Shown: positions 1-64,000 of the stretch, piece by piece
Layout of the letters: every line of letters begins with the position of its first letter
Position numbering within the stretch: position 1 is the first letter of the stretch
NCBI RefSeq assembly: GCF_010894455.1
Contig: NZ_JAAIXY010000016.1
Location: forward strand, 124,001 to 188,000
Origin: Myxococcus eversor
GTDB lineage: Bacteria > Myxococcota > Myxococcia > Myxococcales > Myxococcaceae
Length of the DNA: 64,000 nucleotides
Direction of reading: 5' to 3'
Notes under the pieces: generated by a model
What the model saw: only the letters and a program-made list of their open reading frames with translations
The model's database searches: none
Told to the model about the DNA's origin: nothing
Program-made: the position numbers and the translations under genes

Positions 1-1
1 C

Positions 2-598
2 GACGCGGCCAACGAGACGAGCGCTCACGACTTCGGCAAGTCCATCATCAGCGAGCTGTACAAGACGGCGCCGGTGTACGTGTACGACTTCGCGCAGAAC
101 GAGATTGCCGGGCAGGAAGGCAAGGAGCGCGGCTACTGGCGGGACGTGGGGAACATCGACATCTACTACCAGTCCAACATGGAGTTGGTGGAGGTGGACC
201 CCATCTTCAACCTGTACAACGACCGCTGGCCCATCCACACACAGTCCAACAACTACCCGCCGGCCAAGTTCGTCTTCGCGGACAAGGACAACCAAAGGGT
301 CGGCCACGCCATGGACTCGCTGGTGGCGGAGGGCTGCATCATCTCCGGCGGGCGCGTGAATCGCTCCGTGCTTTCCCCGAAGGTGCGCGTCAACTCGTAC
401 TCGGAAGTGGAGGCGTCCATCCTCTTCGAGAACGTCACCATCGGCCGCCGCAGCCGCATCCGGAAGGCCATCATCGACAAGAACGTGGAGATTCCGCCGG
501 GGACCACCATTGGCTACGACCCGGTGGAGGACAAGCGGCGCTTCCACGTCACGCCGGACGGAGTCGTCGTCATCCCCAAGGGCATGAAGGTGGTGTGA
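2..598 (+). CDS. glgC: glucose-1-phosphate adenylyltransferase, C-terminal part (cut by window edge)
   Basis: The frame enters from the left edge, so the start is missing and 198 codons remain. It opens with an H-D-F-G-K stretch and then Y-W-R-D-V-G, both typical of the second half of GlgC. It continues into the left-handed beta-helix region, seen here as repeated small-residue/hydrophobic hexads ([15 protein letters not shown]). The family makes ADP-glucose from ATP and glucose-1-phosphate for glycogen synthesis in the cytoplasm. The end K-G-M-K-V-V is normal for the family. Assignment is confident; regulation cannot be judged without the N-terminus. Confidence 0.93.
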
Positions 599-604
599 GC
601 GGCC

Positions 605-1138
605 ATGGTCTCATCGGGGGGCCTTCACCTGCGGCCAGCGCGCGACTCGGACCGTCGCGCGCTGTGGCGTGTCCACACCGAGGCGGTGGAGACGCTGTGC
701 CAGGGTGTCTATGCCCCCGATGAGCTGAACACCTGGGTGAGTCTGCTCCGGCCGGAGGGCTATCTCCGGCCGGACCGGCCGCGCACGGTGTTGGTGGCGG
801 AGCGGGGCCGGCGCCTGGTGGGCTTCGGCCAACTCCACTGCCGCGCCGGAGAGCTGGAGGCCCTCTACGTGGTGCCGGACGAGGTGGGTCACGGCGTCGG
901 CTCCCAGTTGCTCGCCGCGCTGGAGTCGGTGGCCTGGGGTGTCGGCACGCCGCTGTTGGGCCTGGATGCCAGCCTCAACGCGGAGGACTTCTACCGGCAC
1001 CGGGGTTACGTGTCGCTGCATCCGGCCACACGGCCGCTGACGCAGCGGGTGCAGCTGGCCTGCGTGCGGATGCAGAAGCGCAGGCCCATGGCCTCCTCGC
1101 GGCGCGAGTCGAGCGCCGGAGCGATGCCCCCTACCTGA
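605..1138 (+). CDS. GNAT-family N-acetyltransferase
   Basis: This 177-residue protein starts six bases after glgC stops, so it may be co-transcribed. It has the GNAT order: an N-terminal L-R-P-A-R-D-S-D entry strand, then around residues 95-105 the strand A-L-Y-V-V-P followed by the acetyl-CoA loop V-G-H-G-V-G-S-Q, then the N-A-E-D-F-Y-R-H-R-G-Y tail motif. GNAT enzymes move an acetyl group from acetyl-CoA to an amine; the substrate cannot be read here. The last 30 residues are Arg/Ser-rich and probably lie outside the fold. Its end overlaps the convergent membrane-protein gene by eight bases. Confidence 0.85.
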   Translation: MVSSGGLHLRPARDSDRRALWRVHTEAVETLCQGVYAPDELNTWVSLLRPEGYLRPDRPRTVLVAERGRRLVGFGQLHCRAGELEALYVVPDEVGHGVGSQLLAALESVAWGVGTPLLGLDASLNAEDFYRHRGYVSLHPATRPLTQRVQLACVRMQKRRPMASSRRESSAGAMPPT

Positions 1139-1595
1139 AGGCGGCCTTCACCTCGGGCTTGGCCAAGACCACCAGCGCCCAGATGCCGATGGGCAGGGCA
1201 AGGCAGCCACAGGTGCCACAGCATGGCACGAGCGACGCGATGGCACCCGCCATGGCCAGTCCGCGACTCTGGAGCTGCCGCATCTTGAACGCGCCGAAGA
1301 AGGTGAGCGCATTGAGGAGGAGAACCGGGCCGAACATCACCAGCCGGCCGCCCACGGAGACGAACCAGTCGAGGGTCCCCTTGTTCTTCTCCAGCACGTC
1401 CCGGTACTGCGCCAGGTTCGGGTCGTTGTAGAGCTGCTCCAACTGCTCCGGCCCGACGGGTGTCGCCAGGTTGGTGAGGGCCCAGAGGAACGTCACCGCG
1501 GAGGTGACCATCAGGAGGATGGCCGGCAGGGACACGGCCTCCTTCGGGTTGGTGCCGGGAAAGCCATCCGTGGGGGCTCCGTATGCGTTCTCCAT
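1131..1595 (-). CDS. small multi-pass membrane protein of unknown function
   Basis: The start M-E-N-A-Y-G (154 residues) is chosen over an upstream ATG because a GGAG-type ribosome site precedes it and the upstream extension is Arg/His-rich. Hydrophobic segments lie near residues 22-43 (L-P-A-I-L-L-M-V-T-S-A-V), 84-102 (after G-G-R-L-V-M-F-G-P) and 118-146, the last containing C-C-G-T-C-G-C. This gives about three membrane spans. The layout resembles small myxobacterial inner-membrane proteins with no known role. It is convergent with the acetyltransferase gene and overlaps it by eight bases. Confidence 0.7.
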   Translation of the reverse strand: MENAYGAPTDGFPGTNPKEAVSLPAILLMVTSAVTFLWALTNLATPVGPEQLEQLYNDPNLAQYRDVLEKNKGTLDWFVSVGGRLVMFGPVLLLNALTFFGAFKMRQLQSRGLAMAGAIASLVPCCGTCGCLALPIGIWALVVLAKPEVKAAFR

Positions 1596-1722
1596 GTTTC
1601 CAGCTCCCGTGACACGTGAAGGGTGCGTGGGCCCACGGCCCAGGATGGCGCGTATTCCAACCAGGAGACGGTGCGGGCACCAAGCGAAATGGCGCCGCAC
1701 CGTCCCCCAGTCGTCGTCAGGC

Positions 1723-3147
1723 TCACGCCTTGAAGGTGAGCAAGGGCGCCAGACGCGCCACCTCGCGGACGATGCCGGCCTTCACCTGCGAGTCCACCAC
1801 CGGACGGATGGGCTTGTAGGCGGCGGGGGCCTCCTCCACCCGTCGCTCCGAGCGCAGGGTGATGCAGTCCACGCCCTTCAGGCCCAGCGCCGCCTCGCTC
1901 TGGTCGGCCCCACCCCGTGACAGGGAGAAGCGCGAGCGCGCCCGCCCCGCCCCATGGGACGCGGACTCCAGCGCCCGCGCATCACCGCACCCCACCATGA
2001 GGAAGGACGTGGCGCCCATGGAGCCGGGGATGATGACGGGCTGCTCGGCGCCCGCGGGGCAGGCGCCCTTGCGCGCCAACCAGCCCCCCTCGTACGGGAG
2101 GGTGAGGTTGTGCGGCACGTCGTAGACGAGCGGTGCCTCCACGTCGCCGAACAGCTCGCGCAGCGTCTGTCGCAACAGCTCCGCGAGCAGCAGCCGGTTG
2201 AGGAAGGCATAGTTGGCGGCGGTGGCCTCGGCCTCCAGGTAGCCAGCGACGAGCGCCTCGTCCGCCAGCGGGAGGATGCCGCTCTCCGGGAAGGGAGCCC
2301 CCTGGGGCCAGGCCTTGCGGGTGCGCTCACGCCAGGCCACCCCGACGTGTTTACCCACGTCGCGGCTGCCGGTGTGAATCATGAACGCCAGCTGTCCTTC
2401 GCGGACGCCCCACTGCCAGGCTCGCGCCCGGTCCTCGACGGCCTCCACGCGCTGCACCTCGACGAAGTGGTTGCCTCCGCCGATGGTGCCCAGGCCCGCG
2501 TCGCGCACCACGCCCTCGCGGGTGAGTGCGTCCGGTGCCCAGCTCGGGTTGCCGCGCAGCGCGCCGCCCAGGTGGATGCGTCCCACCTCCGCGTCGAGCT
2601 GCGCCAGGTCCGCCGCTTTCGCGCAGCCCAGCGGTGCGTCCAGCGTCTCCAGGAGCCAGCCTGGGATGCCGTCGCGCAGCAGGGCCGTGGACGCTCGCGA
2701 GGACATCGCCACGTCCCTCGTGCCGAAGAAGTAGTGGCCCTTCATGCGCTCGACGAAGTCGTCACGTCGCGCCAGGAAGTCCTCCACGGAGAGGTCCGCG
2801 ACGTGCAAGCGCATGCCGCAGTTGATGTCGGTGCCCACGGCGCCCGGGACGACGAGCCCACGCGTGTGCAGCACCGAGCCGATGGCCACGCCGGAGTCGC
2901 CCGGGTGGAAGTCAGGGGTGGCGCGCACGCGCAGCACCTCGCCACCACCCGGGTGCTTCAGGGCGGCGAGCTGTGCGAGCTGTTGGAAGGCCTTGCCCTC
3001 GACGGGCAGGTCCGGGGGGAGAAGCACCTCGGCGGGTGGCGCGTTCGCGTCACCGTGGAGGCGCACGGTGTAGAGATGACCGTCATAGGTCACCTCGAGC
3101 CCCTCGCGGGCAAGCGCCCGCAGGAGCCGATTCAGTTTCGGCTGCAT
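1723..3147 (-). CDS. rtcB: RtcB-family RNA ligase (tRNA-splicing/repair ligase)
   Basis: RtcB joins RNA 2',3'-cyclic phosphate or 3'-phosphate ends to 5'-OH ends, using GTP and Mn2+. The 474-residue length is usual. Family landmarks appear in order: G-T-D-I-N-C-G-M-R near residue 120, the metal-site G-G-G-N-H-F-V-E-V-Q near 225, H-T-G-S-R-D-V-G-K-H, the R-K-G-A segment, then S-H-G-A-G-R, whose His is the residue that becomes guanylylated. The end A-Y-K-P-I..V-V carries the C-terminal family motif. No archease, RtcA or RtcR gene is adjacent. A TROVE/Y-RNA locus, a frequent partner of rtcB in bacteria, lies 12 kb away, and a Y RNA lies 3.5 kb away. Confidence 0.95.
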   Translation of the reverse strand: MQPKLNRLLRALAREGLEVTYDGHLYTVRLHGDANAPPAEVLLPPDLPVEGKAFQQLAQLAALKHPGGGEVLRVRATPDFHPGDSGVAIGSVLHTRGLVVPGAVGTDINCGMRLHVADLSVEDFLARRDDFVERMKGHYFFGTRDVAMSSRASTALLRDGIPGWLLETLDAPLGCAKAADLAQLDAEVGRIHLGGALRGNPSWAPDALTREGVVRDAGLGTIGGGNHFVEVQRVEAVEDRARAWQWGVREGQLAFMIHTGSRDVGKHVGVAWRERTRKAWPQGAPFPESGILPLADEALVAGYLEAEATAANYAFLNRLLLAELLRQTLRELFGDVEAPLVYDVPHNLTLPYEGGWLARKGACPAGAEQPVIIPGSMGATSFLMVGCGDARALESASHGAGRARSRFSLSRGGADQSEAALGLKGVDCITLRSERRVEEAPAAYKPIRPVVDSQVKAGIVREVARLAPLLTFKA

Positions 3148-3443
3148 GACCCAACTCAGGGAATGCCCCGGTGCTCGCGGACGAGCCGCTCGGGGAGACG
3201 TGGCGGAGAGAGATGGTGGACCTTGGGTCAGCAGCCGCGGTCGCCGGACGGCTCGAAAGCCATCCTCACCGCGCAGGGACGCATGCCGCGCCGGAGGCTG
3301 ACGAAACAGTCCACCCGAGGCCGCTTCACTGCCTCACCTCACGCCAAATCACAGCTCGCCGTGCCCCGCTTCACTCGACGGCAAGCATCCGCTCGGCCCC
3401 CGCGGCCACCAGCCGAGCGTCGCGCGCCATCGCCGCGTCGGGA

Positions 3444-4223
3444 CTACACCGCCCCGGACAAACCGCCGTCGACGTTGATGGCCGTGCCGCTGATGTAGCC
3501 ACCCCGAGGAGACAGCAGGAAGGCGACGACGTCCGCGAACTCCTCCGCGCGCCCTACTCGCCCCAAGGGGATGCCCGCGTTGCGCGCCATCTCCGCCTGG
3601 AACGACTCCACCGACTTGCCCAGCTCCTGCGCCCGGCGCCCCCACTGGCCGCTCTCGATGATGCCCACGAGCACGGCATTCACGCGGATGTTCTTCGCTC
3701 CGAGCTCCTTCGACAGCGCCTTCGTCAGCGCCATGCCCGCAGCGCGTGACACCGAGGACGGCGTCGACTGCGCCCCGGGCGTCTTCGCGCCAATCGCCAG
3801 CACGTTGACGATGGACCCGCCCCCGGACTCGCTCAGGTGGGGCAGCACGTGCCGCGATGCGCGCACCGCCGCGAACAACTTGAGCTGGAGGTCCGTCTCC
3901 CACTCGGCGTCCGTCACCGAGGCGAACGGACGGGCCGCGGCGGTGCCGGCGTTGTTCACCAGCGCGTCCACCCGCCCCCACCGCGCATGGGCCGCGTCCA
4001 CGAAGTGCTCCACTTCCCACGCCTTGGACACGTCCGCCTGCACCGCGAGGACGTCACCGCCCTCCGCGCGCAGGGCCGAGGCCGTGGCCTCCAGCCGCTC
4101 CGTGCCCCGGGCACACAGGGCCACCTTGGCCCCTTCCCGGACGAGCCGTCGGGCCACCGCCGCGCCCAGCCCATCCGAACCGCCCGTCACCAACACCACC
4201 CTGCCACCCAGTTCCAGGTCCAT
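3444..4223 (-). CDS. SDR-fold protein lacking the usual catalytic Ser-Tyr-Lys
   Basis: The start M-D-L-E-L-G follows an AAGGAGG site, giving 259 residues. The nucleotide-binding signature V-T-G-G-S-D-G-L-G is at residues 11-19 and V-N-N-A-G near 88-92, so a Rossmann-type short-chain dehydrogenase fold is clear. Where active SDRs have Ser and then Y-x-x-x-K, this protein reads N-V-L-A-I-G-A and later P-S-S-V-S-R-A-A-G, so the catalytic Tyr and Lys are replaced. The C-terminal I-S-G-T-A-I-N-V-D-G-G is intact. I infer a binding or very altered enzyme; some SDR subfamilies share this change. It faces away from rtcB and forms no clear operon. Confidence 0.85.
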   Translation of the reverse strand: MDLELGGRVVLVTGGSDGLGAAVARRLVREGAKVALCARGTERLEATASALRAEGGDVLAVQADVSKAWEVEHFVDAAHARWGRVDALVNNAGTAAARPFASVTDAEWETDLQLKLFAAVRASRHVLPHLSESGGGSIVNVLAIGAKTPGAQSTPSSVSRAAGMALTKALSKELGAKNIRVNAVLVGIIESGQWGRRAQELGKSVESFQAEMARNAGIPLGRVGRAEEFADVVAFLLSPRGGYISGTAINVDGGLSGAV

Positions 4224-4327
4224 GTGCGCCTCCTTCGCGGGCCACGGCACCGGAAGCTCGCGAGAGCCTCCGGCCTGGACACCGGTGCGTGGCCGATGAC
4301 GCCGCGCACGCACCGGAGGCTACGCCA

Positions 4328-5491
4328 TCACGCCGGCTGCTTCACGGGCACATGCCGCTTCTTGTCGAAGGCGGCGAGCGTGGTGGCGATCTCCTCGTTC
4401 ACCAGCCGCAGCATGTCCTGCTTCTCGCGGAACGGGAGGAAGGCGCTCTTGAAGCCGGAGACGATGATGGTGGCCAGGTCATCCAACGACAGGCCGAGTT
4501 CCTTGTGGGCCACCCACAGCTCCTTCGTCACCGTGGTGTCGGTGATGAGGCGGTTGTCGGTGTTGATGGTCACCCGCAGACCGTAGTCGAAGTAGAACTT
4601 CAACGGGTGCGCGGCGAGGCTCGACACCGCGCCCGTCTGCACGTTCGACGTGGGGCAGACCTCCAACGGAATCCGGTGGTCGTTGACGTAGTTGAGCAGG
4701 TCCCCGTCCTCGCGCAGCCGCGTGCCGTGGCCGATGCGATGCGAGCCCAGGTTGTGGATGGCCTGGGAGATGGACTCGGGGCCGTACGCCTCGCCGGCGT
4801 GGGCGGTGCAGTTGACGTTGTTCTTCAGGATGAGCTGGAAGGCATCCTTGTGGTCCTTGGCCGGGAAGCTCGCCTCGGCGCCCGCGAGGTCGAAGCCGAT
4901 GACGCCCCGGTTCTTGTAGGCCACCGACAGCTCCGCCAGCCGCATGGACGTCTGCGGATTGATGTGGCGGATGCCGCACACGATGACGCCGCACTTGATG
5001 CCCGTCTCGCGCTTGGCCACGCGCAGGCCCTCGAGCACCGAGTCGATGACGGTGGTCATCTTCAGGCCCTTCTGAAGGTGCAGCGCGGGCGAGTAGCGCA
5101 CCTCCAGCCACCGCACGTTCTCCGCCGCCGCGTCCACCGCCAGTTCGTAGGCCGCGCGGTAGAGGGAGTCCGCCGTCTGGAGCACGGAGAGCGTCACGTC
5201 GAACGCGACGAGATACTCCTCCAGGCTCTCGCAGACCTCACCCATGTGGATGGCCTTGGCCAGTCCGTCCACGGTGTCCGCCGGCAGCTTGACCTTCTGC
5301 TGCTCGGCGAGTTCGAGGATGGTCTTCACCCGCATCGAGCCATCCAGGTGGCAATGCAGGTCCGTCTTGGGCAGGGCGTGCAGCAGCTCTTCCGTCACCG
5401 CCAGCGTGGGGGGCGGGACGAAGTCCGTCCGCCGGGCCCCAGAAGGGATGCCGGTGGCGCTGGGAATCTCGTCGTCACGAATCGTAGGCAT
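4328..5491 (-). CDS. add: adenosine deaminase
   Basis: Adenosine deaminase converts adenosine or deoxyadenosine to inosine in purine salvage. The chosen start M-P-T-I-R-D has a GGAAGG-like site upstream and gives 387 residues, normal for the family. Zinc and catalytic motifs are present in order: D-L-H-C-H-L-D-G-S, H-A-G-E-A-Y-G, H-R-I-G-H-G-T-R-L, and N-T-D-N-R-L in place of the commoner N-T-D-D-P; the Asn variant is found in other bacterial members. The gene lies between the SDR gene and a divergently transcribed lipoprotein gene, with only 35 bases between the two starts. Confidence 0.92.
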   Translation of the reverse strand: MPTIRDDEIPSATGIPSGARRTDFVPPPTLAVTEELLHALPKTDLHCHLDGSMRVKTILELAEQQKVKLPADTVDGLAKAIHMGEVCESLEEYLVAFDVTLSVLQTADSLYRAAYELAVDAAAENVRWLEVRYSPALHLQKGLKMTTVIDSVLEGLRVAKRETGIKCGVIVCGIRHINPQTSMRLAELSVAYKNRGVIGFDLAGAEASFPAKDHKDAFQLILKNNVNCTAHAGEAYGPESISQAIHNLGSHRIGHGTRLREDGDLLNYVNDHRIPLEVCPTSNVQTGAVSSLAAHPLKFYFDYGLRVTINTDNRLITDTTVTKELWVAHKELGLSLDDLATIIVSGFKSAFLPFREKQDMLRLVNEEIATTLAAFDKKRHVPVKQPA

Positions 5492-5526
5492 GGTCGAACT
5501 TCCTTCCTTACGCCATCCTCCAAACC

Positions 5527-6636
5527 ATGTCGCCCCGCGCGTGTCCATGCAGGCCCCTCGCCCCCGCCCTCGCCCTGACATTGGTGATGGCCGTGGGGTG
5601 CCGGGAGCCCGCGGAAACGGCCTTCCGGTACTCCACGGATGCATCCTCCCGTGCCGGACTGACACCCCTGCCGGATGGGGTCATCACCGGCAACGAGGCC
5701 GGCGCCGTGGTGCGGCTGGACCGCGCCGGAGCGGTGGTCTGGCGGGTGGCGCTCGGACGGGAAGTGGCGACGCGGCCCGTCGTGGCCGGCGACAGCGTCA
5801 TCGTCGGAACAGTCGCCGGAGACCTGGTGCGACTGGCCCTCGTGGACGGAGCGGAGCGCTGGCGCCTCACCGGCGAGCCCCCGGTCCTCACTCCCCTGGT
5901 CGCGACCTCCGACGGAGCCTCGGTCTTCGTCGTGGCTCCGGATGGCGCGGTGCGTTCACACGCGGTGGACACGGGCAAGGTCCGGTGGCGGACGCCCGTG
6001 CCCAAGGCCGACGAAGCCCACCTGGATGCCCGTCGCGGGCTCCCCTCCCCCGTCCTCGTGGACGGGCGGCTGGTGGTGGCGCTCGGGGATGTGGGGCTGG
6101 TGGCCCTATCCTCGGAGGACGGAGCCCGGGTCTGGCGGCAGGAGGTCCGGGGCGTGCTGGGACTGGAGGTCTCCGGGGACGTCCTCTTCGCCAGCACGCG
6201 AGACAAGCGCGTCTGGGCCTTGAAGGCCCGGGATGGCGCACCGCTCTGGGAGAAGAGCCCCGCGAAGGAGCTCACCAGCCCGCCCTCCCTGGCCCTGGGC
6301 CTGCTGTGGGTGGGCGCGCGCGTGGAGGACGCCGCGGTGCTGGTGGCGCTCTCGCCGGAGGACGGGAAGGAGGTGGCGCGGGTGGGACTGCCGGACGCGC
6401 TCACCACCAGCGTGGCCGAGGCTCCTGGCGACATGCTGCTGGTGCCCACCCACGGACGACAGGGACGGCTGGTGGCCCTGAAGCGGCCCACGTGGGAGCG
6501 CGCGTTCTCCCTTCGCACGGACACGGCACTGCGCTCGCGGCCGGTCGTCCTGGGGCAACAGGTGTTCGTGCTCGGCCAGGATGGGCGGGTGCTGTCGTGG
6601 AAGCTGCGCCCACCGGAGCCTGTGCGCGGGCCCTGA
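5527..6636 (+). CDS. PQQ-type beta-propeller lipoprotein (BamB-like)
   Basis: The first 24 residues form a lipoprotein signal ending V-M-A-V-G-C, so the mature protein should be anchored at residue C25. The rest of the 369-residue chain is a run of PQQ-like propeller blades, each with the pattern G-x-V-x-x-L-x-x-x-G-x-x-x-W (for example A-V-V-W-R-V-A-L-G and R-V-W-R-Q-E-V). This is the architecture of BamB, the outer-membrane assembly propeller, but other myxobacterial lipoproteins share it. No bam gene is near, so a role in the BAM complex is only a possibility. Confidence 0.8.
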   Translation: MSPRACPCRPLAPALALTLVMAVGCREPAETAFRYSTDASSRAGLTPLPDGVITGNEAGAVVRLDRAGAVVWRVALGREVATRPVVAGDSVIVGTVAGDLVRLALVDGAERWRLTGEPPVLTPLVATSDGASVFVVAPDGAVRSHAVDTGKVRWRTPVPKADEAHLDARRGLPSPVLVDGRLVVALGDVGLVALSSEDGARVWRQEVRGVLGLEVSGDVLFASTRDKRVWALKARDGAPLWEKSPAKELTSPPSLALGLLWVGARVEDAAVLVALSPEDGKEVARVGLPDALTTSVAEAPGDMLLVPTHGRQGRLVALKRPTWERAFSLRTDTALRSRPVVLGQQVFVLGQDGRVLSWKLRPPEPVRGP

Positions 6637-6687
6637 AGATTCCCGGCGCGACGTCGTCAGGGGGCCCCACGGGCGGGCGTCCTCTTC

Positions 6688-6838
6688 TCCGCGCCCGGCA
6701 GAAGAGGCCCTACACGCTCTCGGACTTCGCTGGTTCGAATCCAGCTCCCTCCGCCATCTGGAGGGATAGCCAAGCGGTCGACGGCACCAGACTTCCATCT
6801 GGCAGGTCTTCCTCACGGCTTCCTCACTCGGGCGCGGA
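6688..6838 (+). ncRNA. Y RNA A: permuted tRNA(Gly-like) module closed by a long stem
   Basis: A 10-bp closing stem pairs 6688-6697 with 6829-6838. After a 3x3 internal loop (GCA/ACT), an inner stem pairs 6701-6709 with 6817-6825 (one A-C mismatch, one G-U). Inside lies a circularly permuted tRNA. The T-arm comes first (6729-6745, loop TTCGAAT), then the acceptor 3' strand 6746-6752, G, CCA and TCT, then the acceptor 5' strand 6760-6766 (a perfect 7-bp stem). Next come TA, a D-arm at 6769-6785 with a GG pair, and an anticodon-like arm at 6787-6802 with loop CTTCCA. That loop is one base short of tRNA-Gly(UCC). Bacterial Y RNAs of the YrlA type are known tRNA mimics, and two more copies lie near the TROVE gene. 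Confidence 0.85.
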
Positions 6839-6860
6839 AGAAACCCCGCGCGTTCCCCTG

Positions 6861-9185
6861 CTAGCCTGGCATCAGGAAGCGGGCGATGACGCGCTTGAGT
6901 CCCACGGCACCGCCGAACTCCACCGTCACCTTGGCATTCGGCCCCGAGCCATCCGTGGCGACGATGCGGCCCACGCCGAACTGCTCGTGTCGCACGCGCA
7001 TGCCGCGCACGTCCCCGCTCACCGCGTCCATGTCCGACGCCTGTGAGTAGGAGCGGTCGATGCGCGGCCCGTCGTCCTCGTCCCAGGTCCGCTTGCGCGG
7101 GGGCGCCATGGGCGCGGGCCGAGGTGGCTCCGGGATGTCCTGCTCGCTGATGCCGAACAGTTTGGGCGGCACGTCTCGCAGGAAGCGGCTGGGCTGGTTG
7201 TAGCGCAGCTCACCGAACAGCGAGCGGCACTGCGCCAGGCTCACGAAGAGCCGCTTGCGCGCACGGGTGAAACCCACGTAGCAGAGGCGCCGTTCCTCGG
7301 CCATCTCCTCCCCGTTGTCCGGGTCCTCGCCCTTCAGCGCTCGCGAGTGAGGGAAGACGCCGTCCTCCAGGCCCGTGAGGAACACCGCGTCGAACTCCAG
7401 GCCCTTGGCCGCATGCAGCGTCATCAGCGCCACCCGGCCCTCACCGACCTCCGCGTCCGCGTCACCCACGAGTGAAATCTGCTCGAGGAACGCCTGGAGC
7501 GGAGGCGTGTCCGCCGACAGCGGCGCGGCGTCCACCTCGGGCGGCACCTCCGCGGGGGGATTCGCCGCGGCGGCCACCGACGCGGCCGCGCGGTTCAAGT
7601 CGAACTCCTGCGCGGCGCCCAGGAACTCGCGAAGGTTCTCCGCGCGCGTCGTCGCCTCGTCGCTGCCCTCGGCGACGAGCGTGTCCACCAGCTTCGTCTC
7701 GCGCAGCATCTCGTCCACGGCGCTCGCCGCGTCCGTCGTTCCCTCCGCGTAGGCGTTCAGCGACTTCAGCAGCCCGTGGAACGTGCGCAGCCGCTTCACC
7801 GCCGTGCTGTTCAGCGCGGGGATTCGCTCGGGCTCGGCGAGGACCTCGAACAGGCTCTGGCCCTGGGTGTTGGCGTGGTCCGTCACCCGCTCCACGGTGG
7901 TGTCGCCGATTCCGCGCGCGGGCGTGTTGATGATGCGCAGCAGGTCCGCGTCCGAGCGCGGGTTCACCATCAGCCGCAGGTACGCGGAGGCATCCCGCAC
8001 TTCCGCGCGGTCATAGAAGCTGCGGCCGCTCACCAGCGTGTACGGCACGCGCGCCAGGCGCAGTCCCTCTTCCAGCACACGGCTCTGCGCATTGACGCGG
8101 TAGAAGACCGCCATGCTGGAGTACTTGATGAAGCCCTCCCGCTGGAGCGCGAGAATCTGCCGCGCCACCTCCTGCGCCTCCATCCGCTCGTCGCGGTTGA
8201 GCATGAGCTGGAGCGTCTGGCCCGCGGGCCGGTCCGACCACAGCTTCTTCTCCATCCGCCGCGTGTTCTTCCGGATGACCTCGTAGGCCGCGTCCAGGAT
8301 GTTCCGGTCCGAGCGGTAGTTCTGCTCCAGCTTCACCACCTTCGCGCCCGGGTACTCGCGAGGGAAGTTGAGGATGTTGTCCACGTCCGCGCCGCGCCAG
8401 CGGTAGATGGACTGGTCGTCGTCTCCCACCACCACCAGGTTCGCCGACGGCGGCGGCGCCAGTTGCTGCAGGAGCGCGTACTGCACCGGGTTGGTGTCCT
8501 GGAACTCGTCCACCAGCACGTGGTGGAAGCGGCGCCGGTAGTTCTCCAGCACCTCCGGCCGCTTGCGGAACAGCGTCACCAAGAGGAGCAGCAGGTCGCC
8601 GAAGTCCACGGCGTTGGCCGCGCGCAGGCGGTCCTGATAGGCACGATACACCTTGTGGACCAACTGGCCGCGCTCGTCACCGGGCGCCACCTCCATGTCC
8701 TCTGGCAGCCGGGCCGCGTTCTTCTCCTGGTCGATGCGACTGAGGATTTCGCGCGGTTGCATGGACTGCTCCAGCCCCGCCTCCCGCATGGCCCGCTTCA
8801 CGACGTTGAGCTGGTCCCCATCGTCATAGATGACGAACGAGCGGGTGAGCCCCACGTGCTCCGCCTCGCGCCGCAGAATCATCGCCGCGGCCGAGTGGAA
8901 GGTGCTCACCACCAGGTCGTTCGCCTGGCGCCCCAGCAACTGCACCAGGCGCTCGCGCATCTCCCTCGCTGCCTTGTTGGTGAAGGTGACGGCGAGGATG
9001 CGCCACGGGAAGACCTCTTGGACCTTCACCAGGTGCGCCACCCGGCGGGTGATGACGCGCGTCTTGCCGCTGCCGGCGCCCGACAGGACCAGGAGCGGGC
9101 CCTGCTGGTGCAGCACGGCCTCCCGCTGGGGAGGATTCAGGTCTTCGAGGAGGGCGGATTCGTGGACGTTCACGGTGGGACTCAA
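6861..9185 (-). CDS. pcrA: UvrD/PcrA-type DNA helicase
   Basis: This 774-residue superfamily 1 helicase carries the full motif set. It has a Q-motif with N-P-P-Q-R-E-A-V, Walker A G-A-G-S-G-K-T near residues 37-43, T-F-T-N-K-A-A, the Walker B region D-E-F-Q-D-T-N, D-D-Q-S-I-Y-R-W-R-G-A, and late motifs such as L-M-T-L-H-A-A-K-G-L-E-F and V-G-F-T-R-A. PcrA/UvrD unwinds DNA 3' to 5' in nucleotide-excision and mismatch repair and clears replication obstacles. The C-terminal 60 residues form the small RNA-polymerase-binding-type domain seen in PcrA (V-R-H-E-Q-F-G-V-G-R-I). Its 3' end lies 22 bases from Y RNA A on the other strand. Confidence 0.94.
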   Translation of the reverse strand: MSPTVNVHESALLEDLNPPQREAVLHQQGPLLVLSGAGSGKTRVITRRVAHLVKVQEVFPWRILAVTFTNKAAREMRERLVQLLGRQANDLVVSTFHSAAAMILRREAEHVGLTRSFVIYDDGDQLNVVKRAMREAGLEQSMQPREILSRIDQEKNAARLPEDMEVAPGDERGQLVHKVYRAYQDRLRAANAVDFGDLLLLLVTLFRKRPEVLENYRRRFHHVLVDEFQDTNPVQYALLQQLAPPPSANLVVVGDDDQSIYRWRGADVDNILNFPREYPGAKVVKLEQNYRSDRNILDAAYEVIRKNTRRMEKKLWSDRPAGQTLQLMLNRDERMEAQEVARQILALQREGFIKYSSMAVFYRVNAQSRVLEEGLRLARVPYTLVSGRSFYDRAEVRDASAYLRLMVNPRSDADLLRIINTPARGIGDTTVERVTDHANTQGQSLFEVLAEPERIPALNSTAVKRLRTFHGLLKSLNAYAEGTTDAASAVDEMLRETKLVDTLVAEGSDEATTRAENLREFLGAAQEFDLNRAAASVAAAANPPAEVPPEVDAAPLSADTPPLQAFLEQISLVGDADAEVGEGRVALMTLHAAKGLEFDAVFLTGLEDGVFPHSRALKGEDPDNGEEMAEERRLCYVGFTRARKRLFVSLAQCRSLFGELRYNQPSRFLRDVPPKLFGISEQDIPEPPRPAPMAPPRKRTWDEDDGPRIDRSYSQASDMDAVSGDVRGMRVRHEQFGVGRIVATDGSGPNAKVTVEFGGAVGLKRVIARFLMPG

Positions 9186-9299
9186 GGGGGAGCCTCTGCT
9201 TCTAACGTCTTTCTCCGTCCGGTGGGCGGCCTTCCACCGCCCCGGGACGCCCGGCCGGTCCCCTGGCTTTTCGCGCTCGGGTATATAGGGCGGAACACC

Positions 9300-9785
9300 A
9301 TGTCCGACTCCTCTTCAGGTCCCCCTTCGCGGCCCACCCAGGCCGCACTGGAACGCTACGCGGAGCTCTTCAACCAGAGCCTGACGATGCGCCACTTCGG
9401 CGCCTCCGTGTCCTTCCCCGAAGGCCGCAAGGTCGTCGTCTCCCTGCCCGAGCTGCGACCGGAGCACCGAGGGGGCGTGGGCAGCGCCGCCGCCGTCAAC
9501 GGCGGCATCCTCGCCGCCCTCTTCGACCTGGCCATCGGCACCTGCGGCGCGCTGGTGGACCCCAGCCGCCGCTGCGCCACCGTGCAGCTCTCCATGAGCT
9601 TCGAGCGACCCGTCACCGGCGACCACATTCGCGTGGAGGCCGAAATCGACAGCCAGGGCCTCACCCTCCTCTTCGCCACCGCCCGCGTGTACGACTCGGA
9701 GGGCCGGATGTGTGGGCGCTGCCAGGGCGTCGTCCGCCTCTCCAACCTCCCCTGGTCCTCTGGGGAAAGCCCCGCCATCAACTGA
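9300..9785 (+). CDS. PaaI-type hot-dog thioesterase
   Basis: The ATG sits at the end of a short GC-rich leader, giving 161 residues, the usual size of a single hot-dog domain. The active-site region reads V-N-G-G-I-L-A-A-L-F-D-L-A-I-G-T, matching the PaaI/YdiI pattern G-G-x-x-x-x-L-x-D, and it is followed by the strand V-Q-L-S-M-S-F-E-R-P. Enzymes of this family hydrolyse acyl-CoA thioesters, often aromatic. The substrate cannot be told. The helicase gene is divergent, with 114 bases between starts. Confidence 0.83.
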   Translation: MSDSSSGPPSRPTQAALERYAELFNQSLTMRHFGASVSFPEGRKVVVSLPELRPEHRGGVGSAAAVNGGILAALFDLAIGTCGALVDPSRRCATVQLSMSFERPVTGDHIRVEAEIDSQGLTLLFATARVYDSEGRMCGRCQGVVRLSNLPWSSGESPAIN

Positions 9786-9911
9786 CCCTTGACCACCCCT
9801 CCGCACATCTTCCCGGTTCCCGACGATATGTCCGCCACGGACACACGTTACCCGGGCACCGGGGAGCGGCGGCCACGCCCCGGAGACGCTTCAGAGCGAC
9901 GGGAAGACGGC

Positions 9912-10556
9912 ATGAGTGCAGCCGTGCAGGGCCTGCGGATGACGACGGTTCGACTACCGAGGGAAGCCGAGGAGCCGATGGAGGCGTCGCGCGGGGTGGA
10001 CGAGGAGTCCCTGTCGCGCAAGGCCCTCGCCGGTGACAGGAGCGCGTGGGACGCACTGGTTGCGCGCCACCACCGCCGCGTCGTGGTATCGCTGCTGGCC
10101 CGAGGCGTCCGGGTGGACCGGGCGCACGAGCTGGCCCAGGAGACGTGGGCCCGGCTCATCCAACAACAGCAGCGAGGGCTGCTGACGGAGCTGCGCCTGC
10201 CCAACCTCGCCCTCACCCAAGCGGCCTTCCTGGCCGCGGACGATGCCCGCCGCGTCCGGCGAGAGTCCATCTCCGGGGCGGTGGAGGAATTGCCCGAGCG
10301 TCAGCATCCCGTGGACCCGGCCGTGTCCGCCGAGCGTCGCCTGCTTTCCGAAGAGCAGTTGTCCCGCGCCCATGCCGCGCTCGCCCAGGTGTCGCCGAGC
10401 GCGCGGAGCGTGTTTCTCCTGGCCTGTGACGGCCAGGAGCTACCCCATGCCGAAGTCGCCGCGAAGGTCGGTCTCTCCGTCCAGCGCGTGCGGCAGATCC
10501 TGTGCGAGGTCCGGAAGAAGCTGCGGACCGCGCTCGAGGAGGAGACCCATGCTTAA
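9912..10556 (+). CDS. ECF-type RNA polymerase sigma factor
   Basis: I take the ATG at M-S-A-A-V-Q-G (214 residues); an in-frame ATG 123 bases upstream would add an Arg/Pro-rich stretch without homology. Region 2 is seen as A-W-D-A-L-V-A-R-H-H-R-R-V-V and H-E-L-A-Q-E-T-W-A-R. Region 4 is the helix-turn-helix L-P-H-A-E-V-A-A-K-V-G-L-S-V-Q-R-V-R near the C-terminus. ECF sigmas direct polymerase to stress or envelope promoters. The stop overlaps the start of an anti-sigma-like gene by eight bases, the usual coupling of sigma and regulator. Confidence 0.85.
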   Translation: MSAAVQGLRMTTVRLPREAEEPMEASRGVDEESLSRKALAGDRSAWDALVARHHRRVVVSLLARGVRVDRAHELAQETWARLIQQQQRGLLTELRLPNLALTQAAFLAADDARRVRRESISGAVEELPERQHPVDPAVSAERRLLSEEQLSRAHAALAQVSPSARSVFLLACDGQELPHAEVAAKVGLSVQRVRQILCEVRKKLRTALEEETHA

Positions 10557-11106
10557 GCCCCACCTGACCCGCGACTCCGCGGAGCAGTACATCCTGGGCG
10601 CACTGGCCCCGGAGAAGGCGGCGGCGTTGGAGGCCCACACGCTGGAGTGTGAGCCTTGCGCCGTGCTGCTGCAGGAGGAAGCCCTCCTGTCCGAACAGCT
10701 CACCGAGGCGGCCAGCACCTTCCCCCGGGAAGAGCGCGTCGTGCGTCCCCTCGTGTGGCACGCAAGACGCGCGGGGACGGGCGCGGCCATCGCGGCCCTG
10801 GCGGCGGCGGCCTCGCTCACGCTGGTGCTGCTGACCGGCGACAAGGCGACGCATCCCTCGGTGCCCGACACCCTGGATGTGAGGCCGCCCACCGTGGCCC
10901 TGGAGCTGGACGAGGTCGACTCGCCGACGAAGTCGAACGTCGTCGCATGTCCGGACCTGGCCACGCAGGACTTCTGCACGCGCAAGGCCGCCGAGCGCGG
11001 CCTGCTGGTCATGAATCCCTGGGGCACCGCCGAGGTCCCCCGCTACGAGGCCCGCACCGGCCTCCCCGAAGGCGCGCTGAGCGCGCGCCAGCCCGTGTCG
11101 CTGTGA
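10549..11106 (+). CDS. anti-sigma factor with zinc-finger-like N-terminus and one membrane span
   Basis: This 185-residue protein begins inside the sigma gene's last codons. The N-terminal part holds H-T-L-E-C-E-P-C, the H-x3-C-x2-C metal motif of ZAS-type anti-sigma domains. A single hydrophobic span follows near residues 74-98 (A-A-I-A-A-L-A-A-A-A-S-L-T-L-V). The C-terminal part, with two Cys (residues near 131 and 139), would be outside the inner membrane. Family knowledge suggests it holds the upstream ECF sigma inactive until an envelope signal arrives. Translational coupling supports the pairing. Confidence 0.8.
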   Translation: MLKPHLTRDSAEQYILGALAPEKAAALEAHTLECEPCAVLLQEEALLSEQLTEAASTFPREERVVRPLVWHARRAGTGAAIAALAAAASLTLVLLTGDKATHPSVPDTLDVRPPTVALELDEVDSPTKSNVVACPDLATQDFCTRKAAERGLLVMNPWGTAEVPRYEARTGLPEGALSARQPVSL

Positions 11107-11117
11107 GGACGCCCGCC

Positions 11118-12287
11118 ATGGACTTCCGGAAGAATCTCGTCGCCCTGCTGCTCGCCCTGGCCGCTCCAGCGGCCGTGGCGCAGTCGTCGGGCGGCGCCCA
11201 GAAGCTGCCGGTCGGCTGGTACGTCACGGAGAGCGCGCCCAAGCGCTACGAGGCGGGTGTCGACAACAGCGAGCCCTGCGAGGGCGCCCGCAGCGCGTAC
11301 CTGCGCTCGCTGTCGCTCGATGAAGCGGGCTACGGCACGTTCATGCAGGCCTTCGGCGCGCAGGACTTCCGCGGCAAGCGGCTGCGCTTCTCCGCCGCCG
11401 CGCGCGTGAAGGACGTGGACGGCTGGGCTGGCCTGTGGATGCGCGTGGAGGGACCTGACCCGAAGCAGCCGCTCGCCTTCGACAACATGCAGTCGCGCGC
11501 GCTGGTCGGCACCCGGGGCTGCAAGCGCTACGAGGTGGTGCTGGACGTCCCCAAGGAGGCCACCACCATCATGGCCGGCCTCATCATGAGCGGCACGGGA
11601 CAGGCGTGGCTGGACGGCGTGCGCTTCGACATCGTGGACAACACGGTCCCCGTGACGGACCTCCTCGCCGGGCGCCCGGTGGTGGCCTCCACTGGCCCCG
11701 CCGGACTGGACGAAGTCGCCACCCCCGTGGCGAAGAACGACCAGGTCCCCCTGGGCCGCGTGGGCGACGTCTGGTTCAACCATGGCCGCGTCGCGGCGGA
11801 AAAGGCATACACCAAGCGCGCGGATGGCGTCTGGGTGAGCATCCTCTCCGAGGAGATCTACGAACACGGCATCGAGGTGACGGGCACCTTCGGCCAGCGC
11901 CAGTTGGAGCTGAAGGTACGGGCCGGCACCTCGAAGACGCTCATCGACGGCACGTGGGGCGGAGAGCCCGTCAGCATCGCGCTCTCTCCGGACGCCCTCA
12001 CCATGAAGTGGGGCCGGCTGACGCGGGAGCTGCAGCGGGACAAGGACGCCGCGGTGGACAGCACCTGCAACCGCTACCAGGTCAACGAAGGGCCGCGCGT
12101 CATGGACCAGATAGACGTGTGCGGCGCGGCGCTCGGCACCAAGCCTCCCGCGGCCCAGCTCGTCACGGCCTTCCTGGCCAACGGCTTCCGCCGCAGCATG
12201 CCGGCTCGCAACTTCCCCATCCCGCAGCCGCCCGTGCTCAGCCGCGAGGCGCTCGACACGCAGCGCACCGGCACTCCGAACCAGTAG
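11118..12287 (+). CDS. exported protein with an effector-binding/CBM-like domain
   Basis: The start lies 11 bases after the anti-sigma gene, so this is probably the third gene of that operon. Residues 1-21 form a cleavable signal peptide ending A-A-V-A-Q. The N-terminal half (about 30-170) resembles a jelly-roll-like domain often attached to AraC-type regulators: F-R-G-K-R-L-R-F-S, D-G-W-A-G-L-W-M-R-V-E-G and W-L-D-G-V-R-F-D-I-V. The second half contains Cys residues that could pair in the periplasm. I do not know its substrate; its placement suggests a target or sensor of the upstream sigma system. Confidence 0.7.
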   Translation: MDFRKNLVALLLALAAPAAVAQSSGGAQKLPVGWYVTESAPKRYEAGVDNSEPCEGARSAYLRSLSLDEAGYGTFMQAFGAQDFRGKRLRFSAAARVKDVDGWAGLWMRVEGPDPKQPLAFDNMQSRALVGTRGCKRYEVVLDVPKEATTIMAGLIMSGTGQAWLDGVRFDIVDNTVPVTDLLAGRPVVASTGPAGLDEVATPVAKNDQVPLGRVGDVWFNHGRVAAEKAYTKRADGVWVSILSEEIYEHGIEVTGTFGQRQLELKVRAGTSKTLIDGTWGGEPVSIALSPDALTMKWGRLTRELQRDKDAAVDSTCNRYQVNEGPRVMDQIDVCGAALGTKPPAAQLVTAFLANGFRRSMPARNFPIPQPPVLSREALDTQRTGTPNQ

Positions 12288-12343
12288 CAGCAGCCCGGGA
12301 AGTGTGGGGCCCGCGCTCACCGCGAGGGCCCCGTCCCGCGAAG

Positions 12344-13531
12344 TCAGAAGGCGAAGTCCCGCTCCAGCGTCTCGCCGCCAGCCTGCACCGTGAGGTGGGC
12401 GGAGCGCGCGCCGGTGGAAGACGCCGTGGACAAGTCGAATGCCAGGCCCTCGGGCCCGGACGTGGGCTTGAGCGAGGGACGGCCGGGACTGAGGAACACC
12501 GCCGCCGTCACCGTCCGGCCCGTCAGGGGCTGCACCAACAGCCGGACGCGCTGACGCTCGCGAACCAGCACCACTCGAAACTCCCGCCGCTCCTCCAGCA
12601 CCTCCCGATGCTCCGGGTGGCGCGCCGCGGAGGGACGCTGAGAGGCCGGCTCACGCGAAGAGCGCGCGGCGCGGGCCATCGTCCCGTCGCCCTCCTCCAT
12701 CTCCAGGGCCTCTTCAATCGCGTCGTCGCCCTCACCGAGGGCCAGCACCGCCTGGGCGCATTCGCCACAGCGGGCCGTGTGCGCGTCCATCCGCTCGCGC
12801 TCGTCGGCGGACATCATCCCCATGTCGAAGCGCCAGAGGTCATCTTGCGTGAGGTGGCGACGCGGGGGCGCATCCACGGGCGCCGCATCCGCGATATCCG
12901 CGCGGCACTCGACACAGCCCTGGATGTGGGGAGTGGGTGTCTGGGGCCCGCCTGTCCAGGTGGCCACCAGGTCATCGCAGCCGGCCCGGGAACCAAACCA
13001 CCAGGCCTTGTCCTGCTCCGCGGAGTCGAGCAACTCCAACTCCTGACGGCGCTGCGGGTTGAGGGGAATGAACCAACGGGCTCTGGGGCGAAGCGACGAA
13101 TCCAGGCTCCCGAGCGACTCCAGATAGCGGTCTCGATTTCGAGCGGCCTCACCATCCAAGGCACCATGGAGACCCTCCCAGGCGGCCAGTGCAAATGCGG
13201 CGGAGGCGGCCCTGTCCCGAGCGGCAAGTCCCTCCAGCGCCGAGGCCCGCCACACCTCCGCCTCGTCACCACCCTCCAGCGCCACCTCCATCGCTTCTTC
13301 CGCGGCCCTCAACAGCACGGGCTGGAGTGCCTGCGGTTTCTGCGCCTGGAGCCAGGTCTCCACCCCCGGTCGACCGAGGCCGCGAAGGGCGGCCTCCACA
13401 CCTTCCGTCCCCAACCGGGTCGCCCTCCTCAGAAAGTCCCCAGCGGCCTCGAGGACGACTCCTGGTGAGGTGGACCCGGCGGTGAGAACAGCGCGACGGG
13501 TGGCGTAGCGAGACATGGCATCGGTCTTCAT
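12344..13531 (-). CDS. anti-sigma-like zinc-finger protein
   Basis: This 395-residue protein has two Cys pairs, G-C-V-E-C near residue 208 and H-T-A-R-C-G-E-C near 254. The second matches the H-x3-C-x2-C motif of zinc-binding anti-sigma domains. The N-terminal 200 residues are helical and Ala/Glu/Leu-rich, and the last 100 look like a beta-rich domain. There is no clear membrane span, so it would be cytoplasmic. It starts 47 bases from the end of an ECF sigma gene on the same strand, so the two are likely a regulator pair. Function beyond that is inference. Confidence 0.68.
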   Translation of the reverse strand: MKTDAMSRYATRRAVLTAGSTSPGVVLEAAGDFLRRATRLGTEGVEAALRGLGRPGVETWLQAQKPQALQPVLLRAAEEAMEVALEGGDEAEVWRASALEGLAARDRAASAAFALAAWEGLHGALDGEAARNRDRYLESLGSLDSSLRPRARWFIPLNPQRRQELELLDSAEQDKAWWFGSRAGCDDLVATWTGGPQTPTPHIQGCVECRADIADAAPVDAPPRRHLTQDDLWRFDMGMMSADERERMDAHTARCGECAQAVLALGEGDDAIEEALEMEEGDGTMARAARSSREPASQRPSAARHPEHREVLEERREFRVVLVRERQRVRLLVQPLTGRTVTAAVFLSPGRPSLKPTSGPEGLAFDLSTASSTGARSAHLTVQAGGETLERDFAF

Positions 13532-13577
13532 GACTTCATTCCTCCTGAATACCCCGGGATGTGACCGGGAAGGAGGC

Positions 13578-14327
13578 TCACGCTTCCTCCCCTCGTGGCG
13601 ACTCTCGCTGGAGATCCAGCAGGTAGAGCTTCAAGTAGGCCTGGGCGCGACTGACGCGCTTGTAGGAGTTGACCACGGTGATGTTCAGCCGACGTGCGCA
13701 TTCCTCGTGATCCTCCACGTCCTCGTGGTGATACAGCTCCCATGCCGAGGCTTCCTTGGGGTGCTCCTGCTGGAGCCGGGCGAACGCGGCCCAGTACAGC
13801 TCCTGGGCATCCGCGCGCTCCTCGGTCCTCCGGCCCAGCTCCACGGCGCGAGACCGCTCCGATGGAGACTCTTCCATGGCGTCATCGGGGTCCGACGGAG
13901 GCGCCGCGAGCTCCTCGCGGTGCCGCCGGTAGAAGTCGATGGCGACGTGCTTGACGATGCGCAGGAAGAACGTCTTGGGAGACGCGCTCCGGCCTGGCAT
14001 CTGTTGGGAGATGCCACGGAACTGATCCAACCCGCGGTCGAGGAACTTGCCGACCGCGTCCTGAAAGAGCTCATCCGAGTCCGCTGGGGACCCGCGGCCG
14101 TAGCTCGCCTGAATCTTGCTGATGACATACCGGGCAGGCCGGTTCCATCGCTGGACCAACGTACCGAGCGGGCCTCCAATGGGCTCGCCCGAAGCGCGGC
14201 GGCGGACCACCTCCGCGAACAATTCGTCATCCGTGAGTTGCTCGAACACCGGAAGGACCTGAGGGCTGTGCCCGGAGAACCGCCCCGGGAGATGGGGATA
14301 CAGGGATGTGGCGCGGCAAGGTACCAC
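13578..14327 (-). CDS. ECF-type RNA polymerase sigma factor
   Basis: The 249-residue protein has region 2 landmarks (S-P-K-T-F-F-L-R-I-V-K-H-V-A-I-D-F-Y-R-R-H) and a C-terminal region 4-like helix-turn-helix ending R-L-N-I-T-V-V-N-S-Y-K-R-V. The central acidic linker (D-P-D-D-A-M-E-E-S) is typical of ECF factors. The true start could be downstream, near L-P-V-F-E-Q-L. Its downstream neighbour is the zinc-finger protein on the same strand. Its upstream region contains Y RNA B on the opposite strand, 200 bases away. Confidence 0.78.
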   Translation of the reverse strand: MVPCRATSLYPHLPGRFSGHSPQVLPVFEQLTDDELFAEVVRRRASGEPIGGPLGTLVQRWNRPARYVISKIQASYGRGSPADSDELFQDAVGKFLDRGLDQFRGISQQMPGRSASPKTFFLRIVKHVAIDFYRRHREELAAPPSDPDDAMEESPSERSRAVELGRRTEERADAQELYWAAFARLQQEHPKEASAWELYHHEDVEDHEECARRLNITVVNSYKRVSRAQAYLKLYLLDLQRESPRGEEA

Positions 14328-14526
14328 GTTGGCATCCGCAGGCAGCCTCCGAGTGGAGCAGGGGACCCCGGCTACCCGGACGACCGGACAGACGGAGCAC
14401 CCAAGGAGGCCCGACCCTCGACGCGCCGATTTCCTGACAAACTATCCCTCAGGGAATGCGGGCGGGGGAGCGGGAATTTTCGCGTCAGGAACCGGAAAAG
14501 GTCGCGTCCCTGGCCGCAACGCTTTC

Positions 14527-14655
14527 GAGCGCCCGGCCCGAGAGGCCCTACACGCAGTGGTTCGACTCCACACCCCCACCACCCGGTGGGACGACGCCGG
14601 GCGGACCGGCACTGACCTCGTAAATCAGCCCGCCGGCCTCTCGACTCGGGCGCTC
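14527..14655 (+). ncRNA. Y RNA B: permuted tRNA(Thr-like) module closed by a long stem
   Basis: The closing stem is a perfect 9 bp (14527-14535 with 14647-14655), followed by the same GCC/ACT internal loop as copy C and a perfect 9-bp inner stem (14539-14547 with 14635-14643). The enclosed part reads T-arm (14557-14571, loop TTCGACT), a closed acceptor-like hairpin (14575-14580 with 14585-14590, loop ACCC), D-arm (14596-14610 with GG) and an anticodon-like arm (14612-14628). That arm has the canonical loop CTCGTAA, anticodon CGU for threonine with U33 and A37/A38. Inner-stem sequence differs from copy C but pairing is kept, which is covariation. Confidence 0.88.
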
Positions 14656-14681
14656 ACCCTCTTTCTTGAAGGAGCCGTGTC

Positions 14682-15389
14682 ATGTCCCCCCGCACCATCG
14701 TCATCGGAGACCTCCATGGCTGCCACGACGAGGCCCTGGAGCTGCTCGCCAAGGTGGGGGCCACGTCCAGCGACCGCGTCATCTTCGCCGGGGACCTGGT
14801 GGACCGGGGCCCGAAGCCCCGCGAGTGCGTGGAGCTGGCGATGCGGCACGAGGCCATCCTCGGCAATCACGAGGAGAAGCACCTCCAGCAGCGCCACCGC
14901 GAGGACAGCCGCCTGCTGCCGGACCACCTGGCGACGCGACAGGCCCTCGACGCCACGCACTACGACTGGATGGCGGCGCTGCCCCACTACATCCGCCTGC
15001 CCGAGCACAACGCCCTCGTCGTGCACGCCGGCATGCTGCCCGACCTCCCCGTCGAGGCGCAGGACCCCTACCACCTGCTCCACGCGCAGTGCATCCAGCC
15101 ACCCGGCAAGAAGAGCTACTGGCCGTCCAAGGCACCGGAGGGCTGGACGTTCTGGACCCATCACTGGAAGGGGCCGGAGCGGGTCATCTTCGGACACACC
15201 GTCTTCGACCAGCCGCTCGTCACCGAGCACGCAGTGGGTATCGACACCGGCTGCGTGTATGGCCGCTCACTGACGGCGGTGGTGCTGCCCACGTGGGAGC
15301 TCGTCTCCGTGCCCGCCCGGAAGTCCCACCGGAGTGGCAAGGACGTGGCGCGCATCCCCATCCACGGCGACGTGTGCGTCTTCTCCTGA
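14682..15389 (+). CDS. PPP-superfamily metallophosphatase (ApaH/PrpE/Pnkp-phosphatase type)
   Basis: The ATG follows a GAAGGAG site only 26 bases after Y RNA B. The 235-residue protein shows the complete PPP motif series: G-D-L-H-G-C at residues 9-14, G-D-L-V-D-R-G near 38-44, G-N-H-E near 61-64, a later V-V-H-A-G and F-G-H-T. Relatives cleave diadenosine tetraphosphate, protein phosphates, or, in bacterial Pnkp, RNA 2'- and 2',3'-cyclic phosphates. Its place between two Y RNAs and upstream of a TROVE gene makes an RNA-end-healing role attractive, but that is inference. Confidence 0.88.
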   Translation: MSPRTIVIGDLHGCHDEALELLAKVGATSSDRVIFAGDLVDRGPKPRECVELAMRHEAILGNHEEKHLQQRHREDSRLLPDHLATRQALDATHYDWMAALPHYIRLPEHNALVVHAGMLPDLPVEAQDPYHLLHAQCIQPPGKKSYWPSKAPEGWTFWTHHWKGPERVIFGHTVFDQPLVTEHAVGIDTGCVYGRSLTAVVLPTWELVSVPARKSHRSGKDVARIPIHGDVCVFS

Positions 15390-15413
15390 GCACCTGAGCA
15401 CCGATACGATTTC

Positions 15414-15547
15414 GCGCCCGGCCGACGGGGCCAGACACGCCTGAGAGATGCGGGTTCGAGTCCCGCCGACGGCCGTCAGGCCTCGTAGTTCAACTGGCAG
15501 AACACTGGACAGTCAATCCAGCAACACAGGCCTCGTCACTCGGGCGC
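15414..15547 (+). ncRNA. Y RNA C: permuted tRNA(Asp-like) module closed by a long stem
   Basis: The closing stem pairs 15414-15420 with 15541-15547, then GCC/ACT, then a 9-bp inner stem 15424-15432 with 15529-15537 (one G-U). Inside are a T-arm (15450-15466, loop TTCGAGT), a closed acceptor-like hairpin (15467-15474 with 15479-15485, one bulged C, loop GTCA), TA at 15486-15487 and a D-arm (15488-15503 with GG). An anticodon-like 5-bp arm follows (15505-15521) with loop CAGTCAA, which reads GUC (Asp) but has A where U33 is expected. The short motif ACACGC follows the inner stem in all three copies. It lies 160 bases upstream of the TROVE gene, the expected protein partner. Confidence 0.88.
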
Positions 15548-15707
15548 ACCCTCTCTCTCCCTCACATCCCAGCTTCGCGCGGGTGGCCGTGCCTTGAGCA
15601 CGAAAGGCCCCCGTGCGTTCCACGCGCGGTGCACTCCCCTATCGCCCTCGGGCGCCTGGGGTCCGCCCCGCGCCTGACCCGCCGCACGTCCCGAAAGGTG
15701 GCACCCC

Positions 15708-17474
15708 ATGACGACCCCGACGCAGAACACTCCGCTGCTGCCCGAGACGCAGCGTGGCCCCGCCGAGCGCCTGCTGGACCTGGTGCTCAGTGGCTCCGCG
15801 CACCTGTGGCACAACCGGCCGGGACTGGACGTGAATGGCACCTGGGTGGCCGCGGCGCACGCCACTCCGGCGCAGCGCACGCTCGGCAAGCCCGTGAAGC
15901 CGGGCCTCTTCGTGCCGGCGGCGGTGCGCCTCTACCGACAGCTGTTGGACATCCACCGACTCAACTCGGAGCTGATGGCGCACTTCGCGTCGTACGCGCT
16001 GACGCAGACGGACTGGCGTGACCTGAAGGTGGCCACGTGCGCGCTCATGCTGGTGCAGGAGCACGCGGGCCAGCCCGTCGTCGGCGAGGACGGGAAGGTG
16101 GCGTTCCACGACGATGACTGGCGGGCCATCGGCGAGGCCATGGTGCTGCACTACGAGCGCAAGTCCACGCGCATGCTCACGCCCAAGGCGGTGCTGCGAG
16201 TGGCGGAGCTGCTCGAGCTGCCGGACATCGCGCGCCTCAACCGAGAGGCGGGCTTCGGCGACCCGGCGTCTCGCAAGGCGCCCATGGGCCGCTGGAAGCG
16301 CGTGGCGTCCCGGTGGCTGGCGGCGCGTGAGGCCAACCTGCCGATGCTCCAGGGTCTGGTGAAGGCGGGCTACAAGGAGACGCTGAAGAAGCTGGCGCGC
16401 AAGGCGGGGTACAAGCCGCGCGCGCAGGGCTTCTTCGAGGTGCTCGGCTGGAAGCAGAAGCAGGCCGAGGGCGGGCACCGCACGGTGGGCCTGAGCGGGC
16501 TGACGTTGGTCAAGAGCCAGCGCTTCGACGGGTTGTCGGAGGCGGAGATCTGCGAGTGGATCGAGCTGGAGCGCCTCTCCTACAAGGAGGTGGTGGGCCG
16601 GCTGCCGAAGGACCTGGGCATGACTCCGGCCATCATGGCGGCGCTGCTGCCCTCGTTGTCGGACCGTGACTTGCGACTGATGACGCCGACGCTCGAGGAG
16701 CTGGGGCTGTTGGCGGAGCCCTCCGTGCGCGGGCGATGGGAGCTGGCCGTCCAGACGGCGACGGACCAGCGCGCGCTGAACATCGCGAAGAACGTGCGCA
16801 GCGACGTGCTGCGCCAGAAGCTGGAGGAGGCGAGCGACAACGCGGCACGACAGGCGGTGGCGGAGGCGACGGCGGAGACCGACGTGAGGGTGATGTTCCT
16901 CATCGACAAGTCGGGCTCCATGGAGGGCGCCATCGAGAACTCGAAGGAGGCGCTGGCGCGCATCCTCGCGGGCTTCCCGATGGAGAAGCTGCACATCGCG
17001 GCGTTCGACACGATGGGCACCGTCCTCAAGCCGAAGGCCGCCAACCGCACGGCGGTGCAGCACATGCTCGAGCGGCTCAAGGCGTCGGGCGGCACGACTC
17101 ACGCGGCCGGGGTGCATGCCCTGCACCGCGACGGCGTGAAGGTGCCTGAGGGGGCGAAGCTGGTGGTCATCGTCGTGGGTGACGAGGCGGGCGAGGCGGG
17201 TGACCAGTTCGCCCGCGCGTTCCGCGACTGCGGCTACACGGTGGCGGCGCTGGCGTTGCTGGTGAGCGTGGCGGGGGCCCGTGGCAACACGGTCCGCACG
17301 TGCGCGAGCTTCATGAAGGTGCCCTTCAGCGAGGTGAACGTGGACCAGTTCGCGGACCCGTACCAGGTCCCCCGGGTGCTCAAGGCGCTGCTGGATGCGC
17401 CGACTCAGCCCGGTGCCAGCCAGTCCGGCTGGGTGGAGCGGGTGATGCGCACGCCGTTGCTGAAGGTGGCGTGA
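15708..17474 (+). CDS. TROVE/vWA-domain protein, Ro60/Rsr-like Y-RNA-binding protein
   Basis: This 588-residue protein has a helical HEAT-like N-terminal region (about 20-380), the shape of the TROVE ring that binds misfolded RNA and Y RNA. A C-terminal vWA domain starts near residue 392 with V-M-F-L-I-D-K-S-G-S-M. MIDAS residues are visible: D400, S402, S404, a G-G-T-T-H near 461-465 and G-D-E-A-G-E later. In other bacteria Rsr works with Y RNAs and exoribonucleases such as PNPase in RNA quality control and stress survival. Here two Y RNAs lie directly upstream. It is the first gene of a three-gene operon. The TROVE call rests on architecture and context; the vWA part is certain. Confidence 0.85.
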   Translation: MTTPTQNTPLLPETQRGPAERLLDLVLSGSAHLWHNRPGLDVNGTWVAAAHATPAQRTLGKPVKPGLFVPAAVRLYRQLLDIHRLNSELMAHFASYALTQTDWRDLKVATCALMLVQEHAGQPVVGEDGKVAFHDDDWRAIGEAMVLHYERKSTRMLTPKAVLRVAELLELPDIARLNREAGFGDPASRKAPMGRWKRVASRWLAAREANLPMLQGLVKAGYKETLKKLARKAGYKPRAQGFFEVLGWKQKQAEGGHRTVGLSGLTLVKSQRFDGLSEAEICEWIELERLSYKEVVGRLPKDLGMTPAIMAALLPSLSDRDLRLMTPTLEELGLLAEPSVRGRWELAVQTATDQRALNIAKNVRSDVLRQKLEEASDNAARQAVAEATAETDVRVMFLIDKSGSMEGAIENSKEALARILAGFPMEKLHIAAFDTMGTVLKPKAANRTAVQHMLERLKASGGTTHAAGVHALHRDGVKVPEGAKLVVIVVGDEAGEAGDQFARAFRDCGYTVAALALLVSVAGARGNTVRTCASFMKVPFSEVNVDQFADPYQVPRVLKALLDAPTQPGASQSGWVERVMRTPLLKVA

Positions 17475-17503
17475 ACCCGAAGTCGTGGTGACAAGGAGGC
17501 GGC

Positions 17504-18523
17504 GTGGACTACCGGAAGTTCCTCGGGAAGGTGGAGTCGGCGGTGCTGCCGTATCTGGGCGGCGGCACCGTGGACACCGCTTCGCGCCGCCTCCGTGTCA
17601 CCTCCCCCGTGGCGCCGGGGTGGTGGCGCTTCGAGGTGAAGGGGCGGGAGGCCACGGCGTGCGAGCCGGCCAGTCCGGAAGGTCTGGACAGGCTGCCGCG
17701 CGTGCGAGGCCACATGTGGGGCTCGCGGCTGGTGCGCGAAGGCGCGGTGGCCGAGCCCCTGGAGTTGATGCCAGAGGAGGAGCCCGCCGTGCTCGCGCCC
17801 GTGAGTGCCCGGCGCTGGCACGACGGCTCGCTGCTGTTCGACGGGGTGGACTTCGAGGGCGAGGCGGAGGACCAGGCACGCCGTGCCCTGGAGGAGGGTC
17901 AGCCGCTCTCCACCGTGAAGGGCGTGAGCGCGCCGCTGCGGGCGGCCTATGGCTACGCGCTCTTGGGGTCGGCGTCCAGGACGCTGGGCATCCGCTTCGC
18001 ACCAGCGGAGACGCGCGGCCGGGTGCTGCGGGTGGCCGAGCAGGGCCGGACCGAGGCGGAGTCCTGTCTGCGGGCCCTGGTGGCGGAGCGAGAGGCCCAT
18101 CAGCGCGCGCTCGCGGCGAGGCTGCTGGCGGCGAACGTGCAAGCGCAGGCGGCACAGACAGCGGAGGCAGCGCGGGCCCGTGCCGTGGAGCTCGCGGAGA
18201 GGGCTCGGCGACACCTCGATGGCGCGGGGGCCCGACATGGGCGGGGTGCGCCAGTGGGCGACCACTCGCGCGCGGAGGTCGCGCTCCAGGGCGCGGGGGC
18301 GCGGTTGCTGAACCATCGAAGGATGGCGGGAAATCAGTTGGAGGTGACGTTCGCCTTCATGGGGGAGCGCTTCATCTCCGTCGTCGACGCGGGCACGCTC
18401 CAGGTCATCGACGCGGGCGTGTGTCTCGCGGGCGCGGACAGCGAGGTGACGCTGGAGAGCCTGCCCTCGGTCATCCGAGAGGCCATCGAGACGGACGTCC
18501 TGGTCATCACCCGGCACGGGTGA
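17504..18523 (+). CDS. unknown protein of the TROVE/Y-RNA operon
   Basis: A GTG start 29 bases after the TROVE gene, preceded by AAGGAGG, gives 339 residues. I do not recognise the family. The N-terminal 150 residues look globular with Trp-rich motifs (G-W-W-R-F-E-V, R-R-W-H-D-G-S). Residues 180-245 are an Ala/Arg/Glu-rich helix likely to be coiled coil. The last 60 residues form a compact beta/alpha unit (L-E-V-T-F-A-F-M-G-E-R-F, then V-I-D-A-G-V-C). No membrane segment or signal is seen. Tight spacing to both neighbours suggests it works with the Ro-like protein or with the JAB-like protein. Confidence 0.75.
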   Translation: MDYRKFLGKVESAVLPYLGGGTVDTASRRLRVTSPVAPGWWRFEVKGREATACEPASPEGLDRLPRVRGHMWGSRLVREGAVAEPLELMPEEEPAVLAPVSARRWHDGSLLFDGVDFEGEAEDQARRALEEGQPLSTVKGVSAPLRAAYGYALLGSASRTLGIRFAPAETRGRVLRVAEQGRTEAESCLRALVAEREAHQRALAARLLAANVQAQAAQTAEAARARAVELAERARRHLDGAGARHGRGAPVGDHSRAEVALQGAGARLLNHRRMAGNQLEVTFAFMGERFISVVDAGTLQVIDAGVCLAGADSEVTLESLPSVIREAIETDVLVITRHG

Positions 18524-18542
18524 CGTGCGGAGAGGAGGAGTC

Positions 18543-18914
18543 ATGTCGATGCAAGAGGTGTGTCTGCTCATCGGTCGGGACGAGGAGGTGTTGTGGTGCG
18601 AGACCTCCGACAGTCCCGTCCTGCTGCCTGACTCCCGCACGCGGTGGGAGGCCATCTGGTACTGGCGTCACGAGCTGGTGGAGGTGGCGCACAGCCACCC
18701 CGAGGGCCCGCTCGGCTTCTCCACCGAGGATGAGACGACGATGACGGCGTTGACGGAGGCGCTCGGTCGCGCACCGCGCTTCTCCGTCGTGGCCCCCGGC
18801 GGCATGGTCGCCCGCGTCGAGGGCCGCGATGTCTGGGTCTCCGACGAGCCCTGGTGGGCCGAGCCCTTGCGCGAAGTCTCGGGAATGACTCACTCGCCCA
18901 TGGCGCGCGCGTAA
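18543..18914 (+). CDS. JAB/JAMM-like metalloprotease (isopeptidase-type)
   Basis: This 123-residue protein has the exact JAMM zinc signature H-x-H-x7-S-x2-D, as H50-S-H52, S60 and D63, set in A-H-S-H-P-E-G-P. JAB domains remove ubiquitin or ubiquitin-like tags and occur in bacterial E1/Ubl operons. The start is chosen at M-S-M-Q-E-V because GGAGGAG precedes it; it lies 19 bases after the preceding gene. The matching candidates for a tag and an E1 are about 10 kb away at 28.3-29.2 kb. The N-terminal part, before the metal site, is short, so the domain is compact. Confidence 0.8.
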   Translation: MSMQEVCLLIGRDEEVLWCETSDSPVLLPDSRTRWEAIWYWRHELVEVAHSHPEGPLGFSTEDETTMTALTEALGRAPRFSVVAPGGMVARVEGRDVWVSDEPWWAEPLREVSGMTHSPMARA

Positions 18915-18922
18915 GGCTCCGC

Positions 18923-19420
18923 TCAGCTCGGGTGACGCCACAGCTCCTTGAGGTCCTCGGGGAGCTGGTCCATGACATCCTCGGCCTCGCCTTCGCTGAT
19001 CTGATCTCTCACGGCGTTGAGGACCGCGCGAACCACGGGCGCCACCGCGTCCGGGTTGAGCGCCAGGTCCTCACCCACGCGCTTGAGCAGCTCCTCGCGG
19101 CCAAAGCCCCCCGGCAGCTCGTCCTCGTGGCGCTCGCACCGGTGCAACAGCTCCGTCAGCTTGCCGGGGAGTTGCGCCTCCAGGTCCTCTGTCTCCTCGC
19201 TGTTGATGCGCTGCTCCACCGCGCAGAGCACGGACACGGCGGCCTGCTCCGCCACCGCGGGCGACATGCCACCGCGCTCGCACAGGTGCTTGATGAAGGC
19301 CCGGTAGGTCTGGCTCGCGTGCGCGGCGCTTCTCCGGGCACGTCGGGCCTCGATGGGCAGCTCTCCGCGCGCGCCTTCTGGTGAAGCCCGCCGGCCCTCT
19401 TGCTCCCGCTTGTCCGCCAT
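18923..19420 (-). CDS. DUF2267 protein
   Basis: This 165-residue cytoplasmic protein has a charged N-terminal 35 residues and then two related helical units, about 38-95 and 105-160. Both have the pattern F-x3-L or L-L-x-R-V followed by A-V-x-x-A-V or A-V-L-N-A-V, then E-A-E-D-V-M/E-T-E-D-L-E and Q-L-P. This duplicated pattern is that of DUF2267, a family of unknown role often found near stress genes. It is convergent with the JAB-like gene, eight bases apart, and not part of that operon. Confidence 0.82.
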   Translation of the reverse strand: MADKREQEGRRASPEGARGELPIEARRARRSAAHASQTYRAFIKHLCERGGMSPAVAEQAAVSVLCAVEQRINSEETEDLEAQLPGKLTELLHRCERHEDELPGGFGREELLKRVGEDLALNPDAVAPVVRAVLNAVRDQISEGEAEDVMDQLPEDLKELWRHPS

Positions 19421-19524
19421 GACCTGTCCTCCCGATGTGCCTTCGTGGACATCAGGTTGCCCACGGCTCCCGGGAGGAGCACCACTCGACCTGTGCGGAG
19501 GACGGGCCGCCGCCTCCCCGCCCG

Positions 19525-21867
19525 CTACGCGGCTTTGCGCACGTAGGTGTCGTACAAGGCGCCGAAGAAGAACCGCCCGAAGCGCAGCAGCGCGGACAGC
19601 CGACGCTGCGTGTCCCGAGCGCTCGGCACGCGCAGCGTGGAGAGCTGCACGGCGAAGTCCTTCGCATTCAACCGCAGCAGCCCTCGCGCGATGCAGGGGC
19701 CCGAGGCGTCACTCCCCCGGTGCACGGACACGAGCAACCGCGTGGTGTCCACCCAGAGGTCGAAGCCCGCGTCGTCGTGGACGTCCTTGTAGCCGTCGAG
19801 GAAGAAGCGCTCGCCCGACTCCGCCACCAGGGGAAGCTGGTAGTGCATCCGCCGCCCGCCCGGTCGCGCCGCCTCCCGAGTCATCAGGTGGAGTTCGCCT
19901 CGCTCCACCGCGAGGGGCCGAGGAGACAACGACAAGGCCTCCACCACGCCGGAGAGTCCCAGGGGATGCAGCGGGTCCTCCAGCGTGCGCTCCAGGTCAT
20001 GAGTCTCCACCGTGAGGACGAAGCGCAGGTGGGTCGCATCGACGCGCTTCGGGTCTCCCGCGACGAGCGCGTTCTCCGCCACAGCACCCGAGATGGAGCC
20101 GTACATCGTCTCGGTGAAGCGCACGCCCACCGGCGTCCGAGCTCCGGCCTCCAGCTCCTCCGTCGCGGGTGTGTAGTCGATGCTCCACCCGTGCCGCTTC
20201 GCCATCAGCGAGACACAGCGCTCGGCCACGGCGGAGAGCGTGAACAGGGGATTGGTCCCCAGCGGTCTCGGAATCACCGAGCCGTCGCTGACATAGAGCC
20301 CTTCGTGCACCTCGGTGCCTTCCTCGCGGGCGAAGACACGTCCCTCGTGGTCCACGACGCCCGCGCTGGCGTCCTCGGCCATGACGCAACCGCCGAGCGG
20401 ATGCGTGCAGAGGACCTCATGGCCGGTGAGCCGATTCCACAGCGGATTGCGAACGAAGGTCCCACCCAGGGCCGCGGTGGCCTCGCGCAATCTCCGGTCC
20501 ACCCGCTCCAGCTCCGGCTGCGTGCCCACGTCCGGCCAGTTCACCCGCACCCGGTCGCCCTCCAGCCGCAGCTCACCGGTGCCCGCGTCGTGGGACATGA
20601 CGAGGAAGGTCTGCGTGTTGCGCATGGCCCCGTGGTACGGCCCCCGCACCGCGCTGTCCGCCACGCGCGCCAGCTCCTCCAGCTTGTCCCGCAACCCCTC
20701 GTCCGTGTCGTCCCCGGCCACCGCGGAAGCGGCGGCGAGCAGGCCCAGCATCGGCCTTCCGAACGCACCCGGCATGGCGCCGTTCTCGATGACCATGCCG
20801 TCCTCCTGCCGGGACGTCCCGCGCTCATCGATGATGCCGCTGATGGTGGGGCCCACGGGCTCACGGCCCTCCACCGGATGGGTCCCATGGCCCACGCCGT
20901 TGATGGGGACGTCCGTGTTGTAGCCGAACGCCATCACATCGCCGTTGGAGCTGAAGCGCTGGCCCAGCATCCGCGACAACGGCAACCCCAGTGCCTGGGA
21001 GCGCAGCAGGATTTCCGCCGAGCCCATGGTGCCCGCCGCGAGGACGACCATGTCCGCCGTCACCCAGAGGTCCGGCGCCTCGAAGCGCTCACGGCCGCTG
21101 TTCATCGGCCGGTAGTAGATGCGCCAGCGTCCGCCATCGCGCGCCAGGTAGCGCACGCCCACTTCAGTGAAGAGCTTCGCGCCGTGGCGGTGCGCATCCG
21201 GCAGGTAGTTCATCAGCACGGAGTTCTTCGCGCCCTGATTGCACCCGGTGAGGCAGTCGCCGCACAACGAGCAGGCGCCCTGACGCACGCCCGCTTCATT
21301 CACTCCGCCCGCGAAGGAGACGGCCAGGGGCGGACGCCGGAAGGTGCCACCCAGGTGGCGCGCGGCGCGCTCCATCGCCTCCAGCGAGGCCAGGGGCGGC
21401 GAGGACTCCGGATAGGGCGTGGGACGCAACATGCGCTCGGCCCAGGTGAACCCGTCTTCGAGGCGGCCGGGCACATCCGCCCGGAGCGCCTCCGGCCAGC
21501 GTGCGTCCTGGAACACGCGCGGGTCCGGCCGCAGCGTGACGCCCGCGTTGATGAGTGAAGTGCCGCCCAGACCGCAGCCCGTCACGACGGCCACGTCTCC
21601 ACCCCGGTGCAGCTCGAAGAGGGCCGTGGGGCTTCCCAGGTCCACGCCGCTCTCGGCCTCGAGGTGTATCTGCAGTTCCTTGGCGAAGTCCGCCTCCGTG
21701 CGTGGATAGTCGCCCGGTTGCAGCTCCCGCCCCCGCTCCAGGACGCACACCTGACGCCCTGCTCGCGCGAGCCGGCTGGCGGTGATGGCGCCGCCATAGC
21801 CCGACCCGATGACGACCACGGAGTAATGGGACTCCAACTCACTCCACCGTGCTGACAGCCTCCGCAT
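19525..21867 (-). CDS. GMC-family FAD oxidoreductase (cholesterol-oxidase-like)
   Basis: From the start M-R-R-L-S-A the protein is 780 residues. The FAD fingerprint G-S-G-Y-G-G-A is near residues 18-24, and L-E-R-G near the end of the second strand. A cysteine cluster C-S-L-C-G-D-C-L-T-G-C near 190-200 resembles an iron-sulfur or structural cluster of a GMC subgroup. The C-terminal third includes the conserved H-P-L-G-G-C and G-T-N-P motifs of GMC enzymes. Members oxidise sterols or other alcohols. It has about 200 extra C-terminal residues forming a beta-rich domain, also seen in bacterial cholesterol-oxidase-like proteins. Confidence 0.87.
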   Translation of the reverse strand: MRRLSARWSELESHYSVVVIGSGYGGAITASRLARAGRQVCVLERGRELQPGDYPRTEADFAKELQIHLEAESGVDLGSPTALFELHRGGDVAVVTGCGLGGTSLINAGVTLRPDPRVFQDARWPEALRADVPGRLEDGFTWAERMLRPTPYPESSPPLASLEAMERAARHLGGTFRRPPLAVSFAGGVNEAGVRQGACSLCGDCLTGCNQGAKNSVLMNYLPDAHRHGAKLFTEVGVRYLARDGGRWRIYYRPMNSGRERFEAPDLWVTADMVVLAAGTMGSAEILLRSQALGLPLSRMLGQRFSSNGDVMAFGYNTDVPINGVGHGTHPVEGREPVGPTISGIIDERGTSRQEDGMVIENGAMPGAFGRPMLGLLAAASAVAGDDTDEGLRDKLEELARVADSAVRGPYHGAMRNTQTFLVMSHDAGTGELRLEGDRVRVNWPDVGTQPELERVDRRLREATAALGGTFVRNPLWNRLTGHEVLCTHPLGGCVMAEDASAGVVDHEGRVFAREEGTEVHEGLYVSDGSVIPRPLGTNPLFTLSAVAERCVSLMAKRHGWSIDYTPATEELEAGARTPVGVRFTETMYGSISGAVAENALVAGDPKRVDATHLRFVLTVETHDLERTLEDPLHPLGLSGVVEALSLSPRPLAVERGELHLMTREAARPGGRRMHYQLPLVAESGERFFLDGYKDVHDDAGFDLWVDTTRLLVSVHRGSDASGPCIARGLLRLNAKDFAVQLSTLRVPSARDTQRRLSALLRFGRFFFGALYDTYVRKAA

Positions 21868-22060
21868 CGGCACTCCCAATGGCGACCCCCGCCCTCGCTT
21901 CACCACCCTCGAAGTACGGTGCCAACGCCCTGGCACGGCTTCCCGCGAAGGCGGCCGGGGTGACGTTCGCCCGAGCACCCTGGCGCCCGGACCACGACCC
22001 CGTCATGAGGACTTCGGACATAGAGGGGGAAGGGCCCGCGGTCAAATCCACGGGGGTGCC

Positions 22061-22762
22061 TCACTCCAGCTCGGCCGCCTCACCGTCCGCGCGCCTGAGC
22101 GCGTTCACCAGCCGGTGCGCCTGTCGCGTGGTCTCCGGCTCGCGGTACTTCGGACTCGCCCGCAGCACCAACTCCACCGCCGTGGGCAGATCCATCAGAT
22201 GGCCTGGCGACACATACACGGGCTGAACCGCCTTGCGCGTGCGGACCGCCATCCCCACCACCTCTCCCCTGTGAATGATAGGTGACGTCGCGCCTCGCTC
22301 TTCGCCCAGCTTGCCGTGTGTCCCGACCAACAGGGACTTGCCACAGCCGATGGAGGGGACGCCGAACAACAACCCGCCATGGCTGGCGATGCCCAACCTG
22401 CGCGGGTGCGCGATGCCGTGCCCGTCGAAGATGAGCACGTCGGGCCGCACCGTGAGCCGCTCCCAGGCGACCGCCACCACGGGCAGCTCCCGGAAGGACA
22501 ACAGGCCTGGCACATACGGAAACCCGAGGGTCACCGCCGAGCCCGCCCGCGCCACCGGTGCAAGCGTGGCCGCGTCCAGCACCACGATGCCGCCGAAGCC
22601 CGTGTCGTTCCCTTTCTCCGTGGACACATCCGCGCCCGCGATGAGCTCCACTCGCAGACCCGGCGGAGGCCGGAGCACCACCCGGTCCTTGAGTTGACGT
22701 TGCAGCGCCACCGCCTCCGTCGGCGAGACATTCCAACGATGCATCTCCGGCTGAAGCTCCAT
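22061..22762 (-). CDS. nfi: endonuclease V
   Basis: The start at M-E-L-Q-P-E has an AGGAGGTGG site upstream and gives 233 residues, the family's usual length. Motifs are clear: I-A-G-A-D-V-S at 40-46, the long F-D-G-H-G-I-A-H-P-R near 110-120 and G-K-S-L-L after it. Endonuclease V nicks DNA (and RNA) one base 3' to deoxyinosine and starts repair of deaminated adenine. It stands alone between the GMC oxidoreductase gene and an exported protein gene on the other strand. The 298 bases in front of the next gene show no ORF or RNA that I can support. Confidence 0.93.
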   Translation of the reverse strand: MELQPEMHRWNVSPTEAVALQRQLKDRVVLRPPPGLRVELIAGADVSTEKGNDTGFGGIVVLDAATLAPVARAGSAVTLGFPYVPGLLSFRELPVVAVAWERLTVRPDVLIFDGHGIAHPRRLGIASHGGLLFGVPSIGCGKSLLVGTHGKLGEERGATSPIIHRGEVVGMAVRTRKAVQPVYVSPGHLMDLPTAVELVLRASPKYREPETTRQAHRLVNALRRADGEAAELE

Positions 22763-23060
22763 GCGGGGTCCACCTCCTGGTGCGTCTCCAGTCTGTGAAC
22801 CCGCATGGACTCGGCAACCCGGCACGACACTCGCGAGCGGGGTCTCCGTGGACCATCCAACGTCCTCACCGCCCCGAGGGGCCGAGCGCGTGTCCCCTGT
22901 CACACTGCCCTCCGGGTCCGGCCTGGAATGCCGAGGCACCGTGCCTACCGTGCTCGCTCCCAGGCATCGGTGAAGCCGCTCCCACGGACCTCTCCCCGAG
23001 CCACGCCTGGGTCATCACAGGGGCCGGCCCACGGGAGCGTCGCATGTTCGGGAGTCACTG

Positions 23061-24089
23061 ATGCGTCGAGTCCTCGCAGGCTGTCTGGCCCTATCCGCGC
23101 TGGGAACCACCCTCCCCGCCGCCGCGTCCGAGTGCGGCTACACCGCCGCGGGCTGGAACGCCCCCAACGGCGCGGTGGTGTTCAGTCGGAGTGATGACGG
23201 CCCCATCCGCAATGTGATTGATGCCATTGGCGAGTTCCGCACGCACTCCATGCTCTCGCATGGCGCGACGGGAGGCGTCACCCACGCCACCATGAAGGAC
23301 CCGGAACAGCACTCGTTGCCCACTGTCTGCGGAACACCGCTCAAGGCCGGCCAACTCCAGAACGGCTACCCGGGGCTGGAGCAGATCAATCAGGGCGGCA
23401 TCTATCATTATCTCTACGACGCGAATGGCCACGGGCCGGACTGGACCGCGTGGCAATTGGGAGACGCGGTGGGCGCGGCGCGCATCGCGGACAGCCTCTG
23501 GTTCAACCACCCCTATGTCAGTGACGTGTCCCGCGCCGACGGCAGCCAGCTCATCGACCGACCCCTGTGGAACGGGGCGCGCGTGCCGTATTCGTTGTTC
23601 CAGTACAGAGACGTGGAGTCGACGCACCAGATTCCCGGCAACGCGGCCAACAACGGGATGATGTGCTCCAGCTTTCTCGCCTACGCCCACAACTACGCGG
23701 GCAGAGGCATTGTCACCACGCACACCTATCCGCACGAAGTCGTCGCCAACGCGGCCAACACCATCCACTGGGGCGTGCATGGCCAGTGCAAGTCGTCGCT
23801 CGGCTGGTTCGAGAAAGCCGCGCTGACGGTCCTCTGTCCCTTCTCCAACGTATGCACCAACGCCGGCAACCAGGTGGCCAACTGCATGTCAGCCAATCGC
23901 TGTGACGTGAGCACCGGCGGCATCTGGAAGGGCGTGCGTGACGACCCCGCCACGACCGCCACCTCCATCAGCCCGGACCGCATCGGCGGCTGGAGCGTGC
24001 ACCCCTCCAACACCACCCTGTGGGCCAGCGACTACTCGCACCAGCTCCAGTGGAACTCCGGCGGCAACGTCTACGGCTGCTGGCAGTGA
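23061..24089 (+). CDS. exported permuted-papain-like (YiiX/NlpC-type) cysteine hydrolase, putative
   Basis: Residues 1-22 are a signal peptide ending P-A-A-A-S. A possible active site has a His in T-H-S-M-L-S-H-G near 62-68, followed much later by M-M-C-S-S-F-L-A-Y-A near residue 200. In the permuted NlpC/P60-like YaeF/YiiX group the His precedes the Cys in this way, and Cys-Ser-x-Leu/Phe is typical. Several Cys pairs near the C-terminus suggest disulfides. Such enzymes hydrolyse amide or acyl bonds in the envelope. The assignment is by motif order only. It is the first of three exported-protein genes in the same direction. Confidence 0.55.
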   Translation: MRRVLAGCLALSALGTTLPAAASECGYTAAGWNAPNGAVVFSRSDDGPIRNVIDAIGEFRTHSMLSHGATGGVTHATMKDPEQHSLPTVCGTPLKAGQLQNGYPGLEQINQGGIYHYLYDANGHGPDWTAWQLGDAVGAARIADSLWFNHPYVSDVSRADGSQLIDRPLWNGARVPYSLFQYRDVESTHQIPGNAANNGMMCSSFLAYAHNYAGRGIVTTHTYPHEVVANAANTIHWGVHGQCKSSLGWFEKAALTVLCPFSNVCTNAGNQVANCMSANRCDVSTGGIWKGVRDDPATTATSISPDRIGGWSVHPSNTTLWASDYSHQLQWNSGGNVYGCWQ

Positions 24090-24127
24090 GCACCCCCTCC
24101 CGCTGAATCAATCGACAGGAGCCCCGG

Positions 24128-25480
24128 ATGAATCCCTCGGAACCGCCCTGGTGGCGCCGACGCCTCACCCTCATGCTCGGTCTCGGAATCGCGGCGCTGG
24201 TGGCCGGCGGGCTCCTCTCCCTGGAGTCGCCCGCGCATCCCGAAGCCATTCCGCTCGCCGTGGAGGCCTCACGCTCTCCAGCGGTGTCCGCGCGCACGGC
24301 CCCCATCCTGCCCACGGGGATGGTTAGCGCCGTTCGCCCCGCTCCGGAGCGTGCTCCCGCCCCCATCATCGACAGCGTGACGGTGGAGAAGCGGGAGGTC
24401 TGCTCCGGCGAAGACAACCTCATCAGCGTCAGGGCTCATTCACCGGATGGCAATGACGCCTATCTCCACACCACCGTCGGCGCGGGTATCGGCATGCGCG
24501 TTCCCCTGCGCGTCTGGCGTGAGCCGGATGGGACGTACGAGCTGCCCACCGTGACGGTGTTCGGCAAGGACAACGTCGCCACCACCGTGCAGGTGCCCCG
24601 CTACACCGTGAAGGACTGCGAGCCCGAGCGCCTGGTCGAGGTCTTCTCCCGGCGAGCCCCCAACACCGAGGAGGACTTCGAGTTCCTCGCTCGCATCCTC
24701 GAGCCACCTCGCCAGGACACCGCTTCACGGGAGCCCTTCACGCCCGTGCGCTTCGTCTGGACCTTCGACGACCGGCACGCGGTGACGACGAGCACGCCCA
24801 TGGTGACGCAGACCGTGAGCCCCGACGTCACCCAGCCTCCTTCCATGTACAGCCAGCACATGGTGCGGGTGGACGTGTTCGACGCCACGGGCAAGAAGGT
24901 GACGGGCCGCTCCTCGCTCCAGCTCCTCGACAACACGTTCGAGAACTTCGACAAGAAGGGCGTCGTCACCGTGCTCGCGGCGGGGATACCGCGCTTCCCC
25001 GTGGAGGACGCCGAGGGCGTGGTCCGACAGACCTTCCGCCTGTCCCACCGGTGGAAGGGCTCGGTGAGGCTGGAGCGTGTCACCGCGCTGCGCGCGCGAG
25101 CGCCAGAGCCCGATGCCCCGCCCCTGCCCGAGGACACCGAGGAGGTGAGCCTGCGCGTGGACTCCCTTCCCGAAGGCCGGGGCGTGGACGTCTCCGTCGC
25201 ATTGGACACCCGGACCGAGGCGGACGTGAGGCAAATCACCTATCTGCTGGAAGGCACCACCGTGGATGGACACCCCGCGCGCGGGACCTTCTCCGTGATG
25301 CGGCCCCCACCCCGCCCGACGCGAGAGAACAGCACGGCCGTGACGGACCCGCTGCTGCTCGCGAAGGTGAAGCGGGCGCGCGAGCTGCTCGGCCAGCCCT
25401 TCGTCACGGACGAGGACCTCTGGCGCCTGGAGCGAGAGGGGCACTTCAAGGACCTCAAGGCCCAGCGCGACACGCCGTGA
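24128..25480 (+). CDS. membrane-anchored exported protein, unknown
   Basis: A GGAG site precedes the ATG, 38 bases after the previous gene. The 450-residue protein has positive residues then one hydrophobic span at 13-30 (L-T-L-M-L-G-L-G-I-A-A-L-V-A), so it is anchored with the bulk outside the cytoplasm. The body appears beta-rich, with repeats of strand-like segments such as V-R-F-V-W-T-F-D and V-E-V-F-S-R-R, in the style of immunoglobulin-like domains. I recognise no family. It probably shares a transcript with the cysteine-hydrolase-like gene. Confidence 0.72.
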   Translation: MNPSEPPWWRRRLTLMLGLGIAALVAGGLLSLESPAHPEAIPLAVEASRSPAVSARTAPILPTGMVSAVRPAPERAPAPIIDSVTVEKREVCSGEDNLISVRAHSPDGNDAYLHTTVGAGIGMRVPLRVWREPDGTYELPTVTVFGKDNVATTVQVPRYTVKDCEPERLVEVFSRRAPNTEEDFEFLARILEPPRQDTASREPFTPVRFVWTFDDRHAVTTSTPMVTQTVSPDVTQPPSMYSQHMVRVDVFDATGKKVTGRSSLQLLDNTFENFDKKGVVTVLAAGIPRFPVEDAEGVVRQTFRLSHRWKGSVRLERVTALRARAPEPDAPPLPEDTEEVSLRVDSLPEGRGVDVSVALDTRTEADVRQITYLLEGTTVDGHPARGTFSVMRPPPRPTRENSTAVTDPLLLAKVKRARELLGQPFVTDEDLWRLEREGHFKDLKAQRDTP

Positions 25481-25588
25481 GCCTCCGCCGTCCACCCCGT
25501 GGGAGCGACCACTCCCCTCGGACTGGCGACCGGTGAGCTCGACTCGATGACCTGGGCCCCGGGGGGCGTGCTGTCCTCCGGGCCGCCC

Positions 25589-26698
25589 ATGCCTCGCTCC
25601 TTCCTCCGAGCCCTGCCTCCGCTGCTGGCCCTGCTGACCGCGAGCCCTGGCGCCGCCGAGACTCCTTCTCACTCGTCCTCGCCCGACCTGAACGTCCCCT
25701 CGGGCCAGGCGCTCCAGGCGCTGGAACAGCGCATCCTCGGACGCGGCTGCGAGCCCCAGCTCCTGGGCGATGCGAGCCGGCGATTCTCCGAGGCCCAGCT
25801 CCTGTGCGCCGCGCACTTGTCCTTCCTCCTGGTCCAGTTGTCACTGGATGGCGGCGCTCCACCCGAGACGCCCCGGCGCGTGAAGGCCCTGCTCGACAAC
25901 GCGCTGACGAAGGGCCGCGCGCCCTTCCTCTCCGATGGCGCCGCGCTCGTGGAGAAGCATCACCTGCCGCACAGCGTGCTCTACCGGGGTTATGTGTTGT
26001 TGATGCTCGCGGGCATGGAGCGCGCGGGCCTGGCCGACGCGGCGTCCACCGCGCTGTTCGATGCCCTGGCCGCGCGGCTCGTGGAGGCCCTCTCGAAGCA
26101 ACTCCTGATGCCTTCCTTCGGCAAGTCCGTCTGGCCCTGTGACAGCGCTCCCGCCGCCGCGGGCCTGCTGTTGCACGGGAGGCTGCGCGGCAACGCCGAG
26201 TCACTCGCGATGGGAGAGCGCCTCACGGCCCGACTGGTGGAACTCGCCGCCCTGCCCTCGGGCTTTCCCACCAAGATGAACGCCAAGGGCCGGCTCGTCG
26301 AGCCCACTCCTCGAGGCACCACGCTGGCGTGGACGGGCGCCTTCCTCGCCATGGGCTCGCACTCCTCCGCCGCCACCTTCACCACTGCGCTGGTGAAGGG
26401 CTACTGCGACCGCCCGGGCGGAGAACTGCTTCCCTTCGCCGCCTGTCGGGAGTGGCCCCGAGGCGTGAACGGCCGCCAGGATGCCGCGAGCGGCCCGTTG
26501 CTGCACGGCGGCTACTCCGTGGGCGCGAGCGCCCTGGCCATCGCCGCCACCCGCCTCTCTCCAGAGCACCGCGCCTGGCACCAGGACCTGCTCAATGCCG
26601 CACGAGAAATGGGCATCCGACCCATGCTCGAAAAGCCACACATGCACCCGCTCGAAACCGCCCTGTATTGGTGGGGGGCCAACGCTCGCCCCTGGTAG
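25589..26698 (+). CDS. exported helical-repeat protein, unknown
   Basis: The start M-P-R-S-F-L-R is chosen because the following 22 residues are a clear signal peptide ending P-G-A-A-E; the longer in-frame start would bury it. The 369-residue mature chain is mostly helical with Ala/Leu-rich repeats, and contains H-H-L-P-H-S-V-L-Y-R-G-Y and W-P-C-D-S. Such alpha/alpha toroid-like patterns occur in hydrolases and lanthionine-type cyclases, but no signature decides. I call it unknown. It ends 140 bases before the subtilase gene. Confidence 0.68.
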   Translation: MPRSFLRALPPLLALLTASPGAAETPSHSSSPDLNVPSGQALQALEQRILGRGCEPQLLGDASRRFSEAQLLCAAHLSFLLVQLSLDGGAPPETPRRVKALLDNALTKGRAPFLSDGAALVEKHHLPHSVLYRGYVLLMLAGMERAGLADAASTALFDALAARLVEALSKQLLMPSFGKSVWPCDSAPAAAGLLLHGRLRGNAESLAMGERLTARLVELAALPSGFPTKMNAKGRLVEPTPRGTTLAWTGAFLAMGSHSSAATFTTALVKGYCDRPGGELLPFAACREWPRGVNGRQDAASGPLLHGGYSVGASALAIAATRLSPEHRAWHQDLLNAAREMGIRPMLEKPHMHPLETALYWWGANARPW

Positions 26699-26838
26699 GC
26701 AATGCCCCCGCATGTCGGCGCACACCCCGGACGTTCAATGACGAACCGCTGTCTCATCCCTGAGGGCTAAATCAGGATTAAGCCGAATTTAAAGTCGATT
26801 CGTATCATTCCGCGTAACCCATTGCAGGGGGATGAGAC

Positions 26839-28140
26839 ATGAATCGACGGATGACCACGCTGACCCTGGCCATGAGTGGACTGGCGATGCTGGGGGCCTG
26901 CTCGAGCAGCCGGCCCGTCTGCAAGGACCCGTCGGCCTCCGCCGCGCTCCGCGCGCCTCCGACGGGGAAGTTCCTCACCGTCAGCAAGAAGATACCGGGC
27001 GAGTACGTGGTGGTGCTCAAGACGCCCGAGCCGGGGCTGCAGCCGCTCGCCGTCACCCAGGCCACCCAGGCCCTCATGGAGCAGTACGGTGGCGCCGCGT
27101 TCGCGGTGTACGAGCATGCGCTGCGCGGCTTCGCCAGCAGGATGAGCGAGGACCAGGCGCGCGCCCTCGCGGAGGACCCCAGGGTCGCCTACGTCCAGGA
27201 GAACGGGGTGATGTCCATCCGCGAGAGCCAGCCGAGCCCCACCTGGGGCATCGACCGCGTGGACCAGCGCACGCTGCCGCTCGACAAGCTCTACATGTAC
27301 AACGCCACCGGGCTGGGGGTGCATGTCTACATCCTCGACACCGGCGTGCGCTTCTCGCACCGCGAGTTTGGAGGCAGGGCCTCCGTCGGGTTCGACGCCA
27401 TTGGCGACAGCATGAAGGGCAATGATTGCCATGGCCACGGCACGCACGTGGCGGGCACGGCGGCGGGCAGCACGTATGGGCTGGCCAAGAACGCCACCGT
27501 GCACTCCGTCCGCGTGCTCGCGTGCAACGGCTCGGGCTCCACGGCCCAGGTCATCGCGGGCATCGACTGGGTGACGAAGAACCACCAGTCCCCGGCCGTG
27601 GCGAACATGAGCCTGGGTGGAGATTCCGACCCGGCCATCGACGAAGCAGTCCGCCGCTCCATCGCCTCGGGCGTCACCTACGTGCTCGCCGCGGGCAACG
27701 AGTCCGGCGATGCCTGCAGGCACTCTCCGGCCCGGACGGAGGAGGCCATCACCGTGGCCGCCACCGACACCAGCGACAAGCGCACGCCCTTCTCCAACTA
27801 CGGCGACTGCGTGGATGTCTTCGCGCCCGGCAACAGAATCACCTCGGCCTGGCACTACGGAGACCAGGAGTCGCGCGAGCTGAGCGGCACCTCCATGTCC
27901 GCGCCCCACGTGACGGGCGTGGCCGCGCTCTGGCTGGAGCTGAATCCCGACTCCACGCCCGCCATCGTCGCCAGCGCGCTGTTCGAAAACGCCACGCTCG
28001 ACAAGGTGCGAAGCCCCGGTGAGTGCACCCCCAACCGGATGGCGTACTCGGGCTTCATCGGCGCCGTGCCGGTGCTGCCCACCGTGAGCACCGAGCCCGA
28101 GACGTCGCCAGCACCGGTGAGCGGCGAAAGTTCGAAGTAA
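26839..28140 (+). CDS. proteinase K-like subtilisin (S8) lipoprotein protease
   Basis: The 433-residue precursor begins with a lipoprotein-type signal ending M-L-G-A-C, then an inhibitor I9 propeptide with G-E-Y-V-V-V-L-K and A-Y-V-Q-E-N. The S8 domain follows with the full triad: Asp in Y-I-L-D-T-G-V, His in H-G-H-G-T-H-V-A-G-T, Ser in S-G-T-S-M-S-A-P-H-V. The oxyanion Asn is in A-A-G-N-E-S-G. These proteases degrade prey or environmental protein outside the cell. The AT-richer upstream 130 bases probably hold its promoter, and a strong hairpin terminator follows the gene. Confidence 0.92.
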   Translation: MNRRMTTLTLAMSGLAMLGACSSSRPVCKDPSASAALRAPPTGKFLTVSKKIPGEYVVVLKTPEPGLQPLAVTQATQALMEQYGGAAFAVYEHALRGFASRMSEDQARALAEDPRVAYVQENGVMSIRESQPSPTWGIDRVDQRTLPLDKLYMYNATGLGVHVYILDTGVRFSHREFGGRASVGFDAIGDSMKGNDCHGHGTHVAGTAAGSTYGLAKNATVHSVRVLACNGSGSTAQVIAGIDWVTKNHQSPAVANMSLGGDSDPAIDEAVRRSIASGVTYVLAAGNESGDACRHSPARTEEAITVAATDTSDKRTPFSNYGDCVDVFAPGNRITSAWHYGDQESRELSGTSMSAPHVTGVAALWLELNPDSTPAIVASALFENATLDKVRSPGECTPNRMAYSGFIGAVPVLPTVSTEPETSPAPVSGESSK

Positions 28141-28180
28141 GCGTCCGGCCGCGAGGACCCCTCCCCCTCGCGGCCCCCGA

Positions 28181-28224
28181 GGGCCGGACTCCGTCAGCAC
28201 GACGGAGCCCGGCCTTCGTCTTTT
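28181..28224 (+). terminator. rho-independent terminator after the subtilase gene
   Basis: A nested inverted repeat pairs CTCCGTC with GACGGAG around AGCAC, and outside it GGCCGG with CCGGCC, giving a 13-bp stem with a small bulge. It is followed by a T-rich stretch (TTCGTCTTTT). It separates the subtilase gene from the Ubl/ThiF genes downstream. Confidence 0.8.
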
Positions 28225-28338
28225 CACGGGCGCCCCTTGCGCCGAGTCAGGACGCCCCGCGCGCTCCCGTCCCGCGAGGTGCCTGGCCGGCCGCCCTTTT
28301 CGCGGCCCCTGGCACGCGCGAGGAGGCGCGAGACGACC

Positions 28339-28587
28339 ATGGCGACCCTGAACATCACCTATGACGGCATGTCCGCGGACGTGCCGGTGGAGCTGGACCG
28401 GCCGGTGTCCGACTCCGACGTGCGCCGCATCGCCGCGGAGCTGATTCGCGCGGGCGGAGTGCCCGGCCTGCACCTGGCGCACCTGCGCGACGACGTCTTC
28501 CAGCACTTCGTCGTGGACCGGTTCCGGGGTGCGCGTGGCGACGAGCGCATCTACCTGCGCCCCAAGGTGCCCTTCGGCGCCCGCTGA
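28339..28587 (+). CDS. small beta-grasp (ubiquitin-like) protein candidate
   Basis: The 82-residue protein starts at M-A-T-L-N-I after GAGGAGG. The predicted order is strand (L-N-I-T-Y-D-G), strand (A-D-V-P-V-E-L), a helix (S-D-S-D-V-R-R-I-A-A-E-L-I-R), then two short strands ending R-I-Y-L-R-P-K. This is the beta-beta-alpha-beta layout of ubiquitin-like folds. It ends G-A-R, not Gly-Gly, so conjugation is not proven; processing by a JAB protein could expose another end. The next gene, nine bases away, encodes a ThiF/E1-like enzyme, the usual partner of bacterial Ubls. The fold is inference from pattern and context. Confidence 0.6.
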   Translation: MATLNITYDGMSADVPVELDRPVSDSDVRRIAAELIRAGGVPGLHLAHLRDDVFQHFVVDRFRGARGDERIYLRPKVPFGAR

Positions 28588-28596
28588 GGAGAAGCC

Positions 28597-29178
28597 ATGC
28601 GCATCCTCTTCTGCGGTGTGGGCGCCATCGGCTCCCAGGCGGCCGTCCTGTGCCGCAACCTGGAGGCCACCCTGGTCTTCATCGACTTCGACCGGGTGGA
28701 GTCCAAGAACCTGCTCGCCCAGGCCTACGTGAAGCCCTCTGTCGGGAAGAACAAGGCCGAGGCCCTCAAGCTCCAGCTCCTCAACCTGCACGGCGTGAAG
28801 TCGGAGTCCTTCGGCGTGCGAGTCACCCGCGACAACGTGGCGGCCCTGTGTGGCGGCGCGGACCTGCTGGTGGACTGCTTCGACAACCAGGACAGCCGCC
28901 AGCTCCTCGGCGACTTTGCTCGGGGAGCAGGCAAGCCCCTGGTACACGGCGCGGTGAGCGCGGACGGGACTTTCGGCCTGGTCCGCTGGGACGAGCGATT
29001 CGTCCCGGATGCCGAGGACACCGCCGGGCAGGCCACCTGCGAGGGCGGCGCGCACCTGCCTCTCCTGGGCCTGCTGGCCGCCACCCTCGCCCGCTGCGTG
29101 CAGGACTTCGTCAAGCAGGGCATCAGGCGGGACGCACTCGTGAACCTCTCCTCCGTCGTCCCCACCTCGAGTCACTGA
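28597..29178 (+). CDS. ThiF/E1-like adenylyltransferase, small form
   Basis: The 193-residue protein is a minimal Rossmann-type E1 domain. G-V-G-A-I-G is at residues 7-12. I-D-F-D-R-V-E-S-K-N-L-L-A-Q at 29-42 matches the E1 pattern D-x-D-x-V-x-x-x-N-L-x-R-Q, except that Ala replaces the conserved Arg. K53 and V-D-C-F-D-N (92-97) fit the ATP site. C148 in T-C-E-G is a possible acceptor cysteine. E1 enzymes adenylate the C-terminus of ubiquitin-like proteins. It starts nine bases after the beta-grasp-like gene. At under 200 residues it lacks the extra domains of MoeB or canonical E1. Confidence 0.85.
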   Translation: MRILFCGVGAIGSQAAVLCRNLEATLVFIDFDRVESKNLLAQAYVKPSVGKNKAEALKLQLLNLHGVKSESFGVRVTRDNVAALCGGADLLVDCFDNQDSRQLLGDFARGAGKPLVHGAVSADGTFGLVRWDERFVPDAEDTAGQATCEGGAHLPLLGLLAATLARCVQDFVKQGIRRDALVNLSSVVPTSSH

Positions 29179-29226
29179 CGTGATTTGACCAAGACGTCAC
29201 ACCCCACGCCCCACGCGGAGCCTCCC

Positions 29227-30120
29227 ATGGCCCTGGACATCCTCTTCGACATGGAGACGAGCGACCCCGACGACGCGCTCACGCTCTGCCTGTTGGCCAC
29301 GCACCCCGCCGTCACCCTGAGGGCGGTGACCGTGACGCCGGGCACACTCGCTCAGGTGGGAATGGTGAGACACCTGCTCGCGCGTGCCGGCCGGAGTGAC
29401 GTGCCCGTAGGCGCGCGCAATCCGGCGGCGGAAAAGGAGAGCCTCTCGGCTTTCCATACGAAGTGGCTGGGCCCCCTGCCTCCCGCCGCGCCGGATGCCC
29501 TGGCGCACGAGGTGCTGGCACTCGCGCTCGGGCGATTTCCCGAGGCGACACTGGTGACGGGCGCGCCGCTCCAGAATCTGCGGCTGCTGCTGGAGCACCA
29601 TCCGGACCTCCACCTGCGTCGTTGGGTGGCACAGGGCGGCTTCGCGGGTGACAACGTGGTCCCTCCGGAGCACCGGCTGCCCAAGTTCGAGGGCCGGCGC
29701 ACCTGCCCGACCTTCAACTTCAACGGAGACCCCAAGGGCGCGCTGCTGGCCCTCTCCTCGGACCGAGTGGGTCGACGCGAGCTGGTGTCCAAGAACGTCA
29801 CCCATGGACTGGCCTATGACGGCGCCTTCCACGAGCGGATGAGGCCCTACGCCTCGGCGACGCCCGGGCTGGCGCTCATCTTCGAGGCCATGGAGCGCTA
29901 CCTGGCACAGCGGCCCGAAGGAAAGCTCCTGCACGACCCCATCGCCGCATGCGCGGCCATCGACCCGGGAATCGTCACCTGGGCGGAAGTAGAGATGGTG
30001 CGCGAGCGCGGAGAGTGGGGAGCCGAGCTGGCGCAAGGCACCCGGACGTTCATCTCGGTGGCCCTGGACCCCGAGCGCTTCTTCCGAACCTTCGTGGGAA
30101 TCGACGCCGCGACAAATTAA
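29227..30120 (+). CDS. nucleoside hydrolase-like (IUNH-family) protein
   Basis: From M-A-L-D-I-L-F (297 residues; a start 42 bases upstream is also possible) the N-terminus reads D-M-E-T-S-D-P-D-D, equivalent to the D-T-D-x-G-x-D-D calcium-binding motif of inosine-uridine nucleoside hydrolases. Later P-I-A-A-C-A-A-I-D (near 240) matches the second metal-side motif H-D/P-x-A. These enzymes cut N-glycosidic bonds of nucleosides. Here the protein lies between a ThiF-like enzyme and a tRNA array, so its substrate might be a modified nucleoside, a nucleotide or RNA; that is inference. The gap to the ThiF gene is 48 bases. Confidence 0.82.
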   Translation: MALDILFDMETSDPDDALTLCLLATHPAVTLRAVTVTPGTLAQVGMVRHLLARAGRSDVPVGARNPAAEKESLSAFHTKWLGPLPPAAPDALAHEVLALALGRFPEATLVTGAPLQNLRLLLEHHPDLHLRRWVAQGGFAGDNVVPPEHRLPKFEGRRTCPTFNFNGDPKGALLALSSDRVGRRELVSKNVTHGLAYDGAFHERMRPYASATPGLALIFEAMERYLAQRPEGKLLHDPIAACAAIDPGIVTWAEVEMVRERGEWGAELAQGTRTFISVALDPERFFRTFVGIDAATN

Positions 30121-30181
30121 TCGCGGCGCTGTCAGGGATGAAAATCAACCGCCGTAGATTCCCCCAGAAAGGAGCGGTGAC

Positions 30182-30340
30182 ATGACAACGGCGAAGATGC
30201 AGTCGAACGAGACGAAGCGCAGCTATCGACACAACCTCTGGTCCCAGTTCGACGCCGCCTCCTGCTCCTTCTCGAGCACAGGCTCGATTCGCAACGTGGG
30301 ATTCAGCCACCTTCACGGCCATCCGCCCGTACCCTGCTGA
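30182..30340 (+). CDS. 52-residue ORF before the tRNA array, possible leader peptide
   Basis: An AAAGGAG site seven bases before the ATG makes translation likely. The peptide starts M-T-T-A-K-M-Q-S-N-E and ends H-P-P-V-P-C. It is Ser- and His-rich and uses all 20 standard amino acids by residue 48, including Trp20, Cys28 and four His. Thirty-eight bases after its stop is a hairpin terminator, then the tRNA array. I suggest a leader peptide whose translation reports tRNA shortage. A peptide substrate of the nearby ThiF-like enzyme is the main alternative. No known family is recognised. Confidence 0.6.
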   Translation: MTTAKMQSNETKRSYRHNLWSQFDAASCSFSSTGSIRNVGFSHLHGHPPVPC

Positions 30341-30377
30341 CGCTCGCGCTTCGTCACTGACGCGCCAAGCCACGCAG

Positions 30378-30411
30378 AGGCCGGGCTCCCATCCAGGGGA
30401 CCCGGCCTTTC
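30378..30411 (+). terminator. hairpin terminator/attenuator candidate ahead of the tRNA array
   Basis: AGGCCGGG (30378-30385) pairs with CCCGGCCT (30401-30408) across a 15-base loop, and a short TTT follows. It ends 22 bases before the first tRNA. It could stop transcription from the upstream genes, or act as an attenuator controlled by translation of the 52-residue ORF. Confidence 0.65.
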
Positions 30412-30432
30412 GGCTTTCGGGCCTCCGATCCA

Positions 30433-30517
30433 GGGGACGTAGAGCGTTACGGCAGACGCGCGGGCCTGTAGAGCCCGAGCCCGACAGGGCCTGCTGGGTT
30501 CAACTCCCAGCGTCCCC
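30433..30517 (+). tRNA. tRNA-Tyr(GTA), class II
   Basis: A perfect 7-bp acceptor stem (GGGGACG/CGTCCCC), D-stem GCGT/ACGC, anticodon loop CTGTAGA (GTA), a long variable hairpin GCCC-GACA-GGGC as in bacterial tRNA-Tyr, and T-arm with TTCAACT. Discriminator A; CCA is not encoded. Confidence 0.88.
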
Positions 30518-30567
30518 ATGCTCCGCACGAGCAGGGCTGCATCATCCAAACCCAGACGTAATTTTCC

Positions 30568-30637
30568 AGGGGTATAGCTCAAAGGCAGAGCACTCGCTTG
30601 ATAAGCGGGTGATCCCGGTTCGACTCCGGGTACCCCG
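30568..30637 (+). tRNA. tRNA-Ile(GAT)
   Basis: Acceptor strand AGGGGTA faces TACCCCG with an A-G mismatch at the first pair. D-arm GCTC/GAGC, anticodon arm CTCGC/GCGGG with loop TTGATAA (GAT), T-arm CCCGG/CCGGG with TTCGACT. The variable loop has four bases. Confidence 0.82.
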
Positions 30638-30644
30638 ACTCCAT

Positions 30645-30716
30645 GTTGGCCGAAGGCGATTGGTGAGCCACCGGGATGTGACCCCGGGGAAGAGGGTTCG
30701 ATTCCCTCCGGTCAAC
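30645..30716 (+). tRNA. tRNA-His(GTG)
   Basis: Seven acceptor pairs with one G-U, D-stem GGC/GCC, anticodon stem CCGGG/CCCGG with loop ATGTGAC (GTG), T-arm GAGGG/CCCTC. Discriminator C is as in tRNA-His, but the base before position 1 is T, so the usual G-1 identity base is not encoded. Confidence 0.8.
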
Positions 30717-30795
30717 CTGACAGTCCCAGCTCTCTGACAACTGAATCGTCGTGGTGAATGCACGCCGCCTGCTCACACAGGGGTGGCGGCAAAAT

Positions 30796-30865
30796 GCCTC
30801 CGTAGCTCATTGGTAGAGCATCCGCCTCTTAAGCGGACGGCGAGGGTTCGAATCCCTCCGGAGGT
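30796..30865 (+). tRNA. tRNA-Lys(CTT)
   Basis: Acceptor GCCTCCG/CGGAGGT (G-U first pair), D-arm GCTC/GAGC, anticodon stem TCCGC/GCGGA with loop CTCTTAA, T-arm GAGGG/CCCTC with TTCGAAT, discriminator A. The 79 bases before it hold nothing I can name. Confidence 0.88.
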
Positions 30866-30883
30866 ACTCGAAGCAGCAGCAAC

Positions 30884-30953
30884 GCGGGTGTCGTCCAGCG
30901 GCAGGATGGCGGTTTCCCATACCGTCGACACGGGTTCGAATCCCGTCACCCGC
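30884..30953 (+). tRNA. tRNA-Gly(CCC)
   Basis: Acceptor GCGGGTG/CACCCGC is perfect. D-arm GTCC/GGAT, anticodon loop TTCCCAT (CCC) on a 5-bp stem with one G-U, T-arm ACGGG/CCCGT with TTCGAAT, and discriminator T as expected for glycine. Confidence 0.86.
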
Positions 30954-30973
30954 TTCACATGTGTCACTTCCAT

Positions 30974-31044
30974 ACCGGAGTCGTCTAATCAGCAGGATGG
31001 CGGATTCTGACTCCGCAGGCGCAGGTGCGATTCCTGCCTCCGGT
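30974..31044 (+). tRNA. tRNA-Gln(CTG)
   Basis: Acceptor ACCGGAG/CTCCGGT, anticodon stem GCGGA/TCCGC with loop TTCTGAC (CTG), T-stem GCAGG/CCTGC. The T-loop is TGCGATT, with G where position 55 is normally T, so the usual pseudouridine site is absent. Confidence 0.82.
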
Positions 31045-31064
31045 TCTCTCTTCACGCAGCACAT

Positions 31065-31135
31065 TCCCCGGTAGCTCAATGGCAGAGCGCGCGGCTGTTA
31101 ACCGCGAAGTTGGGGGTTCGAGTCCCTCCCGGGGA
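31065..31135 (+). tRNA. tRNA-Asn(GTT)
   Basis: Acceptor TCCCCGG/CCGGGGA, D-arm GCTC/GAGC with GG, anticodon stem CGCGG/CCGCG with loop CTGTTAA, T-arm with TTCGAGT, and discriminator G as in asparagine tRNAs. Confidence 0.88.
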
Positions 31136-31154
31136 GCTTGCAACAGACGCAACT

Positions 31155-31223
31155 GGCCAGTTCCGCCCGGGGTGGCAACGGTCTGCAAAACCGTTTGGGA
31201 CGGGTTCGACTCCCGTATTGGCC
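31155..31223 (+). tRNA. tRNA-Cys(GCA)
   Basis: Acceptor GGCCAGT/ATTGGCC with one G-U, D-stem GCC/GGC, anticodon stem ACGGT/ACCGT with loop CTGCAAA, T-arm ACGGG/CCCGT, and discriminator T, the cysteine identity base. Confidence 0.86.
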
Positions 31224-31234
31224 TCACTTTCATT

Positions 31235-31306
31235 GCCGACCTGGCGTAGGTGGTCCGCGCGCCCGTCTGAAGAGCGGGAGGACTCGGTTCGATTCCGAGG
31301 GTCGGC
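31235..31306 (+). tRNA. tRNA-Phe(GAA)
   Basis: Acceptor GCCGACC/GGTCGGC, D-stem GCG/CGC with loop containing GG, anticodon stem CCCGT/GCGGG with loop CTGAAGA, T-arm CTCGG/CCGAG, discriminator A. Confidence 0.86.
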
Positions 31307-31330
31307 ACTTCGCAGCACGTTTCACTTCAT

Positions 31331-31397
31331 AGGCTGCGCTCCGGGAGCAGCTTGGACTCCAAATCCGAGCGCGCGGGGTTCAACTCCCTGGCGGCCT
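31331..31397 (+). tRNA. tRNA-Trp(CCA) with minimal D-arm
   Basis: Acceptor AGGCTGC/GCGGCCT, anticodon arm TTGGA/TCCGA with loop CTCCAAA, T-arm CGGGG/CCCTG, discriminator G. Only 14 bases separate the acceptor and anticodon stems. They form GCTC-CGG-GAGC, so positions 8-9 are missing and the D-loop has three bases. Confidence 0.78.
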
Positions 31398-31406
31398 GCT
31401 CGTTTC

Positions 31407-31479
31407 GCCCCTGTAGCTCAACTGGTAGCAGCACCGGTTTCGTAAACCGGGGGTTGTCGGTTCGAACCCGACCGGGGGC
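31407..31479 (+). tRNA. tRNA-Thr(CGT)
   Basis: Acceptor GCCCCTG/CGGGGGC, D-stem GCT/AGC with GG in the loop, anticodon stem CCGGT/ACCGG with loop TTCGTAA, T-arm GTCGG/CCGAC with TTCGAAC, discriminator A. Confidence 0.86.
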
Positions 31480-31506
31480 ACTTCACGCAACACGCAGTCG
31501 TCACAT

Positions 31507-31577
31507 GGGTTCGTGGCTCAATGGGAGAGCACTCGGTTTGCACCCGAGGGGTTCCGGGTTCGAGTCCCGGCGGATCC
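31507..31577 (+). tRNA. tRNA-Ala(TGC)
   Basis: Acceptor GGGTTCG/CGGATCC carries the G3-U70 pair that marks alanine tRNAs. D-arm GCTC/GAGC, anticodon stem CTCGG/CCGAG with loop TTTGCAC, T-arm CCGGG/CCCGG, discriminator A. It is the only member with U34. Confidence 0.88.
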
Positions 31578-31584
31578 ACTTCAT

Positions 31585-31657
31585 GCCCTTGTAGCTCAGT
31601 GGATGAGAGCGCACGGTTCCGAACCGTGAGGTCGCAGGTTCAATCCCTGCCAGGGGC
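31585..31657 (+). tRNA. tRNA-Arg(CCG)
   Basis: Acceptor GCCCTTG/CAGGGGC, D-arm GCTC/GAGC, anticodon stem CACGG/CCGTG with loop TTCCGAA, T-arm GCAGG/CCTGC with TTCAATC, discriminator A. Confidence 0.87.
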
Positions 31658-31681
31658 ACTCGCTTCAGCCAAAGCCATTCC

Positions 31682-31755
31682 GCTTCCGTAGCTCAGTGGA
31701 TTCAGAGCAGGCGCGTCCTAAGCGCGAGGTCGCAGGTTCGAATCCTGCCGGGAGC
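31682..31755 (+). tRNA. tRNA-Arg(CCT)
   Basis: Acceptor GCTTCCG/CGGGAGC, D-arm GCTC/GAGC, anticodon loop GTCCTAA (CCT) on GGCGC/GCGCG, where the outer G-G does not pair. T-arm GCAGG/CCTGC, discriminator A. A T-rich run (31769-31775) follows. Confidence 0.83.
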
Positions 31756-31776
31756 ACACACGTTTCACGTTTTTTC

Positions 31777-31846
31777 TGCGGGGAGAGGCTGGTGCCTCAC
31801 CGGGCCTCATAAGCCTGGCCTCCAGGGTTCGACTCCCTGCTCCGCA
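31777..31846 (+). tRNA. tRNA-Met(CAT)
   Basis: Acceptor TGCGGGG/CTCCGCA with a normal T1-A72 pair, so probably an elongator type. D-stem GAGGC/GCCTC with the four-base loop TGGT, anticodon stem CGGGC/GCCTG with loop CTCATAA, T-arm CAGGG/CCCTG. Confidence 0.82.
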
Positions 31847-31855
31847 ACTCTTCAT

Positions 31856-31927
31856 GCACGCCGAGCCAGCTGGAGACGGCGACGGTCCCACACACCGTTT
31901 TCGCCGGGTTCGATCCCCGGGGCGTGC
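31856..31927 (+). tRNA. tRNA-Val(CAC)-like with C33
   Basis: Acceptor GCACGCC/GGCGTGC is perfect, D-stem GCC/GGC, anticodon stem ACGGT/ACCGT, T-arm CCGGG/CCCGG. The loop is CCCACAC: anticodon CAC, but position 33, almost always U, is C. Confidence 0.8.
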
Positions 31928-31947
31928 ACTCGTATTTCCGTGGTCTT

Positions 31948-32020
31948 GCCGGTGTAGCCCAATGGGTAGAGGTGCCAGGTCGAGAACCTGGAGGATGCGG
32001 GTTCGACTCCCGCCACCGGC
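31948..32020 (+). tRNA. tRNA-Leu(GAG)-like with C33 and short variable loop
   Basis: Acceptor GCCGGTG/CACCGGC, anticodon stem CCAGG/CCTGG, T-arm GCGGG/CCCGC. The seven-base loop TCGAGAA places GAG at 34-36 with C at 33. The variable loop has only five bases, although leucine tRNAs are normally class II, so amino-acid identity is uncertain. Confidence 0.75.
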
Positions 32021-32076
32021 ACTGTCGTCGCAGTCCGTAGCCCGCAGTCGCAAGTCAGCAGGACATCCCGAAGTCC

Positions 32077-32149
32077 GTCCGCGTAGCCCAAACGGGAGAG
32101 GCCGCCGGCTCAAACCCGGCACAGTGCGAGTTCGACTCTCGCCGCGGAT
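32077..32149 (+). tRNA. tRNA-Leu(CAA)-like with short variable loop
   Basis: Acceptor GTCCGCG/CGCGGAT (G-U first pair), D-stem GCC/GGC, anticodon stem GCCGG/CCGGC with loop CTCAAAC, T-arm GCGAG/CTCGC. The variable loop is five bases (ACAGT) instead of the long leucine arm. Confidence 0.78.
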
Positions 32150-32170
32150 ACAACCGAAAGGCGTTGCGTC

Positions 32171-32713
32171 ATGGAGACGCTGGTTCTCAGTCAGTCCTTC
32201 GAGCCCGTCGCGCGGATTCCCTGGCAGCGCGCGGTGATGCTCATCTTCCAGGGCAAGGTCGAGGTGGTCGAGGAGTACGAGGACCGCTTCGTGCGCTCGG
32301 TGACGGTGGAGATCCGCATGCCCTCCGTCATTCGTTTCTTCCGCGGGCTGCGCAAGGGCCCCAAGGGCGTGAAGTTCAGCCGGGAGAACGTCTACCTGCG
32401 AGACCGCTGCCGCTGCCAGTACTGCGGCCTCAAGGTGTCTCGCGCTGAGGCGACGTATGACCACGTCCTGCCTCGGGCCCAGGGTGGCCGCACGTCCTGG
32501 GACAACGTCGTCATCGCGTGTGTGCCCTGCAACCAGAGGAAGGGCAACCGGACTCCGGAGCACGCGAAGATGGCGCTGCGCTGCGCCCCGGTGAAGCCCA
32601 AGAAGCTGCCGGACGCGATGCACCTGACGTTCGTCTTCGAGCAGGGCATGCCCATGTCGTGGGCCAAGTTCCTGAGGGACGTGGCGTACTGGCATGGCGA
32701 GTTGGAGGATTGA
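32171..32713 (+). CDS. HNH endonuclease embedded in the tRNA array
   Basis: The 180-residue protein has a basic N-terminal half with a K-G-P-K-G-V-K patch and a C-terminal HNH/zinc module. That module holds C-R-C-Q-Y-C-G, then Y-D-H-V-L-P-R-A-Q-G-G, W-D-N-V-V-I-A-C and C-N-Q-R-K-G-N-R-T-P. The His-Asn-Asn catalytic pattern and two Cys pairs are intact, so a metal-dependent nuclease is expected. The gene starts 21 bases after the last leucine tRNA-like unit and is followed by three serine tRNAs, so it is probably on the same transcript. Related HNH proteins are common in bacteria and usually of unknown target; a role in cutting or trimming array RNA is speculation. Confidence 0.88.
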   Translation: METLVLSQSFEPVARIPWQRAVMLIFQGKVEVVEEYEDRFVRSVTVEIRMPSVIRFFRGLRKGPKGVKFSRENVYLRDRCRCQYCGLKVSRAEATYDHVLPRAQGGRTSWDNVVIACVPCNQRKGNRTPEHAKMALRCAPVKPKKLPDAMHLTFVFEQGMPMSWAKFLRDVAYWHGELED

Positions 32714-32744
32714 GGTCCCAGGACGGTGCGCCTGGAGGGGATGA

Positions 32745-32784
32745 GGAGGTCCGCCAGAGGCGGCCTCCCGCCCATGGACCTCCC
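32745..32784 (+). other. nested inverted repeats after the HNH gene
   Basis: GGAGGTCC and GGACCTCC form an 8-bp inverted repeat, and CCGCC-AGA-GGCGG nests inside it. The two hairpins share bases and cannot both form fully. No T-run follows. It may be a processing or termination signal between the HNH gene and the serine tRNAs. Confidence 0.4.
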
Positions 32785-32826
32785 CGCGAGCCGGCAGGCG
32801 GGTGCGCTGCTGCCGGCGACTTTTCT

Positions 32827-32911
32827 GGAAGACCGACGCTGGAGGCCGGCGGCCCGTTTCGAAAACGGTGCGGGTGCATGACGCGCTCGGGGTTCGAGTC
32901 CCCTGTCTTCC
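32827..32911 (+). tRNA. tRNA-Ser(CGA), class II
   Basis: Acceptor GGAAGAC/GTCTTCC, anticodon loop TTCGAAA (CGA) on a 4-bp stem with a C-T next to it, a long variable arm containing GCG/CGC, T-arm GGGG/CCCC with TTCGAGT, and discriminator G typical of serine. Confidence 0.82.
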
Positions 32912-32921
32912 GCTGTGACTT

Positions 32922-33005
32922 GGAGCATGCGGGCCGGGTGGCCGGCCGCCTGGCTGGAAACCAGGAGAGCCCTTCGGGGCTCGTGGTTCGACTCCACCGT
33001 GTTCC
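32922..33005 (+). tRNA. tRNA-Ser(GGA), class II
   Basis: Acceptor GGAGCAT/GTGTTCC with two G-U pairs, anticodon stem CCTGG/CCAGG with loop CTGGAAA, a strong variable hairpin GAGCCC-TTCG-GGGCTC, T-arm GTGG/CCAC, and discriminator G. Confidence 0.86.
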
Positions 33006-33022
33006 GCTCGCTTCACATGTTT

Positions 33023-33109
33023 GGAAGTTGGACTGGCGATGGCGCCAGGCCCCGCTGCTACCGGGTGCGAGCCGGCCTTCCGGCTTGAGGTTCGAGTCCT
33101 CCGACTTCC
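33023..33109 (+). tRNA. tRNA-Ser(GCT), class II
   Basis: Acceptor GGAAGTT/GACTTCC, a six-pair D-arm CTGGCG/CGCCAG, anticodon stem CCCG/CGGG with loop CTGCTAC, variable hairpin AGCCGG-CCTT-CCGGCT, T-arm GAGG/CCTC, and discriminator G. Confidence 0.84.
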
Positions 33110-33164
33110 GCTTCCCTCCGGCCTCGGGCCAGGGGATTCCGGCCACCCGCCGGGATTGCGCGCT

Positions 33165-33200
33165 CACCTCGACGGTTCAGCGGTTAGAGTGCGTGCTCCG
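33165..33200 (+). other. possible 5'-half tRNA fragment
   Basis: A D-arm-like stretch (GGTTCAGCGGTTAGAGT) resembles the start of tRNA-Asp or tRNA-Glu, but no anticodon arm or T-arm follows before the next start codon. It could be a decayed 22nd array member or the leader of the fusion gene. Confidence 0.35.
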
Positions 33201-33222
33201 GCGAGGGGGCGGCTGACGACAC

Positions 33223-36042
33223 ATGGCGACGAGGAAGAGCGAGGACCAGGAGCGACTCATCGACCGGGACCTGACCGCGTTGGCCCGAGAGGGTCGGCTG
33301 CCGGCCGCGCATGGCGTAGACGCCGCGGTGACGGAGGTTCTGGGACTGCTGACGCGCGGTGGCAAACACCCGCTGCTGGCGGGAGACCCCGGCGTGGGCA
33401 AGAGCGCGCTCGTGCAGGAGGTGGCGCGCCGCATCGCCGAGGGACGCGTGGACGCGGAGCTGACGCAGTCGCGTCTGGTAGAGGTGTCCGTCGCCAACAT
33501 CCTCGCGCGCAGCACCCAGCGACAGGCCGCGGAGAGCTTCGAGGAGCTGCTGGCCCACCTGGCGCGGCACCCCTGTCCCATCGTCTACATCCGAGACCTG
33601 CCGGCCGCGCTGGGCGGGCCCCTGGCCCCCGTGGCCGTGCGCGCGCTGCGCACCGGAGGCCTGCGCTTCATCTTCGAGACAGAGCCCAAGCGCGTGCAGG
33701 AGCTGCTGCGCTCCGACGAGGCGCTCGCGGAGCGGCTGCACCTGCTCCCCCTGCACGAGCCCCCGCTGGAGAAGGCGCGCTGGATACTGGGCCGGGTGGC
33801 GGAGGAGCTGGAGCGCGAGCTGCGCCTGCCCATCGACCCGGCCGCGTGCGATTTGGCCCTGCGGCTGTCGTCCAAGTTCCTGCTGGCGCAGCGCATGCCG
33901 CGCAAGGCCATCGAGCTCTTGAAGGAGACGGCGGCGGAGGCCGCGAGCGCGGCCAAGGACCACGTCGGTCCCGAGGACGTGCTCACCCGCTTCTGTTCCG
34001 CCACGCGCCTGCCGCGCTTCGTGGTGGACGACGCCATGCCGTTGGACCTGGAGGAGACGGAGCGCTTCTTCGGAGAGCGGCTGCTCGGCCAGACGGACGC
34101 GGTGGGCGCGGTGCTGCGCTCGGTGGCGCTGCTCAAGGCGGGGTTGAACGACCCGCGCCGGCCGCTGGGCGTGTTCCTGTTCGCCGGCCCCACGGGCGTG
34201 GGAAAGACGCAGCTCGCGAAGCTGCTGGCGGAGTACCTCTTCGGCTCGGCGGACAGGCTGGTGCGCCTGAACATGGCGGACTACCCCAACGACGGTGACG
34301 AGAGCGTGCCCTTCGGCGCGTCCTGGGCCCCGGCGCTGGAGACGCGTCGCGGAGAGCTGAGCGCGCTCCTGGACGGCAAGGTGTTCTCCGTGCTGCTGCT
34401 CGACGAGTTCGAGAAGGCCGCGCGCAGCGTGCACGACCGCTTCCTCCAGCTCTTCGACGAGGGCACCTTCGTCAACGGCGCGGGCGAGGTCGTCTCGTGC
34501 AACAACACGCTCATCGTCGCCACGTCCAACGTGGGCGCGGAGGTGTACCGGGAGCCCGCCATGGGCTTCGCGGGCACCAAGCGCGCGGACGAGATGGTGT
34601 CGGAGGTCGACCGCCGCATCGGCGAGGCCTTCCGCCCCGAGTTCCTCAACCGCTTCGACGCCATCTGTCACTTCCAGCCCCTGTCCAAGGTGGACATCCG
34701 CAAAATCGCGCAGCGCGAGGTCGGCCGCGTGCTGGAGCGAGAGGGCATCCGCGCGCGCTCCCTGGACGTGGAGGTGACGCCCGAGGTCGTCGACCGGCTG
34801 GTGGAGCGCGGCTACTCGCCCCAGTTCGGCGCGCGCTACCTCCAGCGGGAAATCGAGAAGACGCTCACCGCGGCGCTGGCCGTGGAGATTGCGCGCAAGC
34901 CGCTGCCCCCTGGCACCCCCGTGCGCGTGGAAGCACGCCCCGGAGGCCGGGTCATCGCGGTGGCCGAGCCCGCCGCCCCACTGCCCTCCCCCACCGCGCA
35001 GCTGCTGTTGCCGTCCGCACGGGCGACGCCGGTGAAGCGGCGGCTGGACCGCAAGTCGCTGCTGGTGGAGATGGACCGGCTGGTGGGCAAGGCCCGCTCG
35101 CTGGCGGCCTCCGCTGGGCGGCCGGAGATGGAGGAGCGCCGCACGTCCCTGCTGACGGAGACGCAGGCGCCCAACCTCTGGGACGACCCCACGCACGCGG
35201 CGGATGTCATCCGGGCCTTCCGGACAGTCGAGGCCCACCTCAACGAGATGGAGCGACTGGAGGCCGCGTGTCTCTTCGGGCGGCGCCTGGTGCGCGAGGC
35301 GAAGAACGAAGTGCAGCTCGCCTCCGCGGCCCGGCAGGTTGAAGACGTCGCGCGCGAGGTGCAGATGGCGGAGGCGCTCCACGCCTCCGGCTCCACCACC
35401 CTGGACAATGAAGCGCTGGTGGACATCTGCGCGAGCGACTCGGCGGAGACACAGGAGGCGTGGGTGCAGGAATTGGCCACCATGTACCTGGGCTGGGCGC
35501 AGCGGCGCGGCTACGAGGCGGTAGCGGTGGCGGAAGCCGACGAGCCGGCCCGCGTCGTGGTGCGCATCGCCGGCCCCGGAGCCTACGGCTTCCTCGCGGG
35601 CGAGGCGGGCATGCACCGACGGCTGGAGGACGAGAAGCGCCAGCGCGCCTATGTCCGCGTGCACCGGGGCGGCGCTCTCTCGGAGGAGGAGCTGGAGCTG
35701 CTGGAGGTGCTGGGCCGGCCCGTGAAGAGCCATGAGGGCACCTATCTCCAGCGCGTGCGCACCGAGGTGACGGTGAAGGACGAGTCCACCGGCCGGGTGC
35801 TGACGCTCACGGGCGCGGGCGAATTGGACGAGCTGAAGGACATCGCCGCTCGCGTGGTGGCCGGACAGGGCGGAAGCACGGACGAGGTGCGGCGCTACTA
35901 CCTGGGCCGCAGCGCGCGGGTGGAGGACCCTCGCACCGGCGCCGGGACTCCTCGCGTGAAGGACGTGCTGCGCGGCGAGCTGGACGTGTTCATCGCCGCG
36001 TGGATTTCGCGCCCGCCGTCGGAGCCCCCGCTGGGGAGCTGA
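33223..36042 (+). CDS. ClpA/B-like double AAA+ unfoldase fused to an RF2-like domain without GGQ
   Basis: The 939-residue protein begins directly with AAA+ module 1 (Walker A G-D-P-G-V-G-K-S at 54-61); no Clp N-domain is present. Module 2 has G-P-T-G-V-G-K-T near 322-329, L-L-L-D-E-F-E-K as Walker B, and a ClpB-type C-terminal subdomain with G-A-R-Y-L-Q-R-E-I-E. From about residue 607 it resembles release factor 2: W-D-D-P in the first helix region, M-Y-L-G-W-A-Q-R-R-G-Y, A-Y-G-F-L-A-G-E-A-G-M-H-R, and V-E-D-P-R-T-G at the end. The peptidyl-hydrolase loop that should read G-A-G-G-Q is S-H-E-G-T-Y-L-Q (about 835-842), so hydrolysis is not expected. It follows the serine tRNAs by 113 bases. I infer recognition of stalled or damaged ribosomes coupled to ATP-driven remodelling. 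Confidence 0.9.
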   Translation: MATRKSEDQERLIDRDLTALAREGRLPAAHGVDAAVTEVLGLLTRGGKHPLLAGDPGVGKSALVQEVARRIAEGRVDAELTQSRLVEVSVANILARSTQRQAAESFEELLAHLARHPCPIVYIRDLPAALGGPLAPVAVRALRTGGLRFIFETEPKRVQELLRSDEALAERLHLLPLHEPPLEKARWILGRVAEELERELRLPIDPAACDLALRLSSKFLLAQRMPRKAIELLKETAAEAASAAKDHVGPEDVLTRFCSATRLPRFVVDDAMPLDLEETERFFGERLLGQTDAVGAVLRSVALLKAGLNDPRRPLGVFLFAGPTGVGKTQLAKLLAEYLFGSADRLVRLNMADYPNDGDESVPFGASWAPALETRRGELSALLDGKVFSVLLLDEFEKAARSVHDRFLQLFDEGTFVNGAGEVVSCNNTLIVATSNVGAEVYREPAMGFAGTKRADEMVSEVDRRIGEAFRPEFLNRFDAICHFQPLSKVDIRKIAQREVGRVLEREGIRARSLDVEVTPEVVDRLVERGYSPQFGARYLQREIEKTLTAALAVEIARKPLPPGTPVRVEARPGGRVIAVAEPAAPLPSPTAQLLLPSARATPVKRRLDRKSLLVEMDRLVGKARSLAASAGRPEMEERRTSLLTETQAPNLWDDPTHAADVIRAFRTVEAHLNEMERLEAACLFGRRLVREAKNEVQLASAARQVEDVAREVQMAEALHASGSTTLDNEALVDICASDSAETQEAWVQELATMYLGWAQRRGYEAVAVAEADEPARVVVRIAGPGAYGFLAGEAGMHRRLEDEKRQRAYVRVHRGGALSEEELELLEVLGRPVKSHEGTYLQRVRTEVTVKDESTGRVLTLTGAGELDELKDIAARVVAGQGGSTDEVRRYYLGRSARVEDPRTGAGTPRVKDVLRGELDVFIAAWISRPPSEPPLGS

Positions 36043-36059
36043 GCCGCCGGAAAAACAGT

Positions 36060-36090
36060 GAGGGGACGGGCCATCCCGCCCCGTCCCCTC
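36060..36090. terminator. bidirectional hairpin between convergent genes
   Basis: GAGGGGACGGG (36060-36070) pairs perfectly with CCCGTCCCCTC (36080-36090) around a nine-base loop, between the stops of the Clp-RF2 fusion and the CARDB lipoprotein. No long T-run is seen on either side, so it may rely on Rho or on stem strength. Confidence 0.7.
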
Positions 36091-36107
36091 GTCAAGACAT
36101 CAGCGCG

Positions 36108-39100
36108 CTACTGGTTGATTTGGAGCGCGATGGCGCGGGAGTTGTTGTCCTCGCGCAGCTCCGTCAGCGACTGGTACGGGTCCACGTAGGCGCCCAGGAA
36201 GTAGGCGCCGCCCTGCCCCATCGCATCCATCGGCAACCACGCCGACACGTTCAGCGTCTGCGTGATGCAGTCACCCGGGTTCAGGGCGATGACATTCACG
36301 CCCCCCAGCTCACGCTGGTCCGAGTTGGCGTTGCCGCCAGGGCCCGGCATGGAGGGCTCCGGGGAGAGGTTCGCGTCGAGGGACGAGTAGAGCGACACCC
36401 AGGCCGAGGGGCTTGCCTGCGTACCCTGGTTGCACACGCGCACCGTCGAGGAGAAGGTGTTCCCCTGGAGGATGGAAGCAGGCCCCGTGAGCGAGGTGAC
36501 GACGAGGTCCGGCCTCGTCCCCACTCCGATGAGCCCCTTCACGAAGGTGTTGTTGTCCTCGCGAAGCTCCTGCACCCCGCCGCTCGAGTCGACGAGCGCT
36601 CCCAGGAAAAAGGCGGTCCCCTGACCACCGGGCGGCACGTACGCGTTGGCGGTCGTGCTGCGCGAGATGCACTGGGCCGCGAGCAGGGACGGCACGGACA
36701 CCGAGCCAATCATCACCTGGTCCGCCACCGTCGGCGACGTCGACAGGGAGAGCACATCGTCCAGCGACAGGACCACGTCGACGTACGTGGCGGCGCTGGA
36801 CTGGGTCCCCTGGTTGCACACCGTCACCGTCGTGCTGAAGGACTGTCCCTGCGTCACGCTCGTGGGCGAGGTCATCGCGGTGATGACCAGGTCCGCGCGG
36901 CTGCCCACGCCGATGAGCCCCTTCACGAAGCTGTTGTTGTCCTCGCGCAGCTCCTGCACCGACGCCGGGTCATCGACGATGGCGCCCAGGTAGTACGCCC
37001 CGTCGCCCTGCGCGTCCGGCGGCAGCCACGCGGTGGCACTCACCGAGCGCGTCGCGCACTGCCCCACCGTCAGCGAAGGGATGCTCACGTTCGCGACCTC
37101 GGTCTGGTCTCCCGCGGGATAGCCGGGCCCTGACATCGGCGACAGGACCGCGTCCACCGACAGGAGGAGGCGCGCCTGCGTCGAGGTGCTGGGGGTGGTG
37201 CCCTGGTTGCACACCGTCACGCCGGCGGTGAACGGCTGGCTGATGGACGCGCTCGTGGGCGCGGTCATCGCGGTGATGACGAGGTCCGGCCGATTGCCAA
37301 TGCCGATGGGACCCTTCACGAAGCTGTTGTTGTCCTCACGAAGCTCCTGCACGCTGGCCGGGTCATCGACGATGGCGCCCACGTAGTACGCCCCGTCGTT
37401 CCCCTGCGCGTCGGGCGGCAGCCCGGCCCAGGCCGTCGTCGAGCGCGTCGCGCACTGCCCCGGATTCAGCGACGGCAAGGGGACGTATCCCGCCGGAGAC
37501 TGGTCCGTGGCCGGGGAGCCGCCGGGCCCGTACGGCATCGGCGTCAACACGGTGTCCGTCGACACGTAGATTTGCGCCTGCGTCGAGTAGCTGCTGGTGG
37601 TGCCCTGGTTGCACACCGTCACGGCGGCGGTGAAGGACTGACCATTCTGAAGGACTTGCGGCACGTTCAGCGCCGTGACGACAAGGTCCGGCCGGTTGCC
37701 CACGCCGATGAGGCCCTTCACGAAGACGTTGTTGTCCTCGCGCAGCTCCTGCACGGAGCTCGGGTCATCCACGATGGCCGCCAGATAGTACGCGCCATCC
37801 CCCGTCCCATCCGGCGGCGGAGGACTCCCAGCGAACATGCCACTGCGCGTCAGGCACGCTCCGGCATTCAGCGCGGGCACGGGCATGGAGCCCAGCGGCA
37901 CCTGGTCCAACGGCGGACCGCCGGGGCCAGCCGCCATCGGCGTCAGCGTCGTGTCCGTCGACAGGTAGAGCTGCGCCTGCGTCGAGGGGCTGGACTGGAG
38001 GCCCTGGTTGCAGAACGTCACCGTCGCGGCGAAGGACTGGCTGGAGTTGAAACTCGCGGGCCCGGTCATCGCGGTGATGATGAGGTCCGCACGGCTGCCC
38101 ACGCCGACGAGTCCCTTCACGAAGGCATTGTTGTCCTCGCGAAGCTCCTGCACGGAGGCCGGCTCGTCCGCGATGGCCCCCACGTAGTAGGCCCCTTCTC
38201 CCTGCCCATCCATGGGGAAGTTCACCCAGGCACTCGTGCTGCGAGTCGCACACTGCCCCGGGCTCAGCGAGGGCAGGCCAATCATTCCCAACGGAGCCTG
38301 GTCCGTCGGCGGGGGTCCGCCAGGGCCAGGGCCGGGGGACATCGGCGTCAGCGTCGTGTCCATCGACAGGTAGAGCTGAGCGTTCGTCGAGGAGCTGCTG
38401 GTCGTGCCCTGGTTGCACACCGTCACCGACGCGGTGAAGGACTGACCGGGCGACAGGGTCGGCGGAACGTTCACGTCCGTGACGATGAGGTCCGGCCGGT
38501 TGCCCATGCCGACGAGCCCCTTCACGAAGACGTTGTTGTCCTCGCGCAACTCCTGCACGGAGCTGGGGTCGTCCACGATGGCCGCCAGATAGAACGCGGT
38601 GGCGTCCGTGGGGAACGGCGGAGGCGAAGCCCAGAGGTTCTCTCCGCGCGTCGCGCACTGACCGGGAGCCAGCCCCGGAATCATGATGTAGCCCATCGGC
38701 GACTGGTCACCCGGAGGAGGCCCCATGGGCCCCATGGGCGTCACCGTCGCGTCGATGGAGAGGTACAGCTGGGCCATCGCCGAGGTGCTCTGCGCCGTGC
38801 CCTGGTTGCAGACCGTCACGCTGAACGGAGCGGACTGTCCCGAGCTCAGGCTCGCCGGCGACGTCAACGCGGTGACGATGAGGTCCGGACGGTTGCCCAC
38901 GCCGATGAGGTCCTTCGCATAGGTGTTGTTGTCCTCGCGCAGCTCCTGCACGGAGTTCCCGTCGTCCACGATGCCCCCCAGGTAGAAGGCGCCGGGGCTG
39001 ACGCCCGCGGGAGGCAGCCAGGCCTGGGCGGAACCGGAGCGCGTCACGCACTGCCCCGGGTTCAACAGGGGGACCTGCACCATGCCCACGTCCCGCTGGT

Positions 39101-40211
39101 CCGTGGGAGGCGCTCCCGGGCCCATCTGCGTCAGCACGGTGTCCAGCGACAGCAGGAGCCGCACGGACGTCGCATTGGCATAGGTCGTCCCCTGGTTGCA
39201 GACGCGCGCCTGGACCTCGAAGTTCTGACCATCCGACACACTGGCGGGACCGCGCAGCTCGGTGATGATGAGGTCGGAGCGGTTGCCCACGCCGATGAGG
39301 TCCTTCGCATAGGCGTTGTTGTCCTCGCGCAGCTCCTGCACCGACGCCGGGTCATCGACGATGGCGCCCAGGTAGAACGCCCCGGGGCCCGGCGACGCGG
39401 GCGGTTGCATCGCGTAGACCGAGACAGTGCGGCGGACACAGGCGCCCGCGTTCAGCGTCGTCTGGGTCTGCACCTCGCCAATCGGCGCCTGGTCCGTGGG
39501 AGGAGCGCCCGGGCCGGACGGCGTCAGCACGTTGTCGGTCGACAGGAAGAGCTGCGTGCGGACCGAGGGGACGCTCACGGTGCCCTGGTTGCACACCGTC
39601 ACCGCCACGGTGAAGTACCCGCCCTGCGGCACGCTGGGAGGGCTCGACAGCTCGGTGATGACGAGGTCCGGCCGGTTGCCCACGCCGATGCGCGTCTGCG
39701 CATGGGTGTTGTTGTTCTCGTTCAGCTCCGCCACGGACTGGTTCGCGTCGACGATGGCGCCCAGGAAATAGGCACCGTCACCCTGCGCCGCGGGAGGCAA
39801 CCAGGACGTACCGGGCACGCGGACGTCCGAGCACTGGCCGGCCGACAGGTCCACCTGGAGCGTCTCCTGGCCCGCCAGGGACTGGTCCGTCGGAGGAGGC
39901 ATCGTCGTCAGCGGGGACAGTACGTTGTCCACGGACAGCAGCACCGCCACGCGGGAGCCCCGGTACGCGGGGGCCGTGCCCTGGTTGCAGACCGTCACCG
40001 TCGTGGTGAACGAACTCCCCGAGATGACACTCGCGGGGCCTCGGACGTCCGTCACCACCAGGTCGGGCCCCGGGTTCAGGGAACTCGACGCCGTCTCCAG
40101 TGCGGGTTGCTCCTGTGCGGGCTCTCCACCCGAACAGCCCGTGCCCACACCGACAAACAAGCCCATGACCAGCCACCTCGTGGCGGTCGCGCTCCACTCC
40201 AGCCTCTTCAT
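36108..40211 (-). CDS. CARDB-repeat surface lipoprotein with ten tandem domains
   Basis: The 1367-residue protein has a lipoprotein signal ending G-V-G-T-G-C near residue 26, then ten copies of a domain of about 130 residues. Each opens with G-N-R-P-D-L-V-I-T or a close variant, contains V-T-V-C-N-Q-G-T, then D-Q-x-P-x-G, C-A-T-R-S and A-Y-Y-L-G-A-I-V-D. Each ends V-Q-E-L-R-E-D-N-N or similar. This is the CARDB (cell-adhesion-related) beta-sandwich. Such proteins are exposed on the surface and may bind other cells or matrix. There is no enzyme signature. DNA repeats between units are strong, so copy number may vary by recombination. Confidence 0.9.
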   Translation of the reverse strand: MKRLEWSATATRWLVMGLFVGVGTGCSGGEPAQEQPALETASSSLNPGPDLVVTDVRGPASVISGSSFTTTVTVCNQGTAPAYRGSRVAVLLSVDNVLSPLTTMPPPTDQSLAGQETLQVDLSAGQCSDVRVPGTSWLPPAAQGDGAYFLGAIVDANQSVAELNENNNTHAQTRIGVGNRPDLVITELSSPPSVPQGGYFTVAVTVCNQGTVSVPSVRTQLFLSTDNVLTPSGPGAPPTDQAPIGEVQTQTTLNAGACVRRTVSVYAMQPPASPGPGAFYLGAIVDDPASVQELREDNNAYAKDLIGVGNRSDLIITELRGPASVSDGQNFEVQARVCNQGTTYANATSVRLLLSLDTVLTQMGPGAPPTDQRDVGMVQVPLLNPGQCVTRSGSAQAWLPPAGVSPGAFYLGGIVDDGNSVQELREDNNTYAKDLIGVGNRPDLIVTALTSPASLSSGQSAPFSVTVCNQGTAQSTSAMAQLYLSIDATVTPMGPMGPPPGDQSPMGYIMIPGLAPGQCATRGENLWASPPPFPTDATAFYLAAIVDDPSSVQELREDNNVFVKGLVGMGNRPDLIVTDVNVPPTLSPGQSFTASVTVCNQGTTSSSSTNAQLYLSMDTTLTPMSPGPGPGGPPPTDQAPLGMIGLPSLSPGQCATRSTSAWVNFPMDGQGEGAYYVGAIADEPASVQELREDNNAFVKGLVGVGSRADLIITAMTGPASFNSSQSFAATVTFCNQGLQSSPSTQAQLYLSTDTTLTPMAAGPGGPPLDQVPLGSMPVPALNAGACLTRSGMFAGSPPPPDGTGDGAYYLAAIVDDPSSVQELREDNNVFVKGLIGVGNRPDLVVTALNVPQVLQNGQSFTAAVTVCNQGTTSSYSTQAQIYVSTDTVLTPMPYGPGGSPATDQSPAGYVPLPSLNPGQCATRSTTAWAGLPPDAQGNDGAYYVGAIVDDPASVQELREDNNSFVKGPIGIGNRPDLVITAMTAPTSASISQPFTAGVTVCNQGTTPSTSTQARLLLSVDAVLSPMSGPGYPAGDQTEVANVSIPSLTVGQCATRSVSATAWLPPDAQGDGAYYLGAIVDDPASVQELREDNNSFVKGLIGVGSRADLVITAMTSPTSVTQGQSFSTTVTVCNQGTQSSAATYVDVVLSLDDVLSLSTSPTVADQVMIGSVSVPSLLAAQCISRSTTANAYVPPGGQGTAFFLGALVDSSGGVQELREDNNTFVKGLIGVGTRPDLVVTSLTGPASILQGNTFSSTVRVCNQGTQASPSAWVSLYSSLDANLSPEPSMPGPGGNANSDQRELGGVNVIALNPGDCITQTLNVSAWLPMDAMGQGGAYFLGAYVDPYQSLTELREDNNSRAIALQINQ
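36120..40060 (-). repeat. ten tandem CARDB-coding units, about 390 bp each
   Basis: Units of roughly 390 bp repeat across the gene with near-identical blocks at V-C-N-Q-G-T and L-R-E-D-N-N. Middle units are more alike than the end units, which suggests past duplication by unequal recombination. Confidence 0.85.
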
Positions 40212-40489
40212 GAAGTCTCCCGTTGCATGGCATGCGGAGCGACACGGCGGACGCCGGGTCGGACTCCAGGCACGCGCCCTAAGTGCGTAGCAGGAAGACT
40301 GAAAGTACCGAAGTGCCTGGGAGGTATTGCTCCCAGGGAAGCCTCATGAAGTCTGAAAAGACTCCAGCAAACCCCAGCCGACTCTCGGAGCTTGAGGTTC
40401 CATGAAACAAACGGGGCGATGTCGACACCTGAATGTTTCCAAATGTGTCGCGAGACGCATGTCACATCCACCGATGTTTCAAGCGGGTC

Positions 40490-41062
40490 TCAGCGGACCA
40501 CGCCGGCCAGGCGCGCGGGCGCGGGCGCGGTGGGCGAGACGGCCACGGCCCTGCCGAGCGTCCCCGCGCTCTGGGGGAAGGGGCCTCGCGCCAGCTCGTG
40601 CCCCGCGGGGTCCAGCACCTGCGCATAGACAGTCTTGAAGCCCTTCTTCAGGCCCACCGACTGGTGAGGCTCGCCCTTGCTGTCGGCGACCATGAAGAGC
40701 GAGGAGTCGAGTTCAGGGGGCGGCGACTCGCCGTGCCGCTGGAAGAGGTCTCGCATGAGGTCGAGCGACTCCGCGTGGCTCTTGCGAATCTCGCCCTTCG
40801 CCATGCCCTTGAAGAGACCCGGGACGTCACGCAGGTCCACGCGGACCACGACGATGGGTTTGACCGCTCGGACGTCGTACACGAACTTGTAGGCGTGCTC
40901 CTTCAGCTCCTCCCGGGTGCCCTTGTTGGCATACAGCACCACGGTGGGACGCCCCTTCCCGATGGGGACTTCCTTTCCGAACACGTCCTTCAGCTCGGCG
41001 GCATGCGCTGGCAGGACTCCCAGGACGCCCAGCAGACCTACGAGCGCGGCGAACTTCCTCAT
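40490..41062 (-). CDS. exported thioredoxin-fold-like protein, unknown
   Basis: From the ATG with an AAAGGAC-like site, the protein is 190 residues with a signal peptide of 21 residues ending A-H-A-A-E. The body has L-K-D-V-F-G-K-E-V-P-I, then G-R-P-T-V-V-L-Y-A-N-K, the order seen at the start of thioredoxin-like domains, but there is no C-x-x-C. A role in transfer of thiol groups is therefore unlikely. I do not recognise a precise family. It is divergent from the deacetylase gene with 207 bases between starts. Confidence 0.65.
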   Translation of the reverse strand: MRKFAALVGLLGVLGVLPAHAAELKDVFGKEVPIGKGRPTVVLYANKGTREELKEHAYKFVYDVRAVKPIVVVRVDLRDVPGLFKGMAKGEIRKSHAESLDLMRDLFQRHGESPPPELDSSLFMVADSKGEPHQSVGLKKGFKTVYAQVLDPAGHELARGPFPQSAGTLGRAVAVSPTAPAPARLAGVVR

Positions 41063-41269
41063 GTGACGTGTCCTTTCAAAAGACGTTGTGATGGGTGCAA
41101 CGGCTTCTACGAACACCACCGCCTCCATCCCGAATCCCTGGCGACGTCCACCGGTGGCTCCATGGGACACCCGCTCACCAGGCCACACGACTCCTGCGCG
41201 CCCGCTCGGTTGCTCGGCGGCACCGCCTCTGCTATCGCCTTGCCCCGCGCCTCCAGAGGCGCGCGGGGG

Positions 41270-42490
41270 ATGTCCATGATTGAGCGGTTCCGGAAGTTGC
41301 CATTCATTGCCACGCTGCTGCTGGGGACGCTCCATGCATCCGCGTTCGCCGCCCAGCCTTTCGAACAGGGCATGGTCACCATCACGTTGGATGACGGATG
41401 GTCCACGCAGTACACGAAGGCCCGGCCCGCGCTCAACGCGAGGAACATCCCCGCTACGTATGCCCTCATCACCCAGGCGCTCGCGCAGGGCTGGGGTGGT
41501 TACATGAGCATCGCGCAAGCGCAGACACTGGTCACCGAGGGCAACGGCATCGCCAGCCACACGCTGACCCATCCGGACCTGACCACGCTGTCCGCGCCCG
41601 AGCTGGAGTCGGAGCTCGGGGACTCGCGGGACTGGCTGGTGACGAACCTGGGGCTGACGTCGGTGCCCGACTTCGTCATCCCCTATGGGCTCTATGACGC
41701 CAACGTGCTCGCGGCCATCCGGCAGCATTACGGCAGCAGCCGCACGGTGAACGCCGGGCGCAACTTCCGCGACACCCTCGTCTACGAGCTGCGGGGCAAC
41801 GACGTGGCTCGCAACGTGCCGGTGAGCACGGTGCGCGGCTGGATTGACCAGGCGCTCGTGGAGAAGAGCTGGCTCATCCTCGTGTTCCACGAGTTCGTGG
41901 ACGGCACGCCGACGCGCGACACGCAGTACCGGACGTCGAACTTCACGGCCATCCTGAACTACCTCCAGACGCGCGGCGCGCGCACCGTGACGCTGTCCCA
42001 GGGCCTGGCGCTGATGGACGGCCGCACCGAGCCGGACCCGTCCTCGGGCGTGTCCATCTATGGCGACACATTGGAGAGCGGTTTCGCGGATTGGAGCTGG
42101 GCGGAGCACTCGCTCGAAGAGACGGGCATCGTCCACGCGGGCTCGGCCTCCATCCGCTTCGAGCCGGACACGTGGGCGGGGGTGCTCCTGCATCACTCGG
42201 GTGTGGAGGTCGCGGGGTACCAGTCCCTGGAGCTGTGGGTCCATGGCGGCACCGCCGGGGGACAGTCGGTGCGCGTCGTATTGCATGACGGCACCGATGT
42301 GCTCGGGACGATGCGGCTGGATGAGGCCCTGGGCGGACCGCTGGTCGCCGGCGAGTGGCGGAAGGTGACGCTGTCGTTCGATGCGATGGGCGCGACGTCG
42401 GGCACGCTGCGCGACCTGTACTTCCAGGACGACTCCGGGGATGACCAGGCGGCAGTGTACCTGGACGACATCTCGCTCGTTCCCAGGTGA
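41270..42490 (+). CDS. exported polysaccharide deacetylase with C-terminal beta domain
   Basis: The 406-residue protein has a signal peptide (residues 3-27, ending S-A-F-A-A), followed by a NodB-type deacetylase. The catalytic T-L-D-D-G-W is near residue 41, and the zinc motif H-T-L-T-H-P near 101. The fourth motif includes F-H-E-F-V near 207. These enzymes remove acetyl groups from chitin, peptidoglycan or surface glycans. The last 150 residues form a galactose-binding-like beta sandwich (W-A-G-V-L-L, V-Y-L-D-D-I-S-L) that may hold a polysaccharide. The start two codons downstream is equally possible. Confidence 0.87.
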   Translation: MSMIERFRKLPFIATLLLGTLHASAFAAQPFEQGMVTITLDDGWSTQYTKARPALNARNIPATYALITQALAQGWGGYMSIAQAQTLVTEGNGIASHTLTHPDLTTLSAPELESELGDSRDWLVTNLGLTSVPDFVIPYGLYDANVLAAIRQHYGSSRTVNAGRNFRDTLVYELRGNDVARNVPVSTVRGWIDQALVEKSWLILVFHEFVDGTPTRDTQYRTSNFTAILNYLQTRGARTVTLSQGLALMDGRTEPDPSSGVSIYGDTLESGFADWSWAEHSLEETGIVHAGSASIRFEPDTWAGVLLHHSGVEVAGYQSLELWVHGGTAGGQSVRVVLHDGTDVLGTMRLDEALGGPLVAGEWRKVTLSFDAMGATSGTLRDLYFQDDSGDDQAAVYLDDISLVPR

Positions 42491-42634
42491 AGGGATTCGA
42501 GGCGGGGCGGAGAGGGATTCCGCTTCGCCGCGCCATATCCAGCTGAACACTTGCGGGCCCAGGTCAATACCTGGCGGGCTTCTTGACGGGGCCCCCTTCT
42601 CAGAAACCTGTCACGTGGTGGAACATCCCGGTTC

Positions 42635-45600
42635 GTGTCCTGCTTCGACGAGAAGACCGCGCGGGCGCTGGCCACCGGAATGCTCTCCGCCGTGGAGGCA
42701 CAGCGTCTTCGGCGCCACGCGGAGGGCTGCCGTCAGTGCGCGGCGCTCCTGACCCGTGTGACGCCGCCTGGCACGGCCGCTCGTCGAATCACACTCGTGC
42801 AAGACGGGGCCACGGACCTGGCCATCCCGCGCCCCACGCTGCTGGGCGATGCGTTGGACCTCGAGTTGCCAACCGAGCCCGTCCGGACCGCCAAGTCCGC
42901 GCGCGCTTCCAATGACAGCTCAGCATCGGCCAAGGCGCCTCCGCAGACCTCACACAAGCCCGATGCGCCCGCGGTCTCCGCGGAGGCAGAGCCGCACACG
43001 GACGCCTTTGCGCGCCCGCTGACTTCGAGCCCCAGGGCCCCTACCCTGTTGGACCCCGACCTCCATGCGGCATTGGAGTCGAGGCTGCGCGCGGACGGTT
43101 CGAGTGAGTTGACGGAGGAGGCGCCTCCGGATGCCGGAACACTGATTGCGCCTCTGCCACGTCGTCCAGGTGAAGCAGGCGCGCAGCAACCCATGTCTGG
43201 CGCGGGAGCATTCGCATCGCGGGCTCAACCGGATGTTGGGGCACGTGCGCGCGCGGCCACTCCACAACCTTCCGCGAGCGCGGCGGGCAAGTCGGGCGCA
43301 CCGGCCCAGCCTTCGTCCGGTGCGAGCACACCAGCCTCGGCGGCTTCGTCCGGTGCGGCGAGCCCACGCATCAAGACACCCGAGGCGCGTCCCAGCACGA
43401 CCTCACCACCAGCTCCGCCCGCACCATCCAGCGGAGCGAGTTCGCGCGTACAGCCACCCGCGAGCGCATCCCCACATCCCGCGCCTCAACCATCGTCATC
43501 CATCGGTGCGAGCTCGCGCATCCAGCCGCCACAGTCCTCGCCTTCCTCTGCATCGGCCGGCGCCGCGGGCTCACGCGGGCCTCCCGCTGACGTGGGCACC
43601 CTGATTGCGCCTCCGCCACAACCACCCGCGGGCGAGGGCACCTGGGCTGCTCCTCCTCCCGCCCCTCCGCTGGGCTCCAGCGTGCGTGTCCCTCCTCCCG
43701 CGCAGGGTGCACAGGGGCGCTCACGTCATCCCGACGATGGCGCCGCTCGCAAGGGCGAGGCGAGGGAGACTGCATCGCGCGCCTCGGTGGGGCGCTACCA
43801 CATCCTCGACAAGCTGGGCTCCGGCGGAATGGGCGTCGTCTACAGCGCCTATGACCCGGACCTCCATCGTCGCGTGGCCATCAAGCTGCTCCACCCGGAC
43901 GCCAACACCGTGGTCCGCACCGACGGCGCCTCTCGCCTGCTGCGCGAAGCCCAGGCCATGGCCCGCCTCTCCCACCCCAACGTCGTCTCCGTCTACGACG
44001 CGGGCACCTTCGCCGGTCGCGTCTTCATCACCATGGAGCTCGTCGAAGGCCTGTCCCTCCGGCACTGGCTTCGCGCCGAACATCGCTCCTGGCGCGAGGT
44101 CCTCGACCTCTTCCGTCAGGCGGGCCAAGGACTCGCCGCCGCCCACGCCGCCGGACTCGTCCACCGCGACTTCAAGCCCGCCAACGTGCTCGTCAACCGG
44201 GACGGCCGCGCCCAGGTGACGGACTTCGGCCTCGCACGCAACACCACGGACCAGGACGCCATGGAGGAAGGGCGTCCCACCACCCCCTCACGACTCGCGC
44301 TGCGCGAGGAGGACCTGCTCGAATCGCCCCTCACCGAGGCCGGCCTCGTCATGGGCACCCCCGCGTACATGCCGCCCGAGCAACACGAGGACGGCCGCAC
44401 CGATGCGCGCGGCGACCAGTTCAGCTTCTGCGCCTCGCTCTACGAAGCCCTCTACGGCCAGCTCCCCTTCGAAGGGAAACAAGCCACCGCCTACCTCCAG
44501 GAGTCCCTCGCAAACCGCGTGCGCCAGCCCCCGCGCGGCAGCCGCGTCCCCGCCTGGCTGTTCCGCGCCGTCACCCGAGGCCTCTCGCCCACGCCCGACG
44601 CGCGCTACCCCTCCATGGAGGCCCTGCTGACGGAGCTCGGCAAGGACTCGTCCGTTGCGTGGCGACGCCGGAGCATCCTGGCCGCCGGATTCCTCCTCAT
44701 CTACGGCTTCATGGGCGTCACCTGGTGGATGGGCAACCGTCGCCACGCCCCGTGTCTGCGCCCCGAGGCTCGACTGGCTGGCATCTGGGATGCCTCGCGC
44801 AAGGACACCGTGAGCCGGGCCTTCGCCGCCACGAACAAACCCCAGGCCCCCGAGTTCTTCTCCCGCGTGGCCCAGAGCCTGGACACCTTCGCCCAGGAGT
44901 GGGCCGGTATGCACCAGGAGGCCTGCGAGGCCACGCGTGTGCACGGCCATCAGTCGGACGCCGTGCTGTCGCTGCGCATGGCCTGCCTGGAGCGCCGTCG
45001 CTCCACGCTGGATGCCGTGGTGGGCGTGCTCGCGCAGACCGACGCGGAGTCCCTCACCACCTCGCTGGACGCGGCCCAGCGCCTGCCCTCTGTCGCCGAC
45101 TGCGCGAACGTGGACGCCCTGCGCATGGGGCTCCCGGAGTCTCCCGAGCAGCGCCAGCGCGTGGAGAAGATCCGCGCCAGCCTGGACCGCACCACCGCGC
45201 TGGTGGACGCCGGTCGCTATGAGCAGGCCAACGGGGAGCTGAAGGCGACACTGGAGCAGGCTCGCGCGCTCGACTACCGCCCCGTTCTCGCGGAGGCCCT
45301 GGAGCTGGAAGGCCGGCTCGGACTGGTGCTCGGCGATGAGGCGCGCGCGCAGACGGCACTGCGCGAGGCCCTGCTCACCGCGCAGGCCACGCGCCACGAC
45401 GAGGTGGCCGCACGCGCCGCCGCGCGCCTGGTCACCACCCTGTCCCAGACGCCCGCGCTGGAGGAGTGGAGCATCGCGCAGGCGAAGTCCTGCATCGAGC
45501 GCGCGGGTGGCACCCCGGACCTGGAGGCCCTGCTCCAGACGAGCCTCGCGCGCAACGCATTCCTCCGCGGCCAGTACGCCCAGTCCGCCGAGGCCTTCGG

Positions 45601-46447
45601 CCGCTCCGCGACGCTGCGAGAGCAGGCCCACGGCGCCGTGCACCTGCTCACACTCGAGTCCCTGCGCAATCAGGCAGCCGCCCTCTCCCGCACGCCCGAG
45701 ACGGAGCACACCGCCCGCCTGCTGCGCCGCGTGCTGGAGACGACGAAGGAGGTCATGGGGCCCGACCATCCCCAGACGGCGATGGCCGCCAACGCGGTGG
45801 GCTACCACCTGACCGTCAGCCGCCGCTTCGAGGAGGCCATCCCCTTCCTCGAGCAGGCCATCGCGCTGGAGGAGCGGGCGATGGGTGCGAACAGCGCCAC
45901 GCTCAGCTATCCCCTCAACAATCTCGCCAGCGCATTGGAACCGCTCCGCCGCTATGCCGACGCGCGGAAGCTTCGCGAACGCGCCCTGGCGCTGGACCTC
46001 CAGACGCACGGCCCCGCGCATCCGGAGACCGCATCGGATTGGGCGCTGCTGGCGGAGCTGGCCCTGAGCGAGGGCCGCACCCGCGACGCGGTGGACCTGG
46101 CCCTGCGCAGCACGAAGGCCTACGAGACCTTCCAGAAGGGGCATCCCGACCAGGCCACGCCGCTCACCACGCTTGGACTCGCCCAGCTCGCCTTGGGAAA
46201 ACCGCGCGAGGCTCGCGCCACCCTGGAGCGCGCGCTGACCTTGCGCACCGCCACGCCCGGCCCGGGAGATGGACTCGCGGCCACCCGCTTCGCCCTGGCC
46301 CGCGCCCTGCCCTCCAACGAGGTCTCCCGCGCACGCGCCCTCGCCCAGCAGGCCCTGGGCTTCTACGGCGCGGAGCCCGCCGGCTGGTCCACCGAAGCCC
46401 AGCGCGTCAAGACGTGGATGAGCGGGCGCACCACCCCGCCCCCCTGA
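42635..46447 (+). CDS. Ser/Thr protein kinase with zinc-finger N-terminus, membrane span and TPR region
   Basis: Beginning at a GTG, this 1270-residue kinase has an N-terminal H-x3-C-x2-C motif (H-A-E-G-C-R-Q-C, residues 28-35) like an anti-sigma zinc finger. A 350-residue Pro/Ala/Ser linker follows, then a Hanks-type kinase from about residue 387 (L-G-S-G-G-M-G-V-V-Y, H-R-D-F-K-P-A-N-V, D-F-G-L). One membrane span lies near 677-700 (F-L-L-I-Y-G-F-M-G-V). About 550 residues of TPR-like helices follow outside, with L-E-Q-A-I-A-L-E-E-R-style units. The layout suggests an outer sensor controlling an inner kinase. HRDFKP, not HRDLKP, is common in myxobacterial kinases. Confidence 0.88.
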   Translation: MSCFDEKTARALATGMLSAVEAQRLRRHAEGCRQCAALLTRVTPPGTAARRITLVQDGATDLAIPRPTLLGDALDLELPTEPVRTAKSARASNDSSASAKAPPQTSHKPDAPAVSAEAEPHTDAFARPLTSSPRAPTLLDPDLHAALESRLRADGSSELTEEAPPDAGTLIAPLPRRPGEAGAQQPMSGAGAFASRAQPDVGARARAATPQPSASAAGKSGAPAQPSSGASTPASAASSGAASPRIKTPEARPSTTSPPAPPAPSSGASSRVQPPASASPHPAPQPSSSIGASSRIQPPQSSPSSASAGAAGSRGPPADVGTLIAPPPQPPAGEGTWAAPPPAPPLGSSVRVPPPAQGAQGRSRHPDDGAARKGEARETASRASVGRYHILDKLGSGGMGVVYSAYDPDLHRRVAIKLLHPDANTVVRTDGASRLLREAQAMARLSHPNVVSVYDAGTFAGRVFITMELVEGLSLRHWLRAEHRSWREVLDLFRQAGQGLAAAHAAGLVHRDFKPANVLVNRDGRAQVTDFGLARNTTDQDAMEEGRPTTPSRLALREEDLLESPLTEAGLVMGTPAYMPPEQHEDGRTDARGDQFSFCASLYEALYGQLPFEGKQATAYLQESLANRVRQPPRGSRVPAWLFRAVTRGLSPTPDARYPSMEALLTELGKDSSVAWRRRSILAAGFLLIYGFMGVTWWMGNRRHAPCLRPEARLAGIWDASRKDTVSRAFAATNKPQAPEFFSRVAQSLDTFAQEWAGMHQEACEATRVHGHQSDAVLSLRMACLERRRSTLDAVVGVLAQTDAESLTTSLDAAQRLPSVADCANVDALRMGLPESPEQRQRVEKIRASLDRTTALVDAGRYEQANGELKATLEQARALDYRPVLAEALELEGRLGLVLGDEARAQTALREALLTAQATRHDEVAARAAARLVTTLSQTPALEEWSIAQAKSCIERAGGTPDLEALLQTSLARNAFLRGQYAQSAEAFGRSATLREQAHGAVHLLTLESLRNQAAALSRTPETEHTARLLRRVLETTKEVMGPDHPQTAMAANAVGYHLTVSRRFEEAIPFLEQAIALEERAMGANSATLSYPLNNLASALEPLRRYADARKLRERALALDLQTHGPAHPETASDWALLAELALSEGRTRDAVDLALRSTKAYETFQKGHPDQATPLTTLGLAQLALGKPREARATLERALTLRTATPGPGDGLAATRFALARALPSNEVSRARALAQQALGFYGAEPAGWSTEAQRVKTWMSGRTTPPP

Positions 46448-46589
46448 GGCCCCACCCAGGACGCTCCGCGTCATACCGCCCGTCCGTACGTGACATCCCC
46501 ATCACGCCTGGAGCGAAGCACCTTCTCGCCGCATCCGCCGATACTCCAGGTGCGGGCCTTTTCAGGTCGGTCCCGCGCCCGGGGGTGTC

Positions 46590-46949
46590 ATGCGCATCGA
46601 TTCCTCACCGAAGTCCGCCGCCAGAACCGGTTCGCGTCCCGCCTCGCCCGTGTCCGAGGCCTCGGCCCGCACGGTGGCCCCCAAGCCGGGCGGACAACGG
46701 GACGTCCCGCAGGCCGACAAGTTCGACACACGCATGGCGAAGGGCGCGGGGTTGCCCATCCGAATCACGGGCCGTTGCCCCCCACTGTCGCCGTGGCTGC
46801 CCGTCAAGCCCTGGGTCCCCAAGACGAAGCTGGAGCCCTGGACTGGCACCCAGACCAAGCCCTGGCTCCACCGCCCGGACATCTTCCGGAGGCCCCACTG
46901 TCCCCGGGGAGCGTCGATGGGCTGCGGCCTGCCCATCCGCATCACCTAG
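46590..46949 (+). CDS. small Pro/Trp-rich protein, unknown
   Basis: The 119-residue ORF begins with a ribosome-site-like GGGGGTG. It has a Ser/Ala/Arg-rich first half and a second half with five P-W or K-P-W motifs. The heptad G-L-P-I-R-I-T occurs twice, near residue 54 and at the very end. There is no signal peptide. I see no family. The repeated motif and clean start make it worth keeping, but a chance ORF in GC-rich DNA is possible. Confidence 0.4.
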   Translation: MRIDSSPKSAARTGSRPASPVSEASARTVAPKPGGQRDVPQADKFDTRMAKGAGLPIRITGRCPPLSPWLPVKPWVPKTKLEPWTGTQTKPWLHRPDIFRRPHCPRGASMGCGLPIRIT

Positions 46950-47039
46950 CGGGCCGCTCGGGGTCAACCGACCCCACCCACCTGGTCGCCGCGCAACTTT
47001 CCACCGCGCGCGACGGGACGAGTCTTTAGACTCCCCCCA

Positions 47040-48680
47040 ATGCTTCAAGTCATTCCCCTGGGCGGCCTGGGAGAAATCGGCCTCAACTCCCTGGTCATCG
47101 CCTGTCGCGGGGAGATGCTCCTCATCGACGCCGGCCTGATGTTCCCTTCCGAGGGGATGCCCGGGGTCGACATCATCATCCCGGACTTCAGCCACCTGAA
47201 GCAGAACGCCGCCCAGCTCAAGGGCGTGGTCCTCACTCACGGCCACGAGGACCACCTGGGCGCGCTTCCCTACCTGCTCGGCGAGGTGAACGTCCCCGTC
47301 TACGGCACCCGCTTCACGCTGGCCATGGCGCGCCACCGGTTGAACGAGCTGGGCATCGAAGCGGACCTGCGCGAAATCGAGCCGCGCGAGCCCTTCGCCG
47401 TCGGCACCATGTTCAAGGTCGAGGCCAGTCGCGTGACGCACACCGTGCCGGACGCGGTGGGCTTCATCATCCGCACGCCCGAGGGCACCTTCATCCACAC
47501 GGGTGACTTCAAGCTGGACCCCGACCCCATCGATGGGCTGCGCACGGACCTGGAGCGCTGGGGCGAGGCGGGCGAAGAGGGCGTGCTGTGCCTCCTGTCG
47601 GACTCCACCAACTCCGAGCTGACGGAGGAGACCGGCAGCGAGCGCGTCGTCGAGCAGACCTTCGAGCGCCTCTTCAAGGACGCCACCGGCCGCATCGTCG
47701 TCGCCCTCTTCTCCTCCAACCTGCACCGCGTGCGGCACCTGTTGGCCATCGCCGAGCGACTGGGCCGCAAGGTCGCGCTCCAGGGCCGCAGCATGGTGCG
47801 CAACGTGGAGATGGCGCGCGAGCTGGGCTACCTGGACGTGCCCGACTCGCTCTTCGTGCACCTGGACACGGTGCCGCAGCTGCCGCAGCAGCGCGTGCTG
47901 GTCCTCACCACCGGAGCGCAGGGCGAGCCGCGCGCGGGCCTGTCCCAGCTCGCCGCCGGTGACGGCCCGTTCAAGCTGGGCCCGGGAGACCTGGTCGTCC
48001 TCAGTTCCCGAGCCATCCCCGGCAACGAGCGCGGCGTGGGCGCCCTCATCGACCAGCTCCAATGGCGCGGCGCACGCGTCGCCTACGCGCAGGTGGAGCC
48101 CGGCGTCCACGTGTCCGGCCACGCCAGCCGCCCCCAGCAGCAGCGCGTGCTGGAGCTGGTGAAGCCGCGCCACTTCATCCCCGTCCATGGCGAGGGCCGC
48201 CACCTCCACCGACATCTGGCCACCGCCCGGGAGTCGGGGATGGAGCCCGCGCAGTGCCTGCTGGCCCAGGACGGGGACATCGTCGGCTTCGAGGAGGGGC
48301 GCGGCCGCTTCACCGGCAGCGTGGCCTCCGGGCGCATCTTCAAGGACCGCTTCGGAGGCGGCATGGTGACGGCGGACACACTCCATGAGCGGGTGCGCCT
48401 GTCCGAGACGGGCCTGGTGGCCGCCGTCGTCGTGCTCCAGCGCGACACCCTGAAGCTGGTGGGTGGCCCGCAACTCTCCGGCCAGGGCCTGTCCCTGGAC
48501 GAGCAGGTGATCCTCCCCCGGGTGGCCCAGGAGGCCCGGGCGCTCTTCGAGGAGCTGTCCGTCCAGCTGCGGGGCGACGACGCCCTGGTGCGAGAGGAAC
48601 TCACCCGGGTGGTCCGCCGTGCGTTCCGGCTGTACACCTCCAAGCGCCCCCTGGTGGTGCCCATGGTCGTCAGGGTGTAG
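47040..48680 (+). CDS. rnj: ribonuclease J
   Basis: The 546-residue protein has the metallo-beta-lactamase signature T-H-G-H-E-D-H-L-G near residues 65-73, T-H-T-V-P-D-A-V, H-T-G-D-F-K and the beta-CASP motifs S-S-N-L-H-R and P-V-H-G-E. RNase J acts as a 5'-to-3' exonuclease and endonuclease in mRNA decay and rRNA maturation. The C-terminal end, V-V-R-R-A-F-R-L-Y-T-S-K-R-P, is typical. It lies near but outside the tRNA and Y-RNA islands, so I treat it as a housekeeping gene. yajQ follows 25 bases later. Confidence 0.94.
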   Translation: MLQVIPLGGLGEIGLNSLVIACRGEMLLIDAGLMFPSEGMPGVDIIIPDFSHLKQNAAQLKGVVLTHGHEDHLGALPYLLGEVNVPVYGTRFTLAMARHRLNELGIEADLREIEPREPFAVGTMFKVEASRVTHTVPDAVGFIIRTPEGTFIHTGDFKLDPDPIDGLRTDLERWGEAGEEGVLCLLSDSTNSELTEETGSERVVEQTFERLFKDATGRIVVALFSSNLHRVRHLLAIAERLGRKVALQGRSMVRNVEMARELGYLDVPDSLFVHLDTVPQLPQQRVLVLTTGAQGEPRAGLSQLAAGDGPFKLGPGDLVVLSSRAIPGNERGVGALIDQLQWRGARVAYAQVEPGVHVSGHASRPQQQRVLELVKPRHFIPVHGEGRHLHRHLATARESGMEPAQCLLAQDGDIVGFEEGRGRFTGSVASGRIFKDRFGGGMVTADTLHERVRLSETGLVAAVVVLQRDTLKLVGGPQLSGQGLSLDEQVILPRVAQEARALFEELSVQLRGDDALVREELTRVVRRAFRLYTSKRPLVVPMVVRV

Positions 48681-48704
48681 GTATGTTAAGGGCCGCTGCT
48701 GCCC

Positions 48705-49202
48705 ATGCCTTCGTTCGATGTCGTCTCGAAAATCGACCTCGCCGAGCTCGACAACGCGGTCAATCAGACCAAGAAGGAGCTCAGCACCCGCTATGACTTC
48801 CAGGGCGCCCAGGCGGACGTCCTCGTCGCTCCGGACCACACGGCCCTCACCGTGAAGGCCAACAGCGAGGAGCGCGTCCAGGCCGCCAAGGAAGTGCTTC
48901 TGGTGAAGCTGGCCAAGCGGAACATCAGCTTGCGCGCGCTCGAGTACGGCGACGTCGAGAAGACGGGTCTGCACAACGTGAAGCAGGTCATCAAGCTCCA
49001 GCAGGGCATCCCCGTGGAGAAGTCCAAGGAGCTGGTGAAGCTGCTGAAGGATTCGAAGATGAAGGTGCAGGGCTCCATCCAGGCCGACCAGCTGCGTGTC
49101 ACCGGCAAGAACCGGGATGACCTCCAGGCCGCCATCGCCCTGTTCCGTGGGGAGCAGGACCGACTGAAGCTGGACATGCAGTTCACCAACTTCCGCGATT
49201 GA
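48705..49202 (+). CDS. yajQ: YajQ-family nucleotide-binding protein
   Basis: The 165-residue protein begins M-P-S-F-D-V-V-S-K-I-D, the near-invariant start of the YajQ family, and ends with L-D-M-Q-F-T-N-F-R-D. R-Y-D-F-Q-G and D-Q-L-R-V-T-G-K are also typical. Members bind nucleic acid or cyclic-di-GMP and have been tied to regulation in some bacteria. It is 25 bases after rnj and nine bases before an exported-protein gene, so an operon is likely. Confidence 0.93.
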   Translation: MPSFDVVSKIDLAELDNAVNQTKKELSTRYDFQGAQADVLVAPDHTALTVKANSEERVQAAKEVLLVKLAKRNISLRALEYGDVEKTGLHNVKQVIKLQQGIPVEKSKELVKLLKDSKMKVQGSIQADQLRVTGKNRDDLQAAIALFRGEQDRLKLDMQFTNFRD

Positions 49203-49210
49203 AATAGCCC

Positions 49211-50323
49211 ATGCGAGCCGCTGCTGCCCTGTCCCTCTGCTGGTTGTTCTGCGTTCCGGCCGTCGCCTCCGCCCAGGAAGAAGCACCCCGTCCGTCACGG
49301 CTGGTGCCCAACATGACCAAGCCGCCGCGCTTCCAGGGAGGCCTCAAGGGCTTCACCTCGCCGCTGGCGCTCAAGTCCCTGGACACCGAGGGCGCCAGCG
49401 CGTCCTTCACCGCCAAGGTGGGCTTCCGCAAGGACACGCTCTACGTGGGCGTGGACGCCAAGGATGATCAGCTCCTCGCGGGCGACGTGCTCACGGTGTC
49501 CATCTACTTCCCGGACACCGGGCCGCTGACGACGGGCTACACGTGGCGCTTCGGCTTCGATGGCAAGCGCGCGTCGGGAGCGGACAGCGGCACGCCGGAG
49601 TTCGCGCAGCAGAAGGTCAATGGCGCGGTGGAGCGCCGGGGCAACACGCTGTCGCTGGTGGCCGCGGTGCCGGTGCGCGCGCTGCCCCGCTTCCCGGCTC
49701 GGGACCCGATGGTGATGGACGTGTGCATCACCTACGAGGACCAGGATGGCGCGGGCACCAAGGCGGTTCCCGTCTCCAACTGCCAGAGCGGCACCATGGT
49801 GGGTGACGCGCTGAGGCTGCCGGACGAGCCGCGCAAGGCGCTCAAGCTGAAGCCGCCGGAGCACGTCACCGCGCTGGAGCCCGCGGCCACGGGCTGGCTG
49901 GGGTGGGACTTGCTCAGCTACCCGGCCTGGGCGCAGGGTGATGAGGACCTGACGCCGGAGTCGCTGCGCAAGCTGGTGGTGACGGACGCGCTGGAGGCCG
50001 CGTCGGTGAACGTGAACGTGCCGGATACGTTGAGCCTGCCGGACGGGCGACCGGTCGTTACGGTGCTCTCCGGGAAGAATCCCTATGCCGTCGCGGGTCA
50101 GTGTGACGCCGAGAAAGAGCTTCGACTGGGGTTTTACATCGTGACGGGGAAGACGGCGGCTCGAGTGCTCGAGTGGCCGGCTGCTACGTGTGCCCTGGGG
50201 CGTGCGTCCTCGGTGGAGCTGGATGAAGAGGACGGGTTGACCATCCGTTACTCGAACGGCGCGACCATGAACTTTGCCTGGAGTGGTGACCACTTCACGC
50301 GAACCGAGCTTGGAAATAGGTAG
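49211..50323 (+). CDS. exported protein with CBM9-like domain
   Basis: A signal peptide covers residues 1-22 (ending A-S-A-Q). The mature 348 residues contain a strand-rich region ([17 protein letters not shown]) like family 9 carbohydrate-binding modules, followed by a second beta domain. No catalytic residues are evident. It is six bases before rimO. The substrate is unknown. Confidence 0.7.
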
Positions 50324-50328
50324 ACGCG

Positions 50329-51753
50329 GTGGAACCAACCAAGAACCTGTACATGATGACCCTCGGCTGCCCGAAGAACCGGGTGGACTCCGAGGTGATG
50401 CTCGGCACGCTGAAGCACCGCGGATACACGCTGGTGCAGGAAGCGTCCGAGGCCCAGGTCATCGTCGTCAACACCTGTGCCTTCATCGGTCCCGCCAAGC
50501 AGGAGTCGGTGGACTCCATCCTGGAGATGGCCGAGCTGAAGAAGTCGGGCAGCTGCAGCACCCTGGTGGTGACGGGGTGTCTGTCGCAGCGCTACGGCGA
50601 GGAGCTGGCGAAGGAGATGCCGGAGGTGGACCACTTCCTGGGCACCAGCGCCTACGCCCAGATTGGCGACCTGCTGGCGGCCGAGGCCTCCCCGCGTCAG
50701 GTGATTCCGGACCCCGACTACATCCACGACGCGAACACGCCGCGCATCAACTCGATGCCGAAGTACACCGCGTACCTCAAGGTGTCCGAGGGCTGCGACA
50801 ACGCCTGCGCGTTCTGCATCATCCCCACGCTGCGCGGTGGACAGCGCTCGCGGCCCATCGACGACATCATGATCGAGGCCCGGCGGCTGGCGGACAGCGG
50901 CGTGCAGGAGCTGAACCTCGTCGCGCAGGACCTGACGGCGTACGGGCATGACCTGCCGGGCCGCCCGAAGCTGCATGACCTGCTCAAGGCGCTGGTGCAG
51001 GTGGACGTGAAGTGGATTCGCCTCCACTACGCCTACCCGCGCGTGTTCCCGGACGAGCTCATCGACGTGATGGCGTCGGAGCCGAAGATTGCCCGCTACC
51101 TGGACATGCCGGTGCAGCACGTCAGCGACAAGCTGCTGTTGTCGATGAAGCGTGGCCGCAACTCGGAGTTCCTCAAGGGCCTCCTGACGAAGCTGCGTGC
51201 GCGCGTGCCGGGGCTGGTGATGCGCACCTCGCTCATCGTCGGTCTGCCGGGTGAGACGGAAGAGGACTTCGAGATGTTGAAGGAGTTCGTGAAGACGCAG
51301 CGCTTCGAGCGCCTGGGCGTCTTCCAGTACTCCGACGAGGAAGGCACGGCGGCGTTCGATTTGCCGGACAAGGTGCCGCAGAAGACCATCGAGCGCCGGT
51401 GGCGCGAGGTGATGGCCATCCAGAAGCGCATCAACCGCGAGCAGAACAAGAAGCTCGTCGGCAAGCGGCTGGAGGTGCTGGTGGAAGGCCCCGCGCCGGA
51501 GACGGAGCATCTGCTCGTGGGTCGGCACCAGGGACAGGCGCCGGACATCGACGGGCTCGTCTACATCAACGACGGCCTGGCGTACCCGGGTGAGCTGGTC
51601 ACCGTGGAGGTGACGGAGGCGCACGACTACGACCTGGTGGCTCGCGTGGTGGAGCGCCCGGACCCGAAGCAGCGTCAGCACACCGCGCGTGACGCGCACC
51701 CGGCGCCGATTTCGCTGGTGCCCGCGCCTCGGCCGGTGACTCGGTTGGAGTAG
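50329..51753 (+). CDS. rimO: ribosomal protein S12 methylthiotransferase
   Basis: RimO adds a methylthio group to Asp of ribosomal protein S12. The 474-residue protein starts at a GTG ([17 protein letters not shown]) and has the UPF0004 domain with three Cys, then the radical-SAM signature [10 protein letters not shown] at about residues 157-166. The TRAM domain (L-V-E-G-P-A-P-E and V-Y-I-N-D-G) is near the C-terminus. Length and motifs are normal. Confidence 0.94.
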
Positions 51754-51854
51754 TGGTTCTTCCCGGGCCGCCGCCCGTGTGTCGTGAGCGCGGCCCGGGA
51801 GTTCGTCGGTGGACCCTGGCTGGGTGTTGAACCGCCAGGTGGGGAGCGCTGGAG

Positions 51855-53699
51855 CTACCGGGGATCTTCGGGTTCCAGCTCGCGCTCCTCGCGCGGTGGC
51901 TCGCGGGAAGGGGCCTTGCGGGACGGCGCGGCGACACCTTCTCCCAGTGGCGTGGGCTGGCACTCGCACACCGTGCGACGTGAGGACGTCTCAGTGACGA
52001 AGGCGCACGCCGTGGGGCACTCGGGCTGACTGCCTTCCTCGAAGAGCGCCAGGGTGAAGCCTCGCGCTTGAACGAGCGCCGCGTGGCACACGGGCAGGGC
52101 TTGTGCGAGCGACGGCCAGGGCAGGCGGTGCTGAGTCGTGAGGCCTCGACTGGTGGCCGGGAAGCTCAGGCCGATTCCGCACCCGGACTCCAACCGCTGA
52201 CCGTCCGGGCCTACTGGTTCAAGGTGCAGGCGCCCGCCTTCAGGCAGATCTCGGAACACCGCACCCACCACGGAGATGCCGCCCTCGGGCTCCTTGCGCA
52301 CGTGCAGGCCGTAGCAGGCCTCTTCGCTGAAGACGCCGTGTGCATCGGTGCACTGCTGTCGCTTCACGACGGGGCTCGGAGTCGCCGAGCGTGGCGGCTC
52401 CGACGAGGACTGCGGAGGAGTCGAGGAGTCACCTGGAGACTGCGCCGAGGGGCCCGCAGGCGCCGTGGGCAGTGCTGGTGGCTGTGACGAAGGTGAAGCG
52501 ATGCCAGAAGCCTTCGGTGCAGTGCCGGCAGTCGTAGCAGGGGATGTCGTGGAGCGTGACGGAGGCGAGGCAATACTCCCCGAAAGCACTGGTGCGGCAC
52601 CCACTGTCGCCGCAGGACGCGTCAAGGATGCACTCGCCCCCATTCCTCCTGGGCCTTCTGTCTCCGTGGACCGTGGTGAAGCGGCAGCCGCATCGGGTCC
52701 CTCCGCCCTCCCCGCCCGTAGCGATGACACCGAGCCCACTTCAGTCGCATCCGCTGCACGGACTCGCGGACGCCGCAGCACCAGCACCCCGCCCTTCGCA
52801 TCCAGCGTCGCGGTGAAGCGTCCCCACACGTCCGGCCCCAACCGACCCAGGCTGCTCGGCGAGTCCCATCGTCCCGCGGCCTCCACCACGAGAGGCCGCG
52901 CGCCCACGCCCTCCGCCACGTCCATCGAATCCACCGCGAAGGTGCGCGGTGGCAGATGCGCTGCCGTCTCCAACGGCTGGAGCCCCTGCGCCTCTGCGGG
53001 CGCCACCGCGATGCGCGAGAAGGGCTCTCTCGTGGCGAGGACAAAGGGGCCGGTGAGCTCCGCCTCTCCTTGAGTCACCCGCACCGCCAACAGCGGCCAG
53101 TCACCCACTGGCTCGCGGCTCAACTCCACGCGGTGCACCTCCCGCGCGGCATCCGGAGCCGCCACCTCCGCCGTCGGCTGCGCCTCACGCGAACGCGACG
53201 CGGTGAACGTCACCTCTCGCCGCAGCGGGTCCACCGTGAGCGCATACGGCTCCAGCACGTCCGAGCCCAGCGTGACCGAGCAGGGCTTCTCCCCGGACAG
53301 CCCCGCGGTGCGCAGCGGCACCGTAGCTCCTCCCACCGTGAGCACAGGCAACGCCACCACTGGCCAGGCCCGGAAGCCTCCCGCGATTTCGGGCGCGCGC
53401 ACGGTGCCTTCGGGTGCGGGCGCGCCTCCGTCGAAGCACGCCTGGGACACCATCGACAGGGGCCGCGCCACATCCAGCACCACAGGGACGACGCGCGCCC
53501 CCAGCTTCCCCGCGACGGTGAGGCGCAGCGCCGGCGAGGCCAGCAGCGGCAGCGTCCGCCCTGTCAGTCCTTCGGAACGTGAAGGGCCGGACGCCACCTC
53601 TCGGTGACACCCGGCCCCCACCACACTCAAACCCACCCAGAGCAGGAACGCGCCGCGCACGGCGCACAGGTTACTGCTTCTTCTGCTTGGTGAAGTCAT
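51855..53699 (-). CDS. lipoprotein with retropepsin-like (aspartyl-protease-fold) halves, putative
   Basis: A lipoprotein signal ends V-V-G-A-G-C. A GTG 39 bases downstream would give a more typical 18-residue signal and would avoid overlap with the lolA gene, so the true start is uncertain. The N-terminal half has repeated V-V-L-D-V-A and L-G-S-D-V-L segments like weak aspartyl-protease lobes, but D-T/S-G is not intact. A Pro/Ser/Thr-rich linker of about 120 residues follows, then a C-terminal Cys-containing domain with C-E-C-Q. It is convergent with rimO. Its function is not known. Confidence 0.65.
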   Translation of the reverse strand: MTSPSRRSSNLCAVRGAFLLWVGLSVVGAGCHREVASGPSRSEGLTGRTLPLLASPALRLTVAGKLGARVVPVVLDVARPLSMVSQACFDGGAPAPEGTVRAPEIAGGFRAWPVVALPVLTVGGATVPLRTAGLSGEKPCSVTLGSDVLEPYALTVDPLRREVTFTASRSREAQPTAEVAAPDAAREVHRVELSREPVGDWPLLAVRVTQGEAELTGPFVLATREPFSRIAVAPAEAQGLQPLETAAHLPPRTFAVDSMDVAEGVGARPLVVEAAGRWDSPSSLGRLGPDVWGRFTATLDAKGGVLVLRRPRVRAADATEVGSVSSLRAGRAEGPDAAAASPRSTETEGPGGMGASASLTRPAATVGAAPVLSGSIASPPSRSTTSPATTAGTAPKASGIASPSSQPPALPTAPAGPSAQSPGDSSTPPQSSSEPPRSATPSPVVKRQQCTDAHGVFSEEACYGLHVRKEPEGGISVVGAVFRDLPEGGRLHLEPVGPDGQRLESGCGIGLSFPATSRGLTTQHRLPWPSLAQALPVCHAALVQARGFTLALFEEGSQPECPTACAFVTETSSRRTVCECQPTPLGEGVAAPSRKAPSREPPREERELEPEDPR

Positions 53700-54561
53700 C
53701 CACGCGAGTGTCGTCCGGCACATCCATCTTGAAGCTGTCCGCGGAGATGCCCACGTTCGTCTTCAGGTCCAGGAAGGAGATGGCGTTCTCGCTGCCGTCC
53801 GGATCCACCACCGTGCTCTTCAGCACCTGCGCCGTCGCGGGGTCCACCTCCAGCCTCACCTGCTTGAAGCGGGGCTCCACCTTCAGCGGATCCAGCACCA
53901 GCAACGTGCCCTTGCAGTCCTTGCAGGCCCCCTTGCTGATGGCGAACTCATCCGCGAGCTTCCCCTGTCCGAAGAGGAACGTCACCGAGGCGGAGAGCTG
54001 GCTGGTGTCCATGCTCGCCACCGTGAGCGACTGGGCCGGCGGGTCGTACATGTACACTTTGTTGCCGGCCAGGACGAAGGTGCGCACGGAGGGCTTCTGG
54101 TACTCCCACCGCATCAGCCCGGGCTTCTTGTAGGTGACGACCCCCTCGGACGTCTGCGTGCGCTTGAAGGTCTTGTACTTGTAGTCCTGTCGGAAGCCCG
54201 CCTTGAAGTCGCCGGTCTTCTCGTAGAAGGCCTGCATCCGGTCCACCAGGGTCTTCACCTCGGGCGTCATCGGCGGAGCCGTCTTCACCACGGGCTTCGC
54301 ATCCGAAGCGCTCGCCTGGGGCGCCGCGACAGCCGGCTTGCCCGACTCGACGGCGGGGGGCTTCGCGGTGGGAGCGGAAGTCACCGGATTCACGCCCTGC
54401 GCGGCGGGAGCCTTCGTCGCGCCCGTGGGAGGCGTCACCAGGGGCTTTCCAGCACCGGCCGGAGCGCCCTGGGCCACCAGGACGGGCTGCGCGGGGACGG
54501 CCTGCGCGGCGGGCACGGCTTGCGAGGACAGGAGCGTGGCGAGCAGGGTTTCCAGGAACAT
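53671..54561 (-). CDS. lolA: outer-membrane lipoprotein carrier LolA-like protein
   Basis: LolA chaperones lipoproteins across the periplasm. The selected start (M-F-L-E-T-L-L) gives 296 residues. A hydrophobic N-terminus is followed by an Ala/Pro/Val-rich 90-residue linker, longer than in E. coli LolA. The core has Y-E-K-T-G-D-F-K-A-G-F-R-Q-D, G-L-M-R-W-E-Y, Y-M-Y-D-P and L-D-L-K-T-N, all LolA-like. The end K-Q-K-K-Q overlaps the next gene's start region by 29 bases. Lol function is likely; the linker is unusual. Confidence 0.85.
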   Translation of the reverse strand: MFLETLLATLLSSQAVPAAQAVPAQPVLVAQGAPAGAGKPLVTPPTGATKAPAAQGVNPVTSAPTAKPPAVESGKPAVAAPQASASDAKPVVKTAPPMTPEVKTLVDRMQAFYEKTGDFKAGFRQDYKYKTFKRTQTSEGVVTYKKPGLMRWEYQKPSVRTFVLAGNKVYMYDPPAQSLTVASMDTSQLSASVTFLFGQGKLADEFAISKGACKDCKGTLLVLDPLKVEPRFKQVRLEVDPATAQVLKSTVVDPDGSENAISFLDLKTNVGISADSFKMDVPDDTRVDDFTKQKKQ

Positions 54562-54638
54562 GGCGTGCGTCTCCAGGGGGCCAGGTAGGCCCACGGCGTC
54601 CATCTAACCCATCCCGACGCCCCCCGGGGGGCCGGCAT

Positions 54639-55319
54639 TCACGGCTGCTTCTTGAACAGCCGCTTCCTCTGTTTGATGGCCAGCACGTAGAAGCGCTCAC
54701 GCAGCGCCTGCGCCTCTTCTAGCGGCAGGTCTCCGGACCCTCCCGCCAGGTGCTCATCCCGCCAGGCAATCGCCCGGCTGACGCAGGCCGAGGCGGCGGC
54801 GGAGATGTTGAGGCTCTGGCTGAAGCCTCGCATCGGAATCCAGAACGTCCCGTCCACGGCGTTGAGCACGTCGTCGCTCACCCCGTAACGCTCGTTGCCG
54901 AGGACGATGGCCACCTTCTCGTCGAAGCGCAGCGTGTACAGGCTCGTCGCGCCGTCGCGGATGGCCGAGGCATACAGCTTGAAACCCCGCGACTTCAGGT
55001 GCTCCCGACACTCGGCGAAGGACTTGTAGAGCTTCACGTCCAGCCACTTGTCGCAGCCCTGAGCCACCCTCGAGTTCGGCAGGAAGGGTGCCTCCGGGTT
55101 GATGACGACGTGGACTTCCTGGACCCCCATGGACTCGCAGGTGCGAAGCACCGCGGCCATGTTGAAGCTGTCCTCCAGCCGGTCCAGGACCACCACGAAG
55201 TTGCGCGTACGCTGGCTGACGACGCGGTCGATCTTCTCCTTGCGCACATCGAGAAGGAACTGCTCCGGATCCAACTTGTCCTTCTCGACGCGCTCGTACC
55301 GAGGACCGCCGCCAGCCAT
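54639..55319 (-). CDS. trmH: SpoU/TrmH-family RNA 2'-O-methyltransferase
   Basis: The 226-residue SPOUT enzyme has the three SpoU motifs: N-M-A-A-V-L-R-T near 53-60, V-L-G-N-E-R-Y-G near 139-146 and I-P-M-R-G-F-S-Q-S-L-N-I-S near 162-174. Members methylate G18 of tRNA (TrmH) or rRNA. The end is rich in Lys/Arg (K-Q-R-K-R-L-F-K-K), as in TrmH. It is four bases after the obgE gene end, in the same direction. Confidence 0.9.
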   Translation of the reverse strand: MAGGGPRYERVEKDKLDPEQFLLDVRKEKIDRVVSQRTRNFVVVLDRLEDSFNMAAVLRTCESMGVQEVHVVINPEAPFLPNSRVAQGCDKWLDVKLYKSFAECREHLKSRGFKLYASAIRDGATSLYTLRFDEKVAIVLGNERYGVSDDVLNAVDGTFWIPMRGFSQSLNISAAASACVSRAIAWRDEHLAGGSGDLPLEEAQALRERFYVLAIKQRKRLFKKQP

Positions 55320-55323
55320 CGTC

Positions 55324-56853
55324 TCAGCCCCTTCCGCCTGACTTGCGCGACGCGGGCTTCTTCGCGGCCGTGGACCGCTTCGGCGCGGTGCCCTTCTTCG
55401 CCAGGACCTTCGCCGGAGCCTTCTTCGCGGCAGCGGCCTTCTTCGCCGGAGCCTTCTTCGCGGCAGCGGCCTTCTTCGTCGCGGCGCCCTTCTTCACGCC
55501 CACCGACTTCTTCGCCACGGCGGCCTTCTTCGCGGGGGCCTTCTTCGCGGCCACTGACTTCTTCGCCACGGCGGCCTTCTTCGCCGGAGCCTTCGTCGCC
55601 GCCTTCGCCACCGCGGCCTGCTTCACCAGAGTCGTCTTCACATGAGCTCCCTTCGCACTGCCTTGCTTCGTGGGAGCACTCTTCACAGCAGCGCCCTTCG
55701 CCCGCCCCAGCTTCGCGGCGGTCGCCTTCACCACGGCGGCGGCGCCCTCGGAGAGGGCCTCGCGCACCTTGGCGATCGCGGCCTTGGCCACGGACTTCTT
55801 GCTCGCGCCCTTTGCTCGGGGCGGAGCCTCGACGTGCAGCTTCTCGGTGCGACCGGTGAACAGCACCTCCGCCACCGAGTCCATCAGCGCCGGCATGCCC
55901 TCGCCCGTCACGCAGGACACCGGATACACGCGGATGCCGCGCTCACGCAGCGCCTCGCGGAAGGTGTCCAGACGGGCCTGCGCGTCCGGCAGGTCCAGCT
56001 TGTTGGCGGCGACCACCTGCGGCCGGCTCGCCAGCTCCGTGCTGTACTTCGCCAGCTCGCGGTTGAGCACGTCGAAGTCGTGCAGCGGCTCGCGGCCCTC
56101 GCCCTCCGCCCCCATGTCGATGAGGTGGATCAGCACCTTGCAGCGCTCGACGTGGCGCAGGAACTGGTGCCCCAGGCCCACGCCCTCGCTGGCGCCCTCG
56201 ATGATGCCGGGGATGTCCGCCATCACGAAGGACAGGTCGTCCTTGTACTGGACCATGCCCAGGTTGGGGACCAGCGTGGTGAACGGGTAGTCGGCGATCT
56301 TCGGCCGGGCCCGGCTCACCCGCGAGATGAACGTGCTCTTGCCCGCGTTGGGGAAGCCCAGGAGGCCCACGTCCGCCAGCAGCTTCAGCTCCAGCCGCAG
56401 CGTGACTTCATCGCCCTTCGTCCCATCCTGGGCGAAGCGCGGCGTCTGCCGCGTCGAGGTCGCGAAGTTCATGTTGCCCAGCCCGCCCCGCCCGCCCTTC
56501 GCCGCCACCCAGCGCTGACCCGGCTCGCTCAGGTCCACCAGCAGCTCTTCGGTGTGGTGGTCCTTCACCAGCGTGCCCACCGGCACGCGGAGGATCATGT
56601 CGTCGGCCGCGCGACCGTTGCAGTCGCTGCCCATGCCATGCTCGCCATTCTTGGCGCGGTGGTGCTGCTGATAGCGGTAGTCCAGCAGGGTGGTGAGCTG
56701 CGGGTCTCCCACGAAGATGACCGAGCCACCGTTGCCGCCGTCACCACCGTTGGGGCCACCGCGCTCGATGAACTTCTCACGCCGGAAGGACACGGCGCCG
56801 TTACCGCCATCGCCCGCCTTCACGAAGATGCGGACCTCATCGACGAACTTCAT
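55324..56853 (-). CDS. obgE: GTPase Obg with long Lys/Ala-rich C-terminal tail
   Basis: Obg is a ribosome-assembly and stress GTPase. The 509-residue protein has the Gly-rich Obg fold (1-158), then G1 G-F-P-N-A-G-K-S-T near 166 and D-I-P-G-I-I near 213. After residue 345 comes a tail of about 165 residues with repeated A-K-K-A-P-A-K-K and similar units, replacing the usual acidic or OCT-like tail. Basic tails can bind RNA. It is directly upstream of trmH and downstream of rpmA, the normal rplU-rpmA-obgE order. Confidence 0.95.
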   Translation of the reverse strand: MKFVDEVRIFVKAGDGGNGAVSFRREKFIERGGPNGGDGGNGGSVIFVGDPQLTTLLDYRYQQHHRAKNGEHGMGSDCNGRAADDMILRVPVGTLVKDHHTEELLVDLSEPGQRWVAAKGGRGGLGNMNFATSTRQTPRFAQDGTKGDEVTLRLELKLLADVGLLGFPNAGKSTFISRVSRARPKIADYPFTTLVPNLGMVQYKDDLSFVMADIPGIIEGASEGVGLGHQFLRHVERCKVLIHLIDMGAEGEGREPLHDFDVLNRELAKYSTELASRPQVVAANKLDLPDAQARLDTFREALRERGIRVYPVSCVTGEGMPALMDSVAEVLFTGRTEKLHVEAPPRAKGASKKSVAKAAIAKVREALSEGAAAVVKATAAKLGRAKGAAVKSAPTKQGSAKGAHVKTTLVKQAAVAKAATKAPAKKAAVAKKSVAAKKAPAKKAAVAKKSVGVKKGAATKKAAAAKKAPAKKAAAAKKAPAKVLAKKGTAPKRSTAAKKPASRKSGGRG

Positions 56854-56982
56854 GAAAGCGTCTCCTGAAAAACGCAGAGCGGGCCGCCTCGCGTCCTGGG
56901 CGCCGGAAAGGGCGCGTGGACTGGAGAAGCGACCCGCTCGTGGATGCCTCGCGGCGACCGGCCCTGTGAGGCCGGTTTACCG

Positions 56983-57255
56983 TCAGGCGCTGGCCTGCTC
57001 GGCGGCCGGATAGACCGAGACCTTCTTGCGGTCGCGGCCCAGGCGCTCGTACTTCACGACGCCGTCCACCACCGAATAGAGGGTGAAGTCGCGACCGAGC
57101 TTCACGTTCTCGCCCGCGTGGATGACCGTGCCGACCTGGCGAACCAGGATGCTGCCAGCCGAGACTTCCTGGCCGCCGTACACCTTCACGCCGCGGTACT
57201 GCGGGTTGGAATCGCGACCGTTTCGCGAAGAACCCTGTCCCTTTTTATGGGCCAT
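56983..57255 (-). CDS. rpmA: 50S ribosomal protein L27
   Basis: Ninety residues starting [15 protein letters not shown], the classic L27 N-terminus that reaches the ribosomal A/P region. F-G-E-like motifs and V-G-R-D-F-T-L follow, with a longer than average C-terminal end. It follows rplU by 38 bases and is in the rplU-rpmA-obgE operon. Confidence 0.96.
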
Positions 57256-57293
57256 GACACCTTGCTCCTGAAGTTGAGGTGAAACCGTCCGGA

Positions 57294-57602
57294 CTAGCCG
57301 GAGATGGAGGTGACCTTCACCTCGGTATACGGCTGGCGATGGCCACGGCGACGGGTCCAGCCCTCCTTCTCCTTGCGGAAGTGGAGGACGCGGCGGTGCT
57401 TGTCCTGCGCGAGCACCTTGCCCACGACGCGAGCGCCGGAGACCGTGGGACGACCCACCTTGGGGCTATCCGTGCCGCCCAACAGCAGGACATCGGTAAA
57501 GGACACCTCGGCTCCGATGTCGCCGGCGATCTTCTCGATCCGGAGGACATCGCCCTCGGCGACGCGGTACTGCTTTCCGCCCGTGCGAATCACTGCGTAC
57601 AT
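57294..57602 (-). CDS. rplU: 50S ribosomal protein L21
   Basis: One hundred and two residues beginning [12 protein letters not shown], the family signature, and ending with the basic [12 protein letters not shown]21 binds 23S rRNA near the base of the subunit. It is the first gene of the operon with rpmA and obgE; its promoter should lie in the 264 bases between it and the divergent lipoprotein gene. Confidence 0.96.
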
Positions 57603-57866
57603 CGTCTAACCCCTGTCAGCTTCGGGTTGGGTCAACCCGTGGAATCGGCCGCGCATTTCGGACGGACGGACCGCCCTTGTGGCGCAAAGGACGGCCGGAT
57701 TTACGGGAGATGCCCTGGGGAGTCAAGACGGTTGCTGGATCATCTCGTCCGGCAGTCCAGATTGCCCCCGGGAAAGAGCGAACCTACCTGATGGTCCGGC
57801 CAGAGCAAGCCCGGCCGATCAGCGCTCCACCAACAAAACCGTCTGTCCCCCGGGGGGAATTCCACA

Positions 57867-58223
57867 ATGAAGAAATTCATGTTCGGCCTGATGGCCGCCG
57901 TCACCCTTTTGTTCGGCGTCGGCTGCGGCGGCAACGCCTGCGATGACCTGGAAGACGCGAACAAGGCGCTCAACGACAAGGTGGCGGCCTGTGGCGACGA
58001 CACCGGCGGGGACGAGGACGTGTTCAACAAGGGCGTCTGCGAGGACGCGCTGGATGCCTGCTCGGACAGCGACAAGGACCGGCTGAGCGACCTGGCGGAC
58101 TGCATCCAGGACCTGCCGGACTGCCAGGTGGGCAGCGAAGTGGACTGGATCAACCAGTTCAGCGAGTGCTTCAACCGGACCGAGGGCATCAGCGCCTCCT
58201 GCGCCGCGGCCGCTGGCGGGTAG
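57867..58223 (+). CDS. small Cys-rich lipoprotein
   Basis: The 118-residue protein starts M-K-K-F-M-F-G-L-M and has a lipobox F-G-V-G-C at residue 20. Eight further Cys residues, spaced as C-D-D, A-A-C-G, V-C-E-D-A-L-D-A-C, C-I-Q and C-Q-V-G, suggest disulfide pairing in the periplasm. It has a Gly-rich ribosome site. Such small acidic Cys-rich lipoproteins are common in myxobacteria with unknown roles. Confidence 0.78.
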   Translation: MKKFMFGLMAAVTLLFGVGCGGNACDDLEDANKALNDKVAACGDDTGGDEDVFNKGVCEDALDACSDSDKDRLSDLADCIQDLPDCQVGSEVDWINQFSECFNRTEGISASCAAAAGG

Positions 58224-58261
58224 TCACCCACCTCTTCCGCTTCACCGGGCCCGGCTTTCCC

Positions 58262-61189
58262 TCAGGAAGGTCGGGCCCTGTCGCTGGTGCGCTCCGTGGC
58301 GCCGCGAGCATCCAGGGCCCGGCGGACGGTGCGGTAGCGGTGGTGGAGGCTCGACTCCAGCGGGTCCAGCGCCAGGCCCCGCTCGTAGGTCTCCAGGGCA
58401 CGCATCAGTTGCCCTTCCCGCTCCAGCGCGGAGCCGGAGAGATAGTGCACACGCGCCATCCCCGCGGACTGGGGCCTGCGCGCGAGGAACTCCCGCCGGA
58501 GCGAATCGAGCTGCTCCGACGTCAGCCCTGCCTCCAGGCACCGGGCCACGCCTCGGTGGTTGCCCCGCCAGGCGTCGTACAGCGCCCGCTGCGTCACCGT
58601 GCCCAGGACCTCTCCGGCCTCGTGCAGCCGGCCGAGCACGGAGTCGAGCAGGAGGCACTGCGAGGAAGACAGGGGTCGCTGGCGCAGCGATTCCAGCGTG
58701 CCACGGGCCTCGCGGGTGCGGGCACGCAAGGCGGTCATGTCCAGGTCGGGAGGCACGGCGAGCACCGCGTAGTAGTCACCCGACAGCCGCGTCCGATAGG
58801 CCTCCAACACATGGGCGGCTTCCGCGTCGTCCGCCATGGGCACGAGCGGCGGAGGACGGCGACCCGGGCCCGCGCGAAGGAGCGCGTCCACGGAGGCCTT
58901 GAGCGCCAGGGTGGCCTCGACGAACTGGACGCCGAAGCCGGTGGCCATGCCCCAGACCCGGGCCTGCTCTTCCGGCACGTGGCGAACGACCTCGCAGACG
59001 ACGGAGTGAGGACCAGAGTCCAGCTCCAGCACCATGGGAAGGCGCGCGAAGAGCGGCGGGAGCAACCCCTCGCTGCGAAGGAACAGCCCGCCGCGCGACA
59101 GGTCCGAGCCCGTCAGCCACACCGGAGTCTCTCCGGGACGCAACACCACGCGCACCGGAAGCTCCACCGTGGGCGGCCTCGCGGAGGGCAGCCCATCACC
59201 GAAGGGAGCACCCACGCGCGCGACGGCGTCACGGCTCGGGTTCGCCGTTGTCGCGGGAGGAGTCCCCCGTCCGACGGGCGCACCCGGAACACCTTCATGC
59301 CTCATGTTCGCCACAGGCGCGGGAGGAGTTCCCCGGCCAATGGGCAGGGCCTGCGCATCCTCGCGACTCGCGCTCACCACAGGCGCCGCCAGAGGCCCCC
59401 GACAAATGGGCAGGGCCGGAGCATCTTCGCGACTCGCGCTCACCACCAGCACGGGCGGGGGCCGTCGACCCGCATGCACGCCTGGAACACCTTCACGACT
59501 CGCGACGCCCACTGGCGCAGGCGGAGTCCCTCGGCCCATCGGAGCACCCGCGCGATTCGCGACCCCCATCGGCGCAGGCGGAGTCCCTCGACCAATGGGC
59601 ACTCCTGGAACACCTTCACGACTCTCGTCAAGCAGTGGCGCGGGCGGAGTTCCTCGGCCGACGGGCATGCTCGGAAAGCCTTCTCGACCCGCGTTCATCA
59701 CCGGCGCGGGCGGAGTCCCTCGGCCGATGGGCACACCCGGAACGCCTTCTCGACCCGCGTTCATCACCGGCGCGGGCGGAGTCCCTCGGCCGATGGGCGC
59801 GCCCGGAACACCTTCTCGACCCGCGTTCACCATCGGCGCGGGTGGAGTCCCTCGTCCAGCGGATGCAACTGGAGCCCCCTCACGACTCGCGACGCCCACC
59901 GGTCCAGCAGGAGGCCCCCGGCCAACGGGCACACCCTCACGACTCACGACTCCCATCAGGCCTGGAGGAGGCCCCCGGCCAACAGGCACACCTTCTCGAC
60001 TCGCGATACCCACGGGCATGAGCATCGGAGGCGCCAGTGGCTGCGCAGCCTCCAGAGCATTCCGAGGAGGCGATGCGGCCCATCCCGGAGCCACGGGGCG
60101 TGGCGCCGGAGACCAGGGCGCGATGAGGTCCTCCGCCACCATGACTTCCGGAGCCACCACCGGAGGCACGGTCCGCACAGGCACGGGAGGACGCGCCGGC
60201 TTCGTCCGCGCACGCGCCTCTTCCGCCAGCGCCCCCTCCAAGGCCGCGCGCAGGACGGCCGCCGTCGCGTACCGCTCCTCGGGAGCCTTGGCCAGGGTCC
60301 GCAGGATGACCCGCTCCAGCGCCACGGGCACCGCTGCGTGCACCGAGCGAGGCGGAGGCGGCGCCCGCATCTGATGGGCCACGAGCTGCGCCGTCAGCCC
60401 CTCGTCCCCGAAGGGCAGGCGCCCGGTGACGAGCTGATACGCGATGACCCCCAGCGCATACAGGTCCGCGCGTCCATCCACGCGGCGACTCAGCGACTGC
60501 TCTGGCGCCATGTACTCGGGCGTGCCCACGATGATGCCGGCGTGGGTCTGCGGCATGCTCGCGTCCGCCAGCTTCGCGATGCCGAAGTCGAGCACCTTCA
60601 CGAAAGGCGTGCCCCGCCCGCGCCGTACCAGGAACACGTTGTCCGGCTTGAGGTCGCGGTGGACGATTCCACTCAAGTGCGCGGCCTGGAGCGCGTCGCA
60701 CACCTGCGAGAGCACGGACACCACCGCGGGCGCGGGCAGCGGCGTCCCCACCCATGCGGACAGCGGCGCGCCGTCCAGGTACTCCATGATGAGGTACGGC
60801 CGGGGCGGCCCCGCGTTCAGGTCGAAGATGCTGACGATGTTCTCGTGGCCAATGACATTGACGGCCCGAGCCTCCGCGTGAAAGCGCTGCACCAGCTCCG
60901 GGTACATGGCCAGGTGCTCGTGCAGGACCTTCACCGCCACCCGACTGCCGATGGACACGTGCTCGCCCAGGTACACCGTGCCCATGCCGCCGCGCCCCAA
61001 CCGGCGCACCAGTCGGAAGCTTCCCAGGCGGGCACCTACCAGGGGGTCTGAGTCCTCGCTCGCCACGGGGCACCTCGGCCTGGGCGCCGGCCCCTCACCT
61101 TCCGCGCGAACCAGCGTCGAGCAAGACGTCGCCGACCCATGTCGCTGGCCGCACGCCTCGCACGCATCACCGCTGCTCACCTCGGCCAT
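58262..61189 (-). CDS. Ser/Thr protein kinase with repeat linker, PilZ domain and J-like/TPR end
   Basis: From M-A-E-V-S-S-G the protein is 975 residues. It begins with a C-E-A-C zinc-like motif, then a Hanks kinase from residue 57 with L-G-R-G-G-M-G-T-V-Y, H-R-D-L-K-P-D-N-V and D-F-G-I-A-K. A long linker holds about 20-residue repeats reading R-E-G-V-P-G-x-P-I-G-R-G-T-P-P-A-P. A PilZ domain follows near 672-775, with R-V-V-L-R and D-L-S-R-G-G-L, the c-di-GMP-binding signature R-x3-R...D-x-S-x2-G. The last 170 residues resemble a DnaJ-like segment (D-Y-Y-A-V-L-A-V) and TPR. It probably links second-messenger level to phosphorylation. Confidence 0.9.
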   Translation of the reverse strand: MAEVSSGDACEACGQRHGSATSCSTLVRAEGEGPAPRPRCPVASEDSDPLVGARLGSFRLVRRLGRGGMGTVYLGEHVSIGSRVAVKVLHEHLAMYPELVQRFHAEARAVNVIGHENIVSIFDLNAGPPRPYLIMEYLDGAPLSAWVGTPLPAPAVVSVLSQVCDALQAAHLSGIVHRDLKPDNVFLVRRGRGTPFVKVLDFGIAKLADASMPQTHAGIIVGTPEYMAPEQSLSRRVDGRADLYALGVIAYQLVTGRLPFGDEGLTAQLVAHQMRAPPPPRSVHAAVPVALERVILRTLAKAPEERYATAAVLRAALEGALAEEARARTKPARPPVPVRTVPPVVAPEVMVAEDLIAPWSPAPRPVAPGWAASPPRNALEAAQPLAPPMLMPVGIASREGVPVGRGPPPGLMGVVSREGVPVGRGPPAGPVGVASREGAPVASAGRGTPPAPMVNAGREGVPGAPIGRGTPPAPVMNAGREGVPGVPIGRGTPPAPVMNAGREGFPSMPVGRGTPPAPLLDESREGVPGVPIGRGTPPAPMGVANRAGAPMGRGTPPAPVGVASREGVPGVHAGRRPPPVLVVSASREDAPALPICRGPLAAPVVSASREDAQALPIGRGTPPAPVANMRHEGVPGAPVGRGTPPATTANPSRDAVARVGAPFGDGLPSARPPTVELPVRVVLRPGETPVWLTGSDLSRGGLFLRSEGLLPPLFARLPMVLELDSGPHSVVCEVVRHVPEEQARVWGMATGFGVQFVEATLALKASVDALLRAGPGRRPPPLVPMADDAEAAHVLEAYRTRLSGDYYAVLAVPPDLDMTALRARTREARGTLESLRQRPLSSSQCLLLDSVLGRLHEAGEVLGTVTQRALYDAWRGNHRGVARCLEAGLTSEQLDSLRREFLARRPQSAGMARVHYLSGSALEREGQLMRALETYERGLALDPLESSLHHRYRTVRRALDARGATERTSDRARPS
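59250..60010 (-). repeat. tandem repeats of about 57 bp coding the kinase linker
   Basis: Units of about 19 codons repeat with high identity, giving G-R-G-T-P-P-A-P and R-E-G-V-P motifs. Copy number is likely variable between strains. Confidence 0.8.
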
Positions 61190-61367
61190 GCCAGTCCCCC
61201 AGGCCTGCCCAGCTAATCTGGACATTCCCGTCCCATGCTGACCACTGGCGCCCCGCGAGGATGTCGGCTGGTGGGACGCAAGCCAGCGCCGCGGTACATG
61301 AAGACGGTCCACCGGCCGACGCTGTCGCTGCCGACAATCCATCACGCTCGATTAAGGTGCGCGGCCC

Positions 61368-62330
61368 ATGTCCGGAACCTCACGCCGCATCCCTCTCCTC
61401 GACCTGTCCCACTACCGAAGCGGCACACCCACCGAGCGCGCTCGTTTCGTCCAAATCTTCGGTGAGGGACTGAGGGAGTTCGGCTTCGTCTCCATCGTCG
61501 GCCATGGCATCGACGACGCGCTCATCCGTCGCACCTACTCTGACGTGGAGCGACTGTTCCAGCTCCCCGAGGACGTGAAGACGCGCTACGCGGTGCCGGA
61601 GCTGGCGGGCCAGCGCGGCTACACCGGCTTCGGCAAGGAGCACGCGAAGGACCGCAAGGTGGGGGACTTGAAGGAGTTCTGGCACGTGGGCCGCGAGCTT
61701 CCGGCCGGCCACCCGTACCTGAAGGACTACGGCGCCAACGTGTGGCCTGGAGAAGTGCCCTCCTTCCGGGAGAACACCCTGTCGCTCTTCCGCGAGCTGG
61801 ATGGCGCCGCCGGCGTCATGCTCCAGGCCCTGGCGGAGTTCTTCGGCGTGGCGCGCACGACGTTCAGTGACATGGCCACGGATGGCAACTCGGTGCTGCG
61901 CCTCATCCACTATCCGCCGCTGCGCGAGCGCTTCATCCCCGGGGGCGTCCGCGCCGCCGAGCACGAGGACATCAACCTCATCACCCTGCTGTGCGAGGGC
62001 ACCGCGTCCGGTCTGGAGCTGCTCACGCGCGACGGCGAGTGGCTGCCGGTGGACACGCTGCGCGGGCAGATTGTCGTGGACTCCGGCGACATGCTCAGCC
62101 GCGTGACGAACGAGGTCATCCCCGCCACCACGCACCGGGTGGTGAATCCGAAGAGCGCGGACGAGGACACCGTCCGCTACTCGCTGCCCTTCTTCGTGCA
62201 CCCCTATTCGGACTGCGTGCTCAAGCCGCTGCCCTGCACCGAGACGCCGGACAACCCAGCCCGGCACGCGCCCATCACCGCAGGCGCCTTCCTGCAGCAG
62301 CGTCTGCGGGAGAACGGACTGTTGAAGTAG
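61368..62330 (+). CDS. 2-oxoglutarate/Fe(II)-dependent oxygenase, isopenicillin-N-synthase family
   Basis: The 320-residue protein has an N-terminal domain I-P-L-L-D-L-S, then G-F-V-S-I-V-G-H-G-I-D, and the Fe(II) triad. His and Asp are in A-E-H-E-D-I-N-L-I-T near 203-205 and the distal His in T-T-H-R-V-V-N-P near 258. The 2OG-binding Arg and Ser lie in R-Y-S-L-P-F-F. Members hydroxylate, desaturate or cyclise small molecules. The gene ends 62 bases before a nitrilase-fold gene, so they may act together. Confidence 0.9.
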   Translation: MSGTSRRIPLLDLSHYRSGTPTERARFVQIFGEGLREFGFVSIVGHGIDDALIRRTYSDVERLFQLPEDVKTRYAVPELAGQRGYTGFGKEHAKDRKVGDLKEFWHVGRELPAGHPYLKDYGANVWPGEVPSFRENTLSLFRELDGAAGVMLQALAEFFGVARTTFSDMATDGNSVLRLIHYPPLRERFIPGGVRAAEHEDINLITLLCEGTASGLELLTRDGEWLPVDTLRGQIVVDSGDMLSRVTNEVIPATTHRVVNPKSADEDTVRYSLPFFVHPYSDCVLKPLPCTETPDNPARHAPITAGAFLQQRLRENGLLK

Positions 62331-62392
62331 GCACACGCTTCTGCCCGGTGGACGGCGCAAGCTCGCGCCCCACCGGATGCCCCGGCCTTTTC

Positions 62393-63457
62393 GTGAACGA
62401 CGCCCTGCCTCCCACCCACGTCGAGCTGTTCGCCCTCCAGCCTCGTGTCTCGCTGGAGGACTACGCGTCCCCCGCATCGTTCACCGCGAAGCACCGCGCG
62501 CTCGCGGCGAGAGTCGATGCGCTGCGTGCACGCGATACATCCGGGCGACCCCTCCACCCCGCCCTCGCGGTGTGGCCGGAGCTGGTGGGCGCGCCCCTGG
62601 CGATGATGGGTCACCTGCCTCGGGTTCAACGCCACACGACGACCCGAGGCGCCATGCGCCGCGTGGCCCTGGCCGAGTGGGCCCCCATGTGGCGAGCCTG
62701 GAGAACGCTCCAGCCGCCGACGCGGGAAGAGTGCCTCTACGCCGCGCTCGCCTCCCGCGTGCATCGAGTGGTGCACGAGACCTTCTCCGGCATCGCCCGG
62801 GACTTCCGCCTGTGGGTGGTGGCGGGCAGCGCGTTGCTTCCTGACAACCGACGAGGACTCGGCACCCCGGACTTCGAGCCCCGAGGCGCGCGCACGTACA
62901 ACACCAGTCACACCTTCGACCCCGAGGGTCATTGCGTGGCGGTGACGCGCAAGGTGAACCTGGTGCCCGGCCGCGAGGACGTGCTGCACCTGAGTCCCGG
63001 ACGTCCCGAGGACATGACGGTGCTCGCCACGCCCTTCGGCCGACTGGGAACGCTGCTGGGCTACGACGCCTTCCGAAAGCCCCACACCGCGAAGGAGCCC
63101 TGGTTCGTGCCCTGCGCGCAGTACCTGGACGCCTTGGGGGCGGACATCCTCGCCCACCCGTCCGCCAACCCGTGGCCGTGGGACTCACCGTGGCCCTTCG
63201 AGTCGGCGGGAGGCAACCCGCGCACGGGAAGCCAGCACTGGTTCGACGAGGGCATTCCCTCCCAACTCTCCACGTTCCGCCGGGTCCGCTACACCGTGAC
63301 GGCCCAGCTCGTGGGAGACCTGCTCGACAACCACTTCGAGGCGCCCTCGCTCATCCTGGAGCGCACGGACGCCGCGCAACCACGGGTGCTCGCCTGCTCG
63401 GAGAACCCGCGGGACGAGGACGTGCTCCACGTCACCGTGCCCGCGTGCACCCCGTAA
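62393..63457 (+). CDS. nitrilase-fold (carbon-nitrogen hydrolase) protein lacking the catalytic Cys
   Basis: A GTG start is preferred because the ORF runs without a closer ATG; this gives 354 residues. The nitrilase fold is suggested by T-R-K-V-N-L-V-P-G-R-E with the expected Lys, and by G-T-L-L-G-Y-D-A-F in the position of G-x-x-I-C-Y-D. There the catalytic Cys is Gly, so classical amide hydrolysis seems impossible. It may be a binding or altered member. It follows the 2OG oxygenase by 62 bases. Confidence 0.72.
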   Translation: MNDALPPTHVELFALQPRVSLEDYASPASFTAKHRALAARVDALRARDTSGRPLHPALAVWPELVGAPLAMMGHLPRVQRHTTTRGAMRRVALAEWAPMWRAWRTLQPPTREECLYAALASRVHRVVHETFSGIARDFRLWVVAGSALLPDNRRGLGTPDFEPRGARTYNTSHTFDPEGHCVAVTRKVNLVPGREDVLHLSPGRPEDMTVLATPFGRLGTLLGYDAFRKPHTAKEPWFVPCAQYLDALGADILAHPSANPWPWDSPWPFESAGGNPRTGSQHWFDEGIPSQLSTFRRVRYTVTAQLVGDLLDNHFEAPSLILERTDAAQPRVLACSENPRDEDVLHVTVPACTP

Positions 63458-63458
63458 A

Positions 63459-64000
63459 TCAGTCGCCGAGCTTCTTCTTGAGCAGCTCGTTGACGAGCGC
63501 GGGGTTGCCCTTGCCCTTCATGGCCCGCATCACCTGGCCCACGAAAAAGCCGAACACCTGCTTCTTGCCCGCGCGGTACTTCTCAATCTCGCCCGCGTTC
63601 TTCGCGAGGATGTCGTCCACCACGGCTTCAATCGCGCCCGTGTCGCTCACCTGGGCGAGGCCCTTCTCCGCGATGATGTCCGGGGCCGAGCGGCCCGTGC
63701 GGAACATCTCCGCCAGCACGTCCTTGCCCGCGTTCGCGGACACCGTGCCCTGGTCCACGGCGCCCAGGAGCTCCGCCAACTGCGCGGGCGTGAAGCGCAC
63801 CGAGGTCACCGTCGAGCCCTCTTCCTTCAAGAGCCGCAGCAGCTCTCCGAGGAACCAGTTGGCGAGCTTCTTCGCGTCCGGGTAGCGCTCGGCGCACGCC
63901 TCGAAGAAGTCCGCGAGCGGGCGCTCCGCGGTGAGGATGCGCGCGTCATACACGGGCAGGCCATACTGACTCACGAAGCGCTGGAGCTTCGCGCGCGGCA
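63459..64000 (-). CDS. gatB: aspartyl/glutamyl-tRNA amidotransferase subunit B, C-terminal part (cut by window edge)
   Basis: The frame is open to the right edge, so the N-terminal part is missing; at least 180 residues remain. It has the GatB tail: L-Q-R-F then Y-G-L-P-V-Y-D-A-R-I-L-T, W-F-L-G-E-L-L, and the C-terminal helical YqeY-like domain ending G-N-P-A-L-V-N-E-L-L-K-K-K. GatB carries the kinase and transamidase channel of the enzyme that converts Glu-tRNA(Gln) or Asp-tRNA(Asn) to the correct amide form. It is convergent with the nitrilase-fold gene. Confidence 0.94.
   Translation of the reverse strand, partial: PRAKLQRFVSQYGLPVYDARILTAERPLADFFEACAERYPDAKKLANWFLGELLRLLKEEGSTVTSVRFTPAQLAELLGAVDQGTVSANAGKDVLAEMFRTGRSAPDIIAEKGLAQVSDTGAIEAVVDDILAKNAGEIEKYRAGKKQVFGFFVGQVMRAMKGKGNPALVNELLKKKLGD

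Follow-up and report, generated by a model that had tools for sequence, protein, structure and literature searches.

Leader open reading frames with codon content matched to the downstream tRNA genes as candidate attenuators of tRNA arrays in Myxococcus and related genera

Bacterial tRNA arrays are usually treated as mobile or anti-defence cargo. The array that we describe here resembles the mycobacterial tRNA array units, for which an anti-defence role has been proposed: these are dense, carry an embedded HNH gene, are redundant with the housekeeping tRNAs and sometimes include release-factor-like genes, and a text search of both reports found no leader or attenuator (PMC5966550, PMC12803027). 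It also resembles the trn operon of Anabaena, a long array of spare tRNAs that is normally silent and is induced by translational stress, hence a precedent for a stress-induced spare set; control is exerted there by the repressor TrcR and, as far as the accessible part of that report goes, a leader ORF matched to the tRNAs is not reported (PMC10272220). With respect to mechanism, the closest relative is the ribosome-mediated attenuation of ilvB1 in M. tuberculosis, where a ribosome that has reached the stop codon covers about 26 nt, the antiterminator is blocked and the terminator forms, while stalling reverses the outcome (PMC13236596; for the theory, PMC1183508). As in amino-acid biosynthetic operons of this type (PMC13236596), the myxobacterial loci present a leader ORF whose putatively regulatory codons correspond to what the operon yields; unlike them, the leaders precede, and would putatively control, tRNA gene arrays instead of enzymes, and the proposed sensor addresses up to about 20 amino acids over about 45 codons, with a content that changes from one segment to the next along with the tRNAs present. 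At whiB7/wblC, too, a terminator stands behind a uORF, and ribosome stalling induces a stress response according to work cited in PMC13236596. The gene behind the whiB7 leader encodes, in contrast, a protein regulator. We know of no whiB7/wblC leader that is matched to tRNA gene content, and our literature search, which covered subscription journals only in part, turned up no published case of a tRNA array under the control of a leader or attenuator.

The window is a stretch of 64,000 nucleotides from an 11.4 Mb Myxococcus genome (G000:C32:124001-188000); the features of the window described below lie on its + strand. The leader ORF comprises 52 codons (30182-30340, ATG at 30182, TGA at 30338-30340), of which codons 2 to 46 or so would form the sensor portion; it follows a ribosome-binding site read from the sequence (GAAAGGAGC, 30167-30175) and a promoter-like element (30131-30157) consisting of GTCAGG at 30131-30136, a 16-base spacer and CGTAG at 30153-30157. 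The interval between stop codon and terminator holds a spacer hairpin, P1 (30342-30370), and is followed by a terminator-like hairpin with a weak T-rich tail (30376-30422, the hairpin itself at 30376-30410). Part 1 of the tRNA array (30433-32151; ARAGORN, Rfam) starts with tRNA-Tyr at 30433 and continues with Ile, His, Lys, Gly, Gln, Asn, Cys, Phe, Trp, Thr, Ala, Arg, Arg, Met, Val, Leu and Leu; the gene of an HNH endonuclease (32171-32713; PF14279, 6.9e-16) lies within the array, and part 2 (32827-33111) adds three serine tRNAs with the anticodons CGA, GGA and GCT. ARAGORN reported 20 tRNAs in the window, the third serine tRNA (CGA, 32827-32911) coming from Rfam and a further ARAGORN search, so that the array amounts to 21 tRNAs within 2.7 kb; it has no Asp, Glu or Pro tRNA.

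These tRNAs form a lineage apart, sharing about 69% identity with the genome's housekeeping tRNAs, whose genes lie elsewhere and already serve almost all the anticodons of the array. With dense tRNA genes redundant with the housekeeping set and an embedded HNH gene, the locus has the make-up of a tRNA array unit. The HNH gene occurs once per genome in almost all the class members, 80 in number, that have it, and its product is 100% identical in Myxococcus qinghaiensis and M. llanfairpwllgwyngyllgogerychwyrndrobwllllantysiliogogogochensis, whose genomes came nearest in the search. In cyanobacteria, relatives of the HNH protein, roughly 36-41% identical, are encoded near large tRNA arrays (L305, L306, L312-L316). 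It is worth mentioning that the window also encodes, at 33223-36042, a protein of 939 residues in which a ClpA/ClpB-like AAA+ ATPase is fused to a release-factor-2-like PCRF region (prfB positions 9-190), no complete catalytic RF domain being recognised in it; its family adjoins the array in 25 of the 40 loci compared.

A sequence-only reading of this stretch had proposed that the ORF, with its ideal ribosome site, its use of all 20 amino acids by residue 48 and a hairpin 38 bases after its stop, is an attenuation device that turns on the array when any charged tRNA becomes scarce. The elements themselves are as described: the product, MTTAKMQSNETKRSYRHNLWSQFDAASCSFSSTGSIRNVGFSHLHGHPPVPC, does use 20 of 20 amino acids in 52 residues, proline being the last to turn up, at residue 48, the ribosome site precedes the start codon, the hairpin, which precedes tRNA-Tyr, begins 38 bases after the T of the TGA, and the array carries the three serine tRNAs that had been named. 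The composition, presented as unusual for so short a peptide, is a mild oddity when taken alone, as 52 residues would include all 20 amino acids with a chance of about 1% (composition of the window genes) to 4% (average protein composition), and among the window's 57 ATG ORFs that are 45-60 codons long, 1 does so. Coverage of all 20 amino acids is not kept in relatives, and we rejected it as a design rule: the full set is present in just 2 of the first 35 homologues, and many have 17, an outcome that the sequence-only reading had itself named as refuting it. What a homologue lacks, however, is for the most part amino acids without a tRNA in its segment, so that the conserved property is the coverage of those tRNAs which the array itself carries. 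The leader of the window contains a single Asp and a single Glu, for which the array has no cognate tRNA, and its three Pro all stand in the last five codons. The idea of an attenuation device for the array is strongly supported, in its core, by comparative evidence, and the proposed trigger narrows from any charged tRNA to the amino acids for which the array carries a tRNA.

Comparison between genomes brings out both the architecture and its conservation. The pattern GAAAGGAGCRGYRRNNATG, which represents the ribosome-binding site and start codon, locates about 120 leaders of this kind, and the module precedes array segments in 48 of the 96 genomes of the family, in 8 genera; a control pattern gave 0 matches. 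The module consists, in order, of a promoter-like TGTCAGG-N15/16-CGT, a strong ribosome-binding site, an ORF of 22-62 codons, a hairpin, a terminator and the tRNAs. A protein search located the 52-residue ORF in most Myxococcus genomes, in up to three or four copies each, nearly all of them directly upstream of tRNA array segments, and in other genera (Hyalangium-, Corallococcus- and Citreicoccus-type genomes, among others) a different ORF occupies the same place between the same flanks, namely TGTCAGG-N15/16-CGT, the GAAAGGAGCGG ribosome-binding site, a Pro-rich ORF end before TGA, and the hairpin, terminator and tRNAs. As in known attenuators, a short, translated-looking leader ORF with its ribosome-binding site stands upstream of the array genes. 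We extracted 119 distinct leaders, 118 of which have tRNAs downstream; L049 (G023:C298) is a complete leader behind which no tRNA was detected and is possibly a remnant. TCAGG-N15/16-CGT lies upstream of 115 of the 118 leaders and, in the genome of the window, was found only at the window site; from its position and conservation we infer that it is a promoter. The longer form, TGTCAGG-N15/16-CGT, resembles a promoter of an alternative sigma factor, and a promoter scan found no sigma-70 promoter. No more than about 113 nt separate the stop codon from the first tRNA in 90% of the leaders, which leaves little space for a second promoter, and because this short interval includes the terminator the array would most simply be transcribed through it.

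Several occurrences of the module deserve mention in their own right. Many arrays are broken up into segments that lie kilobases from one another, and each segment has a leader copy and often a tRNA-Tyr to itself (L034/L045 in G004, L048/L050/L055 in G014, L041, L044), and transposase-like genes lie between split segments. A record titled Comamonas sp. KCTC 72670 (L265, BNCN01000002.1) contains a Myxococcus-type HNH gene, leaders and array, so that its label is probably wrong. The predicted viral contig IMGVR_UViG_2897491509_000007 (L339) bears a leader and an 11-tRNA segment, and its leader peptide is identical to that of L058 in G025; this stretch is probably host DNA or the edge of a prophage. 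Distant arrays at L136, from another family, and L137 have a short ORF with a Pro-rich end and a GC hairpin upstream, without the standard ribosome-binding site.

The amino acids encoded in each leader correspond closely to the tRNA genes behind it. Among the 118 leaders, 709 of 714 tRNA amino acids of a segment are encoded in its own leader, compared with about 593 after shuffling; in other words, 5 remain uncovered against 121 +- 10 when arrays are shuffled among leaders (minimum 84 in 5000 shuffles) and 72 +- 7 when shuffling is restricted to homologous leaders. Measured as mean differences in frequency, the match of composition has z values of 17.5, 12.8, 8.1 and 5.6 for 118, 66, 25 and 15 leaders, the last two sets being the representatives left after removal of redundancy at 60% and 45% identity. 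Between closest pairs that differ in one tRNA, the leader whose segment has the tRNA contains more of its amino acid in 229 cases and less in 43, the p-value of a sign test being only indicative since the pairs are not fully independent. The shuffles within homology clusters and the contrasts of closest pairs rule out chance or phylogeny as the source of the match. The match is also specific to the frame: frames 1 and 2 leave 253 and 187 amino acids uncovered where 247 and 197 are expected, hence no signal, and the reverse strand has at most a weak one (110 uncovered against 143 in one frame). With little or no signal in the other frames, base composition is ruled out as its cause. The tRNAs were called at a relaxed ARAGORN threshold that may admit false genes, and one of the five uncovered pairs of amino acid and segment (Trp in L250) is probably a false call. 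As in attenuated operons, then, the leader codons are cognate to the product of the operon.

The second array of the same genome (G000:C47, L143) consists of two segments with tRNAs that are absent from the window array, Gly-GCC, Ala-CGC, Leu-CAG, Pro-GGG, Pro-CGG, Asp-GTC and Ala-GGC in one, and Glu-CTC, Glu-TTC, Arg-GCG and Val-GAC in the other. Each segment has its leader, MTTTNLTSPMNPEILNDTVSGIDALAPVALATALAPAPLGDTDGGRPPGT, rich in Ala, Pro, Leu, Gly and Asp, and MPTVNPMSPMNLKRKNDTVRGIAVLFANTEQDTASEEDEFLEGIASFRGAPPGL, rich in Glu, and these compositions match the tRNAs behind them; where a genome has several segments, their leaders share little relationship over most of the length, yet match their tRNA sets. 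The Corallococcus leaders, which have a variant ribosome-binding site and lay outside the set used to derive the rule, served as a held-out set. Where the segment contains tRNA-Tyr and tRNA-Trp, both Y and W are present in 4 of 4 leaders (...CRWRDFASYRLASPGS); in segments with Trp only, W is kept in 5 of 5, Y is lost in three and kept in two, and in one such leader, whose segment has lost tRNA-Tyr, the Tyr codon TAT has become the Phe codon TTT (...CRWRDFASFRLASPGS). Two further variant Myxococcus leaders also cover their own arrays. Taken together, these comparisons make it likely that we are dealing with self-inventorying attenuators, in which the leader encodes nearly every amino acid of the array tRNAs, sensor codons are gained and lost as tRNAs are gained, lost or split between segments, and a sensor with multiple inputs co-evolves with its output.

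One may wonder whether the peptide itself has a function. In a regulatory arrest peptide of the TnaC/SecM type, the Pro-rich end would stall the ribosome at the stop on a signal and the amino-acid content would be incidental; the C-termini are indeed rich in Pro just before the stop (PPVPC, PPGL, PGF, PSPF). An arrest peptide is, however, expected to be conserved under purifying selection, and dN/dS is about 1.0 (1.03) within the main group of leaders and 0.6 in the complementary group, values that indicate a weakly constrained peptide sequence and a strongly constrained content. The sequences diverge greatly between genera while coverage of the array amino acids persists, and the complementarity of the C-terminal codons to the terminator arm offers another reason for their conservation, all of which makes an arrest peptide very improbable. 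Likewise, a small functional protein, such as a trans-acting peptide or a RiPP precursor, that is simply carried along with the arrays could account for the good ribosome-binding site, the nearly constant length in one genus and the C-terminal Cys of that group, yet the ORF matches no Pfam family at the cut-off, the neighbouring genes examined include none recognisable as a maturation gene, and the mostly unrelated leaders of one genome nevertheless match their tRNA sets; we give this possibility hardly any weight. Both kinds of functional peptide were rejected on the dN/dS value of about 1. Equally remote is a leader RNA that binds the array tRNAs by codon-anticodon pairing in the manner of a T-box, without a ribosome. 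Its codons do match the tRNA set, 769 of 842 anticodons finding a codon, but this is 91% as against 99% at the level of amino acids, and GGG and AGG are nearly absent from the leaders despite the presence of Gly-CCC and Arg-CCT tRNAs, so that the codon-level match is partial. Ribosome-binding site and stop are conserved, moreover, and the match holds in the translated frame only. A T-box riboswitch proper was rejected, as Rfam 15 gave no T-box match up to E=1. A ribosome sensing the supply of aminoacyl-tRNA fits these data better than direct pairing between RNA and tRNA.

Not all parts of the ORF contribute to the match. Removal of the last four codons leaves 5 amino acids uncovered, as before, and removal of six leaves 6, whereas the last five codons alone leave 531 uncovered against 552, almost no matching signal; the last five or so codons thus appear to behave as an RNA switch, not as sensors. 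The terminator with which they may interact is, in the window, the hairpin AGAGGCCGGGCTCCCATCCAGGGGACCCGGCCTTT (30376-30410; about -28 kcal/mol, z -3.1); the short T run mentioned in the sequence-only reading is present but weak (CTTTCGGCTTTCG), and a generic terminator scan did not report this hairpin. Over 100 leaders the terminator averages -27.8 kcal/mol, and standard pairs occupy 98.7% of its pair cells in 38 of them, so that an intrinsic terminator lies between leader ORF and first gene, albeit with a weak T-tract throughout (mean of 3.9 T in 12). The P1 region, despite very different sequences, averages -15.4 across leaders compared with -9.3 for mononucleotide shuffles; the window's copy, taken by itself, does not reach significance (z 0.36).

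The candidate antiterminator arm is the 3' end of the ORF (30325-30337, GCCCG...CCCTGC), proposed on the basis of the minimum free energy fold, duplex energy and pair counts, and its partner would be the 5' arm of the terminator (30374-30390), common to both structures. In the minimum free energy fold of 30310-30395 the two are paired, and the ORF end forms a duplex of -19 kcal/mol with the terminator arm where other parts of the ORF reach -10 to -16; shuffled ORF ends give -15.4 and a median of 9% of shuffles are as strong, meaning that the ORF end is moderately stronger, and synonymous recodings of the last codons pair equally well. Partition-function folding of the ribosome-free RNA sequesters the arm with a P of about 0.8 when the edge of the ribosome lies at least 12 nt upstream of the ORF end, and 0 once it has passed. 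Across 38 diverse leaders, 86.3% of the antiterminator pairs are standard, against 24-56% with the partners slid, and nine cells have changed on both sides versus 4.9 in shuffles (1 of 500), this covariation coming mostly from one column pair (22/75, chiefly U-A to C-G), with 13/38 exceptions; RNAalifold on the diverse alignment recovered the terminator and nothing else. The complementarity argues with moderate, not decisive, strength for the ORF end as the antiterminator arm. Of the two structures, the terminator (-27.8) is the more stable at equilibrium, the antiterminator reaching about -20, and a switch must therefore rely on the order of folding. This stability and the weak T-tract might suggest that the hairpin is a fixed partial terminator, with translation of the leader setting the passage of the polymerase through general ribosome-polymerase coupling and its composition tuning a basal level instead of a starvation response, but such an arrangement does not predict the gain and loss of codons with the tRNAs of a leader's own segment, and we consider it very unlikely.

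It seems reasonable to argue, from the comparisons above, that the ORF probably serves as the sensor with which a ribosome-mediated attenuator governs transcription of the tRNA array. RNA synthesis would begin just upstream of the ORF, with a ribosome trailing the polymerase. When all codons are read promptly, the ribosome would arrive at the stop and cover the last five or so codons, the 5' arm of the terminator would pair with its 3' arm, and transcription would end before the first tRNA. If an aminoacyl-tRNA runs short or translation is inhibited, the ribosome would stall earlier, the exposed 3' end of the ORF would pair with the terminator 5' arm, the terminator would not form and the spare set of tRNAs would be transcribed. 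Because the codons in the body of the ORF match the amino acids of the tRNAs in its segment, each segment would sense the shortage of what it supplies, a negative feedback from which we infer that the cell may draw a physiological benefit.

In these bacteria, the spare tRNA set may answer starvation, antibiotics or tRNA-cleaving toxins. The loss of the Tyr codon along with tRNA-Tyr is an unusually clean case of a sensor that changes with its output, and the family would offer a ready-made attenuator with multiple inputs for study. If our reading is true, the sequence of a leader states, amino acid by amino acid, what its array responds to, a proposition that can be tested in Myxococcus xanthus.

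Follow-up and report, generated by a model that had tools for sequence, protein, structure and literature searches.

Clp ATPases usually take up their adaptors at the N-domain, and in bacterial release factor 2 (RF2, PrfB) codon reading depends on the tip of helix alpha-5, the SPF loop and a threonine of the codon pocket, the role of the GGQ motif being likewise established. PrfH, the release-factor relative of the RtcB2-PrfH system that acts on damaged ribosomes, keeps GGQ and is without domain 1. The chloroplast protein PrfB3 derives from RF2, has lost both SPF and GGQ and has been kept for another task; the PrfB3 study, which also gives the roles of the two motifs, describes it as an unfused RNA stabiliser of a plant organelle, with petB RNA as its ligand and no part in translation termination (PMC5897788). 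In Myxococcus xanthus there are two ClpPs, with clpP1 essential, and eight clpA/B/C copies, which the pertinent section of that report describes only as less conserved (PMC11423568). Full-text searches of open-access PMC papers retrieved no Clp ATPase that carries a release-factor module, and the fusion of the two described below is apparently undescribed so far within the literature searched.

The window (the whole 64,000-nucleotide stretch of Myxococcus eversor DNA that was analysed) encodes such a fusion, of 939 aa, at 33223..36042 on the + strand, as delimited by the open reading frame list, profile searches and relatives. The protein consists of a two-ring Clp ATPase without an N-domain, a short linker (residues 581-604; 34963..35034, +) that varies when relatives are compared, and a complete RF2-like module; Pfam, NCBIfam and PDB sequence searches place the double ring over residues ~15-570 and the module over ~620-930. 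The best-scoring NCBIfam model is TIGR03346 (ClpB), at 288 bits and thus far under its cut-off of 1232. The AlphaFold model of the full length is of moderate confidence (pLDDT 73.6, pTM 0.49), and its closest folds are ClpC first, together with ClpA, in ClpP complexes, with ClpB chains interspersed.

The double AAA+ Clp core without the N-domain, as recognised in the first-pass annotation, is borne out by Pfam matches to AAA_2 (E 1.8e-34) and ClpB_D2-small (E 2.3e-14) and by the alignment of residues 15-569 to ClpA model positions 173-732, although its D1 is degenerate. Because the ClpA model is matched only from position 173 on, the N-terminal adaptor-binding domain of ClpA and ClpC is missing, and the protein starts at D1. 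Profile searches and fold matches agree on two tandem AAA+ modules with a D2-small domain, namely ring 1 (D1, residues 8-275; 33244..34047, +), delimited by alignment with the ClpA, ClpB and ClpC of the same genome, and ring 2 (D2, residues 276-580; 34048..34962, +), delimited by alignment with the same Clps and by Pfam. Motifs were counted in 23 sequences, comprising the window and 22 of 33 named loci, the other 11 being truncated, broken or near-copies. D1 retains its Walker A, GxxGVGK[ST], in all 23. Its Walker B reads RD instead of DE throughout (23/23), such that D1 lacks the motif set of an active ATPase; the sensor-1 position is an invariant glutamate (E152, 23/23), and no aromatic residue is present in the pore loop of any sequence (KYRG 0/23). 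D2 carries GPTGVGKT, VLLLDE, TSN, EFLNRF and GAR in every one of the 23, an intact set of Walker A, Walker B, sensor 1, arginine finger and sensor 2, which agrees with the earlier proposal of a motor that uses ATP. By motif alignment, the D2 pore loop is remodelled (residues 364-373; 34312..34341, +) and reads FGxxWA, not GYVG (0/23), with W368 invariant. Canonical aromatic pore loops are hence missing from both rings (0/23 each), which makes unfolding by threading uncertain. The same kind of alignment places an [IML]GF tripeptide (residues 447-449; 34561..34569, +) at the site of the ClpP-docking loop of ClpA, as IGF in 10, MGF in 7 and LGF in 6 of the 23 sequences. The ClpA of the same genome has SIGF at these columns; since no clean tripeptide could be placed there in its ClpC-like L007, the alignment of the loop is imperfect. 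With the D1 Walker B broken, the D2 set intact and the GF tripeptide kept, D2 is probably the motor ring and docking to ClpP appears plausible, while D1 probably binds nucleotide without hydrolysing it. The fusion thus resembles ClpA and ClpC in its two AAA+ rings, D2 ATPase motifs, [IML]GF loop and want of a long M-domain, and departs from them in its missing N-domain, its dead-looking D1, the change of both pore loops and the RF2-like C-terminal module, which is present on its side only. With ClpB/Hsp104 it shares the two-ring Hsp100 core, whereas the M-domain coiled coil is absent (a gap in the alignment with the ClpB of the same genome, L008) and the GF tripeptide is, conversely, absent from that ClpB.

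The RF2-like half comprises a helical domain 1 with an RF2-type WDD motif (residues 605-725; 35035..35397, +; alignment and AlphaFold) and domains 2-4 (residues 726-939; 35398..36039, +; alignment, AlphaFold and Foldseek). It matches PCRF in Pfam (E 3.2e-14), NCBIfam prfB when searched alone (E 1.4e-24) and RF2 chains of the PDB by sequence (E 2.5e-14). An AlphaFold model of residues 605-939, built from a 22-row alignment, reached pLDDT 76 and pTM 0.69, and Foldseek matched it to 47 PDB chains at E<=0.001, every one a class-I release factor. The best match was E. coli RF2 (1gqe, E 3.5e-13), with which VIA-align gave Z 14.6 over 272 aligned positions at rmsd 6.2. Structure prediction of the parts, a check suggested at the outset, therefore assigns a release-factor fold to 605-939 and a ClpC, ClpA or ClpB fold to the full length, as would be expected if the C-terminal part folds like RF2. 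In a tree of 23 usable release factors (from 31 loci tried), which included 8 of the 22 fusion domains, these grouped as a single long-branched clade that falls on the RF2 side of the split from RF1 (100/100).

When 22 fusion domains were aligned with 12 genuine RF2s, 29 of 122 RF2-conserved columns were found retained in at least 20 of the 22, among them the W of WDD, E-x-G-x-HR, R-x-Y, D-x-RTG and G-x-x-x-x-F (V-G-F near the end). The former GGQ loop reads SHEGTYLQ (residues 836-843; 35728..35751, +), exactly as first noted; GGQ occurs in 0/22, its first Gly and its Gln each in 0/22, and its second Gly (G839) in 22/22. The SPF codon-reading loop is deleted in 22/22 (site at residues 802-805; 35626..35637, +; RF2 alignment), the GAGG tip of alpha-5 is lost with none of its positions kept in all 22, and the codon-pocket Thr is present in 0/22. 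Further, the long helix of domain 3 is ~20 residues shorter than in RF2. The description of the module as nearly full RF2 accordingly stands for the fold, with its match to 1gqe, and fails for the SPF loop and the shortened helix; likewise, the reported loss of GGQ is real and was understated, as SPF, the alpha-5 tip and the Thr went with it. With these elements gone, stop codons cannot be read in the known way, nor can peptide be released, the latter as the first-pass annotation had supposed. Its argument from RF2 for docking at the ribosomal A site does not survive, because all three codon-reading elements are lost and binding to the decoding centre can no longer be inherited by argument. 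Compared with bacterial RF2, then, the fold, the WDD of domain 1 and the retained signatures are alike, and the missing GGQ, SPF loop and GAGG tip, the short helix and the attached motor are not. Structures of PrfH appear low in the Foldseek list (9mq4, E 2.5e-3); the fusion differs from PrfH in possessing domain 1 and lacking GGQ, and neither RtcB nor a PrfH partner turned up next to it among shared neighbours (29 loci) or ORFs judged by eye.

The RF2-like part was found in 87 of 195 Myxococcota genomes, 86 of 96 within Myxococcaceae, the family of the window, and 1 of 99 outside it, where the family totals assume from the ordering of the genomes that the 88 misses not named individually fall outside the family. 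A single open frame of at least 856 aa is present in 78 of the 87; the other nine comprise G010, where the frame is broken, G128, which has lost the Clp core, and seven short pieces including G095, several of them at contig edges, as in G144. All 18 same-genus relatives have the fusion, as does G019, a genome of another family. Three of the 18 gave no single clean match, as the frame is broken in the linker in G010, the first 44 residues lie in a different frame in G017 and the fusion is split across contigs in G015. The 33 named loci come from Myxococcus, Pyxidicoccus, Corallococcus, Hyalangium, Archangium and MAGs, and in 32 of them the junction is crossed in one frame, the last starting at a contig edge at residue 588; the possibility, raised at the outset, of a join of two genes that are separate in relatives is thereby answered in favour of a true fusion. 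Pairwise dN/dS, calculated over 45 pairs from those 10 of the 19 same-genus sequences that are of equal length and free of indels, was 0.07 overall, with 0.049 for D1, 0.057 for D2, 0.107 for RF domain 1 and 0.080 for RF domains 2-4. Every domain is under purifying selection, and the RF2-like part evolves faster than the Clp part, yet without decay. As the frame runs through intact in 78 of the 87 genomes and selection acts on all domains, the halves function together. A search of 25 genomes, among them the 10 members of the family that lack the RF2-like part, detected a Clp core of the fusion type in G019 and G135 only (1045 and 1081 bits), both of which have the RF2-like part, all other Clps scoring at most 264 bits; the two halves as separate intact genes were seen in none of these 25. 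The protein is a genuine domain fusion conserved in Myxococcaceae. A record titled Comamonas sp. KCTC 72670 (L070) also holds a Myxococcus-like fusion locus at 92% identity and is likely mislabelled or contaminated.

Upstream of the gene lies, as context, an array of 20 ARAGORN tRNA calls (30433..33111, +), interrupted by a gene for a 180-aa HNH-domain protein (32171..32713, +; Pfam and neighbour clustering) for which no partner role is implied. The end of the last tRNA is separated from the fusion ATG by 111 bases, and the array holds one or two calls per isotype, in a genome with 74 tRNA matches in all; only 14 of the 20 pass the Rfam gathering score, so that some look decayed. Among 16 loci scanned, an array occupies the same place in 7 of 7 from Myxococcus, Corallococcus, Hyalangium and Archangium, ranging from 2 calls (Corallococcus) to more than 20, and no tRNA was found in the stretch scanned beside the other nine (8 sister-lineage MAG loci and L056). 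The expectation that the fusion would recur next to tRNA arrays consequently holds for those four genera and fails elsewhere, and a partnership with the array was rejected given its varying size and its absence from 8/8 MAG loci and L056. The array is read as a hotspot, partly decaying, rather than a required part. Across 29 clustered loci, the HNH gene is the only widely recurring neighbour (upstream of the fusion in 19); among NCBIfam models it comes closest to the HNH portions of Cas9d and IscB, with scores that fall far short of the cut-off. No neighbour common to the whole sister lineage was found, for which reason an operon or defence-system reading was rejected. In the fusion, every PADLOC match (DolB and PDC-M37B among others) is confined to the AAA+ rings, and in the HNH gene the matches cover the HNH motif or its surroundings; both sets are therefore read as generic domain matches. 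The array and the HNH gene accompany the fusion in particular lineages and are not needed as partners; between the loci with the array and the other lineages only the fusion itself is common, bar scattered pairs, and the protein therefore works without a fixed partner gene. In G128, where the Clp core is lost and the RF2-like remnant lies in a broken frame, the remnant (L202 5155-9209) sits between xerC and hslV-hslU, another AAA+ protease. This link was not built upon, the remnant being coreless and frame-broken; six of its neighbours, searched in the window and 42 loci, were present only in the G128 locus. On the other side of the fusion, a convergent ORF of 1367 aa (36108-40211) has about ten repeats of the type RPDLVIT...NPGQC...ELREDNN, presumably CARDB repeats.

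Genuine RF1 and RF2 are encoded elsewhere in the same genome, L014 carrying both SPF and GGQ, and the RF2-like domain is therefore free for another task. In G010 there is an extra GGQ protein of 212 aa (L055 1560-2195) with an RF1-like score and a PrfH score below cut-off. Contig C51 of G000 (L002, L003, L004) bears three tandem Clp-type ATPase genes with frames of 826-1252 aa, apparently the counterpart of MXAN_4823-4825, which together with MXAN_4832 are reported as chloramphenicol-induced Clps (PMC6617876). MXAN_4832 and MXAN_4823-4825 were set aside as the M. xanthus copy of the fusion, the tandem trio being on the separate contig C51. One of the eight M. xanthus clpA/B/C copies may nonetheless be the fusion gene.

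These data allow a model, which we favour tentatively and as falling somewhat short of an even chance, of a family-specific Hsp100 variant linked to ClpP, in which the pseudo-factor derived from RF2 recruits clients related to translation. A duplicate of RF2 would have become attached behind ring 2 and later lost the chemistry of termination. Within the hexamer, ring 1 would bind nucleotide and hold the assembly together, ring 2 would hydrolyse ATP, and the conserved [IML]GF loop would dock ClpP. As the N-domain is the usual adaptor site and the extra domain is constant, the simplest role for the pseudo-factor would be that of a recruiter or sensor in place of the missing N-domain, and, given its descent from RF2, a client related to translation would be the first to suspect. 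The motor could thus be brought to its client, for which a ribosome whose A site is empty or unusual, or else a protein that RF2 normally encounters, is the likeliest candidate, and this client would be remodelled or degraded without peptide release. In favour of the model count the intact frame and the selection in every domain, the occurrence of this Clp type only together with the RF2-like part, the D2 motifs and [IML]GF loop in 23/23, the ClpC- and ClpA-like fold of the full length, the retained RF2 fold and the two ClpPs of M. xanthus. Against the ClpP-linked model, nothing in the motifs points directly to binding of the ribosome (the alpha-5 tip, SPF and Thr being lost), no operon partner ties the fusion to translation, and both pore loops are gone; a 335-residue domain after D2 may moreover sit near the ClpP face and hinder docking.

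An alternate scenario, possible if doubtful, has the RF2 fold reused off the ribosome in the manner of PrfB3, on a structured RNA or a protein client upon which the Clp motor acts. PrfB3, likened here by description and without alignment, lost the same SPF and GGQ and binds petB RNA (PMC5897788), and in the fusion all codon-reading elements are gone with only 29 of 122 RF2-conserved columns retained. However, PrfB3 has no fused motor, and the RF2 tertiary fold is kept over all domains, which simple RNA binding would not obviously demand. Equally possible, and equally doubtful, is a remodeller independent of ClpP and of threading, in which ring 2 would use ATP to change shape and so push on the RF2-like arms, for instance to pull the factor or its cargo off a ribosome or to split subunits. 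The missing D1 pore aromatic, the missing GYVG and the RD of the D1 Walker B, each in 23/23, are as such a remodeller would predict; however, W368, which is invariant and lies two residues ahead of the position normally held by Tyr, might yet act in the pore, and retention of the [IML]GF loop would go unexplained. Less probably still, the protein would be a ribosome-targeted AAA+ protease whose tRNA-mimic arm docks in or near the vacant A site without codon reading and feeds ribosomal proteins, stalled factors or the nascent chain to ClpP, again without peptide release. That a whole tRNA-like fold and not a fragment is kept under selection counts for an A-site dock, and the loss of the codon contacts counts against a literal one. 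It is very unlikely that the fusion regulates termination or stalled elongation by occupying the RF2 site or titrating partners (PrmC, ArfA-like) with ATP-controlled release: the fold without catalysis is nearest to free RF2 (1gqe) and ArfA- or BrfA-type partners do bind RF2 (5mgp and 6szs are among the fold matches), but PrmC acts on the GGQ loop, which is gone together with the decoding contacts. An assembly join, chance or a decaying pseudogene, to which the linker break of G010 and the lost Clp core of G128 might point, is refuted for the family as a whole by one open frame in 78 of 87 genomes, passage across the junction in 32 of 33 loci and a dN/dS of 0.07.

As far as the search extended, a putative RF2-like recruiting module on an Hsp100 motor has not been seen before, and the fusion may target the remodelling or destruction of proteins to ribosomes. 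Should the RF2-like arm have kept its recognition of ribosomes, it would form a direct mechanical link from translation faults to Clp proteolysis; if not, it would be another case like PrfB3, in which an RF2 stripped of both motifs acquired a different task, in this instance while attached to a motor. A ribosome-targeted protease, if true, would constitute energy-driven ribosome clearing separate from tmRNA, ArfA/ArfB and RtcB2-PrfH. Most members of the Myxococcaceae, a family of predatory myxobacteria, carry the fusion, and Myxococcus xanthus offers a tractable organism in which to establish its function.
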